64,000 nt of DNA from Flavobacteriales bacterium (GTDB lineage: Bacteria > Bacteroidota > Bacteroidia > Flavobacteriales_F > PHOS-HE28): assembly GCA_024103275.1 (NCBI GenBank), contig JAGFIV010000085.1, positions 1 to 64,000 of the forward strand, in the 5' to 3' direction. The notes under the pieces are model-generated. The model searched no databases. It worked only from the letters and a program-made list of their open reading frames with translations, and was not told the DNA's origin. Every line of letters begins with the position of its first letter. Position 1 is the first letter of the stretch. Shown here piece by piece: positions 1-64,000 of this stretch. A program made the translations under genes and the position numbers.

Positions 1-2563
1 CCTCGCCGTTGACGGTGCCGTCCCATCCTTCACCGATGGCGGAGCTGCTGAAGATCTCGGCCCCCCAGCGGTCGAACACCCGGAATTCATAGAAGCGGGG
101 ATCGGCATCGCGGAGCACGGGAACCAAGGCGTCATTGATGCCGTCGCCGTCGGGGGTGAAGGCATTGGGCACGTACACGGTGAGCTCCCCGTTGACCAGG
201 GCGTTGCGGGTGATGGTGTCGGTGCAACCGTAGGCATTGGTCACGATCAATTCCACGGGATACACGCCCGGGGCATCACCCGGGAAGGTGACCGTGGCAT
301 TGGCGGTCTGTGCGTCCGGGGGGTCGCCGTGGGGGAAGGTCCACGACCAGGACACCACGTCCATGGAGGAGCTGTCCCGGAAGGTGACCACGGGGTCGGA
401 GATCTCCGCGGGCAGCGGCTGGAGGCCGAAAAAGGCCACCGGGTTGGGGAGGACGTGGATGATGTTGTACAGCGTGGTGTCCCCCTCGCAACCGACGGTT
501 GAGGTCACATGCAGGGACACATTGTAGGTGCCCGGTTGCGCATAGGTGTGGTCGGCCATGCAGTCGCCGCCGGCCTGCCCATCGCCGAAATCCCAGGCAC
601 ACGCGCCGATCATGCCGGGGTCGGTGGTGTTGCTGAACCGGACGCGCAAGGGCGCGCATCCCTCTTCAGGGTCTATGCTGAAGGTGACCACGGGCGGTTC
701 GTAGGCGGTCACTGCGGCGCTGTCGGTGAAGGTGGCGCTGCACCCGGCCTGGTTGGTCATGGTGAGCGAGACGGCGTAGGTTCCCGGCTGCGTGTAGGTG
801 GTGGTGGGGCTTGTTTCGGAGGAGGTGCTTCCGTTGCCGAGGTCCCAGGAGGCGGCCATCCCGTCCTCGTCGGGGGTGTTGTTCTCGAACCGCACGTTCA
901 GCGGGATGCACCCGGTTGCGGGATCGGCGGTAAAGGCCGGGGCCGGGGTGGGGAGGATCTGGATGAATTGGGGGGAGGTCACCTCGCCGGAGCAACCGAA
1001 CTCGCTGGTGGCGACAAGCATCACGTTGTAGGTGCCGGGGTTGTTGTACATATGCGTGGCAGGACTTCCGCTGCCGATGCCGCCATCACCGAAGGACCAG
1101 GCATACGTGTAATTGCCCGGCGGCTGGGTAGTGCTGGAGAAGGTGACGGGTAATCCGACGCATCCGAAGGTGGTATCGGCCACGAAGGAGGCCACGGGCT
1201 TGGGGTGTACGGTCACCAGGTCATCGAAGAGGCTGTCGGATGTGCAGCCTTCGGCGGAGGTGACCGTGAGGCGTACATCGTATGTGCCGGGCTGGTTGTA
1301 GGTATGGTTGAAGGAGTTGCCGGCATGGGTGCTCCCGTCGCCGAGGTCCCACAGCACGCTGCCGCTTAGGGCGGGATCTGTTTGGTTGCTGAAATGCACG
1401 ACCAGGGGCGCGCATCCGGAAACAGGTGTAGCACCGATCAACGGTTGTGGATACTCCGTGGTGATCTCTTTTTGCGCCATGGCGCAGGAACCATCCGGGC
1501 GGATCACGCGCAGCGTGTACACGCCTCCCCCCAACCCCAGCGCGGAGGCGTCCAGGACCGGGCCGGTCTGGCCCACGATGGCCACGCCGTCCAAGTACCA
1601 TTGGTACAAATTGGGTGGTGCGTTGTACGGTGCACCGTTGAGGAGCAGGTCGTTCGTGCATGGATGCCCGGTGCTGGACACGGCGAGTTCCGCCGTCACC
1701 AAGCCCATGTTGTCAACGAAGAAATACGGCCAGGACGTGTTGTAGGAGATGTAGTCGCTGGGGATGGGGCATGCCGGCCCGAAGAGGATGGCCGCCGCAT
1801 CAAAGGGTGCCTCAAACGTGAAATCGAGCTCCTGCCACGCATTCGCCGGGTTGTATGTGATGCGGCCCAGTTCCACCCAGCCCAGGTCGGTAGGGCATCG
1901 GTCCGCAGGCAGGGGAGTGCCGAAGATGGGGTCATACTCCACATACGGCGAGGAGGGGCAAGTGTCAATGCCGTAGATCGCCATGTCGATGGGCCCGAAG
2001 TCCACGGGCATGTTCAGCCCGACGTTGACGGCTGGTGCGGTGGAAGTGCGTGCGGCCGCCATAGTGAAGGAAAGTTGGTAGGTCTGCCCGGTGATCAGCG
2101 GGTTGGCCAGGCATTGGACAAGGAACTCGTAATAGTAATTGTTGCCTGACCAATCGATGCTGGCGCCGAACCCCGCCAGCCCCCCTCCGTCGGGAAGGGG
2201 TTGCGGGATGGCGGCGGGCAGATAGTCGCACCCATAATAATCCGAGGAGGAGGACACCATGTAATTGGTCCAATTGTCGGCGCAATCAACATCCACGATC
2301 GGCCAGTTCGGATCATCACCGGGGCAGCAGGTATGGTCCTCAAAGGAGCCGTTGGTGATCAAGTTGCCGGAAGGCGGTAACAGGTCGCAGGGGCAGGCCA
2401 GCGAATCGTTGAGGTCGATCAGCCCGTTGCCGTCGTCATCCACGCCATTGTCACAAATCTCCTGTGCGGCCAGCAGCAGGGGCAGGCACAGGAGCGCCAC
2501 CAAGGTGCCCCAGCGGAGGCTCAAAGGCTTCTCGGCGTGGACTATGGCAACGGTGCCGGACAT
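1..2563 (-). CDS. Large secreted PKD-repeat protein with T9SS type B (gliding-motility) C-terminal domain, 3' end cut by window edge
   Basis: The reading frame runs from an ATG at 2563 to the window edge without a stop, giving 854 visible codons. It begins with a hydrophobic signal peptide (about residues 18-34, ending LLLAAQE), then an Asp-rich calcium-binding-like motif (DNGVDDDGNGLIDLND), then a jelly-roll-like module starting NLITNGSFED. About five PKD domains follow from roughly residue 369 to 773; the first four have the W-D/S-x-G-(D/N)-G and H/T-x-Y-x-x-P/x-G-T-Y pattern. The visible end (from about residue 788) has YVPNAFTPDGDGIND, FDRWG and WDG, the hallmark of the type B sorting domain. 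This predicts export across the outer membrane by T9SS and surface attachment or release. It starts 6 nt after the preceding gene's stop, so the two are probably cotranscribed. The ligand is unknown. Confidence 0.9.
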   Translation of the reverse strand, partial: MSGTVAIVHAEKPLSLRWGTLVALLCLPLLLAAQEICDNGVDDDGNGLIDLNDSLACPCDLLPPSGNLITNGSFEDHTCCPGDDPNWPIVDVDCADNWTNYMVSSSSDYYGCDYLPAAIPQPLPDGGGLAGFGASIDWSGNNYYYEFLVQCLANPLITGQTYQLSFTMAAARTSTAPAVNVGLNMPVDFGPIDMAIYGIDTCPSSPYVEYDPIFGTPLPADRCPTDLGWVELGRITYNPANAWQELDFTFEAPFDAAAILFGPACPIPSDYISYNTSWPYFFVDNMGLVTAELAVSSTGHPCTNDLLLNGAPYNAPPNLYQWYLDGVAIVGQTGPVLDASALGLGGGVYTLRVIRPDGSCAMAQKEITTEYPQPLIGATPVSGCAPLVVHFSNQTDPALSGSVLWDLGDGSTHAGNSFNHTYNQPGTYDVRLTVTSAEGCTSDSLFDDLVTVHPKPVASFVADTTFGCVGLPVTFSSTTQPPGNYTYAWSFGDGGIGSGSPATHMYNNPGTYNVMLVATSEFGCSGEVTSPQFIQILPTPAPAFTADPATGCIPLNVRFENNTPDEDGMAASWDLGNGSTSSETSPTTTYTQPGTYAVSLTMTNQAGCSATFTDSAAVTAYEPPVVTFSIDPEEGCAPLRVRFSNTTDPGMIGACAWDFGDGQAGGDCMADHTYAQPGTYNVSLHVTSTVGCEGDTTLYNIIHVLPNPVAFFGLQPLPAEISDPVVTFRDSSSMDVVSWSWTFPHGDPPDAQTANATVTFPGDAPGVYPVELIVTNAYGCTDTITRNALVNGELTVYVPNAFTPDGDGINDALVPVLRDADPRFYEFRVFDRWGAEIFSSSAIGEGWDGTVNGE

Positions 2564-2569
2564 TGGAGA

Positions 2570-4369
2570 TCAGTGGGTGACCATGATCCGGGCATGGTAC
2601 TGGTTTCCCCCCCGCATCCACATTTCCACGGCATAAACCCCAGGCGCCAGTTCGTGGGTCGGGACGTAGAGGTCCATGCGGCCATGGGCTTGTACAACCT
2701 TCACGATGCGCCCGTCGCTGTCCACCAACCGGACAAGTTCCATCGGGACCGGCGACGAAATGTTGAATGAGCCATCGGCCGGTGAAGGATAGAGGAGCGG
2801 CCTGTGTTCCGCTGCGCGCGCCTCATCGATCCCCACGGTAATGCTGATGGCTTGGCAGGAGGTGCCTTCGCCGCAGGAACCGGTGGCGGTGACGCAAACG
2901 ATGTACGTTCCGCTGGACGCATACGTATGCGTCGGCGAGGTCTCGGTGCTGGTGGTGCCGTCCCCGAAATCCCAGAAGTAGCCGCTGGCGCCGGTGGTGG
3001 TGTTGGCGAATCCCCAAGAGAACCCGCCGGTCCCCAGCGGATAGGGGTTGAATTGGGGCCGCACCGCACAGCAGGGGTCGTAGGTGTCCACCGCTACCGG
3101 TTGGGTTCCCAGGGGCCAGGGATAGGTGGTGAACGCGGAGTTGGTCAGGCTTGTGAACGGTTGGACGATGGCCGAAAATTCATCGTGCCAGACCAAGGTC
3201 GAATCCAGCGGGTCGCAGGCGGCATTCCCCTCCGTGTCGGTTTGGATCAGCAGGGCCTTCCACTCCTGGAAGCTGGCCCCATAACTGCTGGTGCTGCCCA
3301 AGATGGCGAGGGAGCCGTCATCCTGGGCGACCATGTTCACCGAATAGTCATTGCCCGGTGCGCCGAAGACCTTGGACCTTACCAGGTTGCCGTCCGAGTC
3401 CAACTTGCCCCAGGCCATTTCATAACCGCCCGGCAGGGTGGTCACCCATTGGGGGTGGATCAGCCATTGGACCCCGTCATCGTGGTCGGCGATCAGCGTG
3501 ACCGTTTCCACGCCCTTTTCCAGCACCCTTGTCCAAACATGGTCGCCTCCCGGGGTCAGCTTGGTGATCCAGGCATTGATCGAAGCCGGCAGGTAGCCCA
3601 GGCTCCGGCCTCCGATGTACAGGCTGCCATCCGTGGCTTCGGTCACGTTGTAGCCTTCATCCACACCGTTGCCGCTGCTGATGCTGCGTGCCCACAACTC
3701 ATTGCCCAGGGCATCGGTGCGCACCAGGTAGGCCGAGGGCGAATAGCCGGTACCCAGCGCATCCCCGTATCCGATCAGGGCAAACCCGCCATCGGCCAGT
3801 TCCGTGGCATCGTAGGCCCAGTCCCAGCCCGAGGTCCCGAACGCCTTTGCCCATTGAACCTCGCCCGTCGCGCTGAACTTCGTGAGCAACATGTCGTAGT
3901 CGTTCCCAAAGGCACCGGCACGGCCGCCGGAGATGAACCCGTCGCTGGTGGCCTTCAACGTATGGAAGGCATTGGACCCGCCCTCTACGTCGACCCGGGT
4001 GCTGTTGATCAAGGTGCCGTCGAAAGCGATGTGGAGGATGATCCCGTCGCGGCTGTTGGTCCCGCCACCCAAGGCGAACCCTGCCACCAGGATACCATTC
4101 TCATTGGTGGCAATGCACTGGCTGTACAAGCCCATGGCCACGAAGTAGGGATAGGTCCGGGTCCATGCATGGGTGCCGTCCGGCCCCACGCATGTGATCT
4201 GGATGTTCTTGTCGGCCGACTCGGTGGCGAAGAAGAGTCGTCCTTGCGTATCCATCGTTCCACCGTACATCTTTACGGCATTCGGCACGGTGTAGACACG
4301 TTCAAATGGGGCTTGCCCGAACACGTTGAGGCCCGTCAGGATCAAGGAGAGGAGCAGGATTTGGCGCAT
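2570..4369 (-). CDS. T9SS type A sorting domain protein with beta-propeller-like repeats and one PKD domain
   Basis: About 599 residues. I start it at the ATG at 4369 (MRQILLLSLILTG...), which gives a clean signal peptide ending NVFGQ; the frame extends to a TTG at 4390, which is less likely. The N-terminal ~430 residues are a series of repeats of the type 'DGTLINSTR / ADGGFALIGYGD / VRTDALGNELWAR', as in delta-60/beta-propeller proteins. A PKD domain (WDFGDGTTSTETSPTHTYAS) follows, and then a Por-type T9SS sorting tail (LLYPSPADGSFNISS ... GRIVKV ... LAPGVYAVEM). It is a close paralogue of the protein encoded at 4512-6317, in the same orientation, so the pair looks like a tandem duplication. 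Expected to be secreted or surface-attached; no enzymatic motif is seen. Confidence 0.88.
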   Translation of the reverse strand: MRQILLLSLILTGLNVFGQAPFERVYTVPNAVKMYGGTMDTQGRLFFATESADKNIQITCVGPDGTHAWTRTYPYFVAMGLYSQCIATNENGILVAGFALGGGTNSRDGIILHIAFDGTLINSTRVDVEGGSNAFHTLKATSDGFISGGRAGAFGNDYDMLLTKFSATGEVQWAKAFGTSGWDWAYDATELADGGFALIGYGDALGTGYSPSAYLVRTDALGNELWARSISSGNGVDEGYNVTEATDGSLYIGGRSLGYLPASINAWITKLTPGGDHVWTRVLEKGVETVTLIADHDDGVQWLIHPQWVTTLPGGYEMAWGKLDSDGNLVRSKVFGAPGNDYSVNMVAQDDGSLAILGSTSSYGASFQEWKALLIQTDTEGNAACDPLDSTLVWHDEFSAIVQPFTSLTNSAFTTYPWPLGTQPVAVDTYDPCCAVRPQFNPYPLGTGGFSWGFANTTTGASGYFWDFGDGTTSTETSPTHTYASSGTYIVCVTATGSCGEGTSCQAISITVGIDEARAAEHRPLLYPSPADGSFNISSPVPMELVRLVDSDGRIVKVVQAHGRMDLYVPTHELAPGVYAVEMWMRGGNQYHARIMVTH

Positions 4370-4386
4370 GTGCGTCGCTGGTTTCA

Positions 4387-4394
4387 ACAAAGTA
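4387..4394 (-). promoter_or_regulatory. Putative -7 promoter element TACTTTGT
   Basis: On the minus strand this octamer matches the Bacteroidota -7 consensus TAnnTTTG at all but the last positions. It lies 17 nt before the ATG at 4369. The paralogous gene upstream has TACTTTAG in a similar position (6338-6345), which supports both. Confidence 0.45.
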
Positions 4395-4460
4395 AACCAA
4401 TGTGCATGCAGCCTTCCCCAACGGTCGGCCCAAAACCAACCATTCGTCCCCCGAAAAACC

Positions 4461-4494
4461 GAAAGCGCCGCCGAAGGTGTCCGGCGGCGCTTTC
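4461..4494 (-). terminator. Rho-independent terminator after the 4512-6317 gene
   Basis: A perfect 12-bp stem (GAAAGCGCCGCC paired with GGCGGCGCTTTC) closes a 10-nt loop. On the minus strand it is followed by GGTTTTTC. It begins 17 nt beyond the stop of the upstream T9SS gene and precedes the promoter-proximal region of the next one, so the two paralogues are probably separate transcripts. Confidence 0.7.
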
Positions 4495-4511
4495 AGGTAA
4501 GGCTTGTGTGA

Positions 4512-6317
4512 TCAATGGATCACCACGGCACGCAGGTGGTGCAGGGTGCCGTTCCGTAGCTGCACCCTTACGGCATAGCTTCCGGCAGGCAAGTCATCCA
4601 CGGTGATCTCCAAGCGCAACCGGCCTTGGGCGGCAACATCTTTCACGATGCGTCCGGCATGGTCAAGTACTTGGATGTGCTCCATGGGCTTCACGCCCTC
4701 CAGCACAATGCTGCGGTCGGCCGGGGATGGGTACAGCGCGGGTCGCCCGTTCGCGCCTTGGAGTTCATCAATCCCGGCGATCGCCACTTCAATCGACTGG
4801 CAGGTGGTGGCCTCCCCGCAAGTTCCGCTCACCGTAAGGCACACCATGTACGTGCCGCCGGTTGCATAAGCATGGGTGGGCGACTGTTCCGTACTGGTGG
4901 TGCCGTCGCCGAAATCCCAGGAATAGATGGCACCACCCGTGGTGGTGTTCATAAATCCCCATGCCCCTCCGTCACTCCCAATGGAGTACGGGGTGAAATC
5001 GGGTCGCACCAGGCAGCAGGGGTCGTCCGTGGTCACCGCTACCGGGAGTGTTCCCAGGGGCCAAGGGTATTCGGTGAACCCCGAGTTGGTGATGCTGGAG
5101 ATGGGGACCACGTGTGGGGTGAAGGCTTGCCACGTCAGCGTGGAATCCATTTCGTCGCATACCGCATTGAACTCGCTGTCGGTCTGGATCAGGAATACCT
5201 GCCAATCCAGGGCATCGGCACCATAACTGTTCGTTATGCCCAGGATGGCCAGGCTGTTATCCTGCTTCCTGAACATTTGGATCGCGTAGTCGATCCTGGG
5301 CGCACCGTATTGCTTGTAGTAAACCAGGTTGCCATCCGCATCGAATTTGCCCCAACCGATCTGGTAATCTCCTTGGCTTCCGGCCGCCCATTGGGGGTGG
5401 ACCAACCATGTGACGCCCCCATCGTGATCGGGGATCAAGGTCACGCTCTCCGTTCCGTATACGGCCGCCCGGGTCCAGATGTGGTTTCCGTTGGGCGAGA
5501 GCTTGGTGATCCAGGCGTTGGTTTCGCTTACGGTGAAACCCAAGGAACGCCCGCCGATGTACAGGTTACCGTCCAGGTCTTCCACCACGTTGTAGCCCTC
5601 CTCGGAATGGAAGTCCGAATAGAGGATGCGCGCCCAGAGTTCGTTGCCCATGGCATCGGTGCGGACCAGGTAGGCGGAGGGGCGGCCGGTCGTATTTGGC
5701 AGCGTATCCCGGTAGCCGATGACGGCGAAACCGCCGTCGGCGAGTTCCGTGGCGTCGTAGGCCCAGTCCCATAGGGGGCGTCCATAGGAGCGCGACCATT
5801 GGATCTCGCCCAAGGTGTTGAATTTGGTGAGGGTCATGTCGTAGTCGTTCCCATAGGCCCCTGCGCGCCCCCCTGCGATGAACCCGTCGCTGGTGGCCTT
5901 CAAGGTGTGGAAGGCATTGGAGCCGCCGCCCACGTCCACCCGGGTGCTGGACAGCAGGGTGCCGTCTAGGTCGATGCGCAGCACGACCCCATCCCTGCTG
6001 GCCGTGCCATTGCCCAACGCGAAGCCGACCACCACAATGCCGTCCGGCCCCGCGGCAACGCAGGTGCTGTATAGGCCCATATCGACGAAATACGGGTAGA
6101 CGTTTGTCCACTCATGGGTGCCGTCCGGTGCAATACGGGTCACTTGGATGTTGTTGTCAGCGGTTTCATTGGCCAGCACATAGTGCCCCTCCAGGTCGAT
6201 GGTGGCGCCCGAGAATTCCAGCGCCCCGGGTATGCGGTAGATCCGTTCAAAGGCATCCTGGGCGTTCAGGAGCACGGCGAGGCATACCAAGGCACAAGTG
6301 AGGAGAGCTTTTTTCAT
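4512..6317 (-). CDS. T9SS type A sorting domain protein, tandem paralogue of the 2570-4369 product
   Basis: 601 residues from an ATG at 6317 (MKKALLTCALVCLAVLLNAQ, a good signal peptide). Domain order matches its neighbour: about 430 residues of beta-propeller-like repeats (SRDGVVLRIDLDGTLLSS, DGGFAVIGYRD, VRTDAMGNELWAR), a PKD domain (YSWDFGDGTTSTEQSPTHAY) around residues 445-510, and a T9SS type A tail (ALYPSPADRSIVLEG ... GRIVKDV ... LPAGSYAVRV). Long blocks are nearly identical to the paralogue, for example GSNAFHTLKATSDGFI and WDWAYDATELADGGFA. Likely a secreted or surface protein of unknown ligand. It is followed by a strong terminator. Confidence 0.88.
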   Translation of the reverse strand: MKKALLTCALVCLAVLLNAQDAFERIYRIPGALEFSGATIDLEGHYVLANETADNNIQVTRIAPDGTHEWTNVYPYFVDMGLYSTCVAAGPDGIVVVGFALGNGTASRDGVVLRIDLDGTLLSSTRVDVGGGSNAFHTLKATSDGFIAGGRAGAYGNDYDMTLTKFNTLGEIQWSRSYGRPLWDWAYDATELADGGFAVIGYRDTLPNTTGRPSAYLVRTDAMGNELWARILYSDFHSEEGYNVVEDLDGNLYIGGRSLGFTVSETNAWITKLSPNGNHIWTRAAVYGTESVTLIPDHDGGVTWLVHPQWAAGSQGDYQIGWGKFDADGNLVYYKQYGAPRIDYAIQMFRKQDNSLAILGITNSYGADALDWQVFLIQTDSEFNAVCDEMDSTLTWQAFTPHVVPISSITNSGFTEYPWPLGTLPVAVTTDDPCCLVRPDFTPYSIGSDGGAWGFMNTTTGGAIYSWDFGDGTTSTEQSPTHAYATGGTYMVCLTVSGTCGEATTCQSIEVAIAGIDELQGANGRPALYPSPADRSIVLEGVKPMEHIQVLDHAGRIVKDVAAQGRLRLEITVDDLPAGSYAVRVQLRNGTLHHLRAVVIH

Positions 6318-6337
6318 GGTCGAGGTTTGAATGGTGG

Positions 6338-6345
6338 CTAAAGTA
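6338..6345 (-). promoter_or_regulatory. Putative -7 promoter element TACTTTAG
   Basis: Minus-strand octamer resembling TAnnTTTG, 20 nt upstream of the ATG at 6317. Position and sequence parallel the element before the downstream paralogue. Confidence 0.4.
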
Positions 6346-6482
6346 GCGGTTCCTCCCCTGTGCCCCTGGCCGGTTCATCCCTAAATCAACGGGCCGTCAA
6401 CGCAGGCGGGGGTGGGCGTTTCGTTCGCCAGGGGCTGTCGGGCGGCAGGGGGGCGGTGTTCTTCCGGGGAGTGGCCAGACCC

Positions 6483-7265
6483 TTACACTTGCTCCCGGGC
6501 CGTGAGGAACTTGGCCACCTGCTCCCTGTAGTTGCGGCCGCTGACCAGGTGCCTGTCGTTGCGCAGGAGAAAGGTGAATTCATTGTTGCCGCTGTACCGG
6601 TAGCTCTTCACCTGTGCCATGTTCACGATGTAGCTGCGGTGGATGCGGAGGAACTCGGCGGGGTCCAGTTCGCTTTCCAGCATGTTCATGGTCATGCGGA
6701 GCGAGTGCCTGCCCTGCATGGCCTGCAGCACCACGTAGTTGCCTTCGGCCTTCACATAGAGGATGTCCTTTGCCGCGATGCGGTATTCGCGCCCTTTATC
6801 CTTGATCAGGAATACCTGCGCACTGTCCTTCCGTTCCTTCAGGTGGGTTTGCACCAGGTCCAACATCCGGCCGGCGAGGACCTTTTGTTCCCGCATCTCG
6901 ATGAATTCCTTGGCCCGTTCCAAGGATTCGTAAAACCGGTCGTCGTCGAAGGGCTTGAGCAGGTAGTCCACGGCCCGGACATCGAATGCCTTCAACGCAT
7001 ATTGGTCGAATGCCGTGCTGAAGATCACGAAGGGGGCCGTCTTGTTGGACGGCAGGCGCTTGAGGAGTTCGAACCCGTTTACCAAGGGCATTTGGATGTC
7101 AAGATAGAGGAGGTCCACGGTTTCCTTCCGGCAGATTTCCAAGGCCTCCAGTCCATTGCGGCATTCGGCCAGGATGCGGATGTCCGGGTCTTCACCCAAC
7201 AGTCGCACGATGTGGGCCCTTGCCGTGGGCTCATCATCCACCACGATGGTCCGGACGTTCCTCAT
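6483..7265 (-). CDS. LytTR-family response regulator (pair 1)
   Basis: 260 residues. An N-terminal receiver domain (about 5-120) has the acidic pair D10-D11, phospho-acceptor D56 (LLYLDIQMP) and the conserved lysine in LLKPFDDDR. A C-terminal LytTR DNA-binding domain (about 150-255) has the typical FLRIHRSYIVN motif and AEGNYVVL. This is the DNA-binding output half of a LytS/LytR-type system. Its start overlaps the stop of the upstream sensor kinase gene by four bases (ATGA), so the two are translationally coupled. The targets are not known; the adjacent ABC efflux module (9014-15911) or the T9SS genes are candidates by position. A paralogue lies at 19003-19782. Confidence 0.92.
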   Translation of the reverse strand: MRNVRTIVVDDEPTARAHIVRLLGEDPDIRILAECRNGLEALEICRKETVDLLYLDIQMPLVNGFELLKRLPSNKTAPFVIFSTAFDQYALKAFDVRAVDYLLKPFDDDRFYESLERAKEFIEMREQKVLAGRMLDLVQTHLKERKDSAQVFLIKDKGREYRIAAKDILYVKAEGNYVVLQAMQGRHSLRMTMNMLESELDPAEFLRIHRSYIVNMAQVKSYRYSGNNEFTFLLRNDRHLVSGRNYREQVAKFLTAREQV

Positions 7266-8410
7266 CGGTCCCCGGGGTCTTCAATGACAAAAGGAAGGCT
7301 GACGGTGGCATGGAACCCCTGCCCTGGCCCGGAGACGGCGCGCAGTTGGCCAAGGTTGCCGTACATGAGGGACAGTCGCTCCCGGATGTTGCGCAGGCCG
7401 ATTCCCCCCAGGGTGAGGGCGGAGGCCACGTCGCTGCACCCTTTTCCATTGTCACTTACGCGCAAGTGGAGCATTGCCCCCTCGTGCCTGGCTGCGATGT
7501 TGATCCGCATCTCGTCGGCCGTGGTGTCCAAGCCGTGTTTGATGGAGTTCTCCACCAACGGTTGCAGGATCATGCCCGGCACCATGGCATCGCCGCATTC
7601 CGGCGGAATGTCGTAGAACACTTGCAGCCGGTCCTTGAACCGGATGGTCTCGATATCGAGGTAATTGCCGATGTGTTCGATCTCATGGTACAAGGGTACG
7701 GTGGCCCGGCGTTCCTCGGCCAAGGTCGTCCGCAGTAATTGGCCCAGGCGTGCCAGGACCTTCCGGGAGCCTTTGCGGTCCTCGTCCATCAGGGCGCTTA
7801 CCGTGTTCAGCGTGTTGAACAGGAAGTGGGGCTGGAGTTGCTTTTTCAGTGCATGGAGGCGGGTGGTCTGCAGCTCGTTCTGCAAGCGAAGCACTTGGTT
7901 GCGTTCTTCCTGCATTTGCCGGTGGGTCTGCATGTACAAAAGGAAGAGCAGCAACACCCAATATTCCAGCAAGCGCTGCACAACCCCTGCGGGCAGCACC
8001 AGCAGGATGCCGTGCAAGGTCCGCTGGTCGATCGTCATCTCGCCTGCGACGTTCAGCAGTCCCATATACACCGCGGTGGTGAACAGTTCGTGGCACGTGC
8101 AGATCAGTATGCCCAAGCCCAAGTGTGCCAGGATAGCCCGGGAAACGGGGTGGCTTTTCAGGGACCATTTGATGGACCAGCGGTTCACCAACGGGAGCAG
8201 CAATGTCCACGTAAAGAAATTCAGGAAAGGGCCCGGAGCCTGGCGCCACCAGTCAAAATTGCCCGGGATCGTCCCGAGCTGGGTGCGCCCGATGAAAGAG
8301 GTGAAGACGAACACCACGGACAAGATCCCTGCGGCCACGAACAGCGCACGCATGGGGATCGGCGCCCACATCAAATAAGTCCTTAGCCAGTCCCTGAACT
8401 TGTCTTTCAT
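7262..8410 (-). CDS. LytS/YehU-type sensor histidine kinase (pair 1)
   Basis: 382 residues starting at the ATG at 8410 (MKDKFRDWLRTYLMWAP). A longer open frame exists upstream, but comparison with the paralogue at 19779-20903 supports this start. The N-terminal half has about four membrane helices. It is followed by a short coiled linker (MQTHRQMQEERNQVLRLQNELQ) and the His_kinase domain with the phospho-acceptor in LQPHFLFNTLNTVSAL. The ATPase has an N-box (LQPLVENSIKHGL) and glycine-rich motifs (DNGKG, GGIGLRNIRERL). It has no periplasmic sensor domain of note, so the membrane part itself may sense. It is coupled to the LytTR regulator gene by an ATGA overlap. Confidence 0.9.
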   Translation of the reverse strand: MKDKFRDWLRTYLMWAPIPMRALFVAAGILSVVFVFTSFIGRTQLGTIPGNFDWWRQAPGPFLNFFTWTLLLPLVNRWSIKWSLKSHPVSRAILAHLGLGILICTCHELFTTAVYMGLLNVAGEMTIDQRTLHGILLVLPAGVVQRLLEYWVLLLFLLYMQTHRQMQEERNQVLRLQNELQTTRLHALKKQLQPHFLFNTLNTVSALMDEDRKGSRKVLARLGQLLRTTLAEERRATVPLYHEIEHIGNYLDIETIRFKDRLQVFYDIPPECGDAMVPGMILQPLVENSIKHGLDTTADEMRINIAARHEGAMLHLRVSDNGKGCSDVASALTLGGIGLRNIRERLSLMYGNLGQLRAVSGPGQGFHATVSLPFVIEDPGDR

Positions 8411-8697
8411 GGTGGGCGCTGCCCCTTGCGCTGGACCAAGGATGACACCTCCCGTCAACGATCCTTCCGCAAATGGGTCGAAGGGCCAAGGTAATTCACC
8501 CGGCCCCGAATGCGCTCCGGGATTGCGCTTTTGCGCCGGTTTGGGTTCCACCGCCGGAGTTTCCATATTCCCTGGGCACGAAATTCCGGCAATGGGCATG
8601 CACTGTCGGACACATACGCAACCAAAGTACCGGCTGGCCGCCGTACGCGGCCTTTGCCGGTGGCGAGCCGTGGAAAAGGGGATGAACGGGGCCCGGT
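8411..8697. other. Gene-free spacer between LytS1 start and the folA-like repeat
   Basis: 287 bases with no convincing coding frame on either strand. It must contain the promoter of the LytS1-LytR1 operon, but I see no clear TAnnTTTG box close to the start at 8410. The spacer before LytS2 (20904-21205) has a similar length but no obvious sequence similarity. Confidence 0.5.
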
Positions 8698-8734
8698 GCG
8701 GCCTACTTCTGCAGCACCACGGTGGTGAAGGCGA
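8698..8734. repeat. 37-nt perfect direct repeat, left copy (identical to folA 3' end)
   Basis: These 37 bases are identical, in the same orientation, to 21206-21242, which cover the last ten sense codons plus stop of folA and five bases beyond. Identity stops abruptly on the left. On the right it decays into recognisable but diverged folA homology (8735-8786). The geometry, a direct repeat at the 3' tip of a gene flanking 12.5 kb, resembles an attachment-site duplication. A fragment left by segmental duplication is the alternative. Confidence 0.85.
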
Positions 8735-8786
8735 TTGGAAGCAGCTCATCCACCGTACGCTTCCCGCTTCTGACCTCCTTTCCGGC
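8703..8786 (-). pseudogene. Dihydrofolate reductase C-terminal remnant (27 codons plus stop)
   Basis: Read on the minus strand, 27 codons plus TAG align without gaps to the C-terminus of the intact FolA at 21211-21711. 18 of 27 residues are identical, and the last nine (AFTTVVLQK) match exactly. An in-frame stop (TAA) lies at 8808-8810, and no FolA homology is visible further upstream, so this is a fragment rather than a gene. The substitutions are concentrated in the 5' half, whereas the 3' 37 nt are perfect. That uneven divergence suggests the terminal block was recently acquired, converted or constrained. Confidence 0.75.
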
Positions 8787-9001
8787 CGACTGGCCCACAA
8801 TAGCCCCTTAACGCCGATGCCAGCGTGGTCGGCCCGGAAACCTTGGTTGCACGGGTTTGAACAAGCATGTCGGCCATCGCTGAGGGAAAGAGGTCGTTGT
8901 TCGCGTGGCCTTCGGTTTCCGACGGCAATTGGCGCTTCATGCCGTTCATCACGCTCCTGGCCATCGGACACATTCGGCTTTCGCAAGGGGCCTGGGCCTT
9001 G

Positions 9002-9009
9002 GATCTTTG
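9002..9009 (+). promoter_or_regulatory. Putative -7-like box GATCTTTG, 4 nt before the start
   Basis: GATCTTTG ends exactly 4 nt before the ATG at 9014. The same spacing of a TTTG-type box to the start codon recurs at several other genes here (for example 25163, 44499, 62887). It lacks the usual TA at its 5' end. If functional, transcription would start at or next to the start codon. Confidence 0.3.
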
Positions 9010-9013
9010 ATGC

Positions 9014-10264
9014 ATGCCCATGGACCGCGCCATCGATCCCCGGCCCACCCGCCGAAAGCGCCTCCTCACCCTCGGTATTGGCGGTGTTGCAGTGCTTTTG
9101 GCAGGAGGGGTTTGGGCGGGGTCGCTCTCCACCAAACGGACCCGTGTGGAAGCGGCCAAACTCACCATTTCACCGGTGGAGAAGGGCCAATTCAAGGAAT
9201 TCATCCCCGTGACCGGAACCGTTCAGCCCATCCAGACCGTCTTCCTGGATGCACTTCAGGGCGGCACGGTGAAGAAGCGCTTCGTGGAGGACGGCCACAT
9301 GGTGCAGGCCGGTCAGCCCATCATCGAACTGGATGACCCCGTTCTGCGCATGGACGCCATCAACCGCGAAGCGCAGTTGCTGGACCAGCAGAACAACCTG
9401 CGCAACACGCGCCTGGCCATGGACCAGCAGACCACGCGCCTGCAGGACGAACTGCTCAACCTGGACAAGGAGCTGAAGCGGTTGGAACGCGACGGCCGGA
9501 TCGATGAACAATTGGTGCGGGACTCCTTGCTGGCCCGGAACACCTTCCTCAACAACGCGGAGAACCTGGCGTACATGCGGGAGAAGCGCAAGCTGCTGGC
9601 CTCGAACGTGCGGCGCGATTCGCTCTTCCGCCTCAGCCAGCTCGGTTCCATCACCAACAATCTGTCCTTGATCGACCAGAACCTCGCCTTCCTCCGGGAG
9701 AACCTTCAGGACCTGGTGGTCAAGGCGCCGATCGACGGCCAGCTGAGCGGGCTGAACGCCGAACTGGGCCAGACCAAGCAACGCGGGGAGCGCATCGCGC
9801 AGATCGATGTGCTGGACGGCTTCAAGGTGCGTGCCCGCATTCCGGAGCACTACGTGAACCGGATCTCCATCGGCCTGCGGGGCGGTTTCACCCACGGCGG
9901 CCGCGAAGTGGCGATCGAGGTGTTCAAGATCTATCCTGAAGTGAGCAATGGTGAGTTCGACGTGGACCTACGCTTCGTGGCCGATGTGCCGGAGGTGCGC
10001 CGGGGCCAGACCTTCCAAGTGCGCCTGCAGCTCGGTGAGCCCCAAGAAGCCGTGATGCTGGCGCGCGGGCCCTTCTTCCAGGATACGGGCGGCCTGTGGG
10101 TGTACGTGGTGGATGCGGGCGGGACCGCCACCCGGCGAAACGTGAAGCTGGGCCGCCAGAACCCGGACATGTACGAGGTGCTGGAGGGCCTGGAACCCGG
10201 TGAACGCGTGATCACCAGCCGCTATAGTGCCTTCAACGATGCCGATGAGCTCGTGATCGAATGA
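9014..10264 (+). CDS. ABC/RND-type efflux periplasmic adaptor (HlyD/membrane-fusion family)
   Basis: 416 residues; a second in-frame ATG lies at 9020. An N-terminal membrane anchor (LLTLGIGGVAVLLAGGVWAG) is followed by a lipoyl/barrel segment (PVTGTVQPIQTVFLD, GGTVKKRFVEDGHMVQAGQ). A long alpha-helical hairpin spans about residues 115-235, rich in Gln, Asn and Leu. The lipoyl half then closes (LVVKAPIDGQLSGL), followed by beta-barrel and membrane-proximal domains (LEGLEPGERVITS). In known systems this protein bridges an inner-membrane ABC complex to an outer-membrane channel. It heads a four-gene plus-strand module with an ATPase and two permeases. No TolC-like gene is seen in the window. The substrate is unknown. 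Confidence 0.9.
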   Translation: MPMDRAIDPRPTRRKRLLTLGIGGVAVLLAGGVWAGSLSTKRTRVEAAKLTISPVEKGQFKEFIPVTGTVQPIQTVFLDALQGGTVKKRFVEDGHMVQAGQPIIELDDPVLRMDAINREAQLLDQQNNLRNTRLAMDQQTTRLQDELLNLDKELKRLERDGRIDEQLVRDSLLARNTFLNNAENLAYMREKRKLLASNVRRDSLFRLSQLGSITNNLSLIDQNLAFLRENLQDLVVKAPIDGQLSGLNAELGQTKQRGERIAQIDVLDGFKVRARIPEHYVNRISIGLRGGFTHGGREVAIEVFKIYPEVSNGEFDVDLRFVADVPEVRRGQTFQVRLQLGEPQEAVMLARGPFFQDTGGLWVYVVDAGGTATRRNVKLGRQNPDMYEVLEGLEPGERVITSRYSAFNDADELVIE

Positions 10265-10355
10265 ACCCTTCCCACCCGCGCACGCCACGTGTTATGCACT
10301 GTGTATCGCGGGTGCGGTCAACAAACGACACGCAACACTCAATCTCCCCTCTCAC

Positions 10356-11051
10356 ATGAGCCTCCTGAGAACCCAGCAACTATCCAAGGTTTACCGCACC
10401 GACACCGTGGAGACCACCGCCCTCAACGCCGTGGACATCGAAGTGGCTCCTGGTGAATTCGTGGCCATCATGGGGCCCAGCGGTTGCGGGAAGTCCACCC
10501 TGCTGAACATCCTGGGCCTGCTGGATGCCCCGAGCAGCGGCCAGTACCTGGTGAACGGAGAGGATGTGAGCGGCTACAGCGAACGCAAGCGCGCCGAACT
10601 GCGCAAGAACACCATCGGTTTCGTGTTCCAGAGCTTCAACCTGATCGATGAACTGACCGTGGCCGAGAACATCGAGCTGCCGCTGATCTACACGTCCATG
10701 GGCAAAGGCGAACGCATTCAACGTGTGCAAGAGGCCATGAAACGCATGAACATCGCGCATCGGGCCAAGCACTTCCCGCAACAGCTCAGCGGCGGCCAGC
10801 AGCAGCGTGTGGCCATCGCACGGGCTGTTGTGAACAGTCCGGACCTCATCCTGGCGGACGAGCCCACCGGCAACCTGGACAGCACCATGGGCGAGGAGGT
10901 GATGGGCCTGCTTTCCGACCTCAACAAGGCCGGGACCACCATCATCATCGTGACCCACAGCCTGCGCGACGCGGGCTACGCACGCCGCACCATCAACCTG
11001 CTCGACGGAAAGGTGATCGCTGCCGGGGTTGCCGCCGGTGAACGACTTTAA
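10356..11051 (+). CDS. ABC transporter ATP-binding protein, MacB/LolD type
   Basis: 231 residues with a complete nucleotide-binding domain: Walker A GPSGCGKST (residues 40-48), Q-loop in FVFQSFNLIDELTV, signature LSGGQQQR, Walker B ILADEPTGNLDS and the switch histidine in IIVTHS. Length and motifs fit the MacB/LolD/FtsE branch that partners with FtsX-like permeases for mechanotransmission rather than classical import. It lies between the adaptor gene and two large permease genes, 11 nt before the first. Presumably energises both permeases as a heterodimeric complex. Confidence 0.93.
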   Translation: MSLLRTQQLSKVYRTDTVETTALNAVDIEVAPGEFVAIMGPSGCGKSTLLNILGLLDAPSSGQYLVNGEDVSGYSERKRAELRKNTIGFVFQSFNLIDELTVAENIELPLIYTSMGKGERIQRVQEAMKRMNIAHRAKHFPQQLSGGQQQRVAIARAVVNSPDLILADEPTGNLDSTMGEEVMGLLSDLNKAGTTIIIVTHSLRDAGYARRTINLLDGKVIAAGVAAGERL

Positions 11052-11062
11052 CCGATGGTGCC

Positions 11063-13498
11063 ATGTGGAAGAACTACCTCCTCATCGCCTGGCGCAGCCT
11101 GAAGCGCGACAAGCTCTTCGCGGCGCTGAACATCCTGGGCCTGGCCATCGGGATCACGGCCTGCATGCTCATCTACATCTACGTGCAGGACGAGCTGAGC
11201 TTCGATGCCCACCACCGCAAGGCCGACCGCATCTACCGCATCCAGGCCCACTACCAGTTCGGCGACACCAAGGACGACTTCGGCATCACGCCCTTCCCGA
11301 TCATGGAGGCCCTGCTGAAGGAGTATCCGGACATCGAGGCGGGTGTATCGCTCTTCCAACTGGGTCAGACCACGCTGGAGTACAACGGCCACAAGTACGT
11401 TGCGCAGGACGGCTACAACGCCGACACCAGCACCTTCCGCACCTTCGACTTCACCTTCACGCACGGCGGACCCGATGCGCTCGACGAGCCGGACAACATC
11501 GTGATCATGCAGGACATGGCCACGCGCATGTTCGGCGCGGAGGACCCCATCGGCAAGCTCGTCACCCGCAATGGTCGCACGCTGAAGGTGGCCGGTGTGA
11601 TCGATGGCAAAGCGGAGAACACGCACATCCCCATGGGCGTCTTCATGAGCCGGCTGGGCCTACCGCCGCAGGCCAAAGCGCAGCTCGACCAGTCGTGGGG
11701 CAACAACAGCTGCTTCAACTACCTGGTGCTGGCGCCGGGTGTGGATGAGCACGCCTTCCAAGGCAAGATGGACGCCTTCGTCACCAAGTACATCATCCCG
11801 CAATGGGGCGGCGACCAGTTCCAGGGCAGCATCCGCTTCAACTTGGAGCCGCTGCGCGCGGTGCACTTCAACAACGACCTTATCTACGACACGCAGAAGA
11901 AGGGCAACAAGGCCTATGTGACGCTCTTCGCCCTGGTGGCCGTGCTGGTGCTGGCCATCGCCTGCATCAACTACATCAACATGAGCACGGCCGATGCCAC
12001 GCGCCGCGCGAAGGAGGTGGCCCTGCGCAAGGTGAGCGGGGCACAGCGCGGGCAGCTCGTGGCGCAGTTCATCGGCGGCAGCGTGATGATCGCGGTGATC
12101 GGCATCGGGGTGGCGCTGGCCCTGCTGTGGCTGGCGCTGCCCGCGTTCAACAGCCTCACCGGCAAGGAGATCGGCATGGACCATCTGTTGCACGGAAGCT
12201 TCCTGGTGGTGGTGCTGGTCATCATCCTCGCCATCGGCGTGGTGGCCGGCAGCTATCCGGCTTTCTTCCTCTCCCGCTTCCCGCCCCAATTGCTGCTGAA
12301 GGAAGGGGTGGCCAGCGGTGCGGGGAAGCAGCGAGTGCGGAAGGTGCTCATGGGCGCGCAGTTCGCCATCGCGCTCTTCATGGTGGTGGGTACGCTCGCG
12401 GTGTTCGCACAACTGCACTGGTTGCGCACCACGGACATGGGCTTTCGGCAGGAGAACCTGTTGAGCATCACCATGCCGCTGCCGCCCGGTCCGGATACGC
12501 TGGCGTGGGACAAGCTGCGGACCGTGAAGGATGAGCTGATGCGGCAGAGCTTCGTCACCGGCGCGGCCTTCACGCAGAACCTGCCCGGCCAGGGCAGTGG
12601 CCGCTGGGTGCTGAAGGTGAACACGCCCGAGGGGCGCATCGACAAGCCCATGCCCACCATGAGCACCGATGCGGACTTCCCGGCATTGCTCGGCGTGGAA
12701 CTGGCGGCGGGGCGCTACTTCGACCCCGCCATTCCCAGCGACCGTGTGAACGCCGTGATGGTGAACGAGAGCGCGGTGAAGGCCTTCGGATGGAAGGATG
12801 CGTTGAGCGAGAAGATCCTCATCCCCGGCGATGCCCAGGCCAGTCCGCCGCAACCCGACCAGGAGCTCACCGTGATCGGTGTGCTCAAGGACTTCCACTA
12901 CACCAGCTTGCACACGCCCATCGAGCCCCTGGTGATGTTCCAGAGCAGCCAGCGTTATGGTGCGCAGAACCTGGTATTGCGGCTGGAACCCGGTGATTTC
13001 GCCACCCAGTTGGCCGCATTGCAGGGCGAATGGAAGAAGCTCTTCCCCAACGCGGAATGGGACGCCACCTTCCTTACGGACAGTATCGCGCAACTGTACC
13101 AGGCCGAGGACAAGCTCTACCGCGTGTTCACCGCCTTCGCCGTGCTCACCATCGTGCTCACGGTGATGGGACTCTACGGGCTGGCGTTCTTCACCACCAA
13201 GCAACGCACGCGCGAGATCGGCATCCGCCGCGTGATGGGTGCCCCGCTGTTCGACATCGTGCGGCGGCTCAACAAGGAATTCGTGATGCTGCTGGGCCTG
13301 GCGCTGCTGCTGGCCTTCCCGCTGGCCTGGTACGCCATCGGCCGTTGGTTGGAGACCTTCGCCTACCACACCAACATCTCGCCCCTGCTCTACGCCGCGG
13401 CCCTGCTCATCACACTGCTCGTTACCGTGTTCACGGTATCCGTGCAGGCGTACCGGGCGGCGGTGGCCGATCCGGTGAAGGCGTTGCGATACGAGTGA
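11063..13498 (+). CDS. ABC transporter permease with MacB periplasmic and duplicated FtsX domains (1)
   Basis: 811 residues. An N-terminal transmembrane helix (LNILGLAIGITACMLIYIYV) is followed by a large MacB-type periplasmic domain. Then come a three-helix FtsX unit (about 285-430, containing ATRRAKEVALRKVSGAQRGQ), a further helix and second periplasmic domain, and a final FtsX unit with TREIGIRRVMGAP. The conserved (E)(V/I)(A/G)(L/I)RKV-(S/M)GA motifs are the coupling helices to the ATPase. The size (about 800 residues) is the Bacteroidota-type permease, about twice E. coli FtsX. It ends 4 nt before a second, related permease gene, so the two likely form a heterodimer. Confidence 0.9.
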   Translation: MWKNYLLIAWRSLKRDKLFAALNILGLAIGITACMLIYIYVQDELSFDAHHRKADRIYRIQAHYQFGDTKDDFGITPFPIMEALLKEYPDIEAGVSLFQLGQTTLEYNGHKYVAQDGYNADTSTFRTFDFTFTHGGPDALDEPDNIVIMQDMATRMFGAEDPIGKLVTRNGRTLKVAGVIDGKAENTHIPMGVFMSRLGLPPQAKAQLDQSWGNNSCFNYLVLAPGVDEHAFQGKMDAFVTKYIIPQWGGDQFQGSIRFNLEPLRAVHFNNDLIYDTQKKGNKAYVTLFALVAVLVLAIACINYINMSTADATRRAKEVALRKVSGAQRGQLVAQFIGGSVMIAVIGIGVALALLWLALPAFNSLTGKEIGMDHLLHGSFLVVVLVIILAIGVVAGSYPAFFLSRFPPQLLLKEGVASGAGKQRVRKVLMGAQFAIALFMVVGTLAVFAQLHWLRTTDMGFRQENLLSITMPLPPGPDTLAWDKLRTVKDELMRQSFVTGAAFTQNLPGQGSGRWVLKVNTPEGRIDKPMPTMSTDADFPALLGVELAAGRYFDPAIPSDRVNAVMVNESAVKAFGWKDALSEKILIPGDAQASPPQPDQELTVIGVLKDFHYTSLHTPIEPLVMFQSSQRYGAQNLVLRLEPGDFATQLAALQGEWKKLFPNAEWDATFLTDSIAQLYQAEDKLYRVFTAFAVLTIVLTVMGLYGLAFFTTKQRTREIGIRRVMGAPLFDIVRRLNKEFVMLLGLALLLAFPLAWYAIGRWLETFAYHTNISPLLYAAALLITLLVTVFTVSVQAYRAAVADPVKALRYE

Positions 13499-13502
13499 AG
13501 CC

Positions 13503-15911
13503 ATGCTGAAGAACCTCCTCCTCACCGGCTTCCGCAACCTCTGGAAGCAGAAGCTCTACACCCTCATCAACCTACTGGGCCTGGCCACGGGCATCGCCTG
13601 CTTCGTGCTCATCGGCCTCTACGTGCGGTACCAGCGCAGCTTCGACCGCTTCGTGCCGCATACCGAACGCGTGTACCGCGTGGTGGGCGAGATCGAGATG
13701 GAGGGCCAGGGCGAGCACAGCAGCAGCATGGTCTTCGGCCTCGGCCCCACGCTGTACCATGACCATCCCGAACTGATCGAGCGCTACTGCCGCTGGTTCG
13801 ACTTCCAGGATCCGCAGCACACCCTGAAGGTGGGCGACAGCCTCAGCACCGACCGCATGTTCACCGAGAGCGGCCTCTACCTGGTGGACAGTACGGTGTT
13901 CGACCTCTTCGACTATCCGTTGATCCAGGGTGATCCAAAGACCGCGCTGGCCAAGCCGGGCAGCATCGTGCTCTCGCAGGAGCTGGCGAAGAAGTACTTC
14001 GGCGATGCCGACCCCATGGGCCAGTTGATGAAGTGGGACAACGCCATGGACGTGCAGGTCACGGGCATCCTGGGCGAGATCCCGCGCAACTCGCACATCC
14101 GGTTCGAGGGGCTGGTGAGCATTGGCACCATCCTGCAATTCTGGAAGAACATCGAACGCAACAACTGGGTGTGGAACCCCTGTTGGACCTACGTGCGGCT
14201 GAAGGAAGGCGTCACAAAGGCCGAGGTGGACCGCATCTTCCCGGACTTCATCCACAAATACTACCCCGACTTCCTCAAGGACCAGATCGGGCACGAGTTG
14301 CAGCCGCTCGCCGACATCCACCTCACCAGCAAGCTCGATTTCGAGATGCGGCAGAACGGCGACAAGGGCAGCGTGAACATCCTCTGGGCCATCGGCTTCT
14401 TCATCCTGGTGCTGGCCGCGGTGAACTTCATGAACCTGGCCACGGCGCGCAGTGCATACCGGGCGCGCGAGGTGGGTGTGCGCAAGGCGGCAGGCGCGGC
14501 GCGCGGTCAGCTGATCGCGCAGTTCCTGTTGGAAAGCGTGCTGATGAGCCTGCTCGCGGCAGTGATCGCGCTGCTGCTGATCAAGTTGCTGATGCCCGCC
14601 TTCAACACGCTGGCGGGAGAAACGATCCCGTTGCCCGCGCTGCTGGTGCCCGGCGTGCTCGCCATCGCCGCGATTGTCGGCCTGCTCAGCGGGATCTATC
14701 CGGCATTCTTCCTCTCCTCCTTCCAGCCCGCCACGGTGCTGAAGGGCAACAGCGGCGGTACATCGCGCGGCCAGGCACTGCGGAAGGCCCTGGTGGTGGT
14801 GCAGTTCGCCATCGCGCTGGTGCTCATCATCGGCACCGTGTTCGTGAAGAAACAGCACGACCACCTGCGCAGCGTGGAACTCGGCTTCAACAAGGAACAA
14901 GTGATCCTGATCCCCGTGCGTGCGCCCATGGCCAATGTGTACTTGGCGGTCTATCCCGAACTGAAGAAGATCAGCGGCGTGAAGGCCGTGAGCTGGAGCA
15001 ACGACATCCTCGGCAAGAAACACAACACCCACGAGTTCAATTGGGGCGACATGGAACAGGGCAAGTGGACCTACCTGCCCGCGCTGTACGTGAACCCCGA
15101 TTTCCAGGAGGCCATGGACATCCAGCTCACCGCCGGGCGCTGGTTCAGCCGCGACTTCCCCGGCGATGACTCCTTGAGCGTGGTGATCAATGAGACCTTC
15201 GCGAAGCAGTTGCATCCCGATGATCCCGCCAAGGCCATCGGTGAACGGATGGACACCCCGCACGGGGAAGAGCGCGTGATCGGCGTGGCCCGGGACTTCG
15301 CGTTCGACCCGCTCTTCAAGGCGGTGCAACCCTTCGTGTTCGACATGTGCGGGCAACACGACATCACGCAATGGCTGCGCTACATCTACATCCGCACCGA
15401 CGCCGGCGATCCCACGCCCGTGATCGAGGCCGCGCGCAAGGAGTGGAATGCGCGCACCACCAACTTCCCGTTCGAGTACCAATTCCTCGACGACCAACTG
15501 GATTCACAGTACGAAGCACAGGGGCGCCTGGCGAAGCTCGTGGGCCTCTTCTCCCTGCTCGCGGTGTTCATCGCCTGCCTGGGCCTGTTCGCGCTTGCCT
15601 CCTGGACCGCCGAGAAGCGTACCCGTGAGATCGGCATCCGCAAGGTGATGGGCGCGGATACGCTGCGGATCACCTGGGTGGTCACCCGCGATTTCCTGTT
15701 GCTGGTGCTCGTGGGCGCCGTGGTGGCCATGCCGCTCGCCTGGTTCGGTGTGGGCCGCTGGCTGGAGAACTTCGCCTTCCGCACCACCATCGAGCCGCTG
15801 GTCTTCCTCGGCGCAGGACTGATGGTGCTGTTGATCGCCACCTTCACCGTGAGCTTCCGCGCGATCCGGGCGGCGCAGACGGACCCGGTGAGGGCGTTGA
15901 GGCATGAGTGA
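13503..15911 (+). CDS. ABC transporter permease with MacB periplasmic and duplicated FtsX domains (2)
   Basis: 802 residues, paralogous to the preceding permease. It has an N-terminal helix (LINLLGLATGIACFVLIGLYV), a MacB-like periplasmic domain, an FtsX unit with coupling motif AREVGVRKAAGAARGQ, a second periplasmic part and a C-terminal FtsX unit with TREIGIRKVMGAD and an ending PVRALRHE. It is the last gene of the efflux module. Two distinct permeases for a single ATPase gene imply an asymmetric transporter. Nearby LytS/LytR pairs on both sides are plausible regulators, but nothing in the sequence proves it. Confidence 0.9.
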   Translation: MLKNLLLTGFRNLWKQKLYTLINLLGLATGIACFVLIGLYVRYQRSFDRFVPHTERVYRVVGEIEMEGQGEHSSSMVFGLGPTLYHDHPELIERYCRWFDFQDPQHTLKVGDSLSTDRMFTESGLYLVDSTVFDLFDYPLIQGDPKTALAKPGSIVLSQELAKKYFGDADPMGQLMKWDNAMDVQVTGILGEIPRNSHIRFEGLVSIGTILQFWKNIERNNWVWNPCWTYVRLKEGVTKAEVDRIFPDFIHKYYPDFLKDQIGHELQPLADIHLTSKLDFEMRQNGDKGSVNILWAIGFFILVLAAVNFMNLATARSAYRAREVGVRKAAGAARGQLIAQFLLESVLMSLLAAVIALLLIKLLMPAFNTLAGETIPLPALLVPGVLAIAAIVGLLSGIYPAFFLSSFQPATVLKGNSGGTSRGQALRKALVVVQFAIALVLIIGTVFVKKQHDHLRSVELGFNKEQVILIPVRAPMANVYLAVYPELKKISGVKAVSWSNDILGKKHNTHEFNWGDMEQGKWTYLPALYVNPDFQEAMDIQLTAGRWFSRDFPGDDSLSVVINETFAKQLHPDDPAKAIGERMDTPHGEERVIGVARDFAFDPLFKAVQPFVFDMCGQHDITQWLRYIYIRTDAGDPTPVIEAARKEWNARTTNFPFEYQFLDDQLDSQYEAQGRLAKLVGLFSLLAVFIACLGLFALASWTAEKRTREIGIRKVMGADTLRITWVVTRDFLLLVLVGAVVAMPLAWFGVGRWLENFAFRTTIEPLVFLGAGLMVLLIATFTVSFRAIRAAQTDPVRALRHE

Positions 15912-16211
15912 TGAAGGCCACATGCAAGCAGACGTCGTAGGAATTCGTAGATCTGAACCGTAGATCCGCGAGGATTAGAACCCCTGGAACCACTGGACGT
16001 TCAATGGTGCGAACCCGGTAGTTCCCAGTCCGAATTATCAGGCCCGGCAGGCCAATCGCCGATGAAGGTGACATGGTCTGGAATTGCCTATAGGGACAGA
16101 GTTCGAGGACATGCTTGGAAGCCAATATCCTCAGCCTCGTCCCGGAAAACGGGGTACGTCCCTGAATTGATTCCGTGCAGGGGAAACACATCGGAAGATT
16201 CGAGCCATGGA
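15912..16211. other. Gene-free convergent interval
   Basis: 300 bases between the 3' ends of the ABC permease (plus) and the T9SS type B gene (minus). No credible gene is present. An eight-base direct repeat CGTAGATC occurs at 15946-15953 and 15959-15966. The stretch is visibly less GC-rich than the coding DNA around it. I see no clean intrinsic terminator. Confidence 0.4.
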
Positions 16212-17609
16212 TCAACGGATCACCGTGATATGTCCTTTACCGATCCGTTGGTCTTTGGTTGCACGGTCAGTAGCCACGTAGTGCATGACATAAACACCGG
16301 GCGCGACGTGATCGGCATCCCACGGCAGGCCATCACCGGAGTGGAACACTTCCCGGCCCCAACGGTCGAACACGGAATAGGCGAAGGATGTGGTCCATTG
16401 ATCGAAGGTTGGGATGAACCGGTCATTGATGCCATCGCCGTTGGGGCTGAATGCATTCGGAAGGAAGATCGGGTGGTCGCAGATGTCCTGAACGGTCACG
16501 GATGTGCTGGCGGAACAGAACCCGGTGGCGTGAACAGTGACATCGAAACTCCCCGGATGACTGATGGTCAAGGCCATGCCCGAGCTTCCATCGTTCCATA
16601 GCGCAGTTGCAGTTGGTGGGATGTTCTCCACGTGCAAGGTCATGATCCCTTCCATGCAGAAGTCATGGGTCGTATCGCCGACGATCGTGGGCACCAAGGT
16701 GGGAAGTGGATCCACGCGGATGCTGTCTTCCACCGTGCATCCCGCCAGGATCGCGTGAACGATATAGGTTCCGCCCCCGGCCACTGTGATGGCGGGGCCG
16801 ACTTCCCCTGTGGACCATGCGTAATCAACGCCAGGTTGCGGGTCCGGCACGGCGAGTTGGACCGGTCCGCATGTCGTGATATCCGGCCCGAGCTGGGGCC
16901 GGGGAACATGCTGAACGTTCACATCATCGATGTAGTAATAGCTGTACCAGGTCAACGGATAGTTCGTAGGTACTTGCAGGAAAGCCGTGCCCGGCCCATT
17001 GTTGAAGTTGCCGATCGTGATGTGTGTGTAGGCCGAATCCGCGATGAAACAACCGCCGATGCGCATCCATCCGTTCTTGTTGTCCAACCACGACACACCG
17101 CCATGCCGAACTTGAGGCACCGCTTCAATGGCCTGCTCGTCCGGGCGGTATGGTGCATAGGTGGAGAACAGCAGCCCGATGTCGTTCACAGCATACTTCG
17201 AGACATCGGCAAGGCTGACGAAGAACTCCACTGCATAGGTTTCGCCGGGCACGAGCGGTGAGGCCAGCGCCCGTGTCACGTACTCACGGTCCAGATCGCC
17301 CGGCACTTCGGCCTCGGTGGTGGCATAAAAGGTATAGAACCCGGCATAGCCGCTTCCACTATGGGCCGGCTCGTGGCCGAACTGGTTGCCAGGCACGCTC
17401 AGGCTGAAGGGCACGCCCAGGCAAGCATTCAGGTAATCACTGGTACCATCAGTGGGACGTGACCAGCCCGTGGCCCGGTCGATCTGGCTCACGTAGTCGG
17501 GGCACTGCGTGTAGCTCTCGAAGTCGCCGTTGGGCACCAACTGTTGTGCACGGCCATGGATGGCGGCCAACATCGCCCAGATCAAATACCATGAAGAGCG
17601 CAGGAGCAT
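16212..17609 (-). CDS. Secreted T9SS type B sorting domain protein
   Basis: 465 residues from ATG 17609 with a signal peptide (WYLIWAMLAAIHGRAQ). The N-terminal ~200 residues begin QLVPNGDFESYTQCPDYVSQ and resemble the OmpA-less, jelly-roll 'N-G-x-F-E' modules common in Bacteroidota surface proteins. A middle region has Ig-like 'GPVQLAVPDPQPGVDYAWSTG' blocks. The C-terminal domain has FLPNAFSPNGDGIND, VFDRWGREVF, W-D and GVYVM, the complete type B gliding-motility sorting signal. Expected to be exported by T9SS and retained at the surface. It converges with the ABC operon. The ligand is unknown. Confidence 0.88.
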   Translation of the reverse strand: MLLRSSWYLIWAMLAAIHGRAQQLVPNGDFESYTQCPDYVSQIDRATGWSRPTDGTSDYLNACLGVPFSLSVPGNQFGHEPAHSGSGYAGFYTFYATTEAEVPGDLDREYVTRALASPLVPGETYAVEFFVSLADVSKYAVNDIGLLFSTYAPYRPDEQAIEAVPQVRHGGVSWLDNKNGWMRIGGCFIADSAYTHITIGNFNNGPGTAFLQVPTNYPLTWYSYYYIDDVNVQHVPRPQLGPDITTCGPVQLAVPDPQPGVDYAWSTGEVGPAITVAGGGTYIVHAILAGCTVEDSIRVDPLPTLVPTIVGDTTHDFCMEGIMTLHVENIPPTATALWNDGSSGMALTISHPGSFDVTVHATGFCSASTSVTVQDICDHPIFLPNAFSPNGDGINDRFIPTFDQWTTSFAYSVFDRWGREVFHSGDGLPWDADHVAPGVYVMHYVATDRATKDQRIGKGHITVIR

Positions 17610-17841
17610 GGTGGGTCGCTTGCGGTTAAGACCATGATCGGGCAGCGATCGTTGCCTGGCCGGGATAAGATCAGGGGAACGGTGACATTGCAGCGATGAA
17701 CGGTCCTATGTACGGGGGCTCTTGGGTCGGAACATCATGCTGGGCACCCTGTGCCAGGCAGACCGGTGCCGCGTAATATGAGATCCGGAGTATCGCCTGG
17801 CGCACATGGAACTTGCTGCTGTACGGAATGGGCCTGGTGGA

Positions 17842-18911
17842 CTAACTACCCTTTTCATACGCCCTCGTATCCACGCCCAGTTCCTTCAGGCATTTGATCG
17901 AGTTCGCGCGCACCCCGGCCGGCGGGTCCATGCCCAGGCTTTTCTTGAAGCTCTTGATCGCCTCCGCCTTCTGCCCGGCTTTCAAATAGCCCTCGCCCAG
18001 GCTGTCATGCACATTGGGGTCATCGGGGTGCAGCTTGGCATTCATTTCGAAGACCTTTACCGCTTCCGCAGTTTTACCCTGATTCAACAAGCGGTAGCCA
18101 TAGGTGTTCAGTTGCGGATTGCTGGCACCGTCCAGCATAGTGGCACGCAAGGCCTTCGCTTCGGCCAGCTTGCCCTGTTCCTCCAGCATCTTCACCTTCA
18201 AGGCTTGGTTCTCCAGGTTCGGGCCGCGGGCAATGGACATGTCCACCCAGCGCATGGCCTTTTCCGGCGCGATCCCTTCCTGGTCGCAGTACAGGGCGGC
18301 CTCGTACCAGGCCTCCCAGCCGAAGGCGGTGAGCCCGTGTAGTTGATCGTCCAAGCCCGCGAGCACCACACCGTGTACATCCACACTCAGGTGGATGGGC
18401 ACCTCCAGGTCTGCCCAGCGAAGGGACAAGGTCGCGGAGCTCGCGGTGACGTCGTTGAAGGTGTAGGTGAGCTGTTCGCTTGACGGTGCGGCGTGGGGTG
18501 TCACCTGCACGCGCAGTTGGTCCATGCCCTCCGTATAGAAAAACGAACCCCACGCGGTGTGGTCCTTGCTGAAGATCACGGTCCAAGCTCCCTTGGAAGG
18601 GATCATGTGGAAGCCATAGCTCCCGGCCGGCAGGTCATGTCCCTCCACCTGGATGGCGCTGGTGGTGGTGAAGGTGGTGTTCTCGTTCGCACCCGCCCGC
18701 CACACCTGATCGTAGGGCACCAGGTTTCCCCAGATGACACGTCCGTTCACGCTCGGCCTGGAATAGTTCACGGTGATGTCCGTGATGCCGATCCGCTGCG
18801 TTACCGTGGCCGCTTGGCTTTCGCGGGGCAGGTTGAGCAAGGTGAACTGGGCCTGGACCTCCAGCAGCGGCAGGCACAACAGGGCAGCCAGGAGGAAGGG
18901 GGGGCTTTCAT
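17842..18911 (-). CDS. DUF2911-TPR periplasmic protein, frameshifted in a poly-C tract of the signal peptide
   Basis: The body (open from 18879) encodes a DUF2911 domain (ITDITVNYSRPSVNGRVIWG, PYDQVWRAGANENTTF, PAGSYGFHMIPSKGAWTVIF), a linker, and C-terminal TPR repeats (TAEAVKVFEMNAKLHPDDPN, KAEAIKSFKKSL). The only sensible start is the ATG at 18911 (Met-Lys-Ala-Pro...), 22 nt downstream of a TAATTTCA box. It is out of frame with the body: seven C residues (18898-18904) lie where five or eight would restore a signal peptide ending LLCLPLLEVQAQ. This is either a sequencing/assembly error or slippage-based phase variation. Function is unknown; DUF2911 proteins are exported in Bacteroidota and often carry TPRs. 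Confidence 0.8.
18898..18904. repeat. Homopolymeric tract of seven G (C on the coding strand) that breaks the DUF2911 frame
   Basis: Seven consecutive G on the plus strand sit just after the first two codons of the DUF2911-TPR gene. A length of five or eight would put the start codon in frame with the body. Confidence 0.8.
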
Positions 18912-18933
18912 CGGACAGACATTGTTGGTGCCC

Positions 18934-18941
18934 TGAAATTA
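18934..18941 (-). promoter_or_regulatory. Putative -7 element TAATTTCA for the DUF2911 gene
   Basis: Minus-strand match to TAnnTTTG with a TTCA end, 22 nt before the ATG at 18911. It supports that ATG, rather than an internal TTG, as the intended start. Confidence 0.35.
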
Positions 18942-19002
18942 GGGCCGCATCCCGCGTCCACGTGGGCGATCCTGACCAATGGTTGGATGGATGTTGCGCG
19001 GT

Positions 19003-19782
19003 TCAGCCCAGCTTCCGGTCGCGCAGCCGCTGCGCGATCTGTTCCTTGTAGGATCGGCCGCTCACGATCTGTTGGCCGTTGCTCATGGTAAAGGTGAACT
19101 CGTTGTTGCCGGTGTACCGGACGTCGGAAACCTGCTCCTGATTGATCACAAATCGGCGATGGATTCGTAAGAACCGTTCCGGGTCCAGTTCGTCCTGCAC
19201 GTTGGTCATCGTCACCCGGTGCAGGATGTGCCGGTCCATGGTCTGCAGCCTGACGTAGTTGCCCTCGGCGCGCAGGAAGATCAGGTCGTTGGCGTGGATC
19301 TGGTGTTCCCGGCCCTTGTCGCGTACCACGAAGATCTCGGTATATGTGCTCGTGGTGTTCATGTGGTTGCGCACCAGGTCCATCAGCCGGCCCGTGAGCC
19401 GTGAACTGCTCTGCATTTCAATGGAACGCTTGGCCTTTTCCACCGCATTGCGGAAGCGGTCATCATCGAAGGGTTTCAGCAGGAAATCCACAGCGTCCAC
19501 ATCAAAGGCCTTCAGTGCGTATCGGTCGTATGCCGTGACGAACACCACGAATGGCATCCGGTCAACCGGTATGCCGGCCACCACCTCGAAACCGGTCTTC
19601 TCCGGGATCTGGACGTCGAGGAACAGAAGGTCGGGCCGGTGCTTGCGCACCACGTCCAGTGCCTCCTGGCCGTTCCCGCACTCGGCCACCACGTTGAATT
19701 CCTTGTCCTTGGCCAGAAGCCGGACGATGCGCGAGCGTGCTGCGGGCTCATCGTCAACCACGATGGTGCGAATGGTCTTCAT
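19003..19782 (-). CDS. LytTR-family response regulator (pair 2)
   Basis: 259 residues, collinear with the regulator of pair 1. The receiver has D10-D11, phospho-acceptor D56 (LLFLDVQIP) and LLKPFDDDR. The LytTR domain has LRAEGNYVRL and FLRIHRRFVIN. By eye roughly half of the residues match pair 1, so this is an old duplication. The gene overlaps the upstream kinase stop by four bases. The target is unknown; the neighbouring DUF2911 gene downstream is a possibility. Confidence 0.92.
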   Translation of the reverse strand: MKTIRTIVVDDEPAARSRIVRLLAKDKEFNVVAECGNGQEALDVVRKHRPDLLFLDVQIPEKTGFEVVAGIPVDRMPFVVFVTAYDRYALKAFDVDAVDFLLKPFDDDRFRNAVEKAKRSIEMQSSSRLTGRLMDLVRNHMNTTSTYTEIFVVRDKGREHQIHANDLIFLRAEGNYVRLQTMDRHILHRVTMTNVQDELDPERFLRIHRRFVINQEQVSDVRYTGNNEFTFTMSNGQQIVSGRSYKEQIAQRLRDRKLG

Positions 19783-20903
19783 GTTGGTAGTTCGGTTGGT
19801 TCGAATGGAATGGAGAGCCTGACCTGGAACCCCTTTCCTGCCGGGGAGGAAAGGTTGAAGCTGGAGGCAACCCCGTAGATCAGGTTCAATCGATCACGCA
19901 CATTGCCGAGCCCGATCCCTCCTTTTGCCATGGCCGATACGGTGTCGGGACATCCCTGGCCATTGTCGTCCACCACCAAGTGGAGGGATCCGTTCATCCG
20001 CTCGGCGGAAATGGTGATCTTCATGCTTCTAGCCGACCCGGCCAGGCCATGTTTGATGGCGTTCTCCACCAACGGTTGCAGCACCATGTTGGGCACCAGG
20101 GCGTCCAGGCAATCAGCCGGTACCCGGTAGGTTACCTTCAGGCGGTCCTTGAACCGCTCCGATTCGATGCCCAGGTAGTTCTCGATATGTTCGATCTCGT
20201 CCGCCAACGGTACTTTGTCCCGCCGGTCGCGGTCCAAGGTGACGCGTAGTACCTGCCCCAATTGACTGAGCACCCTGCGTGCGCCATCGGCATCTTCTTC
20301 CAGGATGGCGCTGACCGTGTTGAGGGTGTTGAACAGGAAATGCGGATGGAGCTGCTTGCGCAACGCATCCAGTTGGGTCATGTCCAACTGGTGTTTCATC
20401 TTCAGCAGCTGGGTTTGCTTTTCCCGCATCTGCCGGGCATTGTCCACGGCAATGAAGATCACCAACAGGATCCAATACTCCATGAAGCGTTGCAAGATCC
20501 CGGGCGCCAGGGCATGGACCACGTAGGTGCGGATGTTCGGCTCCCATTTCAGGTCGCCTGTGGAGGTGAGGATGGCATAATAAATGGCGCTGGTGACCAC
20601 TTCATGCACGGTGCCCAGCAACAGGCCCGAAAGGCTGTGTGCCAGCAGCGGCTTCCAGGTGGGCCGTACATTGAACGGCCATCGGCGCGCCAAGCTGTAC
20701 ACCACCGGGCACAGCAACGCCCAGAACAGGAAGTTCAAATACGGCACCGGCGCCTCCACCCACCACTTGAACGGGGACATCCCTTTGAGGTCCGCGTACA
20801 CATAATGGTGCATGTATGCCTGCAACAGGAAGAGCGTCGCCATCAACATGGCGATCCCCCAGATCACCCGGAGGCGGATCGGTGTGCGGACCAGGAAGGG
20901 CAT
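19779..20903 (-). CDS. LytS/YehU-type sensor histidine kinase (pair 2)
   Basis: 374 residues from ATG 20903. It has four predicted membrane helices in the first ~150 residues, a coiled linker (ARQMREKQTQLLKMKHQLDM), His-box LHPHFLFNTLNTVSAIL, N-box LQPLVENAIKHGL, and G-boxes DNGQG and GGIGLGNVRDRL. It parallels the pair 1 kinase in architecture and orientation. Only about 0.3 kb of non-coding DNA separates its start from the 3' end of folA. That is the same arrangement as LytS1 next to the folA remnant. Confidence 0.9.
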   Translation of the reverse strand: MPFLVRTPIRLRVIWGIAMLMATLFLLQAYMHHYVYADLKGMSPFKWWVEAPVPYLNFLFWALLCPVVYSLARRWPFNVRPTWKPLLAHSLSGLLLGTVHEVVTSAIYYAILTSTGDLKWEPNIRTYVVHALAPGILQRFMEYWILLVIFIAVDNARQMREKQTQLLKMKHQLDMTQLDALRKQLHPHFLFNTLNTVSAILEEDADGARRVLSQLGQVLRVTLDRDRRDKVPLADEIEHIENYLGIESERFKDRLKVTYRVPADCLDALVPNMVLQPLVENAIKHGLAGSARSMKITISAERMNGSLHLVVDDNGQGCPDTVSAMAKGGIGLGNVRDRLNLIYGVASSFNLSSPAGKGFQVRLSIPFEPTELPT

Positions 20904-21205
20904 CGTGCCTCTAATATCCGGCTTGGATCGCGGTTCCGGTCAGTGCGGTTTCCATGGGATCGGACCCTCGTGCCGGAAGCGGCCACGGTACGATTGGTGC
21001 CGAAGGCCGCGCCAATGCTGGCATTCCGGGCATCTCCGCCAAGGTGTGCCGGAACATTCCGGGAGACCGGCCATGTGACGGACGGGCAAAAAACTTGATG
21101 AATGGGACTCCTTCCCACAGGCTTGCCCGGGCGCCATTCACCACCGCCATTGACAAGGCGTCCGTGATCCGCCCATCTGGTATTGGGGGAAGGCCTGGCC
21201 AAGCA
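20904..21205. other. Gene-free spacer between LytS2 and folA
   Basis: About 300 bases lacking a plausible gene. It should contain the promoter of the LytS2-LytR2 operon and the 3' UTR of folA. I find no strong hairpin or TAnnTTTG box. No visible similarity to the equivalent spacer at 8411-8697. Confidence 0.45.
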
Positions 21206-21242
21206 GCGGCCTACTTCTGCAGCACCACGGTGGTGAAGGCGA
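21206..21242. repeat. 37-nt perfect direct repeat, right copy (3' tip of folA)
   Basis: Identical to 8698-8734 in sequence and orientation. It covers the last ten sense codons plus stop of the intact folA and five bases beyond. Together the two copies bracket 12.5 kb carrying the ABC module, a T9SS protein, DUF2911-TPR and LytS2/LytR2. Confidence 0.85.
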
Positions 21243-21711
21243 AGGGATGCCGCTCGTCCGCCTTGTGCTTCTCGCTCCACACCTCCTTCCAGGCCTTGCC
21301 GATGTCGGGGAAGAACACGTCGCCCGCGGGTTTGGCGTGGACCGTGGTCAAATAGACGCGGTCCACCAGGCCCGCCGCGAAAGCCTCGGCATACAGCTGT
21401 CCGCCGCCGATCAGGAAAACCTCATTGGCACCGGTCGCGCGGGCGGCCTCCAAGGCTTCTTCCAGGGAATGGACGACGGTGGCGCCCGGGGCATCGTAGT
21501 GCTTGTGCGAGGTCACCACGATGTTGATGCGGTCCCGCAAGGGGCGGAATTGCGGGGGGATGCTTTCGTAGCTCTTGCGGCCGCTGATCACCGGGTGGTT
21601 CAGCGTGGTACGCTGGAAGAATTTCATGTCGTCGGGCAGGTTCCAGGGCAGCCCCCCTTCCTTGCCGATGACGCCGTTTTCGGCCACGGCTGCGATGGCA
21701 CTGATGATCAT
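21211..21711 (-). CDS. folA: Dihydrofolate reductase
   Basis: 166 residues, typical length. Family motifs: N-terminal [21 protein letters not shown], the substrate-binding aspartate in [40 protein letters not shown] and a C-terminal [10 protein letters not shown]. It regenerates tetrahydrofolate using NADPH, complementing the neighbouring ThyA, which consumes methylene-tetrahydrofolate. Its ATG overlaps the thyA stop by four bases, so the two are coupled in the order thyA-folA. Its last codons are duplicated at 8698-8786. Confidence 0.97.
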
Positions 21712-22502
21712 ACCGATACGGATGCTTTGATGTGCGGATGTGGGTCGTAATCGAGGAGCTCTAAGTCCTCATAGCGGAATGCAAAGATGTCCTTCACCGC
21801 AGGATTGATCTTCAACGTGGGCAGGGCACGCGGCTCACGGCTGAGTTGGAGTGCGGCCTGCTCGATGTGGTTCTGGTACAGGTGCACGTCGCCGAAGGTG
21901 TGGACGAACTCGCCCGGCTGCAGGCCGCACACCTGGGCCATCATCAGGGTGAGCAGCGCGTAGCTGGCGATGTTGAACGGTACGCCCAGGAAGGTGTCCG
22001 CGCTGCGCTGGTACAGCTGGCAGGAAAGCTTGCCGTCCGCCACGTAGAACTGGAACAGGCAATGACAGGGGGGGAGGGCCATGCGGTCCACGTCGGCGGG
22101 GTTCCAAGCGGTGACGATCAGGCGGCGGCTGTCCGGTTTGGTGCGGATCATCTCCACCACGTTGGCGATCTGGTCGATGTGCCCGCCGCCCGGCGTGGGC
22201 CAGTTGCGCCACTGATAGCCGTACACCGGTCCCAGGTCGCCGTTGGCATCGGCCCACTCGTCCCAGATGCGCACGCCGTTTTCCTTCAGGTACTTGATGT
22301 TGGTGTCGCCTTGCAGGAACCACAGCAGCTCGTGCGCGATGCTCTTGAAATGCAGCTTTTTGGTGGTGAGCAGCGGGAAGCCGTCGGCCAGGTTGAAGCG
22401 CATCTGGTAGCCGAAGCAGCTAATGGTGCCGGTGCCCGTGCGGTCCCCCTTGCGGGTGCCGTTCTTCAGGATGTGCCGAAGCAGGTCGTGGTACTGTTGC
22501 AT
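21708..22502 (-). CDS. thyA: Thymidylate synthase
   Basis: 264 residues from ATG 22502 ([15 protein letters not shown]), the same length as E. coli ThyA. An upstream extension of the open frame is non-coding. Diagnostic motifs: [62 protein letters not shown] with the catalytic cysteine in [35 protein letters not shown] and [14 protein letters not shown]. It converts dUMP to dTMP with methylene-tetrahydrofolate. A TACTTTCG box lies six bases upstream of the start. Confidence 0.97.
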
Positions 22503-22508
22503 GCGCCG

Positions 22509-22516
22509 CGAAAGTA
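22509..22516 (-). promoter_or_regulatory. -7 promoter element TACTTTCG of thyA-folA
   Basis: Minus-strand match to TACnTTTG/TTCG ending 6 nt before the thyA ATG. Very short or absent leader implied. Confidence 0.45.
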
Positions 22517-22640
22517 CTTCCATTCCACCGCGAACGTGCCAGTGGCAAGGACGGGGCGGGGAGCCGGCCGTCCATGCCTTCACCATTTCGCGTTAAGGAC
22601 TGGTCCATGGATGCGCAGCTATTTTTTTTCGCGGGACGAG

Positions 22641-22686
22641 CCGAAGAGGCGGTTGCGCGGACTAACCAACGGAGCCGCCCCTTCGG
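22641..22686. other. Stable hairpin in the 22503-22820 gene-free interval
   Basis: CCGAAGAGGCGG (22641-22652) pairs with CCGCCCCTTCGG (22675-22686) with one mismatch, around a 22-nt loop. A run of eight T precedes it on the plus strand. For the minus-strand lipoprotein gene ending at 22821 it would lie in the 3' UTR, but no T tract follows on that strand, so it is not a classical terminator. The rest of 22517-22820 shows no gene. Confidence 0.5.
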
Positions 22687-22820
22687 TGAAGTAGTGCGGA
22701 AAAAGAGCAAGTGGATCGGGCCAAGCCTTATTGCGGGATGGTATTATGGGTGGCCATGGAACACGTTCGCCGGAAGGCCCCGGGAAGGGGCTTGCCGGCG
22801 AACAGTCGGTGGAAAGGGGG

Positions 22821-23627
22821 TTAGCCTACGGTGATGGTGATGCCGTTCACGGTTACCGTGAAGCTGCCGTCGCACTCCCCGTTGCCGTAGTCCACATGGC
22901 GCGTGGGCAGGCCTTCGGGAGTGATGTCCACCCGGCCGCTCACCGGTTGCCAGCAACCGACCTTGATGTGGAGCGGTTGGGTGATGGTGGCGGAGTATGC
23001 CAGCCCGTGGCGGTTGATGCCGCTTCCCGTGCCGGTGATCAGGTATTCGTCATCCCAAGGGGTGGGCGTGTTGGCCCCGGCCACCCAGGTGCGTGTGCGC
23101 TCGGAGGAATGCGTGGCCGTCCACGAGTTGTCGGGCGCGGTCACGCTGCCGTCCACGCTGATGGAGAACTTGATGTGGCCGTCGCTCCCCGGCCCCAGGT
23201 TCGTCACCGTTTTGCTGCCCTCCAGCTTGTGGTCATCGAGGTAATAATCCTGCGGGGTGATGGTGATCACCGTGCCGGTTGCGCGGTAGGGCCCGGTGAA
23301 GGAGACCAGGATGCTCCCGCGCCGCTCGTGGCCGTCCGTGCCGGTGCAGTTCTCGGGGCCGAAGTCGATGAGCATGGTGTGCGGCATGGCAACGGTGTCG
23401 ATCGTTATGGTGGCGTTGCAGCCGTCCATGTAGTCACGGAGGCCATTGTCGTCCGCGGCCTGGTCCGATTGGCGCAGGACGTCATCAAACATGGATTCCG
23501 CGAGGCTGTGGTCCAACGCGGAAGTGAAGCTCTGGCCGGTCGTGGAAGGGCCTTGGGTTTCATCCTTTTTGCAGGCGGCCAGCGTCAGGGCGGCCATGCC
23601 GAATGTGATGATGAGTTGCCGGTTCAT
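22821..23627 (-). CDS. Predicted lipoprotein of unknown function
   Basis: 268 residues. The signal peptide MNRQLIITFGMAALTLAACK ends in a lipobox (LAAC) with lysines directly after the cysteine. The body contains repeated beta-rich segments ending in a conserved-looking C-terminus, GRVDITPEGLPTRHVDYGNG followed by CDGSFTVTVNGITITVG. It contains four further cysteines (three forming C-x and C-D contexts such as GCWQPV and GECDG), possibly disulfide-linked. I do not recognise a named family. It is a stand-alone gene between thyA-folA and clc, in the same direction as both. Confidence 0.8.
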   Translation of the reverse strand: MNRQLIITFGMAALTLAACKKDETQGPSTTGQSFTSALDHSLAESMFDDVLRQSDQAADDNGLRDYMDGCNATITIDTVAMPHTMLIDFGPENCTGTDGHERRGSILVSFTGPYRATGTVITITPQDYYLDDHKLEGSKTVTNLGPGSDGHIKFSISVDGSVTAPDNSWTATHSSERTRTWVAGANTPTPWDDEYLITGTGSGINRHGLAYSATITQPLHIKVGCWQPVSGRVDITPEGLPTRHVDYGNGECDGSFTVTVNGITITVG

Positions 23628-23717
23628 TGTGGTTGTGTTTGGTGCTTGTAGGACACGTGCGCCGCGCCAAGGTTTGATCGGGCCATGGCGCCCGACGTGC
23701 TGAAGGACGAATGGGCA

Positions 23718-25163
23718 TCACCTATCTCCGCGCCGCCTAGGGGTGGTGTAGGGCATCTGTGCACGCGCCCGTTCCTTCAATCCGGTGTAGGAGCTGATCA
23801 GCCGTTCCGTCATCCGCCGGTAATAGGGCTTTTCGTCCAACGCGTGGGCGATGAGCGAGGCGATCATCGCGGCGTACATCAGCTGGAGGATGGCACTGTG
23901 GCGGTCGGTCATCTCCAGGATGATGATGGCGCTGGTGAAGGGCGAGCGGGTGATGCCGGTAAGGAAGGCGCACATGCCCCCCAGCACCAGGATGTTCAGT
24001 TGGCCGCGGTCCACGCCGAACCAGCTTCCGAACAGGCCGCCGATGGCGGCACCGGATGACAGCGCCGGACCGAAAAGCATGCCTGCGGCACCACCGGCGC
24101 TGGACATGATGGAACCCAGGAGACGGCCGGCCGCGTCCTTCCACGAGGGTGAGGGGTCCGGGCCGAAGAGGTAGCGGTCCATCAGGGCCTCGCCGCTTCC
24201 CATGGACATGGGGCCGAAGGCATGTACCACCCAGGCGAAGGCCAGGGCGCACAGCAGCACGAACAGCCCCTGGGCCACCTTGTTGCGCAGTGCGCGGCGC
24301 AGCTTGTCCAGCAACAGGGCGGCCCTTCCGCTGAGCACGCCCATGGCCCCGGCCACCGCGCTGATGACCAGCAGGGTATACATGAAGGAAGGGCCCACGC
24401 GCTCCAGCTTGGGATAGCCCAGCAGCAGGTAGGGGCCCAGCAGCCATTGGGCGGTCATGCCGCTGATGATCACCGAGCTGAGCACCGCGGTGCGGAACTT
24501 GCCGATGTGGGTGCGGGTGAGCTCCTCCATGGCGAAGACGATGCCGCCCAGCGGGGTGTTGAAGGCGGCGCTCAGCCCGGCGGCCCCGCCGGTCACCAGC
24601 ATCACGCGACGGCTCACCTTGGGCCAGAAGGGCGGCAGCAGCTTATGGACGACGCGGTAGATGCTGCCCGCGATCTGCAGGATGGGCCCCTCGCGGCCGA
24701 TGGCCCCGCCACCCAGGGCCATGCCCAGCGTGGCGCCGATGCGCACGAAGATGATGCGCACGTTCAGGAACCGCCACGAGCCGTCGTTCTTCTCCGCGTC
24801 ATCGGCCACCTCGGTCGCGGCGATCACCTGGGCCACGCCGCTGCCGCCCGCCATGGGGGCATAGCGCGCCACAAACCACCAGCTGAACAGGAAGGCCAGC
24901 GGGGCGGTGAGGAAGATCCAGGAAGGATGCGCGGCGATGAAGGCCGCGTTCTGGTGCTCCACCCATACGAAGAGCTTGGTGAAGCCCACGGCCACCAGGG
25001 CCGTGGCCACCGCAGCCACCTGGTAGGGCAAGGCCAGCATCCACAGGTCCTTGATCTGGTTGCCCACATTGGAACCCCGAAGCTTGCGGAACAGGGCGCG
25101 CACCATGGCCTGGGCCCTGGGGAAAGGCCCGGGATCCCCCTGCTGCTCCTGGTGTTGCTTCAC
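23718..25163 (-). CDS. ClC-type chloride channel / H+-Cl- antiporter
   Basis: 481 residues if translation begins at the GTG at 25163, which lies 4 nt after a TATCCTTG box; an internal ATG (MVRALFRKL) is the alternative. The ClC fingerprint is present: a GSG-type motif (MAGGSGVAQ), the external gating glutamate in GGAIGREGPILQ, and the inner proton glutamate in AFNTPLGGIVFAMEELTR. Because both glutamates are present, coupled H+/Cl- exchange is more likely than a passive channel. No C-terminal CBS domains are present, as in the short bacterial type. It is a multi-pass inner-membrane protein, probably for acid resistance or anion homeostasis. Confidence 0.93.
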   Translation of the reverse strand: MKQHQEQQGDPGPFPRAQAMVRALFRKLRGSNVGNQIKDLWMLALPYQVAAVATALVAVGFTKLFVWVEHQNAAFIAAHPSWIFLTAPLAFLFSWWFVARYAPMAGGSGVAQVIAATEVADDAEKNDGSWRFLNVRIIFVRIGATLGMALGGGAIGREGPILQIAGSIYRVVHKLLPPFWPKVSRRVMLVTGGAAGLSAAFNTPLGGIVFAMEELTRTHIGKFRTAVLSSVIISGMTAQWLLGPYLLLGYPKLERVGPSFMYTLLVISAVAGAMGVLSGRAALLLDKLRRALRNKVAQGLFVLLCALAFAWVVHAFGPMSMGSGEALMDRYLFGPDPSPSWKDAAGRLLGSIMSSAGGAAGMLFGPALSSGAAIGGLFGSWFGVDRGQLNILVLGGMCAFLTGITRSPFTSAIIILEMTDRHSAILQLMYAAMIASLIAHALDEKPYYRRMTERLISSYTGLKERARAQMPYTTPRRRGDR

Positions 25164-25167
25164 GCGG

Positions 25168-25175
25168 CAAGGATA
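25168..25175 (-). promoter_or_regulatory. -7-like box TATCCTTG, 4 nt before the GTG start of clc
   Basis: TATCCTTG on the minus strand, followed by CCGC and GTG. The same box-to-start spacing occurs at several other genes in the window. Confidence 0.35.
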
Positions 25176-25384
25176 GTCTGCCACGGCCTGCCGTCCACCG
25201 GCCCGGGGCCGCGTTCTTCAACAACGGTGTGGGAATCGCACCCCCATGCTTAAGAGACCGGCCCCATCCCGGTTCCATCCTGACCTCCTGCACATGCGGC
25301 CGGGAATAAAGCATGGACAGATCGTCCTTCCCTAAGCTTCGCGAAAGGAATCCAAGGCACGACCGTCCCGCACCCTGATCCCCC

Positions 25385-25408
25385 GATCATCTGATCATCT
25401 GATCATCC
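25385..25408. repeat. Three tandem 8-bp units (GATCATCT, GATCATCT, GATCATCC)
   Basis: Three 8-bp units in the 3' flank of the CNT transporter gene, 9 nt past its stop codon. Each unit contains GATC, so the array is rich in potential Dam sites. May vary in copy number. Confidence 0.75.
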
Positions 25409-25417
25409 GGTTCGATC

Positions 25418-26680
25418 TCACATCAAGATCCCCGCGATGGTGGCGCTCATGTAGCTGGCCAAGGTGCCGCACAGCAGGGCTTTCAGGCCCAAGCGGGCCA
25501 GATCGCTGCGGCGCTCGGGCGCCAGTTCGCCGATGCCGCCGATCTGCATGCCCACGCTGCTGAAGTTGGCGAACCCGCAAATGGCGATGGATACGATCAT
25601 CAGGCCCTTCTCGCTCACGATGGGCACCTGGTGCGAGGTGAGGTTCATGAAGGCCACGAATTCGTTGATGGTGAGCTTCTGGCCCAGCAGGGTGGCCACG
25701 TTCGCCACATCCTCGTTGGGCACGCCCATGGCCCATGCCATGGGATAGAAGATCTTGCCGAAGATCCAATCCAGGGAGAGGTTGAGGTCGGGGCTGAACA
25801 GGTGGCCGATGCGTACCAGGCCATAATCGACCAGGGCGATCAGGGCGATGAACCCGATGAGCATGGCGATCACGTTCATGGCGATGCGCCATCCGTCGCC
25901 GGCACCGTGGCTGATGGCATCCACCGCGTTGATGTAGGGGCTCTTGACCTCGAGCTTCACCTTGCCCATGGTCTGGCTCTCCTCGGTCTCGGGCCACACG
26001 ATCTTGCTGATCACCAACGCGCCGGGCGCGGCCATCAGGCTGGCGGCGATCAGCTTCGGCGCCAGGTCCATGCCCGCCTGCGCGCCCATGGCCACGTACA
26101 CCACCAGGATGCTGCCGGCGATGCAGGCCAGGCTTCCGCTCATGCTGGCCAGCAGCTCGCTGCGCGTCATCCCTGCCAGGTAGGGGCGGATCATCACCTG
26201 GGCCTCCACCTGGCCCACGAAGGCGCTGGCCACGTTGCTCAGGGCCTCGGCCCCGCTCACGCGCATCACCCAGTTCATCGCCTTGGCGATCACGGACACG
26301 ATGTGCTGCATGATGCCCACGTGGTAGAGGATGGCCACGATGATGCACACCAGGATGATGGTGGCCGTGATGTTGAAGGCGAAGACGAAGCCGCCCATGG
26401 TGTAATTGGCCACGGTGCCGTCCACCTGCTGCACGCCGATGCCGCCGAAGACGAACTCGGCCCCTTTGCGCGCGAAGCCCTCGATCTTCTGCATGCCGTG
26501 GCCGATGCCTTGGAAGAAGCGGGTCACCGGCGGGATCTTCAGCACCAGCACGGCGATCAGCAGTTGCAGGCCGAGCCCGCTGAGCACCGTTCGGAAGTTG
26601 ATGCGCTTGCGGTTGTTGCTCGCGAGGAAGGCGATGCCCAGGATCAGGGCGATGCCGAGCAGGCCTTGGAATCGTTCCAT
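25418..26680 (-). CDS. Concentrative nucleoside transporter (CNT/NupC family)
   Basis: 420 residues from ATG 26680 (MERFQGLLGIALIL); an upstream in-frame extension lacks coding character. The family motifs are GVQQVDG, FVGQVEAQVMIRPYL (the G-Q-x-E-A nucleoside and ion site), SGSLACIAGSILV, and the C-terminal NFSSVGMQIGGIGELAP. About ten membrane helices. It imports nucleosides with Na+ or H+ symport. This fits the window's nucleotide salvage genes (deoxynucleoside kinase, thyA, adenine deaminase). Confidence 0.93.
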   Translation of the reverse strand: MERFQGLLGIALILGIAFLASNNRKRINFRTVLSGLGLQLLIAVLVLKIPPVTRFFQGIGHGMQKIEGFARKGAEFVFGGIGVQQVDGTVANYTMGGFVFAFNITATIILVCIIVAILYHVGIMQHIVSVIAKAMNWVMRVSGAEALSNVASAFVGQVEAQVMIRPYLAGMTRSELLASMSGSLACIAGSILVVYVAMGAQAGMDLAPKLIAASLMAAPGALVISKIVWPETEESQTMGKVKLEVKSPYINAVDAISHGAGDGWRIAMNVIAMLIGFIALIALVDYGLVRIGHLFSPDLNLSLDWIFGKIFYPMAWAMGVPNEDVANVATLLGQKLTINEFVAFMNLTSHQVPIVSEKGLMIVSIAICGFANFSSVGMQIGGIGELAPERRSDLARLGLKALLCGTLASYMSATIAGILM

Positions 26681-26807
26681 GTGCGGGTAAGGGGCGGTCA
26701 ATGTATGCGCTTTGCCGGAAACGGACCTCCTCGCATCGGCGAAGGATCCATGTCCTTCATCCGGCATGCGGGCGTGATCCGCTGCGCGCCCGCCGGCCAC
26801 GGGCGCA

Positions 26808-27926
26808 TCAATTGCCGGGTACTTCGGCGGGCTTCCCCTCGCCGGGCTGCGCCAAGGGCGCCAGGACGTTGCGGCGCACCCAGCGCGGCAACAGGATGGC
26901 GCCGATGAGGATATAGGGGTAATAGCTGAGCAGCCGCCACAGCAGGGCGATGGCCGGTGCCAGTCCGGGCGCCACGTACATGCCCAGGAAATCGTTGAAG
27001 ATGAACTCGGCGAGGCCGCTGCCGCCGGGCGTGGGGCTCAGTAGCACGATGATGCCCATGACCACCTGTTTGCCGTACACCACCAGGTCGCTGAAATCGA
27101 TGCCGTGGGGGAAGGCATGCAGGATGCAGTTGACGATGGAATAGCGGGCGGTCCAGCTGGCGAACGTGGTGGCCAGCGCGGGCCACCAATAGCTCCAGCC
27201 CTGATGCTTCAGGCCCTTGGCGGCCACGATCAACTGGTCGCCGGTGGTGACCGCCGAGCGGCGCCAGCGCCGCAGCAGGGGGGCGGAAAACAGCCCCACC
27301 AGCGCCCGCTTGACGAAGACGGGGTTGACGAACAGGGCATAGGCCACGAACAGCTTGTAGGCCAGGATGATGAAGTAGACCGTCCAAAAGGCCATGAAGA
27401 TGCTCTTTCCCAGGAAGGTCCCGGTGAATTCGGTGCCTTCGAAGAGGGCGCTGTGGCCCACGAGGAAATAGACCAACGGGGCCATGACGGCCAGGAAGAT
27501 GCCGTCCAGGAACGAGGTGAAGGTGATTACGGTGATGCTGGTCCCCGTGTCGATGCCCTCGCGGCTGAGGAACCAGATGGCGAAGAAGAACCCGCCGCCG
27601 ATCATGCCGGGTGCCAGTGCGCTGGCGAACTCCCAGAGCATGATCACCACGAAGGCGCGCATCCAAGTGAGCTTGCGGCCGGTGAGGTGGCGGATGCGGA
27701 CCATGTACATCCAGTCGCGCATGACCAGGCTCAACAGGGCGAGCAGCAGCCAGAAGGAGGTGGACCAGGTCCATTGGATGCGCTCCAGCGTACCCACGTC
27801 GGCGGTGCGCCAGATGAGCAGGGCGGTGATGCCCAGGCCGATCACCACGGGCATGAGCATCTTGCCCAAGGTGAAATTCTTCAGGATGTGCTGTTCATCC
27901 TTCACCAAGGGCTTCGGGCTGTGCAT
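26808..27926 (-). CDS. Multi-pass membrane protein of the LPG synthase TM / YbhN (UPF0104) family
   Basis: 372 residues with about eight membrane helices. The motif SPTPGGSGLAEF is the family hallmark, with an N-terminal 'RRVRDWMYMVRIRHLTG'-like cytoplasmic loop and WEFASALAPGMIGGGFFF. Proteins of this fold are lipid flippase-like domains, found alone (YbhN) or fused to lysyl-phosphatidylglycerol synthase. The hydrolase/aminoacyltransferase half is absent here, so it is probably a flippase-type or lipid transport protein. The substrate is unknown. A TACCTTGC box lies 36 nt upstream. Confidence 0.85.
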   Translation of the reverse strand: MHSPKPLVKDEQHILKNFTLGKMLMPVVIGLGITALLIWRTADVGTLERIQWTWSTSFWLLLALLSLVMRDWMYMVRIRHLTGRKLTWMRAFVVIMLWEFASALAPGMIGGGFFFAIWFLSREGIDTGTSITVITFTSFLDGIFLAVMAPLVYFLVGHSALFEGTEFTGTFLGKSIFMAFWTVYFIILAYKLFVAYALFVNPVFVKRALVGLFSAPLLRRWRRSAVTTGDQLIVAAKGLKHQGWSYWWPALATTFASWTARYSIVNCILHAFPHGIDFSDLVVYGKQVVMGIIVLLSPTPGGSGLAEFIFNDFLGMYVAPGLAPAIALLWRLLSYYPYILIGAILLPRWVRRNVLAPLAQPGEGKPAEVPGN

Positions 27927-27962
27927 GGTCCTGCATCGGGACGGCCGGTGGCCGCCACGGGT

Positions 27963-27970
27963 GCAAGGTA
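27963..27970 (-). promoter_or_regulatory. Putative -7 element TACCTTGC for the YbhN-like gene
   Basis: Minus-strand TACCTTGC, 36 nt before the ATG at 27926 and just past the stop of the upstream bifunctional nuclease gene. Confidence 0.35.
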
Positions 27971-27975
27971 CGCCG

Positions 27976-28566
27976 TCAATTGGTGCCCTCGCGCCGCTTC
28001 AGCTCGTCCCGTAGCTTGCTCGCGCCCTCGTAGTCCTCGGCCTCCAGGGCCTCCTTGAGCATTTGCCGCAGTTCCTCCGGGCTGGCGGTGCGGATGTTCT
28101 TCTTCTCCGGTTGGGCCTCGGGCACGTGTGCGGGCTGGTCGCCCTCTTCCCCGGCCTCGTCCATCCGCAGGCCCGCGGCGGCCAGGATGAACTCATAGGT
28201 ATAGATCGGGCAGTTGAACCGCAGCGCCAAGGCGATGGCATCGCTGCTGCGGGCATCCACCTCGGCGCGCTTGCCCTCCTGTTCGAGCACCAGCTTGGCG
28301 TGGAAGATCCCCTCCACCAGGTCGTTGATCACCACCTCGGTGAGGGTGATGCCGAACTGGTCGCAGAAGTTCTTGAACAGGTCGTGCGTCAGGGGCCTGG
28401 CGGGCCTGATGTTCTCCACTTGGATGGCGATGGCCTGCGCCTCGGTGCCGCCGATGATGATGGGCAGGCGCCGGTCACCCTGCAGTTCCGCCAAGATCAG
28501 CGCGTAGGCCCCGGCATGGGTATGGCTGTATGTGATGCGCAGGAGCTTCAGCTCGACCTTTTCCAT
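27976..28566 (-). CDS. Bifunctional nuclease (DUF151/BFN) domain protein with C-terminal UVR domain
   Basis: 196 residues from ATG 28566 (MEKVELKLLRITYSHTHAG). The N-terminal ~135 residues form the BFN/DUF151 domain (LPIIIGGTEAQAIAIQVE, RPLTHDLFKNFCDQFG, VDARSSDAIALALRFNCPIY). After an acidic linker, a UvrB/UvrC (UVR) motif closes the protein (SPEELRQMLKEALEAEDYEG...LRDELKRR). BFN domains are reported to degrade RNA or DNA. The UVR motif mediates protein-protein contact in excision repair and in Clp-associated regulators. The combination is characteristic of Bacteroidota. The cellular role here is unknown. Confidence 0.9.
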   Translation of the reverse strand: MEKVELKLLRITYSHTHAGAYALILAELQGDRRLPIIIGGTEAQAIAIQVENIRPARPLTHDLFKNFCDQFGITLTEVVINDLVEGIFHAKLVLEQEGKRAEVDARSSDAIALALRFNCPIYTYEFILAAAGLRMDEAGEEGDQPAHVPEAQPEKKNIRTASPEELRQMLKEALEAEDYEGASKLRDELKRREGTN

Positions 28567-28642
28567 CTGTCTGTTCGGCGGTGATGTGAAGATAAGCGGA
28601 GTGTCCCGATGCAAACGAATCCCGCGCCCCGCTGGTTGCGCC

Positions 28643-29590
28643 TCAACGCTCGGCGTTGAGCTTTTTGGCGGCCTCGATCAGCTTGGGCAGCACCTCTTGT
28701 GCATCGCCCACGATGCCGTAGTCGGCGGCCTTGAAGAAGGGGGCCTCGGGATCGTTGTTGATCACGGCGATCACCTTGCTGCCGTTCACGCCCGCCAAGT
28801 GCTGGATGGCCCCGCTGATGCCGATGGCGATGTACAGGTTGGGCCGGATGGCCAGCCCGGTCTGCCCCACGTGCTCGTGGTGGGGCCGCCAGCCCATGTC
28901 GGCCACGGGGCGGCTGCAGGCGGTGGCCCCGTGGAGCTGCCGCGCCAGCTCTTCCAGGGGGCCCCAGTTCTCGGGCCCTTTCATGCCGCGGCCGCCGCTC
29001 ACCACCACTTCCGCTTCCGGCAGGGGGATGCCTTCGCCGGCCTTGCGCACCTCCTTCACGATGACCTTCGCGGCACCGGCATCGCCGGTGTATTCCTCCA
29101 CCTGTGCGCCGGGGCTGGCCGCTTCCACCGGGATGCTGTTCGGCATCACGCTCACCACCTTCACCGGGGTCTTCAGCTCGACATAGGCCAGGGCCTTTCC
29201 GCTGAACACGTTGCGGCGGATCAGCCCTTGTCCGTCGGGCAGGGTGGAGGCCCCCGGCACCTCGCCGGCCTTCAGGCGGGCCGCCACCCGCGGTGCCACG
29301 GCCTTGCCGGTATCGTCATGGCTGAAAATGACCCATTGGGCTCCTTCCTTGGTCGCCACGTCGGACACCAGGCGTGCGAGCTGCTGGCTGTCGGCATCGC
29401 CGATCTTGCGGGCCACGATCACTTTGTTGGCGTCCAGGCCGGCCAGCCGGTCCTGCGGCGCATCGCCGAAGGTGACCAGCGTGACCTTGCCGCCGGCCGT
29501 GGCCGCGATCTTGCGTCCGTATGTCAATGTCTCCAGTGCATTTTTCGCGATCTTCTCACCGCGTGTATCAGCAAATACGACTACGCTCAT
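28643..29590 (-). CDS. etfA: Electron transfer flavoprotein, alpha subunit
   Basis: 315 residues from ATG 29590 (MSVVVFADTRGEKIAKNALE). The C-terminal FAD domain has GRGMKGPENWGPLEELA, GWRPHHEHVGQTG, YIAIGISGAIQHLAGV and VINNDPEAPFFKAADYGIVGD, the ETF alpha signature. With EtfB it forms a soluble heterodimer that passes electrons from acyl-CoA and related dehydrogenases to the quinone pool. It follows etfB in the same orientation, separated by a 325-nt interval with heptanucleotide repeats. Confidence 0.97.
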   Translation of the reverse strand: MSVVVFADTRGEKIAKNALETLTYGRKIAATAGGKVTLVTFGDAPQDRLAGLDANKVIVARKIGDADSQQLARLVSDVATKEGAQWVIFSHDDTGKAVAPRVAARLKAGEVPGASTLPDGQGLIRRNVFSGKALAYVELKTPVKVVSVMPNSIPVEAASPGAQVEEYTGDAGAAKVIVKEVRKAGEGIPLPEAEVVVSGGRGMKGPENWGPLEELARQLHGATACSRPVADMGWRPHHEHVGQTGLAIRPNLYIAIGISGAIQHLAGVNGSKVIAVINNDPEAPFFKAADYGIVGDAQEVLPKLIEAAKKLNAER

Positions 29591-29915
29591 GGCAGGGATT
29601 TCTCTTGTTGGGGATGAGTTGTCAGTTGTCGGTTGTCCGGGTGCAATGTTCACGACATGAGGTTCAGAGGCTCACCGCTTTGGTGGCGCGGGGCCGCCTC
29701 GGCTTCGTCGTCCGCTGAAACCCGTGCAGGGGTGGGCTGGTTTTCAAACGTCCCCGTTATCCAACACCTCATCTCCGACAAGTGTTTTTTCAGTTTTCGG
29801 TTTCCGGTCGGCTTAAAGCGGTTCCAGGCGTTAAGGCCTCTCCGCACCTGCGGCACCGCCCCGTTTCATGGTTCAGCTTTCAACCTTCCTGTTTTCAGCT
29901 TTCCACTTTCAGCTT
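29591..29915. other. 325-nt interval between etfB and etfA carrying two degenerate heptamer repeats
   Basis: No gene is visible. It is less GC-rich than the flanking genes. It contains an AGTTGTC-type triple repeat (29617-29637) near the etfA start and a CAGCTTT/CAACTTT-type array (29874-29916) overlapping the etfB stop. The interval would lie in the middle of an etfBA transcript. Confidence 0.6.
29617..29637. repeat. Heptanucleotide repeat AGTTGTC x3 (third unit GGTTGTC)
   Basis: Two perfect copies and one with a single change, head to tail, 27 nt upstream of the etfA start codon on the coding strand. Confidence 0.75.
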
Positions 29916-29916
29916 T
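29874..29916. repeat. Degenerate heptanucleotide array CAGCTTT/CAACCTT/CCACTTT
   Basis: Reading the plus strand in sevens: CAGCTTT, CAACCTT, CCTGTTTT (one extra base), CAGCTTT, CCACTTT, CAGCTTT. The array ends inside the etfB stop codon region, so on the coding strand it follows etfB as GAAAGCTGAAAGTGGAAAGC-type sequence. Confidence 0.65.
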
Positions 29917-30656
29917 CAAATCACCTTCGCCTCGGTGTGCAGCAGTTCGATCAGTTGCCCGGCCTGGTCCGCCGGGATCATCTTCACCGCCTGCTTGGGG
30001 GGCGGCAGCTCGAATTTCACCGTGGTGCTCCAGGCCTCCGATGCCACGGGAGGGACCACCTGCAAGGGCTTGGTGCGGGCGGCCATGATGCCGCGCATGT
30101 TGGGGATGCGCTGCTCGGCCATGCCTTTGGCGCAGCTGACCACCAGGGGCAGCGGGCATTCCACCACTTCCACGTCGCCGCGCACCTCGCGCTCGGCCGT
30201 GGCCTTGCCGGCGGCCACGTCCAGCTTGTTGGCCAGCGAAATGAAGGGCAGGTCCAGCAGTTCAGCCACCATGGGCCCCACTTGGCTGCCGTTGTGGTCG
30301 ATGGTCTCCTTGCCGGCCAGCACCAGGTCGAAGCCCTTGTCCTTGGCGTAGGCGGCCACCTGCAAGGCCACGTCGTGCCCGTCCTTGGGCTCCGTGTCGA
30401 TGCGCACGGCATCATCCGCACCAATGGCCAGGGCCTTGCGGATCGTGGGCTCGGTGACGGCACCGCCCACCGTGATGGTGGTCACGGAGCCCCCTTGGGC
30501 CTCCTTCAGCTCCAGCCCGCGCACCAGCGCGTACCACTCGTCGTACGGGTTTACGATGAACTGGACGCCATTGGTGTCAAAGGCGGTGCCCTCACCGGTG
30601 AAGGCGATGCGCGCCGTGGTGTCCGGCACATGCGAAATGAGCACAAGGATCTTCAT
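29916..30656 (-). CDS. etfB: Electron transfer flavoprotein, beta subunit
   Basis: 246 residues from ATG 30656 (MKILVLISHVPDTTARIAFTGEG). ETF beta motifs: FIVNPYDEWYALVRGLELKE, ADDAVRIDTEP, VLAGKETIDHNGSQVGPMVAELLDLPF (the GxETID...VGPM signature) and GMAEQRIPNMRGIMAARTKPL. It binds AMP and pairs with EtfA. A TAAGTTTG promoter box lies 23 nt upstream, so transcription probably starts with etfB and runs into etfA. Confidence 0.96.
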   Translation of the reverse strand: MKILVLISHVPDTTARIAFTGEGTAFDTNGVQFIVNPYDEWYALVRGLELKEAQGGSVTTITVGGAVTEPTIRKALAIGADDAVRIDTEPKDGHDVALQVAAYAKDKGFDLVLAGKETIDHNGSQVGPMVAELLDLPFISLANKLDVAAGKATAEREVRGDVEVVECPLPLVVSCAKGMAEQRIPNMRGIMAARTKPLQVVPPVASEAWSTTVKFELPPPKQAVKMIPADQAGQLIELLHTEAKVI

Positions 30657-30679
30657 GGATAATGCGTGGAATGAGGTTG

Positions 30680-30687
30680 CAAACTTA
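30680..30687 (-). promoter_or_regulatory. -7 promoter element TAAGTTTG of etfBA
   Basis: Perfect TAnnTTTG on the minus strand, 23 nt before the etfB ATG. Confidence 0.55.
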
Positions 30688-30758
30688 ACCACCGCCATCG
30701 GCATGCGGCCAACTTTCGGGGGGCGGATCACGTAGGAAAGCGGCACAACGTCAACGCC

Positions 30759-31313
30759 ATGAAGAACTTTTCCGCCATCCGCGACCTGGCTGTCCTGCTG
30801 CCACTGGCCGCCCTGCTGCTGGCCGGTTGTTCCAAGCAGGAGGAGGTGGAGGAGCTCGTGCCCGAGGTATCCTTCTCCTTCGACTACCCGGCCTTGCCGC
30901 TTTCCATGGACTCGGCCGTGGTGGCGGGACCGGGATTGGAGCTGGAACTCGACAGCAACGCCTTGGGCCAGGCCGTCGCGGCCAACCACTACGTGCCGTC
31001 CCAGCTCACCAAGCTGGCATTGACCAAGATGCGACTCCATTTCGCCATGCCGGCCAACAGTTTTTACAACCCGGTGAAGTCCGTGAAGGTTTTCATGCAG
31101 GCCAACGAGACCTCGGCGGTGCAGGTGGCCAAGCTCAATCCCGTGCCCGACGGCGCGCAGACCCTGCTGTTGGACCTGAACGATGTGGACGTGCTGCAAC
31201 TGGTGCGGAGCAACCAGGCCCGTTTGATCCTGCGCGTGGGATTCGACGGCCCCATGCCGGAAACCACCGGCCATGTGATGGCCTTGGGCGCGCGGGCCAC
31301 GGTGCGTTTGTGA
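30759..31313 (+). CDS. Predicted lipoprotein of unknown function
   Basis: 184 residues. The signal sequence ends in a lipobox (LLAGCSKQEE) preceded by a hydrophobic stretch (LAVLLPLAALLLAG). The rest is beta-rich without a recognisable domain (ALTKMRLHFAMPANSFYNPV, VKVFMQANETSAVQVAKL). Probably anchored in the periplasmic or outer membrane leaflet. It is divergent from etfB and upstream of pdhB, with no clear functional link to either. Confidence 0.75.
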   Translation: MKNFSAIRDLAVLLPLAALLLAGCSKQEEVEELVPEVSFSFDYPALPLSMDSAVVAGPGLELELDSNALGQAVAANHYVPSQLTKLALTKMRLHFAMPANSFYNPVKSVKVFMQANETSAVQVAKLNPVPDGAQTLLLDLNDVDVLQLVRSNQARLILRVGFDGPMPETTGHVMALGARATVRL

Positions 31314-31377
31314 TGTGGCCGGCCCGTTGAGGGCCTCCGGTAAGGGCCGCTGTGCATCGGCACGTCGATCACAGGGC

Positions 31378-31385
31378 TACCTTTG
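31378..31385 (+). promoter_or_regulatory. -7 promoter element TACCTTTG of pdhB
   Basis: Perfect TAnnTTTG followed by CGGCC, 23 nt before the pdhB ATG. This TACCTTTGC form is the commonest Bacteroidota -7 element. Confidence 0.55.
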
Positions 31386-31408
31386 CGGCCTACCACAATT
31401 ACCGATCC

Positions 31409-32392
31409 ATGCGCACCGTACAATTCCGTGAGGCCCTGAATGAGGCGATGAGCGAGGAAATGCGCCGCGACCCCGACATTTTCCTCATGGGCGAGGAAGT
31501 GGCCGAATACAATGGGGCCTACAAGGTAAGCAAGGGCATGCTGGCGGAATTCGGTCCCAAGCGGGTGATCGACACGCCCATCACGGAACTGGGCTTCGCG
31601 GGCATCGGCGTGGGCGCGGCCATGAACGGGTTGCGTCCCATCATCGAGTTCATGACCTGGAACTTCGCGCTGCTGGCGAGCGACCAGATCATCAACTCGG
31701 CGGCGAAGATCCCGCAGATGAGCGGGGGCCAGTTCCACCTGCCCATCACCTTCCGCGGGCCGAATGCCAGCGCGGGGCAGCTGGCCGCCACGCACAGCCA
31801 GAGCTACGAGAGCCTCTATGCCAACATCCCGGGCCTGAAGGTGGTGACGCCCAGCAACCCGTATGACGCCAAGGGCTTGTTGAAGTCGGCCATCCGCGAT
31901 GACGACCCCGTGCTGGTGATGGAGAGCGAAAGGATGTACGGCGACAAGGGAGAGATCCCCGAAGGGGAATACCTCGTCCCCATCGGGGTGGCGGACATCA
32001 AGCGCGCGGGCACGCAGGCCACGATCGCCAGTTTCGGCAAAATGATGAAGGTGGCCCTGGGCGCGGCCGAGGAGCTGGCCAAGGAAGGCATCGACTGCGA
32101 GGTGATCGACCTGCGCACCATCCGCCCGCTGGATGAGGCCACCTTGGTCAATTCCGTGAAGAAGACCAACCGCCTGGTGGTGGTGGACGAGCATTTCCCC
32201 TACGGCAGCATCGCCACCGAAGTGGCCTTTCGCGTGCAGCGCCATGCCTTCGATTACCTGGATGCCCCGGTGGTGCGCATCACCCAGGCCGATACGCCGC
32301 TGCCGTTCGCCACAAACCTGATCGAGGAGTCCCTGCCCAACATCAAGCGGGTGGTGGAAGCGGTGAAGGGCGTGGCCTATGTGAAGGCGTGA
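31409..32392 (+). CDS. pdhB: Pyruvate (or branched-chain 2-oxoacid) dehydrogenase E1 component, beta subunit
   Basis: 327 residues from ATG 31409 (MRTVQFREALNEAMSEEMRR). The transketolase-type pyrimidine domain includes FLMGEEVAEYNGAYKVSKGM and PITELGFAGIGVGAAMNGLRPI, and the C-terminal domain has DLRTIRPLDEATLVNSVKKTNRLVVVDE. Length and the GEEVAEYNGAYKVSKGL-like opening fit Bacteroidota PDH E1 beta. It decarboxylates pyruvate with thiamine diphosphate together with an E1 alpha that is not in the window. Transcribed alone from a good TACCTTTG promoter. Confidence 0.92.
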   Translation: MRTVQFREALNEAMSEEMRRDPDIFLMGEEVAEYNGAYKVSKGMLAEFGPKRVIDTPITELGFAGIGVGAAMNGLRPIIEFMTWNFALLASDQIINSAAKIPQMSGGQFHLPITFRGPNASAGQLAATHSQSYESLYANIPGLKVVTPSNPYDAKGLLKSAIRDDDPVLVMESERMYGDKGEIPEGEYLVPIGVADIKRAGTQATIASFGKMMKVALGAAEELAKEGIDCEVIDLRTIRPLDEATLVNSVKKTNRLVVVDEHFPYGSIATEVAFRVQRHAFDYLDAPVVRITQADTPLPFATNLIEESLPNIKRVVEAVKGVAYVKA

Positions 32393-32435
32393 TCCGGGCA
32401 TCCGCCAAGAGGTCCGTGGCCCCAGGCGGTACCGG

Positions 32436-32663
32436 TCACTTGGCCTTTAGAAAATCGTCTTGATCCACGCCTGCTTGTTTGAGGATGGCGCGCAAGGTGC
32501 CCTCCGGCATGTCGCCGGCATGGTTGGGTATGGTGGTGTATCGTCCTGCTTGCGGGGAGAACCAGATCTCGTGGCTGCCGGCAGCTTGCCTGTGGAATTC
32601 GAAGCCGAACGACCGTAGGCGCCGGATAATTTCCCGGTAGCGGAAGCCGCCCAACCTGCCCAT
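32436..32663 (-). CDS. hicA: HicA-family mRNA interferase toxin
   Basis: 75 residues. The HicA dsRBD-like fold signature is present: REIIRRLRSFGFEFHRQAAG, then SHEIWF with the catalytic histidine in GSH, then TIPNHAGDMPEGTLRAILKQAG. HicA toxins cleave mRNA and tmRNA. Its ATG (32663) overlaps the last base of the hicB stop, so the two are coupled, antitoxin first. The pair sits convergently to pdhB and divergently to hppA, as a compact two-gene insertion. Confidence 0.93.
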   Translation of the reverse strand: MGRLGGFRYREIIRRLRSFGFEFHRQAAGSHEIWFSPQAGRYTTIPNHAGDMPEGTLRAILKQAGVDQDDFLKAK

Positions 32664-32890
32664 CAAATTCCGACCACCAAGGGGTATTCGAACCGGTCAC
32701 CGAATTCCATGGGTTGCGGGGAGGTCCCGGGTTCTTGTGCCTCCAGTAGTTTTTTGGCGATATCCCGGGCGATCTCCAAGGTCTCTGCTATGGTGCGCCC
32801 TTGTGCCACCAGGCCTTGGACAGAATCCGAAGTGGCCAGGTAAAGCCCTTCCGGGAGTTTTTCGATATGGAGGATCACCTTGCGTTCCAT
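32663..32890 (-). CDS. hicB: HicB-family antitoxin, short form
   Basis: 75 residues from ATG 32890. The partial RNase H-like HicB fold has the pattern LHIEKLPEGLYLATSDSVQG followed by LVAQGRTIAETLEIARDIAKKLLE. The protein ends without the C-terminal RHH or HTH DNA-binding domain found in longer HicB proteins. A TACCTTCG box five bases upstream supports this start over longer in-frame candidates. It is expected to neutralise HicA; autoregulation must work differently or be absent. Confidence 0.9.
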   Translation of the reverse strand: MERKVILHIEKLPEGLYLATSDSVQGLVAQGRTIAETLEIARDIAKKLLEAQEPGTSPQPMEFGDRFEYPLVVGI

Positions 32891-32895
32891 GCCCC

Positions 32896-32903
32896 CGAAG
32901 GTA
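32896..32903 (-). promoter_or_regulatory. -7 promoter element TACCTTCG of hicBA
   Basis: Minus-strand TACCTTCG ending 5 nt before the hicB ATG, implying a leaderless or near-leaderless mRNA. Confidence 0.45.
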
Positions 32904-33000
32904 AGGACAAGGACGGACAGCCGATGCTGGCCTTCCGGCAGTTGGGCGGCCATTCCGGGGGCGAGTAGGCACCTTGCTGCCCACATTCGCCACATTCGGC

Positions 33001-33008
33001 TATTTTCG
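33001..33008 (+). promoter_or_regulatory. Putative -7 element TATTTTCG of hppA
   Basis: TATTTTCG, 69 nt before the hppA ATG. The same octamer precedes the deoxynucleoside kinase gene (36526-36533). Confidence 0.4.
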
Positions 33009-33077
33009 CGGCCCCTTGGGAGCCCATGTGCGGCCCCAAGGCATTGAAGGACAAGAAAATAACAGCGATACGAAGAG

Positions 33078-35735
<2,658 letters not shown>

Positions 35736-35746
35736 CGGCATCCCCC

Positions 35747-35787
35747 GGAATGAAGAAAGCCTCCCGAACGGAGGCTTTCTTCATTCC
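35747..35787. terminator. Bidirectional intrinsic terminator between hppA and the deoxynucleoside kinase gene
   Basis: A perfect 18-bp stem (GGAATGAAGAAAGCCTCC with its complement) closes a 5-nt loop. It contains A/T-rich flanks within the stem, so it can act on both strands. It sits between the convergent ends at 35735 and 35800. Confidence 0.75.
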
Positions 35788-35799
35788 GGCCTGGCCGGT

Positions 35800-36498
35800 T
35801 CACTTCTTCCTGGCCAGCACCTTTTTCCGGGGCGCGGCCTTCGCCGCCTTCTTGCCCGCCGGGGTTTTTGCGGGGGCCTCATTGGGGAACAGGCCATGGA
35901 TCTCGGCGTCGATGGAGTTGATGATCCGCCCCAGGTCCTCGGGGTTGGTGTGGAAGGCGTTTTCATCCACGTCCACCACCAGCATCTTGCCCTTGTCGTA
36001 GGTGCTGATCCAGGCCTCGTAGCGCTCGTGCAGGCGCTTGAGGTAGTCGATGCTGATGCCGTTCTCGTACTCGCGGCCGCGCTCGGCGATCTGGCTCACC
36101 AGGCTGGGCACGCTGGCCCGCAGGTAGATCAGCAGGTCGGGGGGCGTCACCGCGCTCTCCATGTTCTTGAACAGGCGGAAGTAGTTCTCAAAGTCACGCG
36201 TGGTCATCAGCCCCATGGCGTGCAGGTTGGGCGCGAAGATGTAGGCATCCTCGTAGATGGTCCGGTCCTGGATCACGTTGCGCCCGCTGCGATGGATCTC
36301 CAGCAGCTGCTCGAAGCGCGAGTTGAGGAAGAAGATCTGGAGGTTGAAGCTCCAGCGCTGCATGTCCTTGTAGAAATCGAACAGGTAGGGGTTGTTGTCC
36401 ACCACTTCCTCCAGGCGGTCCCATTTGTAGTGCTTGGCCAGGAGCTTGGTCAGCGTGGTCTTTCCCGACCCGATGTTTCCGGCGATGGCGATATGCAT
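35800..36498 (-). CDS. Deoxynucleoside kinase (dNK family) with a basic C-terminal tail
   Basis: 232 residues from ATG 36498 (MHIAIAGNIGSGKTTLTKLLAK). The P-loop is GNIGSGKTT. The DRT/ERS-type motif is QDRTIYEDAYIFA, with a lid YLRASVPSLVSQIAERGREYE and DYLKRLHERYEAWI. These identify the deoxyadenosine/deoxyguanosine/deoxycytidine kinase family, which phosphorylates deoxynucleosides for salvage. After about residue 205 the protein continues with a Lys/Ala/Pro-rich stretch (APAKTPAGKKAAKAAPRKKV), histone H1-like, which is not part of the kinase fold. Its role is unknown. A TATTTTCG box lies 27 nt upstream. Confidence 0.92.
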   Translation of the reverse strand: MHIAIAGNIGSGKTTLTKLLAKHYKWDRLEEVVDNNPYLFDFYKDMQRWSFNLQIFFLNSRFEQLLEIHRSGRNVIQDRTIYEDAYIFAPNLHAMGLMTTRDFENYFRLFKNMESAVTPPDLLIYLRASVPSLVSQIAERGREYENGISIDYLKRLHERYEAWISTYDKGKMLVVDVDENAFHTNPEDLGRIINSIDAEIHGLFPNEAPAKTPAGKKAAKAAPRKKVLARKK

Positions 36499-36525
36499 GA
36501 TGATGAATGGCTCTTTGCAGGTTGG

Positions 36526-36533
36526 CGAAAATA
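36526..36533 (-). promoter_or_regulatory. Putative -7 element TATTTTCG of the deoxynucleoside kinase gene
   Basis: Minus-strand TATTTTCG, 27 nt before the ATG at 36498. Confidence 0.4.
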
Positions 36534-36587
36534 CCCCGCCGGGCGCATGGAAGGGCAGGTTGTGGATAAGTGTTGCCAAGCCGCGGC

Positions 36588-37394
36588 CTATGGGCCGATG
36601 CGGTCCACCAAGATGCCGTCCGGGGTTTGCCGGTAGATCCTTCCCTGCTCGATGCGGGCATCGCCGGTGGCGGCGGTGTCGGCACCCGGGGGCCAGGCCA
36701 CGTCCTCCGTCAGGAAGGACCGCATGTCATAGCGTTCCAGCCTCCCATGGGCCACATACCACACCTTGCCGTCGCGCACCTGCACACGTTGCACGCCCTT
36801 GATGGGCAAGGTGCGCACGAAGGTGCCGAAGAGGTCGAAGACGAGCACGCCGTTCACGGGATCCACCAGATAGAGCCTTCCTTCGGATTCCTCCATGTAC
36901 ACGGGTTGCGGGCTGAAGCTCAGCAGCTGGTCCAGGCGGCCGGTGTTGGCCACTTCGGTCATGCGTCCGTCCACGCGCTTCAAGGCCAGGTCGCGGTCGT
37001 CGAAGAACCAGAACCGGTTCTGCACGCTGCTGCATGCCAGGATCACCTGCGCATACCCGTGGCGCACCAGGCTCGTGGGGTTGCCTTGGAAGCTCAGCGT
37101 GTTGTCCAATGTGGCCAGTTGTCCCTGTGCGCCCGAGAAGATCATGGGCTTCAGTGAATAGAACGCGTCGATGCCGCTGATGGGCCCGAAGGTGTTCAGG
37201 CTGTTGTGGCCCATGTGCCTGCCGTGGCGGTCGTACAGGTCCAGGTCGTTTCCGCGGAGCACGTACAGGTTGCCCAGTTCATCGGTGGTGAACAGGTCCA
37301 CGGCGCCCTTCACCTCCCAGTGGGTGGTGTCCGTTTGTGGCCTGGCCTGCCCGGCGAGGCCCAGCAGCAGGCCGGTCAGCAGCAGCGTCTTCAT
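36588..37394 (-). CDS. Secreted beta-propeller-like protein of unknown function
   Basis: 268 residues from ATG 37394 with a signal peptide (MKTLLLTGLLLGLAGQARPQ). The mature protein shows repeating units such as DELGNLYVLRGNDLDLYDRHG, LDNTLSFQGN and EGRLYLVDPVNGVLVFDLFG, suggesting an NHL/propeller fold. No enzyme motif is seen. The start overlaps the upstream GH3 stop by four bases (ATGA), so the two genes are translationally coupled. A 36588 TAG ends it just before the deoxynucleoside kinase gene. The link to the GH3 enzyme is unknown. Confidence 0.75.
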   Translation of the reverse strand: MKTLLLTGLLLGLAGQARPQTDTTHWEVKGAVDLFTTDELGNLYVLRGNDLDLYDRHGRHMGHNSLNTFGPISGIDAFYSLKPMIFSGAQGQLATLDNTLSFQGNPTSLVRHGYAQVILACSSVQNRFWFFDDRDLALKRVDGRMTEVANTGRLDQLLSFSPQPVYMEESEGRLYLVDPVNGVLVFDLFGTFVRTLPIKGVQRVQVRDGKVWYVAHGRLERYDMRSFLTEDVAWPPGADTAATGDARIEQGRIYRQTPDGILVDRIGP

Positions 37395-38902
37395 GCCGGG
37401 ATGCACAGCAACAACTGGTCCAGGACCTGGCGGTCGTTGCACAGGCGGGGCACTTTGTTTTGGCCGCCCAGCTTGCCGCGCCCCTTCATCCAGTGGTGGA
37501 AGGTGCCCTTCGGCACGGCATGGACCCTCGGGCGCTGCAGCACCGTGTCGGTGCTCCGCTTCGCGTCGTAGTCGCTGTTCAGGCCGCGCAGGGTGCGGTC
37601 CAGCACGCTGGTGAAATGTTCCAGGTCATCCGGCCGTTCCTCGAACTCGATCACCCACTCATGGCCGCCGCGTGCCAGGCCGTTCATGTATACCGGCCCG
37701 GCCGTGTAGTCGCTCACCACCGCGCCGGTGGCCTGGCAGGCGTGCTCGATCCCGCGGTCGGCATTCTCCACGATCAGCTCCTCGCCGAAGGCGTTGATGA
37801 AGCTGCGCGTGCGCCCGCTCACCACGATCCGGTACGGGTTGGTGGAGGTGAACCGCACGGTGTCGCCCGGCATGTAGCGCCACAGGCCCGCGTTGGTGCT
37901 GATCACCAGGGCGTATTCCTGCCCCGCTTCCACCTCGTGCAGCAGCTTGGTGGGCGGCTGTTCCGCCTCCAGTTCCTTCACGGGGATGAACTCGAAGAAG
38001 ATCCCGTAGTCCAGCATCAGCAGCAGCGAATCCGAGCCGTGCTCGTCCGTGATGCCGAAGAACCCCTCGCTGGCGTTGTACGACTCCAGGTAGTTCATCG
38101 CCTCCGAGGGCATCAGCTTGTGGTATTGCTCCCGGTAGGGCCTGAAGCTGACGCCGCCGTGCATGAACAGTTCCAGGTTGGGCCACACCTCCAGGATGTT
38201 GGCCTTGCCGGTGAGCTCCAGCACGCGCCGCAGCACCACCAGCGTCCACGACGGCACCCCGGCGATGCTGCGCACATCCTCGCGCATGGTCTCGCGGGCC
38301 ATGCGTTCCACCTTCTCCTCCCAGTTCTCCATCAGGGCGGTCTCGATCACGGGCGTGCGGCGCACTTCCACCCACAGCGGCAGGTTGCGGATGATGATGG
38401 CGCTGAGGTCGCCGGTGTAGGCATCCTGCCGCAGGGGCTCGCCGGCGCTGCTGCCGCCCACCACCATGCTCATGCCCTTGTACAATTGGCTTTGGGGGTA
38501 CATGGCGAAATGCAGCGCCAAAAGGTCCTTCCCGCCCTTGTAGTGGCATTCCTCCAGGGCTTCCCGGCTCACGGGGATGAACTTGCTCTTGGCGTTGGTG
38601 GTGCCGCTGCTTTTGGCGAACCACCGGATGTCGGTGGGCCATAGCAGGTTCTGCTCGCCGCCCCGCATGCGGTCCACCCATGGCTTCAGCTGTACATAAT
38701 CCTGCAGGGGCACGCGCCGCCGGTACTCATTGGGGTCCTTGATGTCCCCATAGCCGTAGGTGCGCCCCCACTCGGTGTAGCGCGCGGCCTGCATCAGGCG
38801 GTGGAAGACCTCCAGTTGCGCCTCATGCGGGTTGTCGCGGAACAGCTCGATCTGCTGGATCCGCTTCTTCATCAGGAACGCGAACAACGCGTTGACGGGC
38901 AT
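37391..38902 (-). CDS. GH3-family acyl-acid-amido synthetase-like protein
   Basis: 503 residues. The adenylation superfamily hallmarks are present: FAKSSGTTNAKSKFIPVS (the ATP/AMP phosphate-binding loop) and a C-terminal KKDEL-like region. GH3-specific features are MSMVVGGSSAGEPL, the LYKGM start and NTDANTSKR-like spacing. In plants, GH3 enzymes conjugate amino acids to auxin or jasmonate. Homologues are common in Bacteroidota with no assigned substrate, so the reaction here, acyl-AMP formation plus amidation, is inference only. It overlaps the following secreted propeller gene by four bases and diverges from the DUF2797 gene. Confidence 0.88.
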   Translation of the reverse strand: MPVNALFAFLMKKRIQQIELFRDNPHEAQLEVFHRLMQAARYTEWGRTYGYGDIKDPNEYRRRVPLQDYVQLKPWVDRMRGGEQNLLWPTDIRWFAKSSGTTNAKSKFIPVSREALEECHYKGGKDLLALHFAMYPQSQLYKGMSMVVGGSSAGEPLRQDAYTGDLSAIIIRNLPLWVEVRRTPVIETALMENWEEKVERMARETMREDVRSIAGVPSWTLVVLRRVLELTGKANILEVWPNLELFMHGGVSFRPYREQYHKLMPSEAMNYLESYNASEGFFGITDEHGSDSLLLMLDYGIFFEFIPVKELEAEQPPTKLLHEVEAGQEYALVISTNAGLWRYMPGDTVRFTSTNPYRIVVSGRTRSFINAFGEELIVENADRGIEHACQATGAVVSDYTAGPVYMNGLARGGHEWVIEFEERPDDLEHFTSVLDRTLRGLNSDYDAKRSTDTVLQRPRVHAVPKGTFHHWMKGRGKLGGQNKVPRLCNDRQVLDQLLLCIPA

Positions 38903-38922
38903 GGTATCGGGTTGGGTGCGCC

Positions 38923-38930
38923 TACTTTCG
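38923..38930 (+). promoter_or_regulatory. -7 promoter element TACTTTCG of the DUF2797 gene
   Basis: TACTTTCG, 25 nt before the ATG at 38956. Confidence 0.45.
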
Positions 38931-38955
38931 TGCGGAAGTTAAGGATGCCCGTTCA

Positions 38956-39783
38956 ATGGAAGCTGCCGCGTTGAGGAAGATGGTTGCATGGCTGACCGGG
39001 CCGGAAACCGGGGCGAAGATGGGGCGGGTGTGCTACAAAATGGCCTTTTCGCAGGGCACCATCGCCATGGAGGCGCACATCGGGCATCCGTTCACCCTGC
39101 GGTTCACCGGGCATCGGACCTGCATTGCCTGCGGAAGGGAGGTGAAGAAATTCTACGGCCAGGGCCTGTGCTGGAACTGCTTCAACACGGCCCCGGAGGC
39201 CAGTCCCTGCATCATCCGGCCCGAGCTGTGCCGTGCCCACCTGGGCGAGGGCCGCGATGTGCAGTGGGAGCGGGACCACCACCTGCAGGAGCACCTCGTC
39301 TACCTTTCCTATACGGGCAACGTGAAGGTGGGGGTGACCCGCGCCACCCAGGTGCCGGTGCGATGGATCGATCAAGGGGCCATGCTGGCCGTGCCCATCG
39401 CAAGAACACCCTACCGCCAGCTGGCCGGTGCCATCGAGGTGGACCTGAAGCGGCACTTTTCGGACCGCACGGATTGGCGACGGATGCTCCTGCTCGATGA
39501 CCCCCGGCCCGGGTTGGCGGCACTGGAGGAGGCCCGGGCACGGGTGCCGGACGTGCTTGCGCCGGAGTTGCGCCCCTTCCTGCTGGCCGGGGAGCCCGTG
39601 CTGCAACTGGACTATCCCTTGGCCCAGGTACCGCCCAAGCTGGTGAGCGTCCAATTGGACAAGCTGCCGCTGATCGGCGGGCGGTTGCAGGGGATCAAGG
39701 GCCAGTACCTGGTTTGGGCCGACGGGCGGGTGCTGAATGTGCGCAACCACATCGGCTTCCACGTGGAAGTGGACGGATCGTAA
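38956..39783 (+). CDS. DUF2797 protein with two CxxC zinc motifs
   Basis: 275 residues. An N-terminal four-cysteine zinc ribbon (CIACGREVKKFYGQGLCWNC) and HLGEGRDVQWERDHHLQEH are followed by a beta-rich domain (YLSYTGNVKVGVTRATQVPVRWIDQGAMLA). This is the DUF2797 signature; the family has been linked with GIY-YIG-like folds and unknown nucleic acid functions. It is monocistronic, ends at a strong hairpin (39839-39868), and is convergent with sppA. Confidence 0.9.
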   Translation: MEAAALRKMVAWLTGPETGAKMGRVCYKMAFSQGTIAMEAHIGHPFTLRFTGHRTCIACGREVKKFYGQGLCWNCFNTAPEASPCIIRPELCRAHLGEGRDVQWERDHHLQEHLVYLSYTGNVKVGVTRATQVPVRWIDQGAMLAVPIARTPYRQLAGAIEVDLKRHFSDRTDWRRMLLLDDPRPGLAALEEARARVPDVLAPELRPFLLAGEPVLQLDYPLAQVPPKLVSVQLDKLPLIGGRLQGIKGQYLVWADGRVLNVRNHIGFHVEVDGS

Positions 39784-39838
39784 CCTTCGGGAACGGCCCC
39801 CCGTTGGAATACCCGGGTTTGGATTTTGGGTTATGGGT

Positions 39839-39868
39839 GGAAGGGCCTGGCGCAAGCCGGGCCTTTCC
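39839..39868. terminator. Intrinsic terminator between DUF2797 and sppA
   Basis: A 13-bp stem (GGAAGGGCCTGGC with GCCGGGCCTTTCC, two wobble pairs) and a 4-nt loop between convergent genes. A weak T-rich stretch follows on the plus strand. Confidence 0.6.
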
Positions 39869-39880
39869 GATTTCGGGCGG

Positions 39881-41689
39881 TCAGTACACCTGCAGGTCGA
39901 ACGGCATGCGGGCCTGTATCCCCGATGCGGTCCGGGCCTTGCGGGCCTGTTGGAACCACTGGAGCATCCCGGCATCCGCGCCGAACGCCTCGCGGGCCAC
40001 CCAGCTGCGTGCCTCGCCGTCCAGGCTGGCCAGCAACTGCTGCATGAAGTCCTTCTGTTCGGGGAAGCCCACCAGGCGGTATCCACCGGCCTCCAGCCCG
40101 GCCATGGAAGCGGCCTCGGCGGTGGCCGCCTCCAGCCCGCCCATTTCATCCACCAGGCCGATCCGCCGTGCCGCCTCACCGGTCCAAACGCGGCCTTGGC
40201 CGATGCTGTCCACCCGGGCCTGGGCCAGGTTGCGCCCCTCGGCCACCCGCTTCGTGAAGGTGCTGTAAGTATCGTCCACGAAGCCCTGGATGATGCCCTT
40301 CTCCTCCTCGGTCAGCGGGCGGTTCACCGTGAGCATGCCGGCGTACTTGTGGGTTTCCACGCCATCGAAGGTGAGGCCCAGCTTGTTGTTGAAGAAACCC
40401 TTCATGTTGGGGATCATGCCGAACACGCCGATGCTGCCGGTGATGGTGGTGGGCTCGGCGAAGATCTTGTCGGCGGCGCAGCTGATGTAATAGCCGCCGC
40501 TGGCGGCCACGTCGCCCATGCTCACCACCACGGGCTTGGCCTCCTTGGCCAGCACCACCTCGCGCCAGATGATGTCGCTGGCCAGCGCGCTGCCGCCGGG
40601 GCTGTTCACCCGCAGCACGATGGCCTTCACCGCGGTATCCTTGCGGGCCTTGCGGATGGCCGCGCTGATGGTGGTGCCGCCGATGCTCTCATCCGCGCTC
40701 TCCCCGTCGATGATGTCGCCTTGTGCATAGACCACCGCCACCTTCGGCTTCTTCCAGGACGGTGTGGCCCCCACGGCGCCGGGCACCACGGCCCGGGTGT
40801 ATTTCGCCAGGCTGAGGAAGGCGATTTCCTTGTCGGGGTCCAGGCCCATTTGGGCCTTGATCGTCGCCAGCACCTGGTCGCGGTACAGCAGGCTGTCCAC
40901 CAGGCGTTGTTCCACGGCATCCGTTGCCTTGCGCACCAGCATGCCCGCCGCAATGGCATTGATGTGGGCGGTGTCCAGCCCGCGCTGGGCCCCGACATCC
41001 TGGATATACGTGCCCCAGATGCCGTCCAGCAGGGCCTTGGTCTGCAACTTGCTGGCCGGGCTCATGTCCTTGCGGGTGTACACCTCGCCGAAGCTCTTGA
41101 ACTGGTTGCCGGTGCCGCGGATGAATTGCATCTCGATGCCCAGTTTCTCGAAGAGCCCGGCAAAGAACATGTACTCACTGCGCAGCCCGCGCATGTCCAG
41201 GTCGCCTTGCGGCACCATGTACACCTGGTCGGCCACGCTGGCCAGGAAATAGCTTTTCTGGGTATAGCTGTCGGCGAAGGCCAGCACCGGCTTGCCGCTC
41301 ACCGTCTTGAACTCCGCCAACTTGTCGCGGATCTCCTTCACCGTGGTCATCCCTGCGTTCACCACGCCCAGGTCCAGGAAAACTCCCTTGATGCGGTCGT
41401 CCTTCTTGGCTTTTTCGATATCGTCCAGGATATCGTCCAGGCCGATCTTCGACGCGAACTTGAAGGGACCGAACTCGAAGTTGAGCGCATCCTTCTGGCC
41501 GCGGTCCACCACTTGTTGCGACAGGTCGACCACCAGCACGGAGCCATCCTTCACGGTGGTGGGCTTGCCCTCCATGCTGAAGGCGCTGCCCAGTGCCGCC
41601 AGGCTGCCGATGAAGAGGATGATGAGCACGATGCCCACCAGCAGGGTGCCCAACATGGAGGCGAGCATGAACTTGAAGAACTGGCGCAT
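39881..41689 (-). CDS. sppA: Signal peptide peptidase SppA, 67K (long) type
   Basis: 602 residues from ATG 41689 (MRQFFKFMLASMLGTLLVG). An N-terminal membrane anchor precedes two tandem S49 (ClpP-like) domains. The C-terminal domain holds the serine in MGDVAASGGYYIS. The N-terminal domain holds the lysine (in YTQKSYFLASVA), and together they give the Ser/Lys dyad of SppA. GSIGVFGMIPNMKGFFNNKLG is the conserved follow-up motif. It degrades cleaved signal peptides and membrane protein fragments in the inner membrane. A TAATTTTG box lies 21 nt upstream. Confidence 0.95.
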   Translation of the reverse strand: MRQFFKFMLASMLGTLLVGIVLIILFIGSLAALGSAFSMEGKPTTVKDGSVLVVDLSQQVVDRGQKDALNFEFGPFKFASKIGLDDILDDIEKAKKDDRIKGVFLDLGVVNAGMTTVKEIRDKLAEFKTVSGKPVLAFADSYTQKSYFLASVADQVYMVPQGDLDMRGLRSEYMFFAGLFEKLGIEMQFIRGTGNQFKSFGEVYTRKDMSPASKLQTKALLDGIWGTYIQDVGAQRGLDTAHINAIAAGMLVRKATDAVEQRLVDSLLYRDQVLATIKAQMGLDPDKEIAFLSLAKYTRAVVPGAVGATPSWKKPKVAVVYAQGDIIDGESADESIGGTTISAAIRKARKDTAVKAIVLRVNSPGGSALASDIIWREVVLAKEAKPVVVSMGDVAASGGYYISCAADKIFAEPTTITGSIGVFGMIPNMKGFFNNKLGLTFDGVETHKYAGMLTVNRPLTEEEKGIIQGFVDDTYSTFTKRVAEGRNLAQARVDSIGQGRVWTGEAARRIGLVDEMGGLEAATAEAASMAGLEAGGYRLVGFPEQKDFMQQLLASLDGEARSWVAREAFGADAGMLQWFQQARKARTASGIQARMPFDLQVY

Positions 41690-41710
41690 GGGATAAATGG
41701 GTTTTCCGCC

Positions 41711-41718
41711 CAAAATTA
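41711..41718 (-). promoter_or_regulatory. -7 promoter element TAATTTTG of sppA
   Basis: Perfect TAnnTTTG on the minus strand, 21 nt before the sppA ATG. Confidence 0.55.
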
Positions 41719-41791
41719 CCGGATGGCGTACCAGTGGGCAGGTCCCGATCACATGGGCGGCACATGGCGGTGCCGAGCGGGGGCACTTTCC

Positions 41792-43033
41792 TTACGCCCG
41801 GTGCAGGGTCAGTACGGTGATCTCTGGCGGCATCCCCACGCGCCCGGGGAACCCGATGAAGCCGAAGCCCCGGTTGACGTACAGCTGCAAGCCTTCCTTC
41901 TGGTACAGGCCGGCCCATTCCTCATAGACCCACTGCGCGGGGCTGTATGTATGGCCGTTGATGTGGATGCCGAACTGGGCGCCGTGTGTGTGGCCGGCCA
42001 GCATGAGGTCGATGCCCGTGGCCCGTACTTCCGCGTCCCAATGGGTGGGATCATGGCTCATCAACAGGCGGAAATCCGCGGGGTCGGTGCCCTGCACGGC
42101 CTTGGCCAGGTTGCCGTATTTCTGGAAGCGTGTACCCCAGTTCTGCACACCGATCAAGGTGAACCGTGCGCCTTCCTGCTCGATCGGCAAATGCTCGTCC
42201 ATCAGCAGGCGGAAGCCCAGGGTGCGGTGGTGCGCGACCAGCCGTTCCAGGTTGGCCCGCTTGGCGGCCTCGTCGGGCCATTTGGAGTAGTCGCCGTAAT
42301 CGTGGTTGCCCAGGATGGAGAATTTCCCCAGGCGGGCCTTCAGGCGTGCGAGATCTTCCAGCCACGGCTCCACCTCCTCGGCGAAGTTGTTCACCAGGTC
42401 GCCGGTGAAGAGGATCAGGTCCGGTTCCTCGGCATTGATCAGGTCCACCCCGTGGCGCACCACCTGGGTGTGTTCCGGGAAACTGCCCAGATGCAGGTCG
42501 CTGATCTGCACGATCTTCAACCCGTCCAAGGCCATTGGCAGGCGGGTGGAGCGGACGGGCACGCGCGTCACGTTGATATGGCGCCAACCGCGCGTGAGGC
42601 CGTACAGCACCCCGGCAAAGGGAATGGTGGCCAAGGCCAGGCCCACTTGGCTGATGAACCGGAGGCGGCCGCTGTCGGGCTCCGTGTCCGCCCCGGGGGC
42701 CAGCTTCCCCCACAGCCAGCGGAACAGGACCAGCAGGTCTTCGATCCCATGGAAGACGGCGATCACCACCTTGGGCAGGAACAGCAGGATGAAGATGCCG
42801 ATCACCGTATAGAGGTAGGCGAAGTTGCGCGGGCCGTTCAGCTTCTCCAGGCGCATGGCGCTGAACACGATCACGGCCAGCAGTCCGGTGCTCACGCCCC
42901 AGTAGGTCCAGCGCACCACTTTCTGGAAGGTGGCGCCACGCAGGGCGATGGCGGTGTGGATGCCGCGCCAGGCATACCAGTCGACCAGTATCAGAAGGAG
43001 CACGACGATGAAGAATCGGACCGGTCCGGACAT
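41792..43033 (-). CDS. Membrane-anchored calcineurin-like metallophosphoesterase
   Basis: 413 residues from ATG 43033 (MSGPVRFFIVVLLLILVDWY). About four N-terminal membrane helices (to residue ~150) are followed by the phosphoesterase domain. All metal-binding blocks are present: ISDLHLGSF, FTGDLVNN, GNHDYG, and AGHTHGAQFG with a preceding MSHDPTHW. This resembles the YkuE/YaeI branch that acts on lipid or nucleotide substrates at the membrane. The frame is open further upstream, but a GACCTTTG box five bases before 43033 supports this start. The substrate is unknown. Confidence 0.9.
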   Translation of the reverse strand: MSGPVRFFIVVLLLILVDWYAWRGIHTAIALRGATFQKVVRWTYWGVSTGLLAVIVFSAMRLEKLNGPRNFAYLYTVIGIFILLFLPKVVIAVFHGIEDLLVLFRWLWGKLAPGADTEPDSGRLRFISQVGLALATIPFAGVLYGLTRGWRHINVTRVPVRSTRLPMALDGLKIVQISDLHLGSFPEHTQVVRHGVDLINAEEPDLILFTGDLVNNFAEEVEPWLEDLARLKARLGKFSILGNHDYGDYSKWPDEAAKRANLERLVAHHRTLGFRLLMDEHLPIEQEGARFTLIGVQNWGTRFQKYGNLAKAVQGTDPADFRLLMSHDPTHWDAEVRATGIDLMLAGHTHGAQFGIHINGHTYSPAQWVYEEWAGLYQKEGLQLYVNRGFGFIGFPGRVGMPPEITVLTLHRA

Positions 43034-43038
43034 GGGTG

Positions 43039-43046
43039 CAAAGGTC
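43039..43046 (-). promoter_or_regulatory. -7-like box GACCTTTG, 5 nt before the metallophosphoesterase start
   Basis: Minus-strand GACCTTTG followed by CACCC and ATG. It differs from TACCTTTG only in the first base. Confidence 0.4.
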
Positions 43047-43106
43047 GGGTTGGAGGGGCCTTCCCGCCAATCACATGCTGATGGCGGAGGAAGGACCGGT
43101 GGCCGG

Positions 43107-44390
43107 TCACAGGAAGGGGCCGAACAACAGGTTCGCGAACCGCGGCCAATCCCACACGTCCCCAAACCAACAGGTCGGATAGGAGTACGTCAGCTTGAAC
43201 GTATACATGCAGCATGCCGCTGCCAGTGCGTAGGCCACCATGCGCCTGGGATTCCGCTTGCCGAAAAGAGCGGCCAACGGAAAGGCAAAGACCACCGTGT
43301 ATTCAACAAGATTCCTGGCACCGAACCCGCAGCCGAAGGTCCAGGCATGCCAGGAGGCACTGAGGTAGCTCACCGCGAACAAGGTTATCCATGGTACGGT
43401 GATCGGGATGGCCATCTTGCGCCAATGCAAAGTGCCTAGCAACAAGATGATGGCGATCAACGGGCTATAGGGGAACAGCCCATTGTACGGGGAGAACCAG
43501 AAGTGCAGCAGGGGAGGGTCGGCCAGCCGGGTGAAGCCTTCATGCCCATAGGACCATTTGACCGGTGTCCCGAATGCGTACTGCCAATAGGCCATCTGCG
43601 GCAGGCACAGGAGCAGCACCCCTGCAGCCATCGGCAGGACATAATGGGGCTTCATCACATTCCGGACCCAAGCAACCACGCCGGCGGACGGGGGTGCCGT
43701 GATCGCCATGGCCAGCGGCAGGAACAGGATGTTGGTGGGCCGCGTCACCAGGATCAACCCGGCGATCACGCCCAGGAGGAAGGCCTTGGGCCTGGCTAGG
43801 GCACCCCAGGAGGCTTTGTCGAGGACATGGATGAAGGCGGCAAACAGGAAAAACGAATAGACATGGCTCATGCCGGGGTCACCGACCAGGTAGTAGAACA
43901 AGTTGGTCCCCATGAGGATGCAGAAGGCCGCCAATGCCGCGGCACGCCCGCCTTCCCTTCGCTTCAGCACCAGGAATAAAAGGAAGAGCCCCAAGGTGCC
44001 GTAAAATGAGGCGGCGACATCGACCATGGCGTGGTCGATCAGGGTAAATCCCGCGCCCAATGGGTCGTCGGCATCGCGCAACAGTTTCCCGATCAGGTAG
44101 AACGGGATCCGCAAGAGCGCTTCGCCACATGGGTATTTGGTCGTCACCCGGCCCGGGATGCTGTCCAGCTCGAAACCGTTGCCCGTCCTCTGCGCGATAC
44201 CGGCGGGAAATGCTTCGGGGTCGAATCCGTAGTCGAATGCGGCCGGCAGGTAGACGTGATAGCCGGCGCGGTCCGCCCATATTTCGCCGTGGTAGGTGAA
44301 TTTGGGCGAATGGCTGTGCCAGTTCAAGGAGAGGAAGATGAACACCCCGAAGAATGCCACGAAACCGGCAACATGCTTTCGCCTGTTCAT
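43107..44390 (-). CDS. Multi-pass membrane protein, GT-C glycosyltransferase-like
   Basis: 427 residues from ATG 44390, about ten membrane helices. An extracytoplasmic loop after helix one contains WADRAGYHVYLPAAFDYGF, a conserved-looking acidic loop of the kind used by GT-C (Dol-P/undecaprenyl-P-sugar dependent) enzymes. A later segment, TRPTNILFLPLAMA, and the C-terminal helical bundle fit. I cannot name a family with confidence; mannosyl- or arabinosyltransferase-type GT-C is inference. It is divergent from the T9SS gene at 44499 and has GC content lower than most of the window. Confidence 0.7.
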   Translation of the reverse strand: MNRRKHVAGFVAFFGVFIFLSLNWHSHSPKFTYHGEIWADRAGYHVYLPAAFDYGFDPEAFPAGIAQRTGNGFELDSIPGRVTTKYPCGEALLRIPFYLIGKLLRDADDPLGAGFTLIDHAMVDVAASFYGTLGLFLLFLVLKRREGGRAAALAAFCILMGTNLFYYLVGDPGMSHVYSFFLFAAFIHVLDKASWGALARPKAFLLGVIAGLILVTRPTNILFLPLAMAITAPPSAGVVAWVRNVMKPHYVLPMAAGVLLLCLPQMAYWQYAFGTPVKWSYGHEGFTRLADPPLLHFWFSPYNGLFPYSPLIAIILLLGTLHWRKMAIPITVPWITLFAVSYLSASWHAWTFGCGFGARNLVEYTVVFAFPLAALFGKRNPRRMVAYALAAACCMYTFKLTYSYPTCWFGDVWDWPRFANLLFGPFL

Positions 44391-44486
44391 GCAAGGTGGT
44401 GCAGGGCCGCGCTTGGCAGCTGTTGCAAAGATGCCGTTCCAAGGAGATCCAGGCCATCGATCATTGCAGCGGCGACGGCAGGGAAA

Positions 44487-44494
44487 TACCTTCG
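44487..44494 (+). promoter_or_regulatory. -7 element TACCTTCG, 4 nt before the T9SS gene start
   Basis: TACCTTCG followed by CCGG and ATG ATG, implying a leaderless mRNA. Confidence 0.45.
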
Positions 44495-44498
44495 CCGG

Positions 44499-45968
44499 AT
44501 GATGCAGGATTACAGGTACTTCCCTTGGAGCGCGCTGTTCCTGGGCGCAGCCCTGCCCGTCATGGGCCAAGGCACATGGCAAAGGACCTATGGGGGGTAC
44601 TCACTGGATGAAGGCAAGGCAGTGATCGTCACGTCCGATGGTGATTTCGTCGTGGCGGGAAACACGGGCAGTTTCGGGGCGGGAGGGGCGGACATCTACG
44701 TCCTGAAGCTGGATGGGAACGGGGAGAAGATCTGGTCCCGTACCTATGGGACACCTCAAATGGACCATGGGACGGATGTCATGGAAACGGTTGATGGCGG
44801 GTTGGTCGTGGCAGGCTTCACCAATGGCCTCGGCAATGGGGGGTATGATGGATATCTGTTGAAGCTTGATGGCGACGGGAACCTGCTCTGGGAACGGACC
44901 TATGGTGGCGCTGATTGGGAGTTCCTGCATGCCGTTTGCCCGGCGCAGGGCGGGGGTATGGTGGTGGCGGGGTTGAAATATGGTGATGGGGCTGGCGGGG
45001 GCCGTGCCTGGCTATTGAAGGTGGATGATATGGGCGAGGTGGTTTGGGAGCGTACGTACGGTGATTCCATGGAGACGACGGCGAATGCCGTGGTGGCCAC
45101 TTCGGATGGCGGATACATCATGGCGGGGGCGGCCACCGTGGGAGGGAACCAGGATGCTTGGCTGGTGAAGCTGAATGGGGACGGGGACCTGGGATGGGAT
45201 GAGCGCGTCGGGGGTGATAGCGCGGAGGTTGCGACATCGGTTGTTGAATTGGCCAACGGCGGGTTTGTTGCGGTCGGGACCACCAAAAGCCATGGGCCGC
45301 ACGTTGAAGCCTTGGAGTTCAAGCTGGACGCAGTGGGAGAGCTGCAATGGTTGCAGCATTGGGCGCAGGTTTCCGGGGAAGAGTCCATGGATGTTGTCGA
45401 GCTCGGCGACGGCCGGCTACTGTCCGTGGGCTATGCGGCGGGTATTGGGAGTGGCGGAAAGGACATGTATATCCTGTTCGTGGACCCTTCGGGCAACTTC
45501 TTGTCGGGCATCACCAACGGTGGCGACAACGGGGACAGGGATGAGGTAGGCAACTCGGTCGCGGTGGTCCCTGAAGGGGGGTACATCATTGCAGGGTACA
45601 CGGAAAGCTTTGGGTTTGGTACCCGTGATGTTTATGTCGTTCGCACGGATTCCTTGGGATTGACCAGCAGCACCAGCGTCGAGAGTGTCTTTGATCCCTT
45701 GGCCGTGCCAGAGGTGGATGCCCCGGCCGATCGTCACCTCTTTCCGACGGTCGTCCGGCCGGGCGAGGAAGTGCACGTGGAGTGGTCGCAAGCGCAAATA
45801 AGGACACTTCAGTTGGTGGATGCCCGCGGGATCACATCGTGGAGGCTGACACTTGGGGTGGGAGAAGAAAAGTTTACCCTGCCCGAATTGGCGGCGGGCG
45901 TGTACATTGTCCTATTGGACCTGGAGGATGGAACCCGGCGAACCGGTAAGATCGTCGTCCATGATTGA
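44499..45968 (+). CDS. Secreted T9SS type A sorting domain protein with seven-fold propeller-like repeats
   Basis: 489 residues starting at the double ATG 44499/44502 (MMQDYRYFPWSALFLG). The frame is open far upstream but the extra sequence is antisense to the GT-C gene. Signal peptide to ~residue 25 (ALPVMGQG). About seven repeats of the form 'SDGDFVVAGNTGSFGAGGAD-IYVLKLDGNGEKIWSRTYG' fit a beta-propeller or delta-60-like fold. The last ~90 residues are a Por-type tail (HLFPTVVRPGEEVHVEW ... LAAGVYIVLLD). It resembles the two tandem proteins at 2570-6317 but lacks a PKD domain. Exported by T9SS; the ligand is unknown. Confidence 0.85.
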   Translation: MMQDYRYFPWSALFLGAALPVMGQGTWQRTYGGYSLDEGKAVIVTSDGDFVVAGNTGSFGAGGADIYVLKLDGNGEKIWSRTYGTPQMDHGTDVMETVDGGLVVAGFTNGLGNGGYDGYLLKLDGDGNLLWERTYGGADWEFLHAVCPAQGGGMVVAGLKYGDGAGGGRAWLLKVDDMGEVVWERTYGDSMETTANAVVATSDGGYIMAGAATVGGNQDAWLVKLNGDGDLGWDERVGGDSAEVATSVVELANGGFVAVGTTKSHGPHVEALEFKLDAVGELQWLQHWAQVSGEESMDVVELGDGRLLSVGYAAGIGSGGKDMYILFVDPSGNFLSGITNGGDNGDRDEVGNSVAVVPEGGYIIAGYTESFGFGTRDVYVVRTDSLGLTSSTSVESVFDPLAVPEVDAPADRHLFPTVVRPGEEVHVEWSQAQIRTLQLVDARGITSWRLTLGVGEEKFTLPELAAGVYIVLLDLEDGTRRTGKIVVHD

Positions 45969-45989
45969 TCGCGCCTTCCGGTGGCAATG

Positions 45990-46180
45990 GGGTGCCTCGA
46001 AGAACTTCGAACGGATGGCGCGCGCAGCTATCATTCGTCCAGACGAGGCGCTCCGAAGAGAGGATACTGGATCGAAGTATCCGACTGAGGAGCAACAAAG
46101 TATGGGCGAATGAGAGCAAGCGATGACCGCTGTGCTTCTTTCTCATGAACGCCGCCGGAACGAGGTTCTTCGAGGTACCC
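45990..46180. other. Palindromic structured element: 20-bp inverted terminal arms enclosing two hairpins
   Basis: Arms 45990-46009 and 46161-46180 are complementary at 18 of 20 positions. Inside are two independent hairpins: GCTCC/GGAGC plus GGATAC/GTATCC (46050-46093), and ATGAGA...TCTCAT with an AGCG/CGCT inner stem (46106-46152). The predicted fold is a Y-shape. It lies in a 463-nt gene-free and relatively AT-rich interval (45969-46431) after a T9SS gene; I see no promoter or coding frame in the rest. It could be a non-coding RNA, a MITE-like or REP-like repeat, or both. Only one copy is seen in this window. Confidence 0.55.
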
Positions 46181-46431
46181 AATGGACCATCAGCTGCCGA
46201 AGGCGGCCGACGAGGCCCGCGCGAATTCGGGGGGATGTGACCCGGAAATGGTTTTGAACGGTGTTGAATGGTCATCCACCTTGGCCATATCGGATCCATC
46301 CGATGAACTTGCGTACGGATCCACAACCATTTCTTATCGGAGAGCGCCCGGTAAATTGATAAGAACCCCATTTGATTACATTGTGCTGGCCATGATGGTT
46401 GACGAATTATCATCACTTGATCATCGCTTGG

Positions 46432-47169
46432 ATGCCAATTGATGCTTCCTTGATCCCCCTTGTCCGTGGCATCCACATCGCCGCCGGCAGCATCGCCTTG
46501 ATCATGGCCCCCCTGGCCATGCTGGCCTCCAAGGGCGGTGATTGGCACCGCCGCTGGGGCAAGGCGTTCTTTTACGGCATGGCCGTGGTGTGTGCCACGG
46601 CGCTCATCCTTGGCATCCTGTTCCCTGCGGATTTCTGGCTGGCCATGCTGGCCATCCTCAGTTTCCACATGGTCGGCTCGGGTTACCGTTCCCTCTTCCT
46701 GAAACAGATGCACAAGGGGTTGCGCCCCGCCCGGATCGACCTGGTCCTGCATGGCGTGGCCGCCGTGGTCAACGGAGGATTGCTGATGTGGGGCCTTGCC
46801 CATTTGATATTGAAGGATTTCAACGCACAAGCGCTGCTGCTAACGTCACTGGGCCTCATGGGCACCATCATGGTGTTGAACGGCTTCATGCAGTTCTACC
46901 GCCAGCGGCAGGACAAGCGCGGCTGGCTGTACGGCCACATGATCGGGTTCATGGGCGGCTACACGGCCACGCTCTCGGTCTTCAGCGGGGTGAACCTCGC
47001 CTTCATCGAGCCGGTATGGCTACGGTGGTTGTGGCCCCCCATGGTGGGGATCCCGCTCATCTGGCTTTGGATCCACCGCCTGCGCAGGCGTTTCGCCAAC
47101 GGGGAGCATTTGCGCAGCTTTGCCGATGTCCGCATCAAGGGGCGCATCGGCCGCAACTGGAGGGCCTGA
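46432..47169 (+). CDS. DUF2306-like integral membrane protein
   Basis: 245 residues from ATG 46432 (MPIDASLIPLVRGIHIAAGS). Six or seven membrane helices. The start RGIHIAAGSIALIMAPLAML followed by a W-HRRWGKAFFYGM loop is typical of DUF2306 membrane proteins, which have no known function. The C-terminus is basic (HRLRRRFANGEHLRSFADVR). It sits directly before the glycosyltransferase cassette (97 nt to the next start), which has its own promoter-like box, so cotranscription is possible but not required. Confidence 0.75.
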   Translation: MPIDASLIPLVRGIHIAAGSIALIMAPLAMLASKGGDWHRRWGKAFFYGMAVVCATALILGILFPADFWLAMLAILSFHMVGSGYRSLFLKQMHKGLRPARIDLVLHGVAAVVNGGLLMWGLAHLILKDFNAQALLLTSLGLMGTIMVLNGFMQFYRQRQDKRGWLYGHMIGFMGGYTATLSVFSGVNLAFIEPVWLRWLWPPMVGIPLIWLWIHRLRRRFANGEHLRSFADVRIKGRIGRNWRA

Positions 47170-47211
47170 CCACGGGCATCCGCCCCGGCCGTTCCAATGC
47201 GGGCGGCCCTG

Positions 47212-47219
47212 TACCTTGC
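47212..47219 (+). promoter_or_regulatory. -7 element TACCTTGC before the polysaccharide cassette
   Basis: TACCTTGC, 46 nt before the first glycosyltransferase start (47266). Confidence 0.35.
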
Positions 47220-47265
47220 GCGCCCTCCGCCGGATGGACCCTTCCGGCCCCGCCGGGCCTTGGTG

Positions 47266-48336
47266 ATGAAAAAGATCCTGCTGCTCTATACGGAGATCGC
47301 GCCCTACCTCATGGCGGGCGTGGAACGCCTGGTGAAGGAGCATGGGGCCGAGGTGCATATCGTATGCTGGCCGGTGAACAAGGAGGCGCCGTTCCAGTTC
47401 AGGGCAATGCAACGGATCCACATGTACGACCGCACCCGGTACGACCGGATGGCCTTGTTGCGTTTCGTGGAAACCCTGCGGCCCGACGTGATCTTGGCCA
47501 GCGGATGGATCGAGCCGGACTACATGGCCGCCTGTGCGGCGGCCCGGAAACGGGGCATCCCCACGGTGATGGCCATGGACCCCCAGTGGACCGGCAGCCT
47601 GAAGCAATGGGCCACGGTGGCGCTGCGGCGTTCCGTGTTGTCGCGCACCTTCAGCCATGCGTGGGTGCCCGGCCATGCACAGGCCCGCTATGCCCGCCGG
47701 CTGGGGTTCCGGGCGGACCGGATCATGCTGGGCTGCTACACGGCGGACCTGGACCTGTTCGCACCGCTGGCCGATAGATTCCTCGCGGCGAAGGCTGCGC
47801 ATTTCCCGCACCGGTTCCTGTCCGTGGCGCGCTACCTGAAGATCAAGGGGCACCCATACATGGAAGAGGCCTTTGCCGAGCTGTGCGATGCCGGCGAGGC
47901 CGGTGACTGGGAGCTCTGGTGCATCGGCACGGGCGACCTGTTCCCGTCGGCATTGCAACATCCGCGGGTGAAGCACCTGGGTTTCGTGCAGGCCGATCAG
48001 GTCTGGAAATACCAGGAACAGTGCGGCGTGTTCGTGCTGGCCAGCCTGTACGAGGCCTGGGGCGTGGCCGTGCATGAACATGCGGCGGCGGGCTTCCCGC
48101 TGATCCTCAGCAATGTGGTGGGCGCCCATGAGCGTTTCCTGGAGGAAGGGCGCAATGGATGGCGTTTCCGGGCCGGTGACAAGGAAAGCCTGAAGCGGGC
48201 CTACCGGGCGGCCATCGCCGTTTCTGATGCCGAACTGCTGGCCATGGGCAGGCGCAGCGCCGAACTGGGCCGCAGTTGGGGGCCCGCGCAATGGGCGGCC
48301 ACGCTCATGCAGGTGATCGATCAAGGACATGGCTAA
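47266..48336 (+). CDS. GT4-family glycosyltransferase (1)
   Basis: 356 residues from ATG 47266 (MKKILLLYTEIAPYLMAGVE). Rossmann GT-B fold. The C-terminal donor-binding domain has SVARYLKIKGHPYMEEAFAE and the EAWGVAVHEHAAAGFPLILS motif (E-x7-E) that contacts the nucleotide-sugar. It is the first of four overlapping genes and its stop overlaps the next start by eight bases. Probably adds a sugar in the synthesis of a surface polysaccharide or glycoconjugate; donor and acceptor are unknown. Confidence 0.88.
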   Translation: MKKILLLYTEIAPYLMAGVERLVKEHGAEVHIVCWPVNKEAPFQFRAMQRIHMYDRTRYDRMALLRFVETLRPDVILASGWIEPDYMAACAAARKRGIPTVMAMDPQWTGSLKQWATVALRRSVLSRTFSHAWVPGHAQARYARRLGFRADRIMLGCYTADLDLFAPLADRFLAAKAAHFPHRFLSVARYLKIKGHPYMEEAFAELCDAGEAGDWELWCIGTGDLFPSALQHPRVKHLGFVQADQVWKYQEQCGVFVLASLYEAWGVAVHEHAAAGFPLILSNVVGAHERFLEEGRNGWRFRAGDKESLKRAYRAAIAVSDAELLAMGRRSAELGRSWGPAQWAATLMQVIDQGHG

Positions 48337-49468
48337 GCCGCGGGTACTGGCCTTCATCGACTGGTATGCCCCGGGCTACAAGGCGGGCGGGCCCGTGCGC
48401 AGCATGCTCAACCTGGTGGAGCACCTGCGGGACCGGGTGGATTTCCACATCGTGACGCGCAACACGGACTACACGGAGGACACGCCCTTCCCGGGCATCG
48501 GCCCGGACCGGTGGACCACGCTTCCGGGCGGGGAAAAGGTTTGGTACGCCTCCAAGGCAGGCCAAGGCCGCCGGGCCTGGAAAAGGATCTTGCGCGAGGG
48601 GCCCTGGGATGCCATCTACATCAACGGCTTGTACTCTTGGACGTACAACATCCTGCCCCTGTGGCTCACGAAGGCCCGGAAGACGCGGCGCGTGGTGGCC
48701 GTGCGGGGCATGCTCGCTGCAGGGGCCATGCGGCAGGGCACGTCCAAGAAGCTGCTCTTCCTATCCCTGGCCCGCACCCTCGACCTGTACCGGGGTGTGC
48801 GCTTCCAGGCCACCAATGCCGAGGAGGCCCGGGACATCAAGACGTACATCAACCGGTATGCGGAGGTGGTGACGGTGCCCAACCTTCCGGGCAAGGCCCC
48901 GGAGGGCACACGCCCGATCGTGAAGGAGAAGGGCAGCGCCTTGCTGGTGAGCGTGGCGCGCATCGCCCCGGAGAAAAACACGCTGTTCGCACTGGAACGC
49001 CTCAAGGACGTGCAAGGTCCGGTGCGGTTCCACCTTTACGGGCCGGTGTACGATGAAGGCTATTGGGCCAAGTGCCGCGCGGTCATCGCCGCGTTGCCGG
49101 CACACGTGCAGGTGGAGCACAAGGGGCCGGTCTCCCCCGGCGAAGTGGCGGGCATCCTGGCGGCGCACCACCTGCTCTTCATGCCCAGCGCGGGGGAGAA
49201 CTTCGGGCATGCCATACTGGAGGCCCTGTTGGCGGGCCGGCCGTTGCTGATCAGCGACCGCACGCCGTGGCGCGGGCTGGAGGCCGATGAGGCGGGATGG
49301 GACCTGCCCTTGGACCGGCCGGAGGCCTTCAGCCGGGCCATCGACCGGGTGGTGGCCATGGACCAGGCGGCCTATGACCGATGGGCGGCGGGTGCGTTCA
49401 GGCGGGGCGGTCGATATTTGTCGGATCCCACGCTGGTGGAGGCCAGCTTCAAGCTTTTCCAAGGATGA
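48329..49468 (+). CDS. GT4-family glycosyltransferase (2)
   Basis: 379 residues. N-terminal acceptor domain includes FIDWYAPGYKAGGPVRSMLN, as in exopolysaccharide transferases that begin with a G-G-x-x-R loop. C-terminal donor domain: SVARIAPEKNTLFALERLKD and PSAGENFGHAILEALLAG (E-x7-E type). Overlaps the previous gene by eight bases and the next by four, so translation is likely coupled along the cassette. Role: sugar transfer in envelope polysaccharide assembly; specificity not predictable from sequence. Confidence 0.9.
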   Translation: MAKPRVLAFIDWYAPGYKAGGPVRSMLNLVEHLRDRVDFHIVTRNTDYTEDTPFPGIGPDRWTTLPGGEKVWYASKAGQGRRAWKRILREGPWDAIYINGLYSWTYNILPLWLTKARKTRRVVAVRGMLAAGAMRQGTSKKLLFLSLARTLDLYRGVRFQATNAEEARDIKTYINRYAEVVTVPNLPGKAPEGTRPIVKEKGSALLVSVARIAPEKNTLFALERLKDVQGPVRFHLYGPVYDEGYWAKCRAVIAALPAHVQVEHKGPVSPGEVAGILAAHHLLFMPSAGENFGHAILEALLAGRPLLISDRTPWRGLEADEAGWDLPLDRPEAFSRAIDRVVAMDQAAYDRWAAGAFRRGGRYLSDPTLVEASFKLFQG

Positions 49469-50058
49469 TCCAGGAACGGCAGCGCGTAGACCTTAGCCGC
49501 TTCGACAATTCCTCGTTCCCCCGGGGCGCGGGCTTCATCAAGGAAGCATTGTGGTACTTCACCAACGCATTGTTCTTCATCAACCCGTTGTTCCCCTTCC
49601 GCTCGCCGAAGCCCGCGCTGCTGCGCCTGTTCGGTGCCAAGGTGGGCAAAGGCGTGGTGATCCATCCGGGCGTGAACATCAAGTTCCCGTGGAAACTGGA
49701 GATCGGCGACCACGTGTGGATCGGCCAGCGGGTGTGGCTCGACAACCTGGACCGGTTGACCATCCACAGCCACGTGGTGATCAGCCAAGGCGCCATGCTC
49801 ATCCTTGGCAGCCACGATTACCGGAAGGTGGACTATCCCACCCTGACCGGCCCGATCACCTTGGAGGAAGGAAGCTGGATCGGCACGGGCGCCATCGTGC
49901 TGGGCGGGGTGACGGTGCGGACGCACGCCCTGTTGGCGGCCGGCAGCGTGACGGGCAAGGACCTGAAGGCTTACACCATCTACCGGGGCAACCCGGCCCA
50001 GCCCGTTCGCGAACGCGTGATCGGGGCAGATGACGGCAACGAGGAGGCGGAGGCATGA
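49465..50058 (+). CDS. WcaF/LpxA-type hexapeptide acetyltransferase
   Basis: 197 residues from ATG 49465 (MIQERQRVDLSRFDNSSFPR), overlapping the previous stop by four bases. It opens with the WcaF-like segment FNNSSFPRG...LWYFTNALFFINPLFPF. A left-handed beta-helix follows, with hexapeptide repeats (IHPGVNIKFPWKLEIGDHVWIGQ, ISQGAMLILGSHDYRKVDYP, GSWIGTGAIVLGGVTVRTHA). Putative colanic-acid-type O-acetyltransferase modifying the polysaccharide made by the neighbouring transferases. The C-terminus is acidic and coupled to the next start by four bases. Confidence 0.9.
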   Translation: MIQERQRVDLSRFDNSSFPRGAGFIKEALWYFTNALFFINPLFPFRSPKPALLRLFGAKVGKGVVIHPGVNIKFPWKLEIGDHVWIGQRVWLDNLDRLTIHSHVVISQGAMLILGSHDYRKVDYPTLTGPITLEEGSWIGTGAIVLGGVTVRTHALLAAGSVTGKDLKAYTIYRGNPAQPVRERVIGADDGNEEAEA

Positions 50059-50813
50059 AGGTATCGGTGATCACGGTGTGCTACAACGCGGCGTACGAGA
50101 TCGACGAAACGATCCGCAGCGTGATCGCGCAGGACCATGCGGACGTCGAGCACATCGTGATCGACGGGGGCAGCACGGACGGCACGCAGGAGCGGGTGAG
50201 GCGCTATGAGGAGTGCATCGCGCATTTCGTGAGCGAACGGGACGAGGGCGTGTATGATGCCATGAACAAGGGCCTGCGGCTGGCCACGGGCGAGGTGGTC
50301 GCCTTCGTGAACGCGGGCGACATGATCGCCACGCGCAACACGATCAGCTACATGGTGCGGGCCTTCCGGCAAGGCGGGCATGACGTGATATACGGCGATG
50401 TGCTGATGGTGGACCCGAAGGACATCACCCGGGTGAAGCGCTATTGGAAGGGCGGGGAATACGACCGGGCCAACTTCCGCAAAGGCTGGATGCCGCCCCA
50501 TCCGGGCACGTACATCCGGCGCCAGGCATACGAACGGTACGGCCTGTTCAACACGGACCTCAGGATCGGGGCCGACTACGAGCTGATGTTCCGCTTCCTG
50601 TACAAGCACCGGCTACCGGCCAAATACGTGCCCAAGGTGCTGGTGCGCTTCCGCCTGGGCGGCATGAGCAACCGTTCCCTCGCGCACATCATGCAGGCCA
50701 ATCGCGAGGTGTACCGGGCGTGGGGCCTCAACGGGGAGCAGGCATCGCCCCTGATGGTGCCCATGAAACTGCTGCGCAAAGTGGTGCAGACCTTGAAGGG
50801 AGGGCGCGCCTGA
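50055..50813 (+). CDS. GT2-family glycosyltransferase
   Basis: 252 residues. A classical GT-A domain: VSVITVCYNAAYEIDETIRSV, HIVIDGGSTDGTQE, the acidic motif around DAMNKGLRLATGEVVAFVNA with GDM, and a later KGWMPPHPGTYIRRQAYERYG. It resembles WcaA/SpsA-type inverting transferases that use nucleotide sugars and act at the cytoplasmic face. Last of the four-gene overlapping cassette. No polymerase, flippase (Wzx/Wzy) or initiating sugar transferase is present in the window, so the cassette completes a pathway located elsewhere. Confidence 0.92.
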   Translation: MKVSVITVCYNAAYEIDETIRSVIAQDHADVEHIVIDGGSTDGTQERVRRYEECIAHFVSERDEGVYDAMNKGLRLATGEVVAFVNAGDMIATRNTISYMVRAFRQGGHDVIYGDVLMVDPKDITRVKRYWKGGEYDRANFRKGWMPPHPGTYIRRQAYERYGLFNTDLRIGADYELMFRFLYKHRLPAKYVPKVLVRFRLGGMSNRSLAHIMQANREVYRAWGLNGEQASPLMVPMKLLRKVVQTLKGGRA

Positions 50814-50850
50814 TCGTGATGGGCGGTCGCGCCCGATCGTGCGGTGCAAC

Positions 50851-50858
50851 TACTTTTG
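50851..50858 (+). promoter_or_regulatory. -7 promoter element TACTTTTG of the M16 peptidase gene
   Basis: Perfect TAnnTTTG, 47 nt before the ATG at 50906. Confidence 0.5.
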
Positions 50859-50905
50859 GCCGTACCTGGATCTATCGACCATCCATCCCCAAACCAATTC
50901 CGGAT

Positions 50906-53830
50906 ATGAAGACACGGTTCCTTATCACGCTGGCCCTCGCCGCGGGCATGTCCTTGCCGGCAGGGGCACAGAAGAAGTATACCTACACATCGGTGCCCAA
51001 CGACCCGATGCAGGTGCGCATCTACACCTTGGACAACGGGCTCAAGGTGTACTTGTCCAAGAATGCGGATGAGCCGCGCATCCAGACCAACATCGCCGTG
51101 CGTGCGGGCAGCAAGTACGACCCGGCCGATGCCACCGGCCTGGCCCACTATCTGGAGCACATGCTCTTCAAGGGCACGCACGAGATCGCCACGGTGGATT
51201 GGGCCACCGAGAGCGCCTTCCTGGACCAGATCAGCGACCTGTACGAGAAGCGCCGCAGCGTGACCGACGAGACGGAGCGCGCCATGATCTATGCCCAGAT
51301 CGATTCACTGAGCACCCTGGCCGCCAAGTATGCCGTGCCCAATGAATACGACAAGATGATCTCGTCCATCGGCGCCAAGGGCACCAACGCCTACACCAGC
51401 ACGGAGCAGACGGTGTACGTGAACGACATCCCCACCAACGCCCAGGAGAAATGGATGATGATCGAGTCGGTGCGCTTCCAGGAACTGGTGCTGCGCCTGT
51501 TCCACACCGAGCTGGAGACCGTGTTCGAGGAGTTCAACCGCGGGCAGGACAACGACTACCGCAAGGCCGGGGAGGCCATGAACAAGGAGCTGTACAAGCT
51601 ACACCCCTATGGTACCCAGACCACCATCGGCACGGGCGAGCACCTGAAGAACCCGAGCATGGTGAAGATCCACGAATACTTCAACACGTACTACGTGCCG
51701 AACAACATGGCGGTCATCATGGCGGGCGACCTGGACTACGACAGCACCATAGCCATGGTGGACAAGTATTTCGGATGGTGGAAGCCCAAGCCCGTGCCGC
51801 CCTTCCACTTCACCCCGGAGGCACCGATCACCAAGGCCGACACGTTGAGCGTGTACGGGCCCATGGCCGGATGGACCACCATGGCCTGGCGCTTTGGCGG
51901 TACCAGGAGCGGAGACCCCATCATGCTCGACCTCATCGCCGGGATCATGAGCAACGGGCAGGCCGGCCTGATCGACCTGGACCTGAAGCAGAAACAGAAA
52001 GTGCTGGATGCCTATGCCTACGCCTCGGAACAGGAGGATTATTCCGAGTTCAGCATGGGGGCCAACCCCAAGCAGGGCCAGAGCTTGGAGGAACTGCGCA
52101 GCCTGCTGCTGGCCGAGCTGGACAAGTTGAAGAAGGGCGAGTTTGACGACTGGCTGATCCAGGCCGTGGTGAACGACCTCAAGCAACAGCGCATCCGGTA
52201 CTGGAACGAGCGCAACCAGTTGCGGGCCTATGCGCTCACCGATGCCTTCATCCTGCAAAAGGACTGGAAGGACGTGGTGGACTACTATGACCGCATGGCC
52301 AAGATCTCCAAGGCCGAGGTGATGGCGTTCGCGAATGCCCGGTTCAAGGACAACAGCGTGACCGTTTTCAAGCGCACCGGCGAGGACAAGGACGTCTTCC
52401 ACGTGGAGAAGCCGAAGATCACGCCGTTGGACATCAACCGCGACAAGCAGAGCGATTGGTACAAACGCTGGGCGGCGATCCCCGAGAAGCGCCTGCAGCC
52501 CCGGTTCGTGGATTTTGACAAGGCCATCACACGGCGGGTGCTCGACCATGGGGTAAGCCTGTCGATCATCCCCAACGTGAGCAACGACCTGTTCACGCTC
52601 ACCCAGATCCTGGACCTGGGCAACTACGACGACCCCAAGCTGAAGATGGCGGTGAACTACCTGCCGTACCTGGGCACCTCGTCCATGACGGCCGAGGAGA
52701 TCCAAAAAGAATTCTTCAAGCTGGGGCTGCAGTTCAGCGTGGGCACCGGGCAGGATCGCGTCTATGTGTCATTGTCCGGCCTGGAGGAGAACATGACCCA
52801 GGGCCTGAAGCTGGTGGAGCAGCTGTTGAACGATCCCCGGCCGGACCCGGAGGCCTTGGCGGAACTGGTAAAGGATGAACTGAAGGAACGCAGCGACAAC
52901 GTGAAGGACAAGAATACCATCCTGTATGGCGGGCTGCTGAGCTATGCGCGGTATGGCGAGCGTTCCCCCCTGCGCAACATCATCCCGGCGGAGCAACTGA
53001 AACAGGTGAAGCCGGAGGAATTGCTGGCGTTGATCAAGGGCATCAACACGCACAAGCACCGCTTCTTCTACTACGGCAAGAAGACGCCGGAGGCGGTGGT
53101 GGCGTTGCTGAACAAGGAGCACCGGACGCCGGCCACCCTGCAGGAATGGCCGCAGCCTGAACCATACAAGGAGTTGGAAACGAACAAGGACCAGGTGTAC
53201 TATGTGAACTACGACATGGTGCAGACCGAGCTGATGTTGTTGTCGAAGGACGATTTGTTCGATGTGGCCAACATGCCATACGCATCCTTGTTCAACGAGT
53301 ACTTCGGGTCCGGCCTCTCGAGCATCGTGTTCCAGGAGATCCGCGAGGGCAAGGCCCTGGCCTACTCGGCTTACGCGGCGTATACCATGCCGGCCAAAAA
53401 GGAGGAGGCCAGCTATGTGCGTGCCTATGTGGGCACCCAGGCGGACAAGCTGGGCGAGGCGCAGGCCGCCCTCAAGGCGCTGATGAACGACATGCCCAAG
53501 GATGAGCGGATGTTCAACGGCAGCAAGGACGCGGCCTTGAAGAAGATCGAATCCGGCCGGACCACGAAGGAAGCGATCTATTGGAGCTGGGAGGCGGCAC
53601 AGCGCCGCGGGCTTAGCGTAGACGTGAATGAGGTCATTTATCCCCAGATCAAGCTGTGCACGTTGGACGGATTGGATGAATTCTTCGGCAAGCACATCAA
53701 GAACAAGAAGTTCACGTACCTCGCCATCGGCAAGGAGGGAGGGCTCGACCTGCAGGTGTTGGAGAAGTTGGGGCCTGTGAAAAAGCTTTCGATCAAGGAC
53801 CTCTTCGGCTACGACGGCACGGAGCAGTAG
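50906..53830 (+). CDS. M16-family (insulinase-type) zinc metallopeptidase, full-length two-half protein
   Basis: 974 residues from ATG 50906 with a signal peptide (RFLITLALAAGMSLPAGAQ). The inverted zinc motif HYLEH (H81, E84, H85) is intact, with a distal glutamate in HTELETVFEEFNRG. Two tandem M16 halves span the protein: the first catalytic, the second (about 500-940) with YFGSGLSSIVFQEIREGKALAY. Localised to the periplasm or surface. It probably digests peptides released by proteolysis. The frame stays open upstream in an overlapping region of the GT2 gene, but the signal peptide fixes the start here. Confidence 0.94.
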   Translation: MKTRFLITLALAAGMSLPAGAQKKYTYTSVPNDPMQVRIYTLDNGLKVYLSKNADEPRIQTNIAVRAGSKYDPADATGLAHYLEHMLFKGTHEIATVDWATESAFLDQISDLYEKRRSVTDETERAMIYAQIDSLSTLAAKYAVPNEYDKMISSIGAKGTNAYTSTEQTVYVNDIPTNAQEKWMMIESVRFQELVLRLFHTELETVFEEFNRGQDNDYRKAGEAMNKELYKLHPYGTQTTIGTGEHLKNPSMVKIHEYFNTYYVPNNMAVIMAGDLDYDSTIAMVDKYFGWWKPKPVPPFHFTPEAPITKADTLSVYGPMAGWTTMAWRFGGTRSGDPIMLDLIAGIMSNGQAGLIDLDLKQKQKVLDAYAYASEQEDYSEFSMGANPKQGQSLEELRSLLLAELDKLKKGEFDDWLIQAVVNDLKQQRIRYWNERNQLRAYALTDAFILQKDWKDVVDYYDRMAKISKAEVMAFANARFKDNSVTVFKRTGEDKDVFHVEKPKITPLDINRDKQSDWYKRWAAIPEKRLQPRFVDFDKAITRRVLDHGVSLSIIPNVSNDLFTLTQILDLGNYDDPKLKMAVNYLPYLGTSSMTAEEIQKEFFKLGLQFSVGTGQDRVYVSLSGLEENMTQGLKLVEQLLNDPRPDPEALAELVKDELKERSDNVKDKNTILYGGLLSYARYGERSPLRNIIPAEQLKQVKPEELLALIKGINTHKHRFFYYGKKTPEAVVALLNKEHRTPATLQEWPQPEPYKELETNKDQVYYVNYDMVQTELMLLSKDDLFDVANMPYASLFNEYFGSGLSSIVFQEIREGKALAYSAYAAYTMPAKKEEASYVRAYVGTQADKLGEAQAALKALMNDMPKDERMFNGSKDAALKKIESGRTTKEAIYWSWEAAQRRGLSVDVNEVIYPQIKLCTLDGLDEFFGKHIKNKKFTYLAIGKEGGLDLQVLEKLGPVKKLSIKDLFGYDGTEQ

Positions 53831-53847
53831 GGGCGGACCACCTGCGG

Positions 53848-53879
53848 CAAGGGCGGCGGGCATTGGCCCGCCGCCCTTG
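53848..53879. terminator. Bidirectional intrinsic terminator between the M16 and secreted-protein genes
   Basis: A perfect 14-bp stem (CAAGGGCGGCGGGC with its complement) and 4-nt loop ATTG, located between the two convergent genes. Confidence 0.7.
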
Positions 53880-53894
53880 TCCAGGACACGCCGT

Positions 53895-54932
53895 TTAGCG
53901 GGCGATCACCACGTGCCGCACGCCGAAGCCCGGTGCGGCAAGCAAGTAGTTGCCGGCCTCCAGGTGGCCCACATCCAACAGGGCCATGCCCGTGGCGGGG
54001 ATCTTGCCGCCCAGTACCCGCCGGCCTACCATGTCAAGCAATTGCCAGGCACCCGTGGCGGGACTTCCGGCAGGCCACTGCACACGCAGCACGTTGGAGG
54101 CCGGGATGGGCGATACATCCGGGGCTGCCGGGGCTGCGGACGGGGCACCGATGCCCGTGGAGACCCACGGCTCCGACATCGCTTGGCAGGGCTGGCCGTA
54201 ATCCACGAACACGGTATAGGCGCCCGGGGCTGAAGGTGAAATGCAATCGTCGGTGGAATAGGGCAGGCCGTTGAGGTACCACTGCGTGGAATTGCCGGTG
54301 GGGTATGGGCAGATTTCGCCTCCGAGGTCCACGATGTCCGGTTGCAAAGGCGGGATGAACGCCACATCCACGGCCACCCCGATGCCCAGCACGTAGTTGG
54401 GGCAGGTTTCCGTGGCCGCCGAAACGGAGTAGGAGCCGGGGGTGGTGACGATCAGGGTGGGGGAGGATTCGCCGGGGATCGGTATTCCGTTGTTGGTCCA
54501 AACGATGCTGTGCGTCCACCCGGGGGAGAGGGTCATCAGCAGCGTGTCACCCTCGCAAAATTCCAGGTTGGGGCCGCTGTTTACCGGCTCATCACCGCCA
54601 TGCTGCACGTAAGGCGGCAGGAACACCCACCCGTCCACCAGCACCCCGGCCGACATTTCGGCGCATCCGTCCAAGGTGGCCTCCACGGTGAACGTGGAAC
54701 CGGCATCCAGCATGGCGCTCACCGGCAAGGTCTGCCCCACGGCCCCGGGCAGCAGGCTCCCGTCCTTGTACCATTGGTAGGCATCATAAGGCTGGGTGGA
54801 CAAGGTGGCGTTTTCGTTGGGGCAGAGGATCAAGTTGTCCGGCGTAATGGTGGGCGTGAACGGGCATTGGCCCCATGCCATGAAGGCCAAGGCGATAAGG
54901 CAGAACGACAAGGTGGAGTAACGTGCATGCAT
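53895..54932 (-). CDS. Secreted protein with Ig-like repeats and putative T9SS-type tail
   Basis: 345 residues from ATG 54932 (MHARYSTLSFCLIALAFMAWGQ, signal peptide). The mature part has cysteine-paired Ig-like units (TITPDNLILCPNENATLS, PGWTHSIVWTNNGIPIPG). The C-terminal ~75 residues (VSPIPASNVLRVQWPAG ... WQLLDMVGRRVLGG ... LEAGNYLLAAPGFGVRHVVI) have the pattern of a T9SS type A sorting tail, with PIPASN in the usual 'YPNPAxD' place. Likely secreted or surface-attached. Target unknown. Convergent with the M16 gene; followed upstream by the MCE operon in the same direction. Confidence 0.8.
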   Translation of the reverse strand: MHARYSTLSFCLIALAFMAWGQCPFTPTITPDNLILCPNENATLSTQPYDAYQWYKDGSLLPGAVGQTLPVSAMLDAGSTFTVEATLDGCAEMSAGVLVDGWVFLPPYVQHGGDEPVNSGPNLEFCEGDTLLMTLSPGWTHSIVWTNNGIPIPGESSPTLIVTTPGSYSVSAATETCPNYVLGIGVAVDVAFIPPLQPDIVDLGGEICPYPTGNSTQWYLNGLPYSTDDCISPSAPGAYTVFVDYGQPCQAMSEPWVSTGIGAPSAAPAAPDVSPIPASNVLRVQWPAGSPATGAWQLLDMVGRRVLGGKIPATGMALLDVGHLEAGNYLLAAPGFGVRHVVIAR

Positions 54933-55033
54933 CGGTTGGTCCTTCAAGGTGGATCAACGGAAAGACGCTCCCCGACCGGTTTTCGTTGCACCGGCCACAC
55001 CTGCTGGCAAGGGCCGGTCGGGTTGCACCGGAC

Positions 55034-55993
55034 TTACTTTCCCTTGGCCTTTTCCTTGAAATACCGGCGGAAGAACCAATTGCGTTGGAGGGCGCGCAGG
55101 TCCTCGTTGAGCAGCGTGGTCCCCGTGTCCAGCTTCAAGATGGTCCGGCGCAGGCTGCCGGCCAAGGCGGTATCGGCCGCCAAGGCGTGGGCGGTGCTTC
55201 CCGGTTCGTTGATCGACCGGGTGAACCGGCCGAGTTCGTGGGTGGCGGCGTGGATCGAGTCGCTGATGGCCGCCAGGTTGTTGAGCACCAGCTTGGCCTG
55301 GCCGCTGGCCGTGGTGTCCGTGATCAGCAGGCCCAAGGCGCCTTTGCCGGCCTGGACATCGCGCAGCAGGCCGTGCAGCCCGTCGGTCATTTCCCGGGCT
55401 TGGACAGCGGCGGCGCGTAGGCTTGCCACGGTGGAGGCAACGTCCTTCGCCAGCACGGTGTCAGCGATCAGGTCCACCGTATTCCCGGGCGTGTTCAGGT
55501 TTTTGGCCAATTCCTGCACTTGGCTGGTGATCTCCTCCAGGTTGGCGCTGGTGCGTCCCAAGGTTTGCATCATCGCATCGGTGTCCACCGCCATGCGGGT
55601 GGCCATACGCGTGCCATCGGTGATCGGCACGCCGGCCTGCCTGCCCGGTTCCAGGTTGACCAGACGGCTGCCCATCAACCCGTCGGTGCCCAAGGTGGCC
55701 ACGGTGCTGGTGAGGATGTGCCCGGCATCCTTGGTGCGGATCCCCATCACCACCAGCACGGCGCTGTCGTTGAGAATGGTGATGCGGTCCACGGTGCCCA
55801 CATGGATGCCCATGTAGCGCACGCTGCTGCCGGGCCGCAGGCCGCCCACTTGGCGGAACACGGCCTCCACCGAGACGGTGCTGGAGAACAGGTTCCTTTT
55901 GCTTCCGATCACATACAGTGCCACCAGCAGCAGCGCCACGCTGGCCAAAACGAACAGGCCGAGCCTGGCGGGGTCCTTGGATCTGTTGCCCAT
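55034..55993 (-). CDS. MCE-domain protein (MlaD-like)
   Basis: 319 residues from ATG 55993. One N-terminal membrane helix (LGLFVLASVALLLVALYVIG) is followed by a single MCE domain (VEAVFRQVGGLRPGSSVRYMGIHVGTVDRITI ... GLMGSRLVNLEPG), then a long helical region (to ~residue 300). In the Mla system MlaD forms a periplasmic ring that carries phospholipids between membranes. Two bases separate it from the ATPase gene upstream, giving an E-F-D order. No MlaB or MlaC homologue is seen, as is common for Bacteroidota Mla operons. Confidence 0.9.
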   Translation of the reverse strand: MGNRSKDPARLGLFVLASVALLLVALYVIGSKRNLFSSTVSVEAVFRQVGGLRPGSSVRYMGIHVGTVDRITILNDSAVLVVMGIRTKDAGHILTSTVATLGTDGLMGSRLVNLEPGRQAGVPITDGTRMATRMAVDTDAMMQTLGRTSANLEEITSQVQELAKNLNTPGNTVDLIADTVLAKDVASTVASLRAAAVQAREMTDGLHGLLRDVQAGKGALGLLITDTTASGQAKLVLNNLAAISDSIHAATHELGRFTRSINEPGSTAHALAADTALAGSLRRTILKLDTGTTLLNEDLRALQRNWFFRRYFKEKAKGK

Positions 55994-55995
55994 GC

Positions 55996-56769
55996 TTACA
56001 TGAAGATGAAGAATTTCTGGATCAACGGGTCCTGCGAGGCCCGGAATTCGTCGTAGGTGCCCTCGGCATACTTGCGCCCTTCGTGCAACAGCGCGATGCG
56101 GTTGGCGGCCAGGCGGGCCACGTGAAGGTCGTGCGAAATGATGATGCTGCTGGTGCCATAGGTGCGCTGCAGCTTGAGGATCAGCTCCACGATCTCCTTG
56201 CCTGTGATCGGGTCCAGGCCCGTGGTGGGTTCGTCGTACAGCACGATCTCCGGCTTGAGGATCAGGGTGCGGGCCAGTGCTATCCGCCGCTTCATGCCTC
56301 CGGAAAGCTCGCTGGGGTACAGCTTGCGGGTGTGGGCCAGGCCCACGGCCCCGAGCATCTCCTCCACCAGCCCGTCCGCCTCGCCAGCGCTGGTGGCCAG
56401 CCAATGGCGGCGCAGGGGGAAGCGCAGGTTCTCCTCCACCGTCATGGAGTCGTACAGCGCGCTGCTTTGGAACAGGAAGCCCACTTTCACCCGCAGGTGG
56501 TCCAATTCCTCCTGGCCCAAGGCCAGTACGTCCTGCCCCAGCACCTCGATGCTTCCCCCGGTGGGCATCAACAGGCGGACGATGCATTTGATCAGCACGC
56601 TCTTGCCGCTCCCGCTCTTGCCCAGCACCATCACGTTCTCCCCGCGGTACAGGTCCAGGTCGAAGCCGCGCAGCACCCTGTTGTCGCCGAAGGCCAGCTC
56701 CAGGCCGCGCAGCGAAAGGACCTTTTCGCGCGGCTGCGGGGCGGTGGCGGGTGTTGCCGGGGAGGCCAT
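55996..56769 (-). CDS. ABC transporter ATP-binding protein, MlaF type
   Basis: 257 residues. Full ABC domain: Walker A GKSGSGKS, signature LSGGMKRR, Walker B IVLYDEPTTGLD and switch histidine in IISHDLH. The 'GGMKRR' form and 'EPTTGLDPIT' block are typical of MlaF. Energises phospholipid transport with the MlaE-like permease. Its start is immediately downstream of the permease stop (no gap), and its stop lies two bases before the MCE start. Confidence 0.93.
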   Translation of the reverse strand: MASPATPATAPQPREKVLSLRGLELAFGDNRVLRGFDLDLYRGENVMVLGKSGSGKSVLIKCIVRLLMPTGGSIEVLGQDVLALGQEELDHLRVKVGFLFQSSALYDSMTVEENLRFPLRRHWLATSAGEADGLVEEMLGAVGLAHTRKLYPSELSGGMKRRIALARTLILKPEIVLYDEPTTGLDPITGKEIVELILKLQRTYGTSSIIISHDLHVARLAANRIALLHEGRKYAEGTYDEFRASQDPLIQKFFIFM

Positions 56770-57546
56770 TCAATTCAGTCCCATTAGGTCGGTGATCTGT
56801 ACCGCGAGCAGGTCGATGATGAAGATGAGCAGGGACGAGTAGACCACGGCATTGTGCGCGCTGCGCCCCACGCCCTCGGTGCCTTTGGCGGTGGTGAACC
56901 CCTTGAAGCAGCCCATCGCACCCACCACGAAGCCGAAGAAGATGCTCTTGATCAGGGCCGGCAGCACGTCACCCAGCGCCAGGGAGTCGAACACTTGCCG
57001 TTGGAAGAGCTGCCAGCTCACCGGTTCCTTCATGTTCATGCCCACCCACGAGGCCCAGATCGCGATGCCGTCGGCCAGGATCACGAGCAGCGGCACCATG
57101 AGGGTGGTGCTCCAGATGCGCGTTACCGCGAGGTAGCGGAAGGGGTTGGTGCCGCTCACCTCCATGGCGTCGATCTGCTCGGTCACCTTCATGCTGCCCA
57201 GTTCGGCGCTCATGCCGCTGGCGATCTTGCCCGCGCAGATCAAGGCGGTGATCACGGGTACGATCTCGCGCACCATGCTGATCGCCACCATGGCCGGCAA
57301 CATGCTTTCGGCACCGAAACGGGCCAGGGTGGGCCGGCTTTGCACGGTGAGCACCAGGCCCATGATGAACGCGGTCACCGCGACCAGGGGCAGGGAGCCG
57401 TTGCCGTTCTGCACGCTTTGGCGGATGAACTCGCGCCATTCGAACCGGCGGTGGAACGCATTGCCGAAGAACCGCGACACGAACAACGAGAACCCGCCGG
57501 CCTCGGTGAGGAACACCTGGAAGGGGCGGGGACTGCTGCCTTTCAT
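56770..57546 (-). CDS. MlaE-family permease
   Basis: 258 residues, about five or six membrane helices, in the typical MlaE domain: VAVTAFIMGLVLTVQSRPTLARFG, MVREIVPVITALICAGKIASGMSAELGSM, QIDAMEVSGTNPFRYLAVTRI and a C-terminal FKGFTTAKGTEGVGRSAHNAVV. First gene of an E-F-D lipid transport operon that maintains outer-membrane asymmetry in other bacteria. A TACTTTAC box lies four bases upstream of the start. Confidence 0.94.
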   Translation of the reverse strand: MKGSSPRPFQVFLTEAGGFSLFVSRFFGNAFHRRFEWREFIRQSVQNGNGSLPLVAVTAFIMGLVLTVQSRPTLARFGAESMLPAMVAISMVREIVPVITALICAGKIASGMSAELGSMKVTEQIDAMEVSGTNPFRYLAVTRIWSTTLMVPLLVILADGIAIWASWVGMNMKEPVSWQLFQRQVFDSLALGDVLPALIKSIFFGFVVGAMGCFKGFTTAKGTEGVGRSAHNAVVYSSLLIFIIDLLAVQITDLMGLN

Positions 57547-57550
57547 GGAG

Positions 57551-57558
57551 GTAAAGTA
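57551..57558 (-). promoter_or_regulatory. -7-like box TACTTTAC, 4 nt before the mlaE start
   Basis: Minus-strand TACTTTAC followed by CTCC and ATG. Supports a leaderless Mla operon mRNA. Confidence 0.4.
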
Positions 57559-57648
57559 ACCGGGGCCGAAGGAATCCCGGGAGATTTTTATCAGGACCGG
57601 GATGGTGCGGATGGCAATGCCGGATCTCGAGGGTTACTTACGGCCAGG

Positions 57649-59265
57649 TCAACGTCCCACCAAACGGAAGGCATCCCCGTCAAACAGGCCGAGGTCGCTC
57701 ATTTTCAGGTGGGGGATCACCAGCAGCGCCATGAAGCTGAGCGTCATGTACGGCGCGGCCAGCGTAGACCCGAGGGCCTTGGCCTGTGCGTCGATGCGGG
57801 CATAGGCCTCCGCGGTTTCGTAGGCATCGGCATCGGTCATGATCCCCGCCACGGGCAAGGGAAGCACGTTGGTCGTTTCGCCATCCGCCAGGCTCACGCC
57901 TCCACGCGCCTCGATCACCAGGTTGATGGCCGCGCACAGGTCCGCGTCGTTGGTGCCCACCGCCACGATGTTGTGGCTGTCGTGCGCCACGCTGCCCGCA
58001 ATGGCCCCGCGCTTCAGGCCGAAGTTCGTGATCCAGCCCGCGGCGGGCGGGGCATCCTTGTAGCGGTTCACCACGGCGATCTTCAGCAGGTCGCGTGCGG
58101 TGTCCGGCACGAAACGGCCATTCTCCACCTTGCCCTTCATGCGCTCCTTGCCGGTGATCAATTGCCCGTCCTCGGCGACGATCACCCACAGTTCTTCATC
58201 CGTTGCCGGGACAGCGAGATCCTCCGGCTTCTTGGCCGTGCATCGGAATTGGTTCGGCCGCTCCTCCTTCACGGAAGGGATCAGCGTCCTGCCGTTCTCC
58301 GCCACCAGCTTGCCGTTCAGCCAGGTCTGAAGCACGCGGAAATCCTTCAGGTCCTCCACCACGATCAGGTCCGCGGCATCGCCCGTGCGCAGGCGGCCGA
58401 TGGGCAGCTTGTAGTGCTCCACCGGGTTCACGCAGGCCGCCTGCAGCACCTTGAACACATCGATGCCCTTGGCCACCGCCCGTGCGCATAGCTGGTTGAT
58501 GTGGCCTTCCACCAGGCTGTCGGGGTGCTTGTCGTCGCTGCAGAACATCATCTGGTCGTGATGTTCGTGCATCAGGCCGATCAAGGCCTCGAAGTTCTTC
58601 GCGGCGCTGCCTTCCCGGATGAGGATCTTCATGCCGTGCTTCAGCTTGTCCAGGGCTTCTTCCGCGGTGAAGCACTCGTGGTCCGTGCTGATCCCGGCCG
58701 CGATGTAGCGCCGTGCCTCCTCGCCGCGCAGCCCCGGCGCATGGCCGTCCACCGGCTTCCCAAGGCGGTGGGCGTGGGCGATCTTGGCCATCACCTCCGG
58801 ATCGCCGTTCAGCACGCCGGGGAAGTTCATCATCTCGCTCAGGTAAAGCACCTCGGGCTTCTGCAGCAGGGCCTCCACCTGCGCGGCATCGATGGCGGCA
58901 CCGGCGGTCTCGAACACGGTGGCGGGCACGCAGCTCGGCGCGCCGAAGAAGAAGTGGAAGGGCGTCTTTTTCCCGTTGGCGATCATGAACTCCACGCCTT
59001 CCACGCCCAGCACGTTGCCGATCTCGTGCGGGTCGCTCACCGTGGCCACGGTGCCATGCAGCACCGCCAGCCGCGCGAATTCGCTGGGGATGAGCATGGA
59101 GCTTTCCACGTGCACGTGCGCATCCACGAATCCAGGCAGGATGTAGCCGTTCACCGGTCCCGCCACTTCCGTGATGCGTGTGATGCGTCCATTGTCGATC
59201 TCAACTTCGGCCGGATAGATGCGCCGGGCGCGGATGTCCACCAAGTTGCCTTGCATGCTGGTCAT
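57649..59265 (-). CDS. ade: Adenine deaminase
   Basis: 538 residues from ATG 59265 ([15 protein letters not shown]); an ATG at 59253 is also possible and a GTG at 59271 unlikely. The amidohydrolase metal site is present: [48 protein letters not shown] with STDHEC. The C-terminal adenine-deaminase-specific region ([31 protein letters not shown]) identifies the family. It converts adenine to hypoxanthine and ammonia in purine salvage. A TACTTTGT box ends four bases before the ATG. Confidence 0.95.
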
Positions 59266-59269
59266 GCGC

Positions 59270-59277
59270 ACAAAGTA
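59270..59277 (-). promoter_or_regulatory. -7-like element TACTTTGT, 4 nt before the ade start
   Basis: Minus-strand TACTTTGT followed by GCGC and ATG. Confidence 0.45.
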
Positions 59278-59290
59278 CGCGCAGCGTAGC

Positions 59291-60340
59291 CTAACGTCCC
59301 AGCAGGTACACCTTGCCGATCCGCATCCACATGCCGATGGCCGTCACCAGCCATGCTCCCCAGGCGACCCAGATGAACAGCGGCGAGATGTCCTTCAGCA
59401 AGGGCACGTTGAATAGGCCTGCGAGGTGCCAGGTACACAGGGTGTACATGCCCAGCGGGAAGACCATCGACCAATAGCCGGGTTGGTAGCGCACGGGCAC
59501 CGAGCCCAAGCGCCACAGGCCCACCACAAAGACCACGGGGATCCACCACACACCGGCGATCCATGCGAACACGGTGAGCACCTTCAGCGTGGGGACCAGC
59601 TCGGTCCACAGGGCATGTTCACCCACGGTTTCCGCCAGGGTGCTGCCCGCAAGGGAGGTGATGGCCGCGGCCCCCATGTTGATCCAGTAACTGGGCTCGA
59701 ATTCATTGGCGCGCAGGACGGTGAAGATGGTGCGATAGAAGATGATGCCGATGAACACGAGGTAGAACAACCATCCGAGCAGGTGGAAAAGCAGGGCGGT
59801 GAACAGGGTGGTGCGGGGCGGTATCGTCCAGTGCAGCACGTTGGTGCAGGCCAGGATGGCCAGGGCCTGCACCGATACCACGAAGAGCAGCCACGTGCCG
59901 TTGATGCCACGTTCCAGCGAGGGCTTGTGGGCCCGAACGGTGACCAGGATGAAGAAGGTGTAGGCGAAAAACAGCCAGGTGATCAAACCGGTCACCCAGA
60001 AGGCGGTGGCCACGGCATGGTTACCGGGGAAGTGGGCGTATTCCTGGCCGAGCAGGCATGAGGCGGCCACGATGGTGAGGAACCCGGCGCCTTTTCGGTG
60101 CGCGGCCAGGTCGTTCCGGAATTGGGGGAAGAAGAATGTCAGGCGCAGGATGTAGAGCACGGCCAGCGCGGCGTACTCCACGTTGTTCAGTGCGAAGAAG
60201 ACGCGCCCGGCCGTTCCGTGGCCCAAGGCATCCGAGGCCAGGGCGATGATGCCCGTGGACATCGGCAGGGCGAAATAGGCGGGTGAGAGGGTCCGGATGC
60301 CCTCGGCCACACGGTGTTGCCAAGTGGCGGCGTTGGTCAT
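59291..60340 (-). CDS. SLAC1/TehA-family anion channel or C4-dicarboxylate transporter
   Basis: 349 residues from ATG 60340 ([20 protein letters not shown]), with ten membrane helices. The family signature runs [23 protein letters not shown] near helix one, and later [20 protein letters not shown] and [22 protein letters not shown]1/TehA proteins form voltage-dependent anion channels or tellurite/dicarboxylate transporters; substrate cannot be chosen. The TACCTTGC box five bases upstream supports this ATG over a TTG three codons earlier. Confidence 0.9.
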
Positions 60341-60345
60341 GGCGT

Positions 60346-60353
60346 GCAAGGTA
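60346..60353 (-). promoter_or_regulatory. -7-like element TACCTTGC, 5 nt before the SLAC1-type start
   Basis: Minus-strand TACCTTGC followed by ACGCC and ATG. Confidence 0.45.
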
Positions 60354-60424
60354 GGGCACCGCTTCGGCGAACGGCCGCACCAGCCGCACGGTCCGGCACG
60401 GCCTGTGGCGGCGCATGGGGCTAC

Positions 60425-61537
60425 CTATCCGGCGAACATCTCGCGCACCCGCTCGAAAAAGCCCTTGTCCTTGTTGGTGGGCTTCGGCTGCAGGCCGGGG
60501 CTGGTGCGCAGCTTCTCGAAGATCTTCTTCTCCTCCTTGCCCAGGTCGGTGGGGGTCCACACCATCACGTGCACGAACAGGTCGCCATGGCCGATGCGGT
60601 TCACGCTGGGCAGGCCCTTGTTCTTCAGGCGCAGTACATGGTTGCATTGCGTGCCGGGATCGATCTTCACCTTGGCCTTGCCGTTCACCAAGGGTACCTC
60701 GATGGTGGTGCCCAGCGCGGCGTCCGCCACGTTGATGAAGGCCTCGTAGTGCAGGTTGTTCCCGTCGCGCTTCAGCTCCGGGTGGTCTTCCTCCTCGATC
60801 ACCACCAGCAGATCGCCCGGGATGCCACCGGCCGGGGCCTCGTTCCCGAGGCCGCTCAGGTTGAGCTGCATGCCCTCCTCCACGCCCGCGGGGATCTTCA
60901 CGGTCACCACGGCCTCCTCCCGCACCATGCCATTGGCATCGCTTCCGGCACCGCGCTTCTTTACCGTTTGGCCCAGGCCGCCGCACGAAGGGCAGGTGGT
61001 CACCGTCTGCATCTGGCCCAGGAACGTGCTCTGCACCCGGTGTACCTGTCCCGCACCATGGCAAGTGGGGCAGGTGCCGAATTCGGTACCCTTCGCCCGC
61101 ACCAGCTTGTGCAGTTTCAGTTGCTTTTCCACGCCTGCGGCGATCTCTTCCAACGAGAGCTTCAGCCGCACGCGGAGGTTGCTCCCCTTCACCGTGCGCC
61201 GCTGCTGTCCGCCGCCGAAGCCGAAACCCCCGCCGCCGAAGGCGCTTCCGAAAATGTCGCCGAACTGCGAGAAGATGTCCTCCATGTTCATCCCCCCGCC
61301 CTGGAATCCTCCGCCTGCACCTGCGTGGCCGAATTGGTCGTAACGCGCTTTCTTCTGCGGGTCGCCCAGGATCTCATACGCGCTGGCGGCCTCCTTGAAC
61401 TTCTCCTCTGCAGCCTTGTCGCCCGGGTTTTTGTCCGGGTGGTACTTGATGGCCAGCTTCCGGTAGGCCTTCTTGATCTCGTCCGCGCCGGCATTGCGCC
61501 CAACGCCAAGCACCTCGTATGGGTCCCGTTTGCTCAT
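60425..61537 (-). CDS. dnaJ: DnaJ (Hsp40) co-chaperone with a reduced zinc-finger region
   Basis: 370 residues. J-domain 1-70 with HPD at residues 33-35, a G/F-rich linker ([21 protein letters not shown]), a cysteine-rich region and the C-terminal substrate-binding barrels. Only two CxxCxGxG motifs are present (CPTCHGAGQ and CPSCGGLGQ); the first and fourth motifs of a standard DnaJ are replaced by non-cysteine sequence (RAKGTEFGT and [11 protein letters not shown]). So zinc centre II remains and centre I is missing. It stimulates DnaK ATPase and delivers clients. It follows grpE in the same operon; dnaK is not in the window. Confidence 0.96.
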
Positions 61538-61565
61538 CGTTCCTGCCCGTCCGTTGGGGCCGGTA

Positions 61566-62207
61566 TCATTCGCCCACCACCACCTTCGCGTAGCGCAACA
61601 CCTTGTCGTTCATCAAGTAGCCGGTCTCCACCACGTCCAACACCTTGCCCTTGAGGTCGTCCGTGGGAGCGGGCATCCGGCTGACGGCATCATGGAATTC
61701 CTCGTTGAAGGGCTCGCCTTTGGCTTGCATGGCCTTCACGCCTTGGGCATTCAGGATAGCCACCAGTTTCTGGTAGATCAGCTCAAACCCCTCCCTCATG
61801 GCCCCTGCATCGTCCAGGCCAACGTTGTGCGCGATCGCCCGTTCCATGTCATCCAGTACCGGTAGCACCCTACGGATCGCATCGCCGCCTGCGCCTGCCA
61901 GCAGGTCCAGCTTTTCCTTGGCCGTGCGCTTGCGGAAGTTGTCGAATTCGGCATACTGCCGCACATACTTGTCGTTCAGCGCCTGGTGCTCCACCTTCAA
62001 CGCATCCAGCTCGCCGCGCACGCGTTCCACCTCATCGTACCCCAGCCGCACATTGTCGTCCACGGTGCGCTCCGCCGCAGCAGCCGATGCCTTGCCCATG
62101 TTTTCAGCCAACTGTTCCTTGGATGGTTTTTCGTCCACTTCCCCGGCGGGACTGACCTTCGGTCGATCCGTCATTTTCTTTTGTCGTTTGCGAAACGGGT
62201 TGCCCAT
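61566..62207 (-). CDS. grpE: GrpE nucleotide exchange factor
   Basis: 213 residues from ATG 62207 ([17 protein letters not shown]); a second ATG at 62174 is possible. A long N-terminal coiled coil (about 60-110) precedes the family motif [14 protein letters not shown], then [12 protein letters not shown] and the C-terminal beta domain ([26 protein letters not shown]). Exchanges ADP for ATP on DnaK. Located 28 nt upstream of dnaJ in the same direction, a heat-shock operon. The TTTG-type box at 62212-62219 lies four bases before the upstream ATG. Confidence 0.95.
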
Positions 62208-62211
62208 GGAT

Positions 62212-62219
62212 CAAATACG
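62212..62219 (-). promoter_or_regulatory. Weak -7-like box CGTATTTG, 4 nt before grpE ATG
   Basis: Minus-strand CGTATTTG, spaced as in the other short-leader genes but lacking the usual TA. Confidence 0.25.
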
Positions 62220-62329
62220 GTGCCTTTCGGCTTGGTCGCCGTCAATGCGGCGCGAAGATGGGACAAATCGACAGCGAGACATACCCCTCCCGCCATTTCC
62301 GCAGGCCGGCACTTCCTCCGCGTGACGGG

Positions 62330-62887
62330 TCAGAAGCTCTTCACGTAGCTGTCCAAGGCTTTGTCCAAGGCGCTGCCGCGCAGGTTCTTGGCCACGATGA
62401 TCCCGTCCGGGTCCACGAGGAAGTTCATCGGGATGGAGTTCACGCCATACAAGCGGGCACCGGCCGAGCTCCATGCCTGCAGGTCGCTTACGTGGTAGGG
62501 CCACGCAAGATGGTCCTGTTCAATGGCTTGTTGCCAGGCCTTGCGGCTTTTGTCAAGGCTTACGCTGTATATGGTGAAACCCTTGCCGTACTTGAACTTG
62601 GCCTTGCTGTATTTCTCGAAGGCGCGCACCACGTTGGGGTTTTCGTGGCGGCAGGGGCCGCACCAGCTGGCCCAGAAATCGATCAGGACATACTGCCCCC
62701 TGAGCGAAGAAAGCTTGAGCACCTTGGAGCTGTCCGGGTTGTAGAAGGCCAGCTCGGGCGCCTTGTCGCCGATCGCGGTGCCGGACTTGCCACCGCGTTG
62801 ACCGGTGGTGAAACCGAAAACGGCCAACAGGATTACGCCGGCCACCAGGGCGATACGGGTCTTGGTCATCAGTGATCGGAGGTTCAT
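62330..62887 (-). CDS. TlpA-like thioredoxin-fold protein (1)
   Basis: 185 residues from ATG 62887 (MNLRSLMTKTRIALVAGVIL). Signal anchor 10-27, then an AhpC/TSA-redoxin fold with WASWCGPC (C76, C79), NVVRAFEKYSKAKF, and a cis-proline region before GVNSIPMNFLVDPDG. Extracytoplasmic disulfide reductase. A perfect TAGATTTG box lies four bases upstream of this ATG, supporting it over the ATG at 62869. Shares organisation with the next gene, a second TlpA. Confidence 0.9.
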   Translation of the reverse strand: MNLRSLMTKTRIALVAGVILLAVFGFTTGQRGGKSGTAIGDKAPELAFYNPDSSKVLKLSSLRGQYVLIDFWASWCGPCRHENPNVVRAFEKYSKAKFKYGKGFTIYSVSLDKSRKAWQQAIEQDHLAWPYHVSDLQAWSSAGARLYGVNSIPMNFLVDPDGIIVAKNLRGSALDKALDSYVKSF

Positions 62888-62891
62888 GGGG

Positions 62892-62899
62892 CAAATCTA
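62892..62899 (-). promoter_or_regulatory. -7 promoter element TAGATTTG, 4 nt before the tlpA-like ATG
   Basis: Perfect TAnnTTTG on the minus strand, followed by CCCC and ATG. Confidence 0.5.
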
Positions 62900-62948
62900 A
62901 TTTGCAACAGGGTCGGCGCGTATCCATTACCGTGCCGGAATTGGACCG

Positions 62949-63578
62949 CTACCTCTGGGTTCCGGGGGAGGCGGACCGTTCGGCCTTGCGCCTTTCCTTC
63001 TTCTCCTCCCGGGCCTTCTTCCGGGGTGTTGCCGACTGCCGGGGCGAGCGGTCCAGCAGGGCGTTCAGCGCATTGTCCAGGGCCTCCCCGTGCAGGTCCA
63101 GCCCGATCACCCGGCCTTCCGCGTCCAGCAGCACGTTGGCCGGTATGAAGCGCACCTGGTATTCGTTGGCCGCGGCGTTCACCCCGGTTTCCACGGCCCC
63201 CACATGCCAGGGCCATTCCAGGCTGTCCGCCGCGATGGCCTTCTTCCAGGCTTCCAGCCCGCCCTTGCGGTCCAGGCTCACGCTGAAGACACGGAAGCCC
63301 TTGGCCTGGGCGAACAGGGTGTCCTTGTAGGCGCGGTACACGGCCCTTACGTGCGGGTTTTCCATGCGGCAGGGGCGGCACCAGCTGGCCCAAAAGTCCA
63401 CCAGGGTGATGTACCCGCGCAGGTCCGACAGGCGCAGCGTGTCGCCATCGGGGTTGGGCATGGCGATCTCGTATGCTTGCTGCCCCGTGGCAATGCCGGT
63501 CAGGCGTTCCTGGGCCTGTGCCCGTGGGAGTGCAAGGGCGGCGGCGAAGGCGAGTGCGGCGGTGGCGCGGGTTTTCAT
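62949..63578 (-). CDS. TlpA-like thioredoxin-fold protein (2)
   Basis: 209 residues from ATG 63578, with signal peptide MKTRATAALAFAAALALPRAQA. Redoxin fold with WASWCRPC (C67, C70), NPHVRAVYRAYKDTLFAQ, and RFIPANVLLDAEGRVIGLDL. The active site has Arg in place of Gly (CRPC), typical of some TlpA/ResA branches. A long Lys/Arg-rich tail (SATPRKKAREEKKERRKAER) closes the protein. Probably a periplasmic disulfide reductase for cytochrome or envelope protein maturation. Two TlpA genes in tandem, 61 nt apart. Confidence 0.9.
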   Translation of the reverse strand: MKTRATAALAFAAALALPRAQAQERLTGIATGQQAYEIAMPNPDGDTLRLSDLRGYITLVDFWASWCRPCRMENPHVRAVYRAYKDTLFAQAKGFRVFSVSLDRKGGLEAWKKAIAADSLEWPWHVGAVETGVNAAANEYQVRFIPANVLLDAEGRVIGLDLHGEALDNALNALLDRSPRQSATPRKKAREEKKERRKAERSASPGTQR

Positions 63579-63608
63579 GGCGCGGATCTTTCGGGCTTCT
63601 GCGGCGAG

Positions 63609-64000
63609 CTACGGGAATCGTTCGATCTTGGCGCCGAGGGCGTTCAGGCGCTCGGCGATGCGCTGGTAGCCGCGGTCCACCTGTTCAATGTTGTGGATGG
63701 TGCTGGTACCTTCGGCGCTGAGCGCGGCGATCAGCAGGGAGACCCCGGCACGGATGTCGGGACTGGTCATGGTGATGCCGCGCAGGGGCACCTCGAAGTC
63801 ATGGCCCACCACCTGCACGCGGTGCGGGTCGCACAGGGTGATCTGGGCGCCCATCTCGATCAGTTTGTCCACGAAGAAGAGGCGGCTCTCGAACATCTTC
63901 TGGTGGATGAGCACGGTGCCCTTGGCCTGGGTGGCGGCCACGATGACGATGCTGATGAGGTCCGGTGTGAAGCCGGGCCAGGGGGCATCGCTGATGTTCA
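63609..64000 (-). CDS. murA: UDP-N-acetylglucosamine 1-carboxyvinyltransferase, C-terminal part (5' end beyond window)
   Basis: The last 130 codons are visible: [68 protein letters not shown], and the C-terminus [24 protein letters not shown]. These are the MurA (EPT) signature blocks, including the '[15 protein letters not shown]' region. MurA adds enolpyruvate to UDP-GlcNAc in the first committed step of peptidoglycan synthesis. The active-site cysteine is not within the window. The gene reads toward the TlpA genes in the same direction. Confidence 0.95.

Follow-up and report, generated by a model that had tools for sequence, protein, structure and literature searches.

Introduction

Within the window, which is the whole 64,000-nucleotide stretch of Flavobacteriales DNA analysed here, a gap between genes holds a palindromic element at positions 45990-46180. 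A preliminary description offered two candidates for it, a structured RNA not yet characterised and a repeat of the MITE/REP-like kind. The question raised by the locus is which of these the element is, and whether the shape of its interior matters. The usual view of MITEs is that they are reduced transposons, the interior of which is immaterial. Here, the interior has a near-invariant loop and a fold kept across classes of the phylum, and it is common to elements with different ends. We think it probable that the element is a MITE carrying a selected RNA fold.

Boundaries and dispersal of the element

The element is 191 bp long and is one of many dispersed copies. Its boundaries in the window are as follows.

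45986-45989, unstranded: left target-site duplication AATG, from the sequence (4-bp duplications are found family-wide in 27 of 66 copies)
45990-46009, + strand: left terminal inverted repeat GGGTGCCTCGAAGAACTTCG, which is also the 5' side of stem P1 (over 34 copies, 94.3% of the cells of P1 are paired)
46161-46180, - strand: right terminal inverted repeat, reading GGGTACCTCGAAGAACCTCG on the - strand, and 3' side of P1 (from the sequence and the family copies)
46181-46184, unstranded: right target-site duplication AATG (from the sequence and the family-wide duplications)

The two 20-bp arms noted earlier, 45990-46009 and 46161-46180, match as inverted repeats at 18 of 20 positions. The gap is indeed richer in AT, with 54% GC compared with 63% in the window, and no open reading frame of at least 80 aa lies within the 191 bp. 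The preceding + strand open frame has its stop codon 21 bases before the start of the element. An intrinsic terminator was considered and rejected, as the preliminary description had already suggested: none is predicted in 45900-46480, and the T tract is missing. No promoter-like site was found inside the element.

A BLAST search of the genome itself placed the region at ten sites, the window copy included. In relatives, 22 of 58 sampled genomes (own genome included) have a match; all of them belong to one genus, and 23 other genera gave none. Model R1, which covers 191 positions, has a match in 31 of 45 genomes of the genus. These dispersed copies, together with a fold far beyond that of shuffled sequences (see below), rule out an accidental palindrome. 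Stretches with the end pattern of the window family, F1, number 55. By title, 47 of them are from Flavobacteriales, Bacteroidetes, Bacteroidota or Chryseobacterium, and the remaining eight comprise one Saprospiraceae and seven from other phyla. The organisms with the element are uncultured Flavobacteriales and related Bacteroidota. BLAST against phages and plasmids gave no match to the window element or to locus L279, and no viral contig has the end pattern. A loose core pattern occurs in 27 viral contigs, which were taken as chance (best model E-value 0.37). A MAG titled Chryseobacterium gleum, CAMCAZ01, also has these repeats (L107, L108, L126, L132, L138, L139, L160 and L161). The repeats are common to this MAG and the Flavobacteriales genus; the species label of the MAG looks doubtful.

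The 119 raw end pairs on both strands correspond to 66 delimited copies, while 19 of 88 loci are without one. An exact 4-bp direct repeat stands beside the ends GGGT...ACCC in 27 of the 66 copies, a number that overstates the independent events because orthologous insertions, such as L014 and L036, are among the copies. With the right flanks shuffled, the mean over 2000 trials was 2.0, and the highest value was 7. Repeats of three bases were found 7 times, compared with a shuffled mean of 2.05, and repeats of five bases twice, compared with 0.08. For 26 copies with duplications, the left and right flanks were joined and compared with the available loci, where an uninterrupted site corresponds to two of them. 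An F1 copy in L013 (G023:C2) lies inside a MITE of the sister family F2, and its joined flanks resemble the intact F2 element of L195 without gaps, over 158 columns at 79%. The site of L029 is continuous in L046, at 85% over 154 columns, with two single-base gaps beyond the junction. The window element is a MITE-like non-autonomous transposon.

Several copies differ in form. Positions 4001-4028 of L102 are a 28-bp remnant made of the two arms alone with TTAT on both sides, and L099 and L105 have forms of 87 bp and 79 bp. Extra hairpins (CCTGCCT..AGGCAGG; TGTTTCATCCCG..CGGGAG) are found at fixed places in the F1 copies of L055, L060, L066, L033 and L054, as would result from small palindromes inserting into them.

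The neighbouring genes, called as simple ORF picks, were compared for the 96 non-redundant copies with two neighbours. The arrangement is convergent in 32, sense tandem in 28, antisense tandem in 20 and divergent in 16. The difference between sense and antisense in tandem genes is not significant (p 0.31), and a strict 3'-UTR role therefore lacks support. In 60 of the 96 copies, the upstream gene is directed towards the element (p 0.02). Two copies adjoin RNA genes: the neighbour is a gene for Bacteroidales small SRP RNA in L192 (166-272) and a gene for tmRNA in L025 (988-1385).

Predicted fold of the window copy

The + strand of the element folds as RNA with -102.5 kcal/mol (z -9.25), and none of 200 shuffles is as good. 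For the - strand the values are -79 kcal/mol and z -4.72. The parts of the predicted structure, all on the + strand, are the following.

46012-46020, + strand: 5' side of P2, with its partner at 46150-46157 (predicted structure, 34 copies)
46024-46120, + strand: conserved structured core (match to the covariance model R2 with 96.1 bits and E 1.5e-23, the 37 sequences used to build R2 including the window core)
46027-46041, + strand: 5' side of P3 (ungapped pairing test, covariation)
46045-46050, + strand: 5' side of the internal loop, NAGGCG, near-invariant (core alignment)
46051-46058, + strand: 5' side of P4, with tandem G.A mismatch positions (core alignment)
46062-46082, + strand: terminal hairpin P5, GGATAC ... 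GTATCC (core alignment, 34 copies)
46085-46092, + strand: 3' side of P4 (core alignment)
46093-46099, + strand: 3' side of the internal loop (CAACG in most copies, CAACA in this one), followed by two variable bases
46103-46117, + strand: 3' side of P3 (ungapped pairing test, covariation)
46119-46131, + strand: small side hairpin of the window subfamily, with 49.6% of cells paired and no conservation in relatives
46150-46157, + strand: 3' side of P2 (predicted structure, 34 copies)

Two hairpins had been described between the arms. The first, at about 46050-46093, exists and is conserved. The second, at 46106-46152, is not supported, since 46103-46117 pairs with 46027-46041, and this P3 pairing covaries. 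With P3 formed and the side hairpin not kept in relatives, the structure amounts to a single long stem from which a conserved inner branch arises, in place of two hairpins with equal support. The tandem G-A pairs suspected between GAAG and CTGA are present, as 5'-GA-AG-A-GA opposite GA-CU-GA. Among the 37 core sequences, the outer tandem mismatch has G.A in 18 and A.G in 21, and the inner one has G.A in 30 and A.G in 26. A hammerhead-like reading of these bases as CUGAnGA was considered and, on inspection by eye, set aside, as relatives replace them by compensated pairs.

The window structure was placed on 34 of the 66 F1 copies (alignment A1), chosen from 46 copies of 170-216 bp by leaving out L006, L085 and ten others, nearly all with inserted hairpins. 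It pairs 84.8% of the cells, compared with 75.8% after shuffling. The values are 88-94% for P1, P2, P3 and P5, 79% for P4 and 50-61% for the small side helices. Rfam 15 gave no match in the window or in 17 related loci, and at E-values up to 10 nothing over the element came near a gathering threshold.

Pairing and covariation in the conserved core

Weak matches of R1 led to the sister family F2, which has other ends and the same words in the middle. The part held in common is a core of about 95 nt, in which the near-invariant loop AGGCG / CAACG lies between stems with compensatory changes. A relaxed pattern of the core is found in 25 of 45 genomes of the genus, and the reversed control pattern in none of them. 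A stricter pattern picked out the own genome alone among 395 phylum-sampled genomes.

The pairing of P3 was counted without gaps over 9 positions in 41 clusters, which represent 82 of 116 motif rows and still include L154 and L059, both probably there by chance. The 369 pairs comprise 258 Watson-Crick, 36 G-U, 15 A-C and 60 others. With the right arms shuffled 2000 times, the mean number of Watson-Crick pairs is 164 and the maximum 195. The core alignment A2 contains 36 of the 41 clusters and the window (37 cores), with L154, L059, L054, L095 and L230 omitted. In A2, 84.1% of cells are paired, compared with 61.8 ± 1.0% in shuffled alignments, and the pairing falls to 29-37% when the partner is slid. 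Changes on both sides are present in 22 of 27 pairs (shuffled mean 19.2, a value of 22 being reached by 6 of 500), and the doubly changed cells number 219 compared with 78.7 (0 of 500). None of the 500 shuffles attained the observed pairing, doubly changed cells or covariation score.

Covariation was assessed by a home-made, tree-simulated test, which is R-scape-like but is not R-scape, over all column pairs at least 3 apart. In A2, ten pairs have E < 0.5, all of them in register with the structure. Eight are canonical, for example column 23-83 with A-U in 17, G-C in 9 and C-G in 9 sequences. The other two (41-63 and 25-80) are non-canonical and unpaired in the named structure. When applied globally to the 34 full-length F1 copies, the test left every pair above E 0.5 (best 0.58), perhaps due to too little divergence. 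The preliminary description took an absence of homologues with compensatory substitutions as the mark of an accidental palindrome; such homologues are present. It is important to note that the fold is kept by selection, as the compensatory changes indicate.

The internal loop is almost constant while the stems on either side drift. In A2, its columns between C24-G82 and P4 are A.G in 35 of 37 sequences, G-C in 36, G.A in 36, C.A in 36 and G-C in 34. In alignment A3, which has 47 rows (the window and 46 from outside the genus), the corresponding numbers are A.G 45, G-C 45, G.A 45 and C.A 46, and the last pair is G-C in 40 and A-U in 3. From our reading of the register, the loop bases may well pair as written.

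The core extends beyond the genus. R2 has matches in 39 of 45 genomes of the genus (E <= 1e-4), and in 29 of 295 class-sampled genomes from 12 of 155 genera (E <= 1e-3), ten of the 29 being from the genus of the window. In the phylum sample, 7 of 395 genomes from 5 of 171 genera have a match (E <= 1e-4), and three of these genera are outside the class. Inverted ends were recognised by eye in 18 of 20 loci read outside the genus; of the two exceptions, L285 is cut by the contig end and L296 has unclear ends. Copies outside the genus have 88.5% of cells paired compared with 55.2% after shuffling, in an alignment fitted to the model. An ungapped count of P3 in 23 non-redundant outside copies, themselves chosen by a model that rewards pairing, gave 157 Watson-Crick pairs of 207, while the shuffled maximum is 120. 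These 23 copies come from 42 of 53 matches, the window, near-copies and two weak matches having been left out. The middle of the element holds a folded shape, probably of RNA, which is kept in very different elements of related bacteria. In genome G440, which is outside the class, L306, L311, L315, L318, L321, L324 and L327 have two cores side by side in opposite orientation, the whole element measuring about 265 bp as judged by eye.

Use of the fold as RNA or DNA

A fold that is kept by selection could be used as DNA, as an extruded or single-stranded palindrome read by the transposase or by host factors. The compensatory changes would then come from DNA-level selection or from template switching, which is known in palindromes. 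Several observations agree with this. The ends are transposon ends, and with DNA parameters the + strand also folds well (z -6.45). A stem of two-stranded DNA, however, should lose pairing to G-T and to A-C equally, and the two can be compared on the + strand.

Among 37 non-redundant F1 copies, the end repeats have a ratio of G-U to A-C of 63:21 by counts (p 5e-6), and with position 5 left out the excess is present at 14 positions compared with 2 (p 0.004). The excess in these repeats is significant where it derives from G-C sites (43:14), but not where it derives from A-T sites (16:7, p 0.09). The ratio is 36:15 (p 0.005) in P3, and outside the genus it is 27:3 over 9 positions and 38:16 over 14. 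However, G-U also exceeds A-C in shuffled arms (48 to 35 in the P3 set and 35 to 14 outside the genus), so that composition accounts for part of the excess.

Changes to G-U or A-C with the partner unchanged were also counted on trees. The ratios are 58:38 (p 0.05) for the A1 stems P1-P5, 27:11 (p 0.01) for the A1 arms alone, 27:23 (p 0.67) for A2 and 25:12 (p 0.05) for A3. All four have the same direction, with G-U above A-C. With equivalent changes at unpaired columns as the reference, the arms alone differ (Fisher p 0.02; the others p 0.34, 0.23 and 0.13). The arms thus speak against use as DNA, while the A2 count, which has no clear preference for G-U, is in keeping with it.

Other features also weigh against DNA. 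The U.G pair 46016-46154 in P2 is retained in 32 of 34 copies, and the purine mismatches and the internal loop are conserved and not corrected. The better-folding strand is constant, being the + strand in 41 of 46 copies from the genus and 16 of 16 outside. We regard use of the structure as DNA as unlikely. It is likely that the fold is used as RNA from the + strand, a reading that is favoured but not settled. It is favoured by the G-U counts, the conserved U.G pair and the folding energies of the + strand, and only weakly by the tree counts.

Families of ends and an IS5-family partner of F2

Within the genus, the core is found with at least three kinds of ends. Those of F1 are GGGTRCCTCGAAGAACCTCG. 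The ends of F2 are AGAGGGTATCTCAAAAT or AGAAGCCATCTCAAAAT, with the junctions CTAG or TA, and those of F3 are GAGCCTGTTCAGGATC, for which the search gave pairs of MITE size only. Ends of GAGGCTGTCTAAAATT and the like are found outside the genus, and in 8 of 20 loci TTA was seen by eye to flank the element at either end. A comparison by eye of the F1 and F2 ends (GGGTACCTCGAAGAACC and GGGTATCTCAAAATTGC) gives 11 of 17 positions alike.

An insertion sequence of 896 bp has the same 17-22 bp ends and CTAG/TA junction as F2. It is found in L237-L241 and L243-L245, at several places in genome G024 and also in G008, G067 and G002. Its second frame matches NF033580 (IS5-family transposase) with 129.2 bits, above the cut-off of 110, while the first frame is just under it with 105.4 bits. 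The element also matches Pfam DUF4096 and DDE_Tnp_1. R2 has no match in this insertion sequence in seven loci at E-values up to 1. Genome G024 contains ten ends of the 896-bp element and a single core match, which is located elsewhere.

A transposon with F1 ends was sought in the surroundings of 18 places where the ends are isolated or odd, and by end patterns in 22 and then in 45 genomes of the genus, in each case with a negative result. The 1614 bp between F2 ends in L236 (G029:C242) were considered as a possible autonomous form and rejected, this being an F2 element interrupted by another insertion sequence. The latter has a 425-codon open frame and the ends AGTGTCCGGGGAAA. From the similarity of the ends, an IS5-type transposase may move F1.

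Proposed mechanism and alternative explanations

We propose the following course of events. A transposase supplied in trans would act on the inverted ends and insert the element mostly at AT-rich sites, with duplication of about 4 bp. This partner would belong to the IS5 family, as the shared ends point to for F2 and as we infer for F1. The + strand would be transcribed, perhaps by read-through from the neighbours. The transcript would fold into the long stem of P1 and P2, followed by P3, the irregular AGGCG / CAACG loop and the hairpin of P4 and P5, the loop holding A.G, G.A and C.A mismatches. Of the conceivable roles of the RNA we prefer the following: this loop could bind a widely shared RNA-binding factor of the host, and the folded RNA would shield or insulate host transcripts, so that copies persist. 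The role as shield or insulator by means of a loop-bound factor is the weakest step of the proposal, and we hold it to be doubtful.

In a broader reading, the core would define a novel class of structured, mobile RNAs in Bacteroidota. In this case the AGGCG / CAACG core would have been carried for a long time by several sets of ends, and the RNA would be needed for spread or maintenance, either as RNA-assisted DDE transposition or by buying the tolerance of the host. We consider this unlikely at present.

It is also conceivable that the core is a trans-acting RNA needed by the transposition machinery, which for example binds the transposase and licenses movement. The core does lie between inverted ends in most loci read, it is combined with the three or more kinds of ends in the genus, and its loop is kept outside the class too. 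However, the 896-bp IS5-family element is without a core, the single core match of G024 lies elsewhere, and we know of no RNA-dependent transposition in the IS5 family. This explanation appears improbable.

Very improbable, in our view, is an ordinary MITE, the inner structure of which would have no function and result from common descent and palindromy. Long palindromes are frequent among MITEs, and the side hairpins of this element vary freely between subfamilies, as might be expected. However, common descent does not fit with 22 of 27 core pairs being doubly changed, with the 500 shuffles that never equal the core in pairing, changed cells or covariation score, or with a near-invariant loop amid drifting stems. 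An REP/RAYT-type repeat or an intrinsic terminator would also be intergenic, palindromic and multicopy, but the target duplications, the length of about 190 bp and the missing terminator-like site make this extremely improbable.

The choice between a structured RNA and a MITE/REP-like repeat, as it was first posed, is thus answered by both a MITE and a structured core at once. The identity as an REP in the strict sense is unsupported, because REPs are not known to make target duplications.

If the reading of a MITE with a selected RNA fold is true, the element represents a mobile class of non-coding RNA in environmental Bacteroidota. This would pose a testable question: does the RNA help movement, or does it protect the transcripts where the element lands? 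The covariance model is available to annotators for a structure where Rfam has none.

Comparison with known systems

MITEs, IS5 families and small RNAs derived from MITEs are known kinds, the Coxiella QMITEs being one example in the part of the source considered (PMC5896051). A full-text literature search, with most subscription papers and preprints outside its coverage, gave no description of the present element or its core.

Within the IS5 family (NF033580), F2 shares both ends and junction with the 896-bp member, whereas the F1 ends are just similar (the 11 of 17 positions by eye). BrickBuilt of Porphyromonas gingivalis, in the portion of its description at hand (PMC4596501), is alike in its Bacteroidota host, IS5-like ends and predicted stem loops. 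However, its interior is a minisatellite, and its ends are of the GAGACCTTTGCA type, unlike those of the present element. The MITE of Cardinium is also a Bacteroidota MITE, derived from a resident insertion sequence; it differs in its parent, ISCca4 of the IS982 family, and no RNA core is described in the sections of the report covered here (PMC9769881).

The motifs of Weinberg et al. (2010) were likewise found by covariation, and one of them, STAXI, was weighed as RNA against single-stranded DNA in the excerpt concerned (PMC2864571). The core has no match in Rfam 15, a comparison that covers those motifs with an Rfam entry.

There is also a likeness in form to QMITE1 and QMITE2 of Coxiella burnetii, which the relevant passages of PMC5896051 present as short multicopy MITEs with terminal inverted repeats, direct repeats and a long palindromic fold. 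The QMITE1 locus CbsR13 is transcribed, mfold predictions are shown, and in those passages no orthologues of QMITE1 are reported in other genomes. The present element is similar to the QMITEs in size, copies, repeats and fold. It differs in that its core recurs across classes with compensatory changes and a conserved loop.
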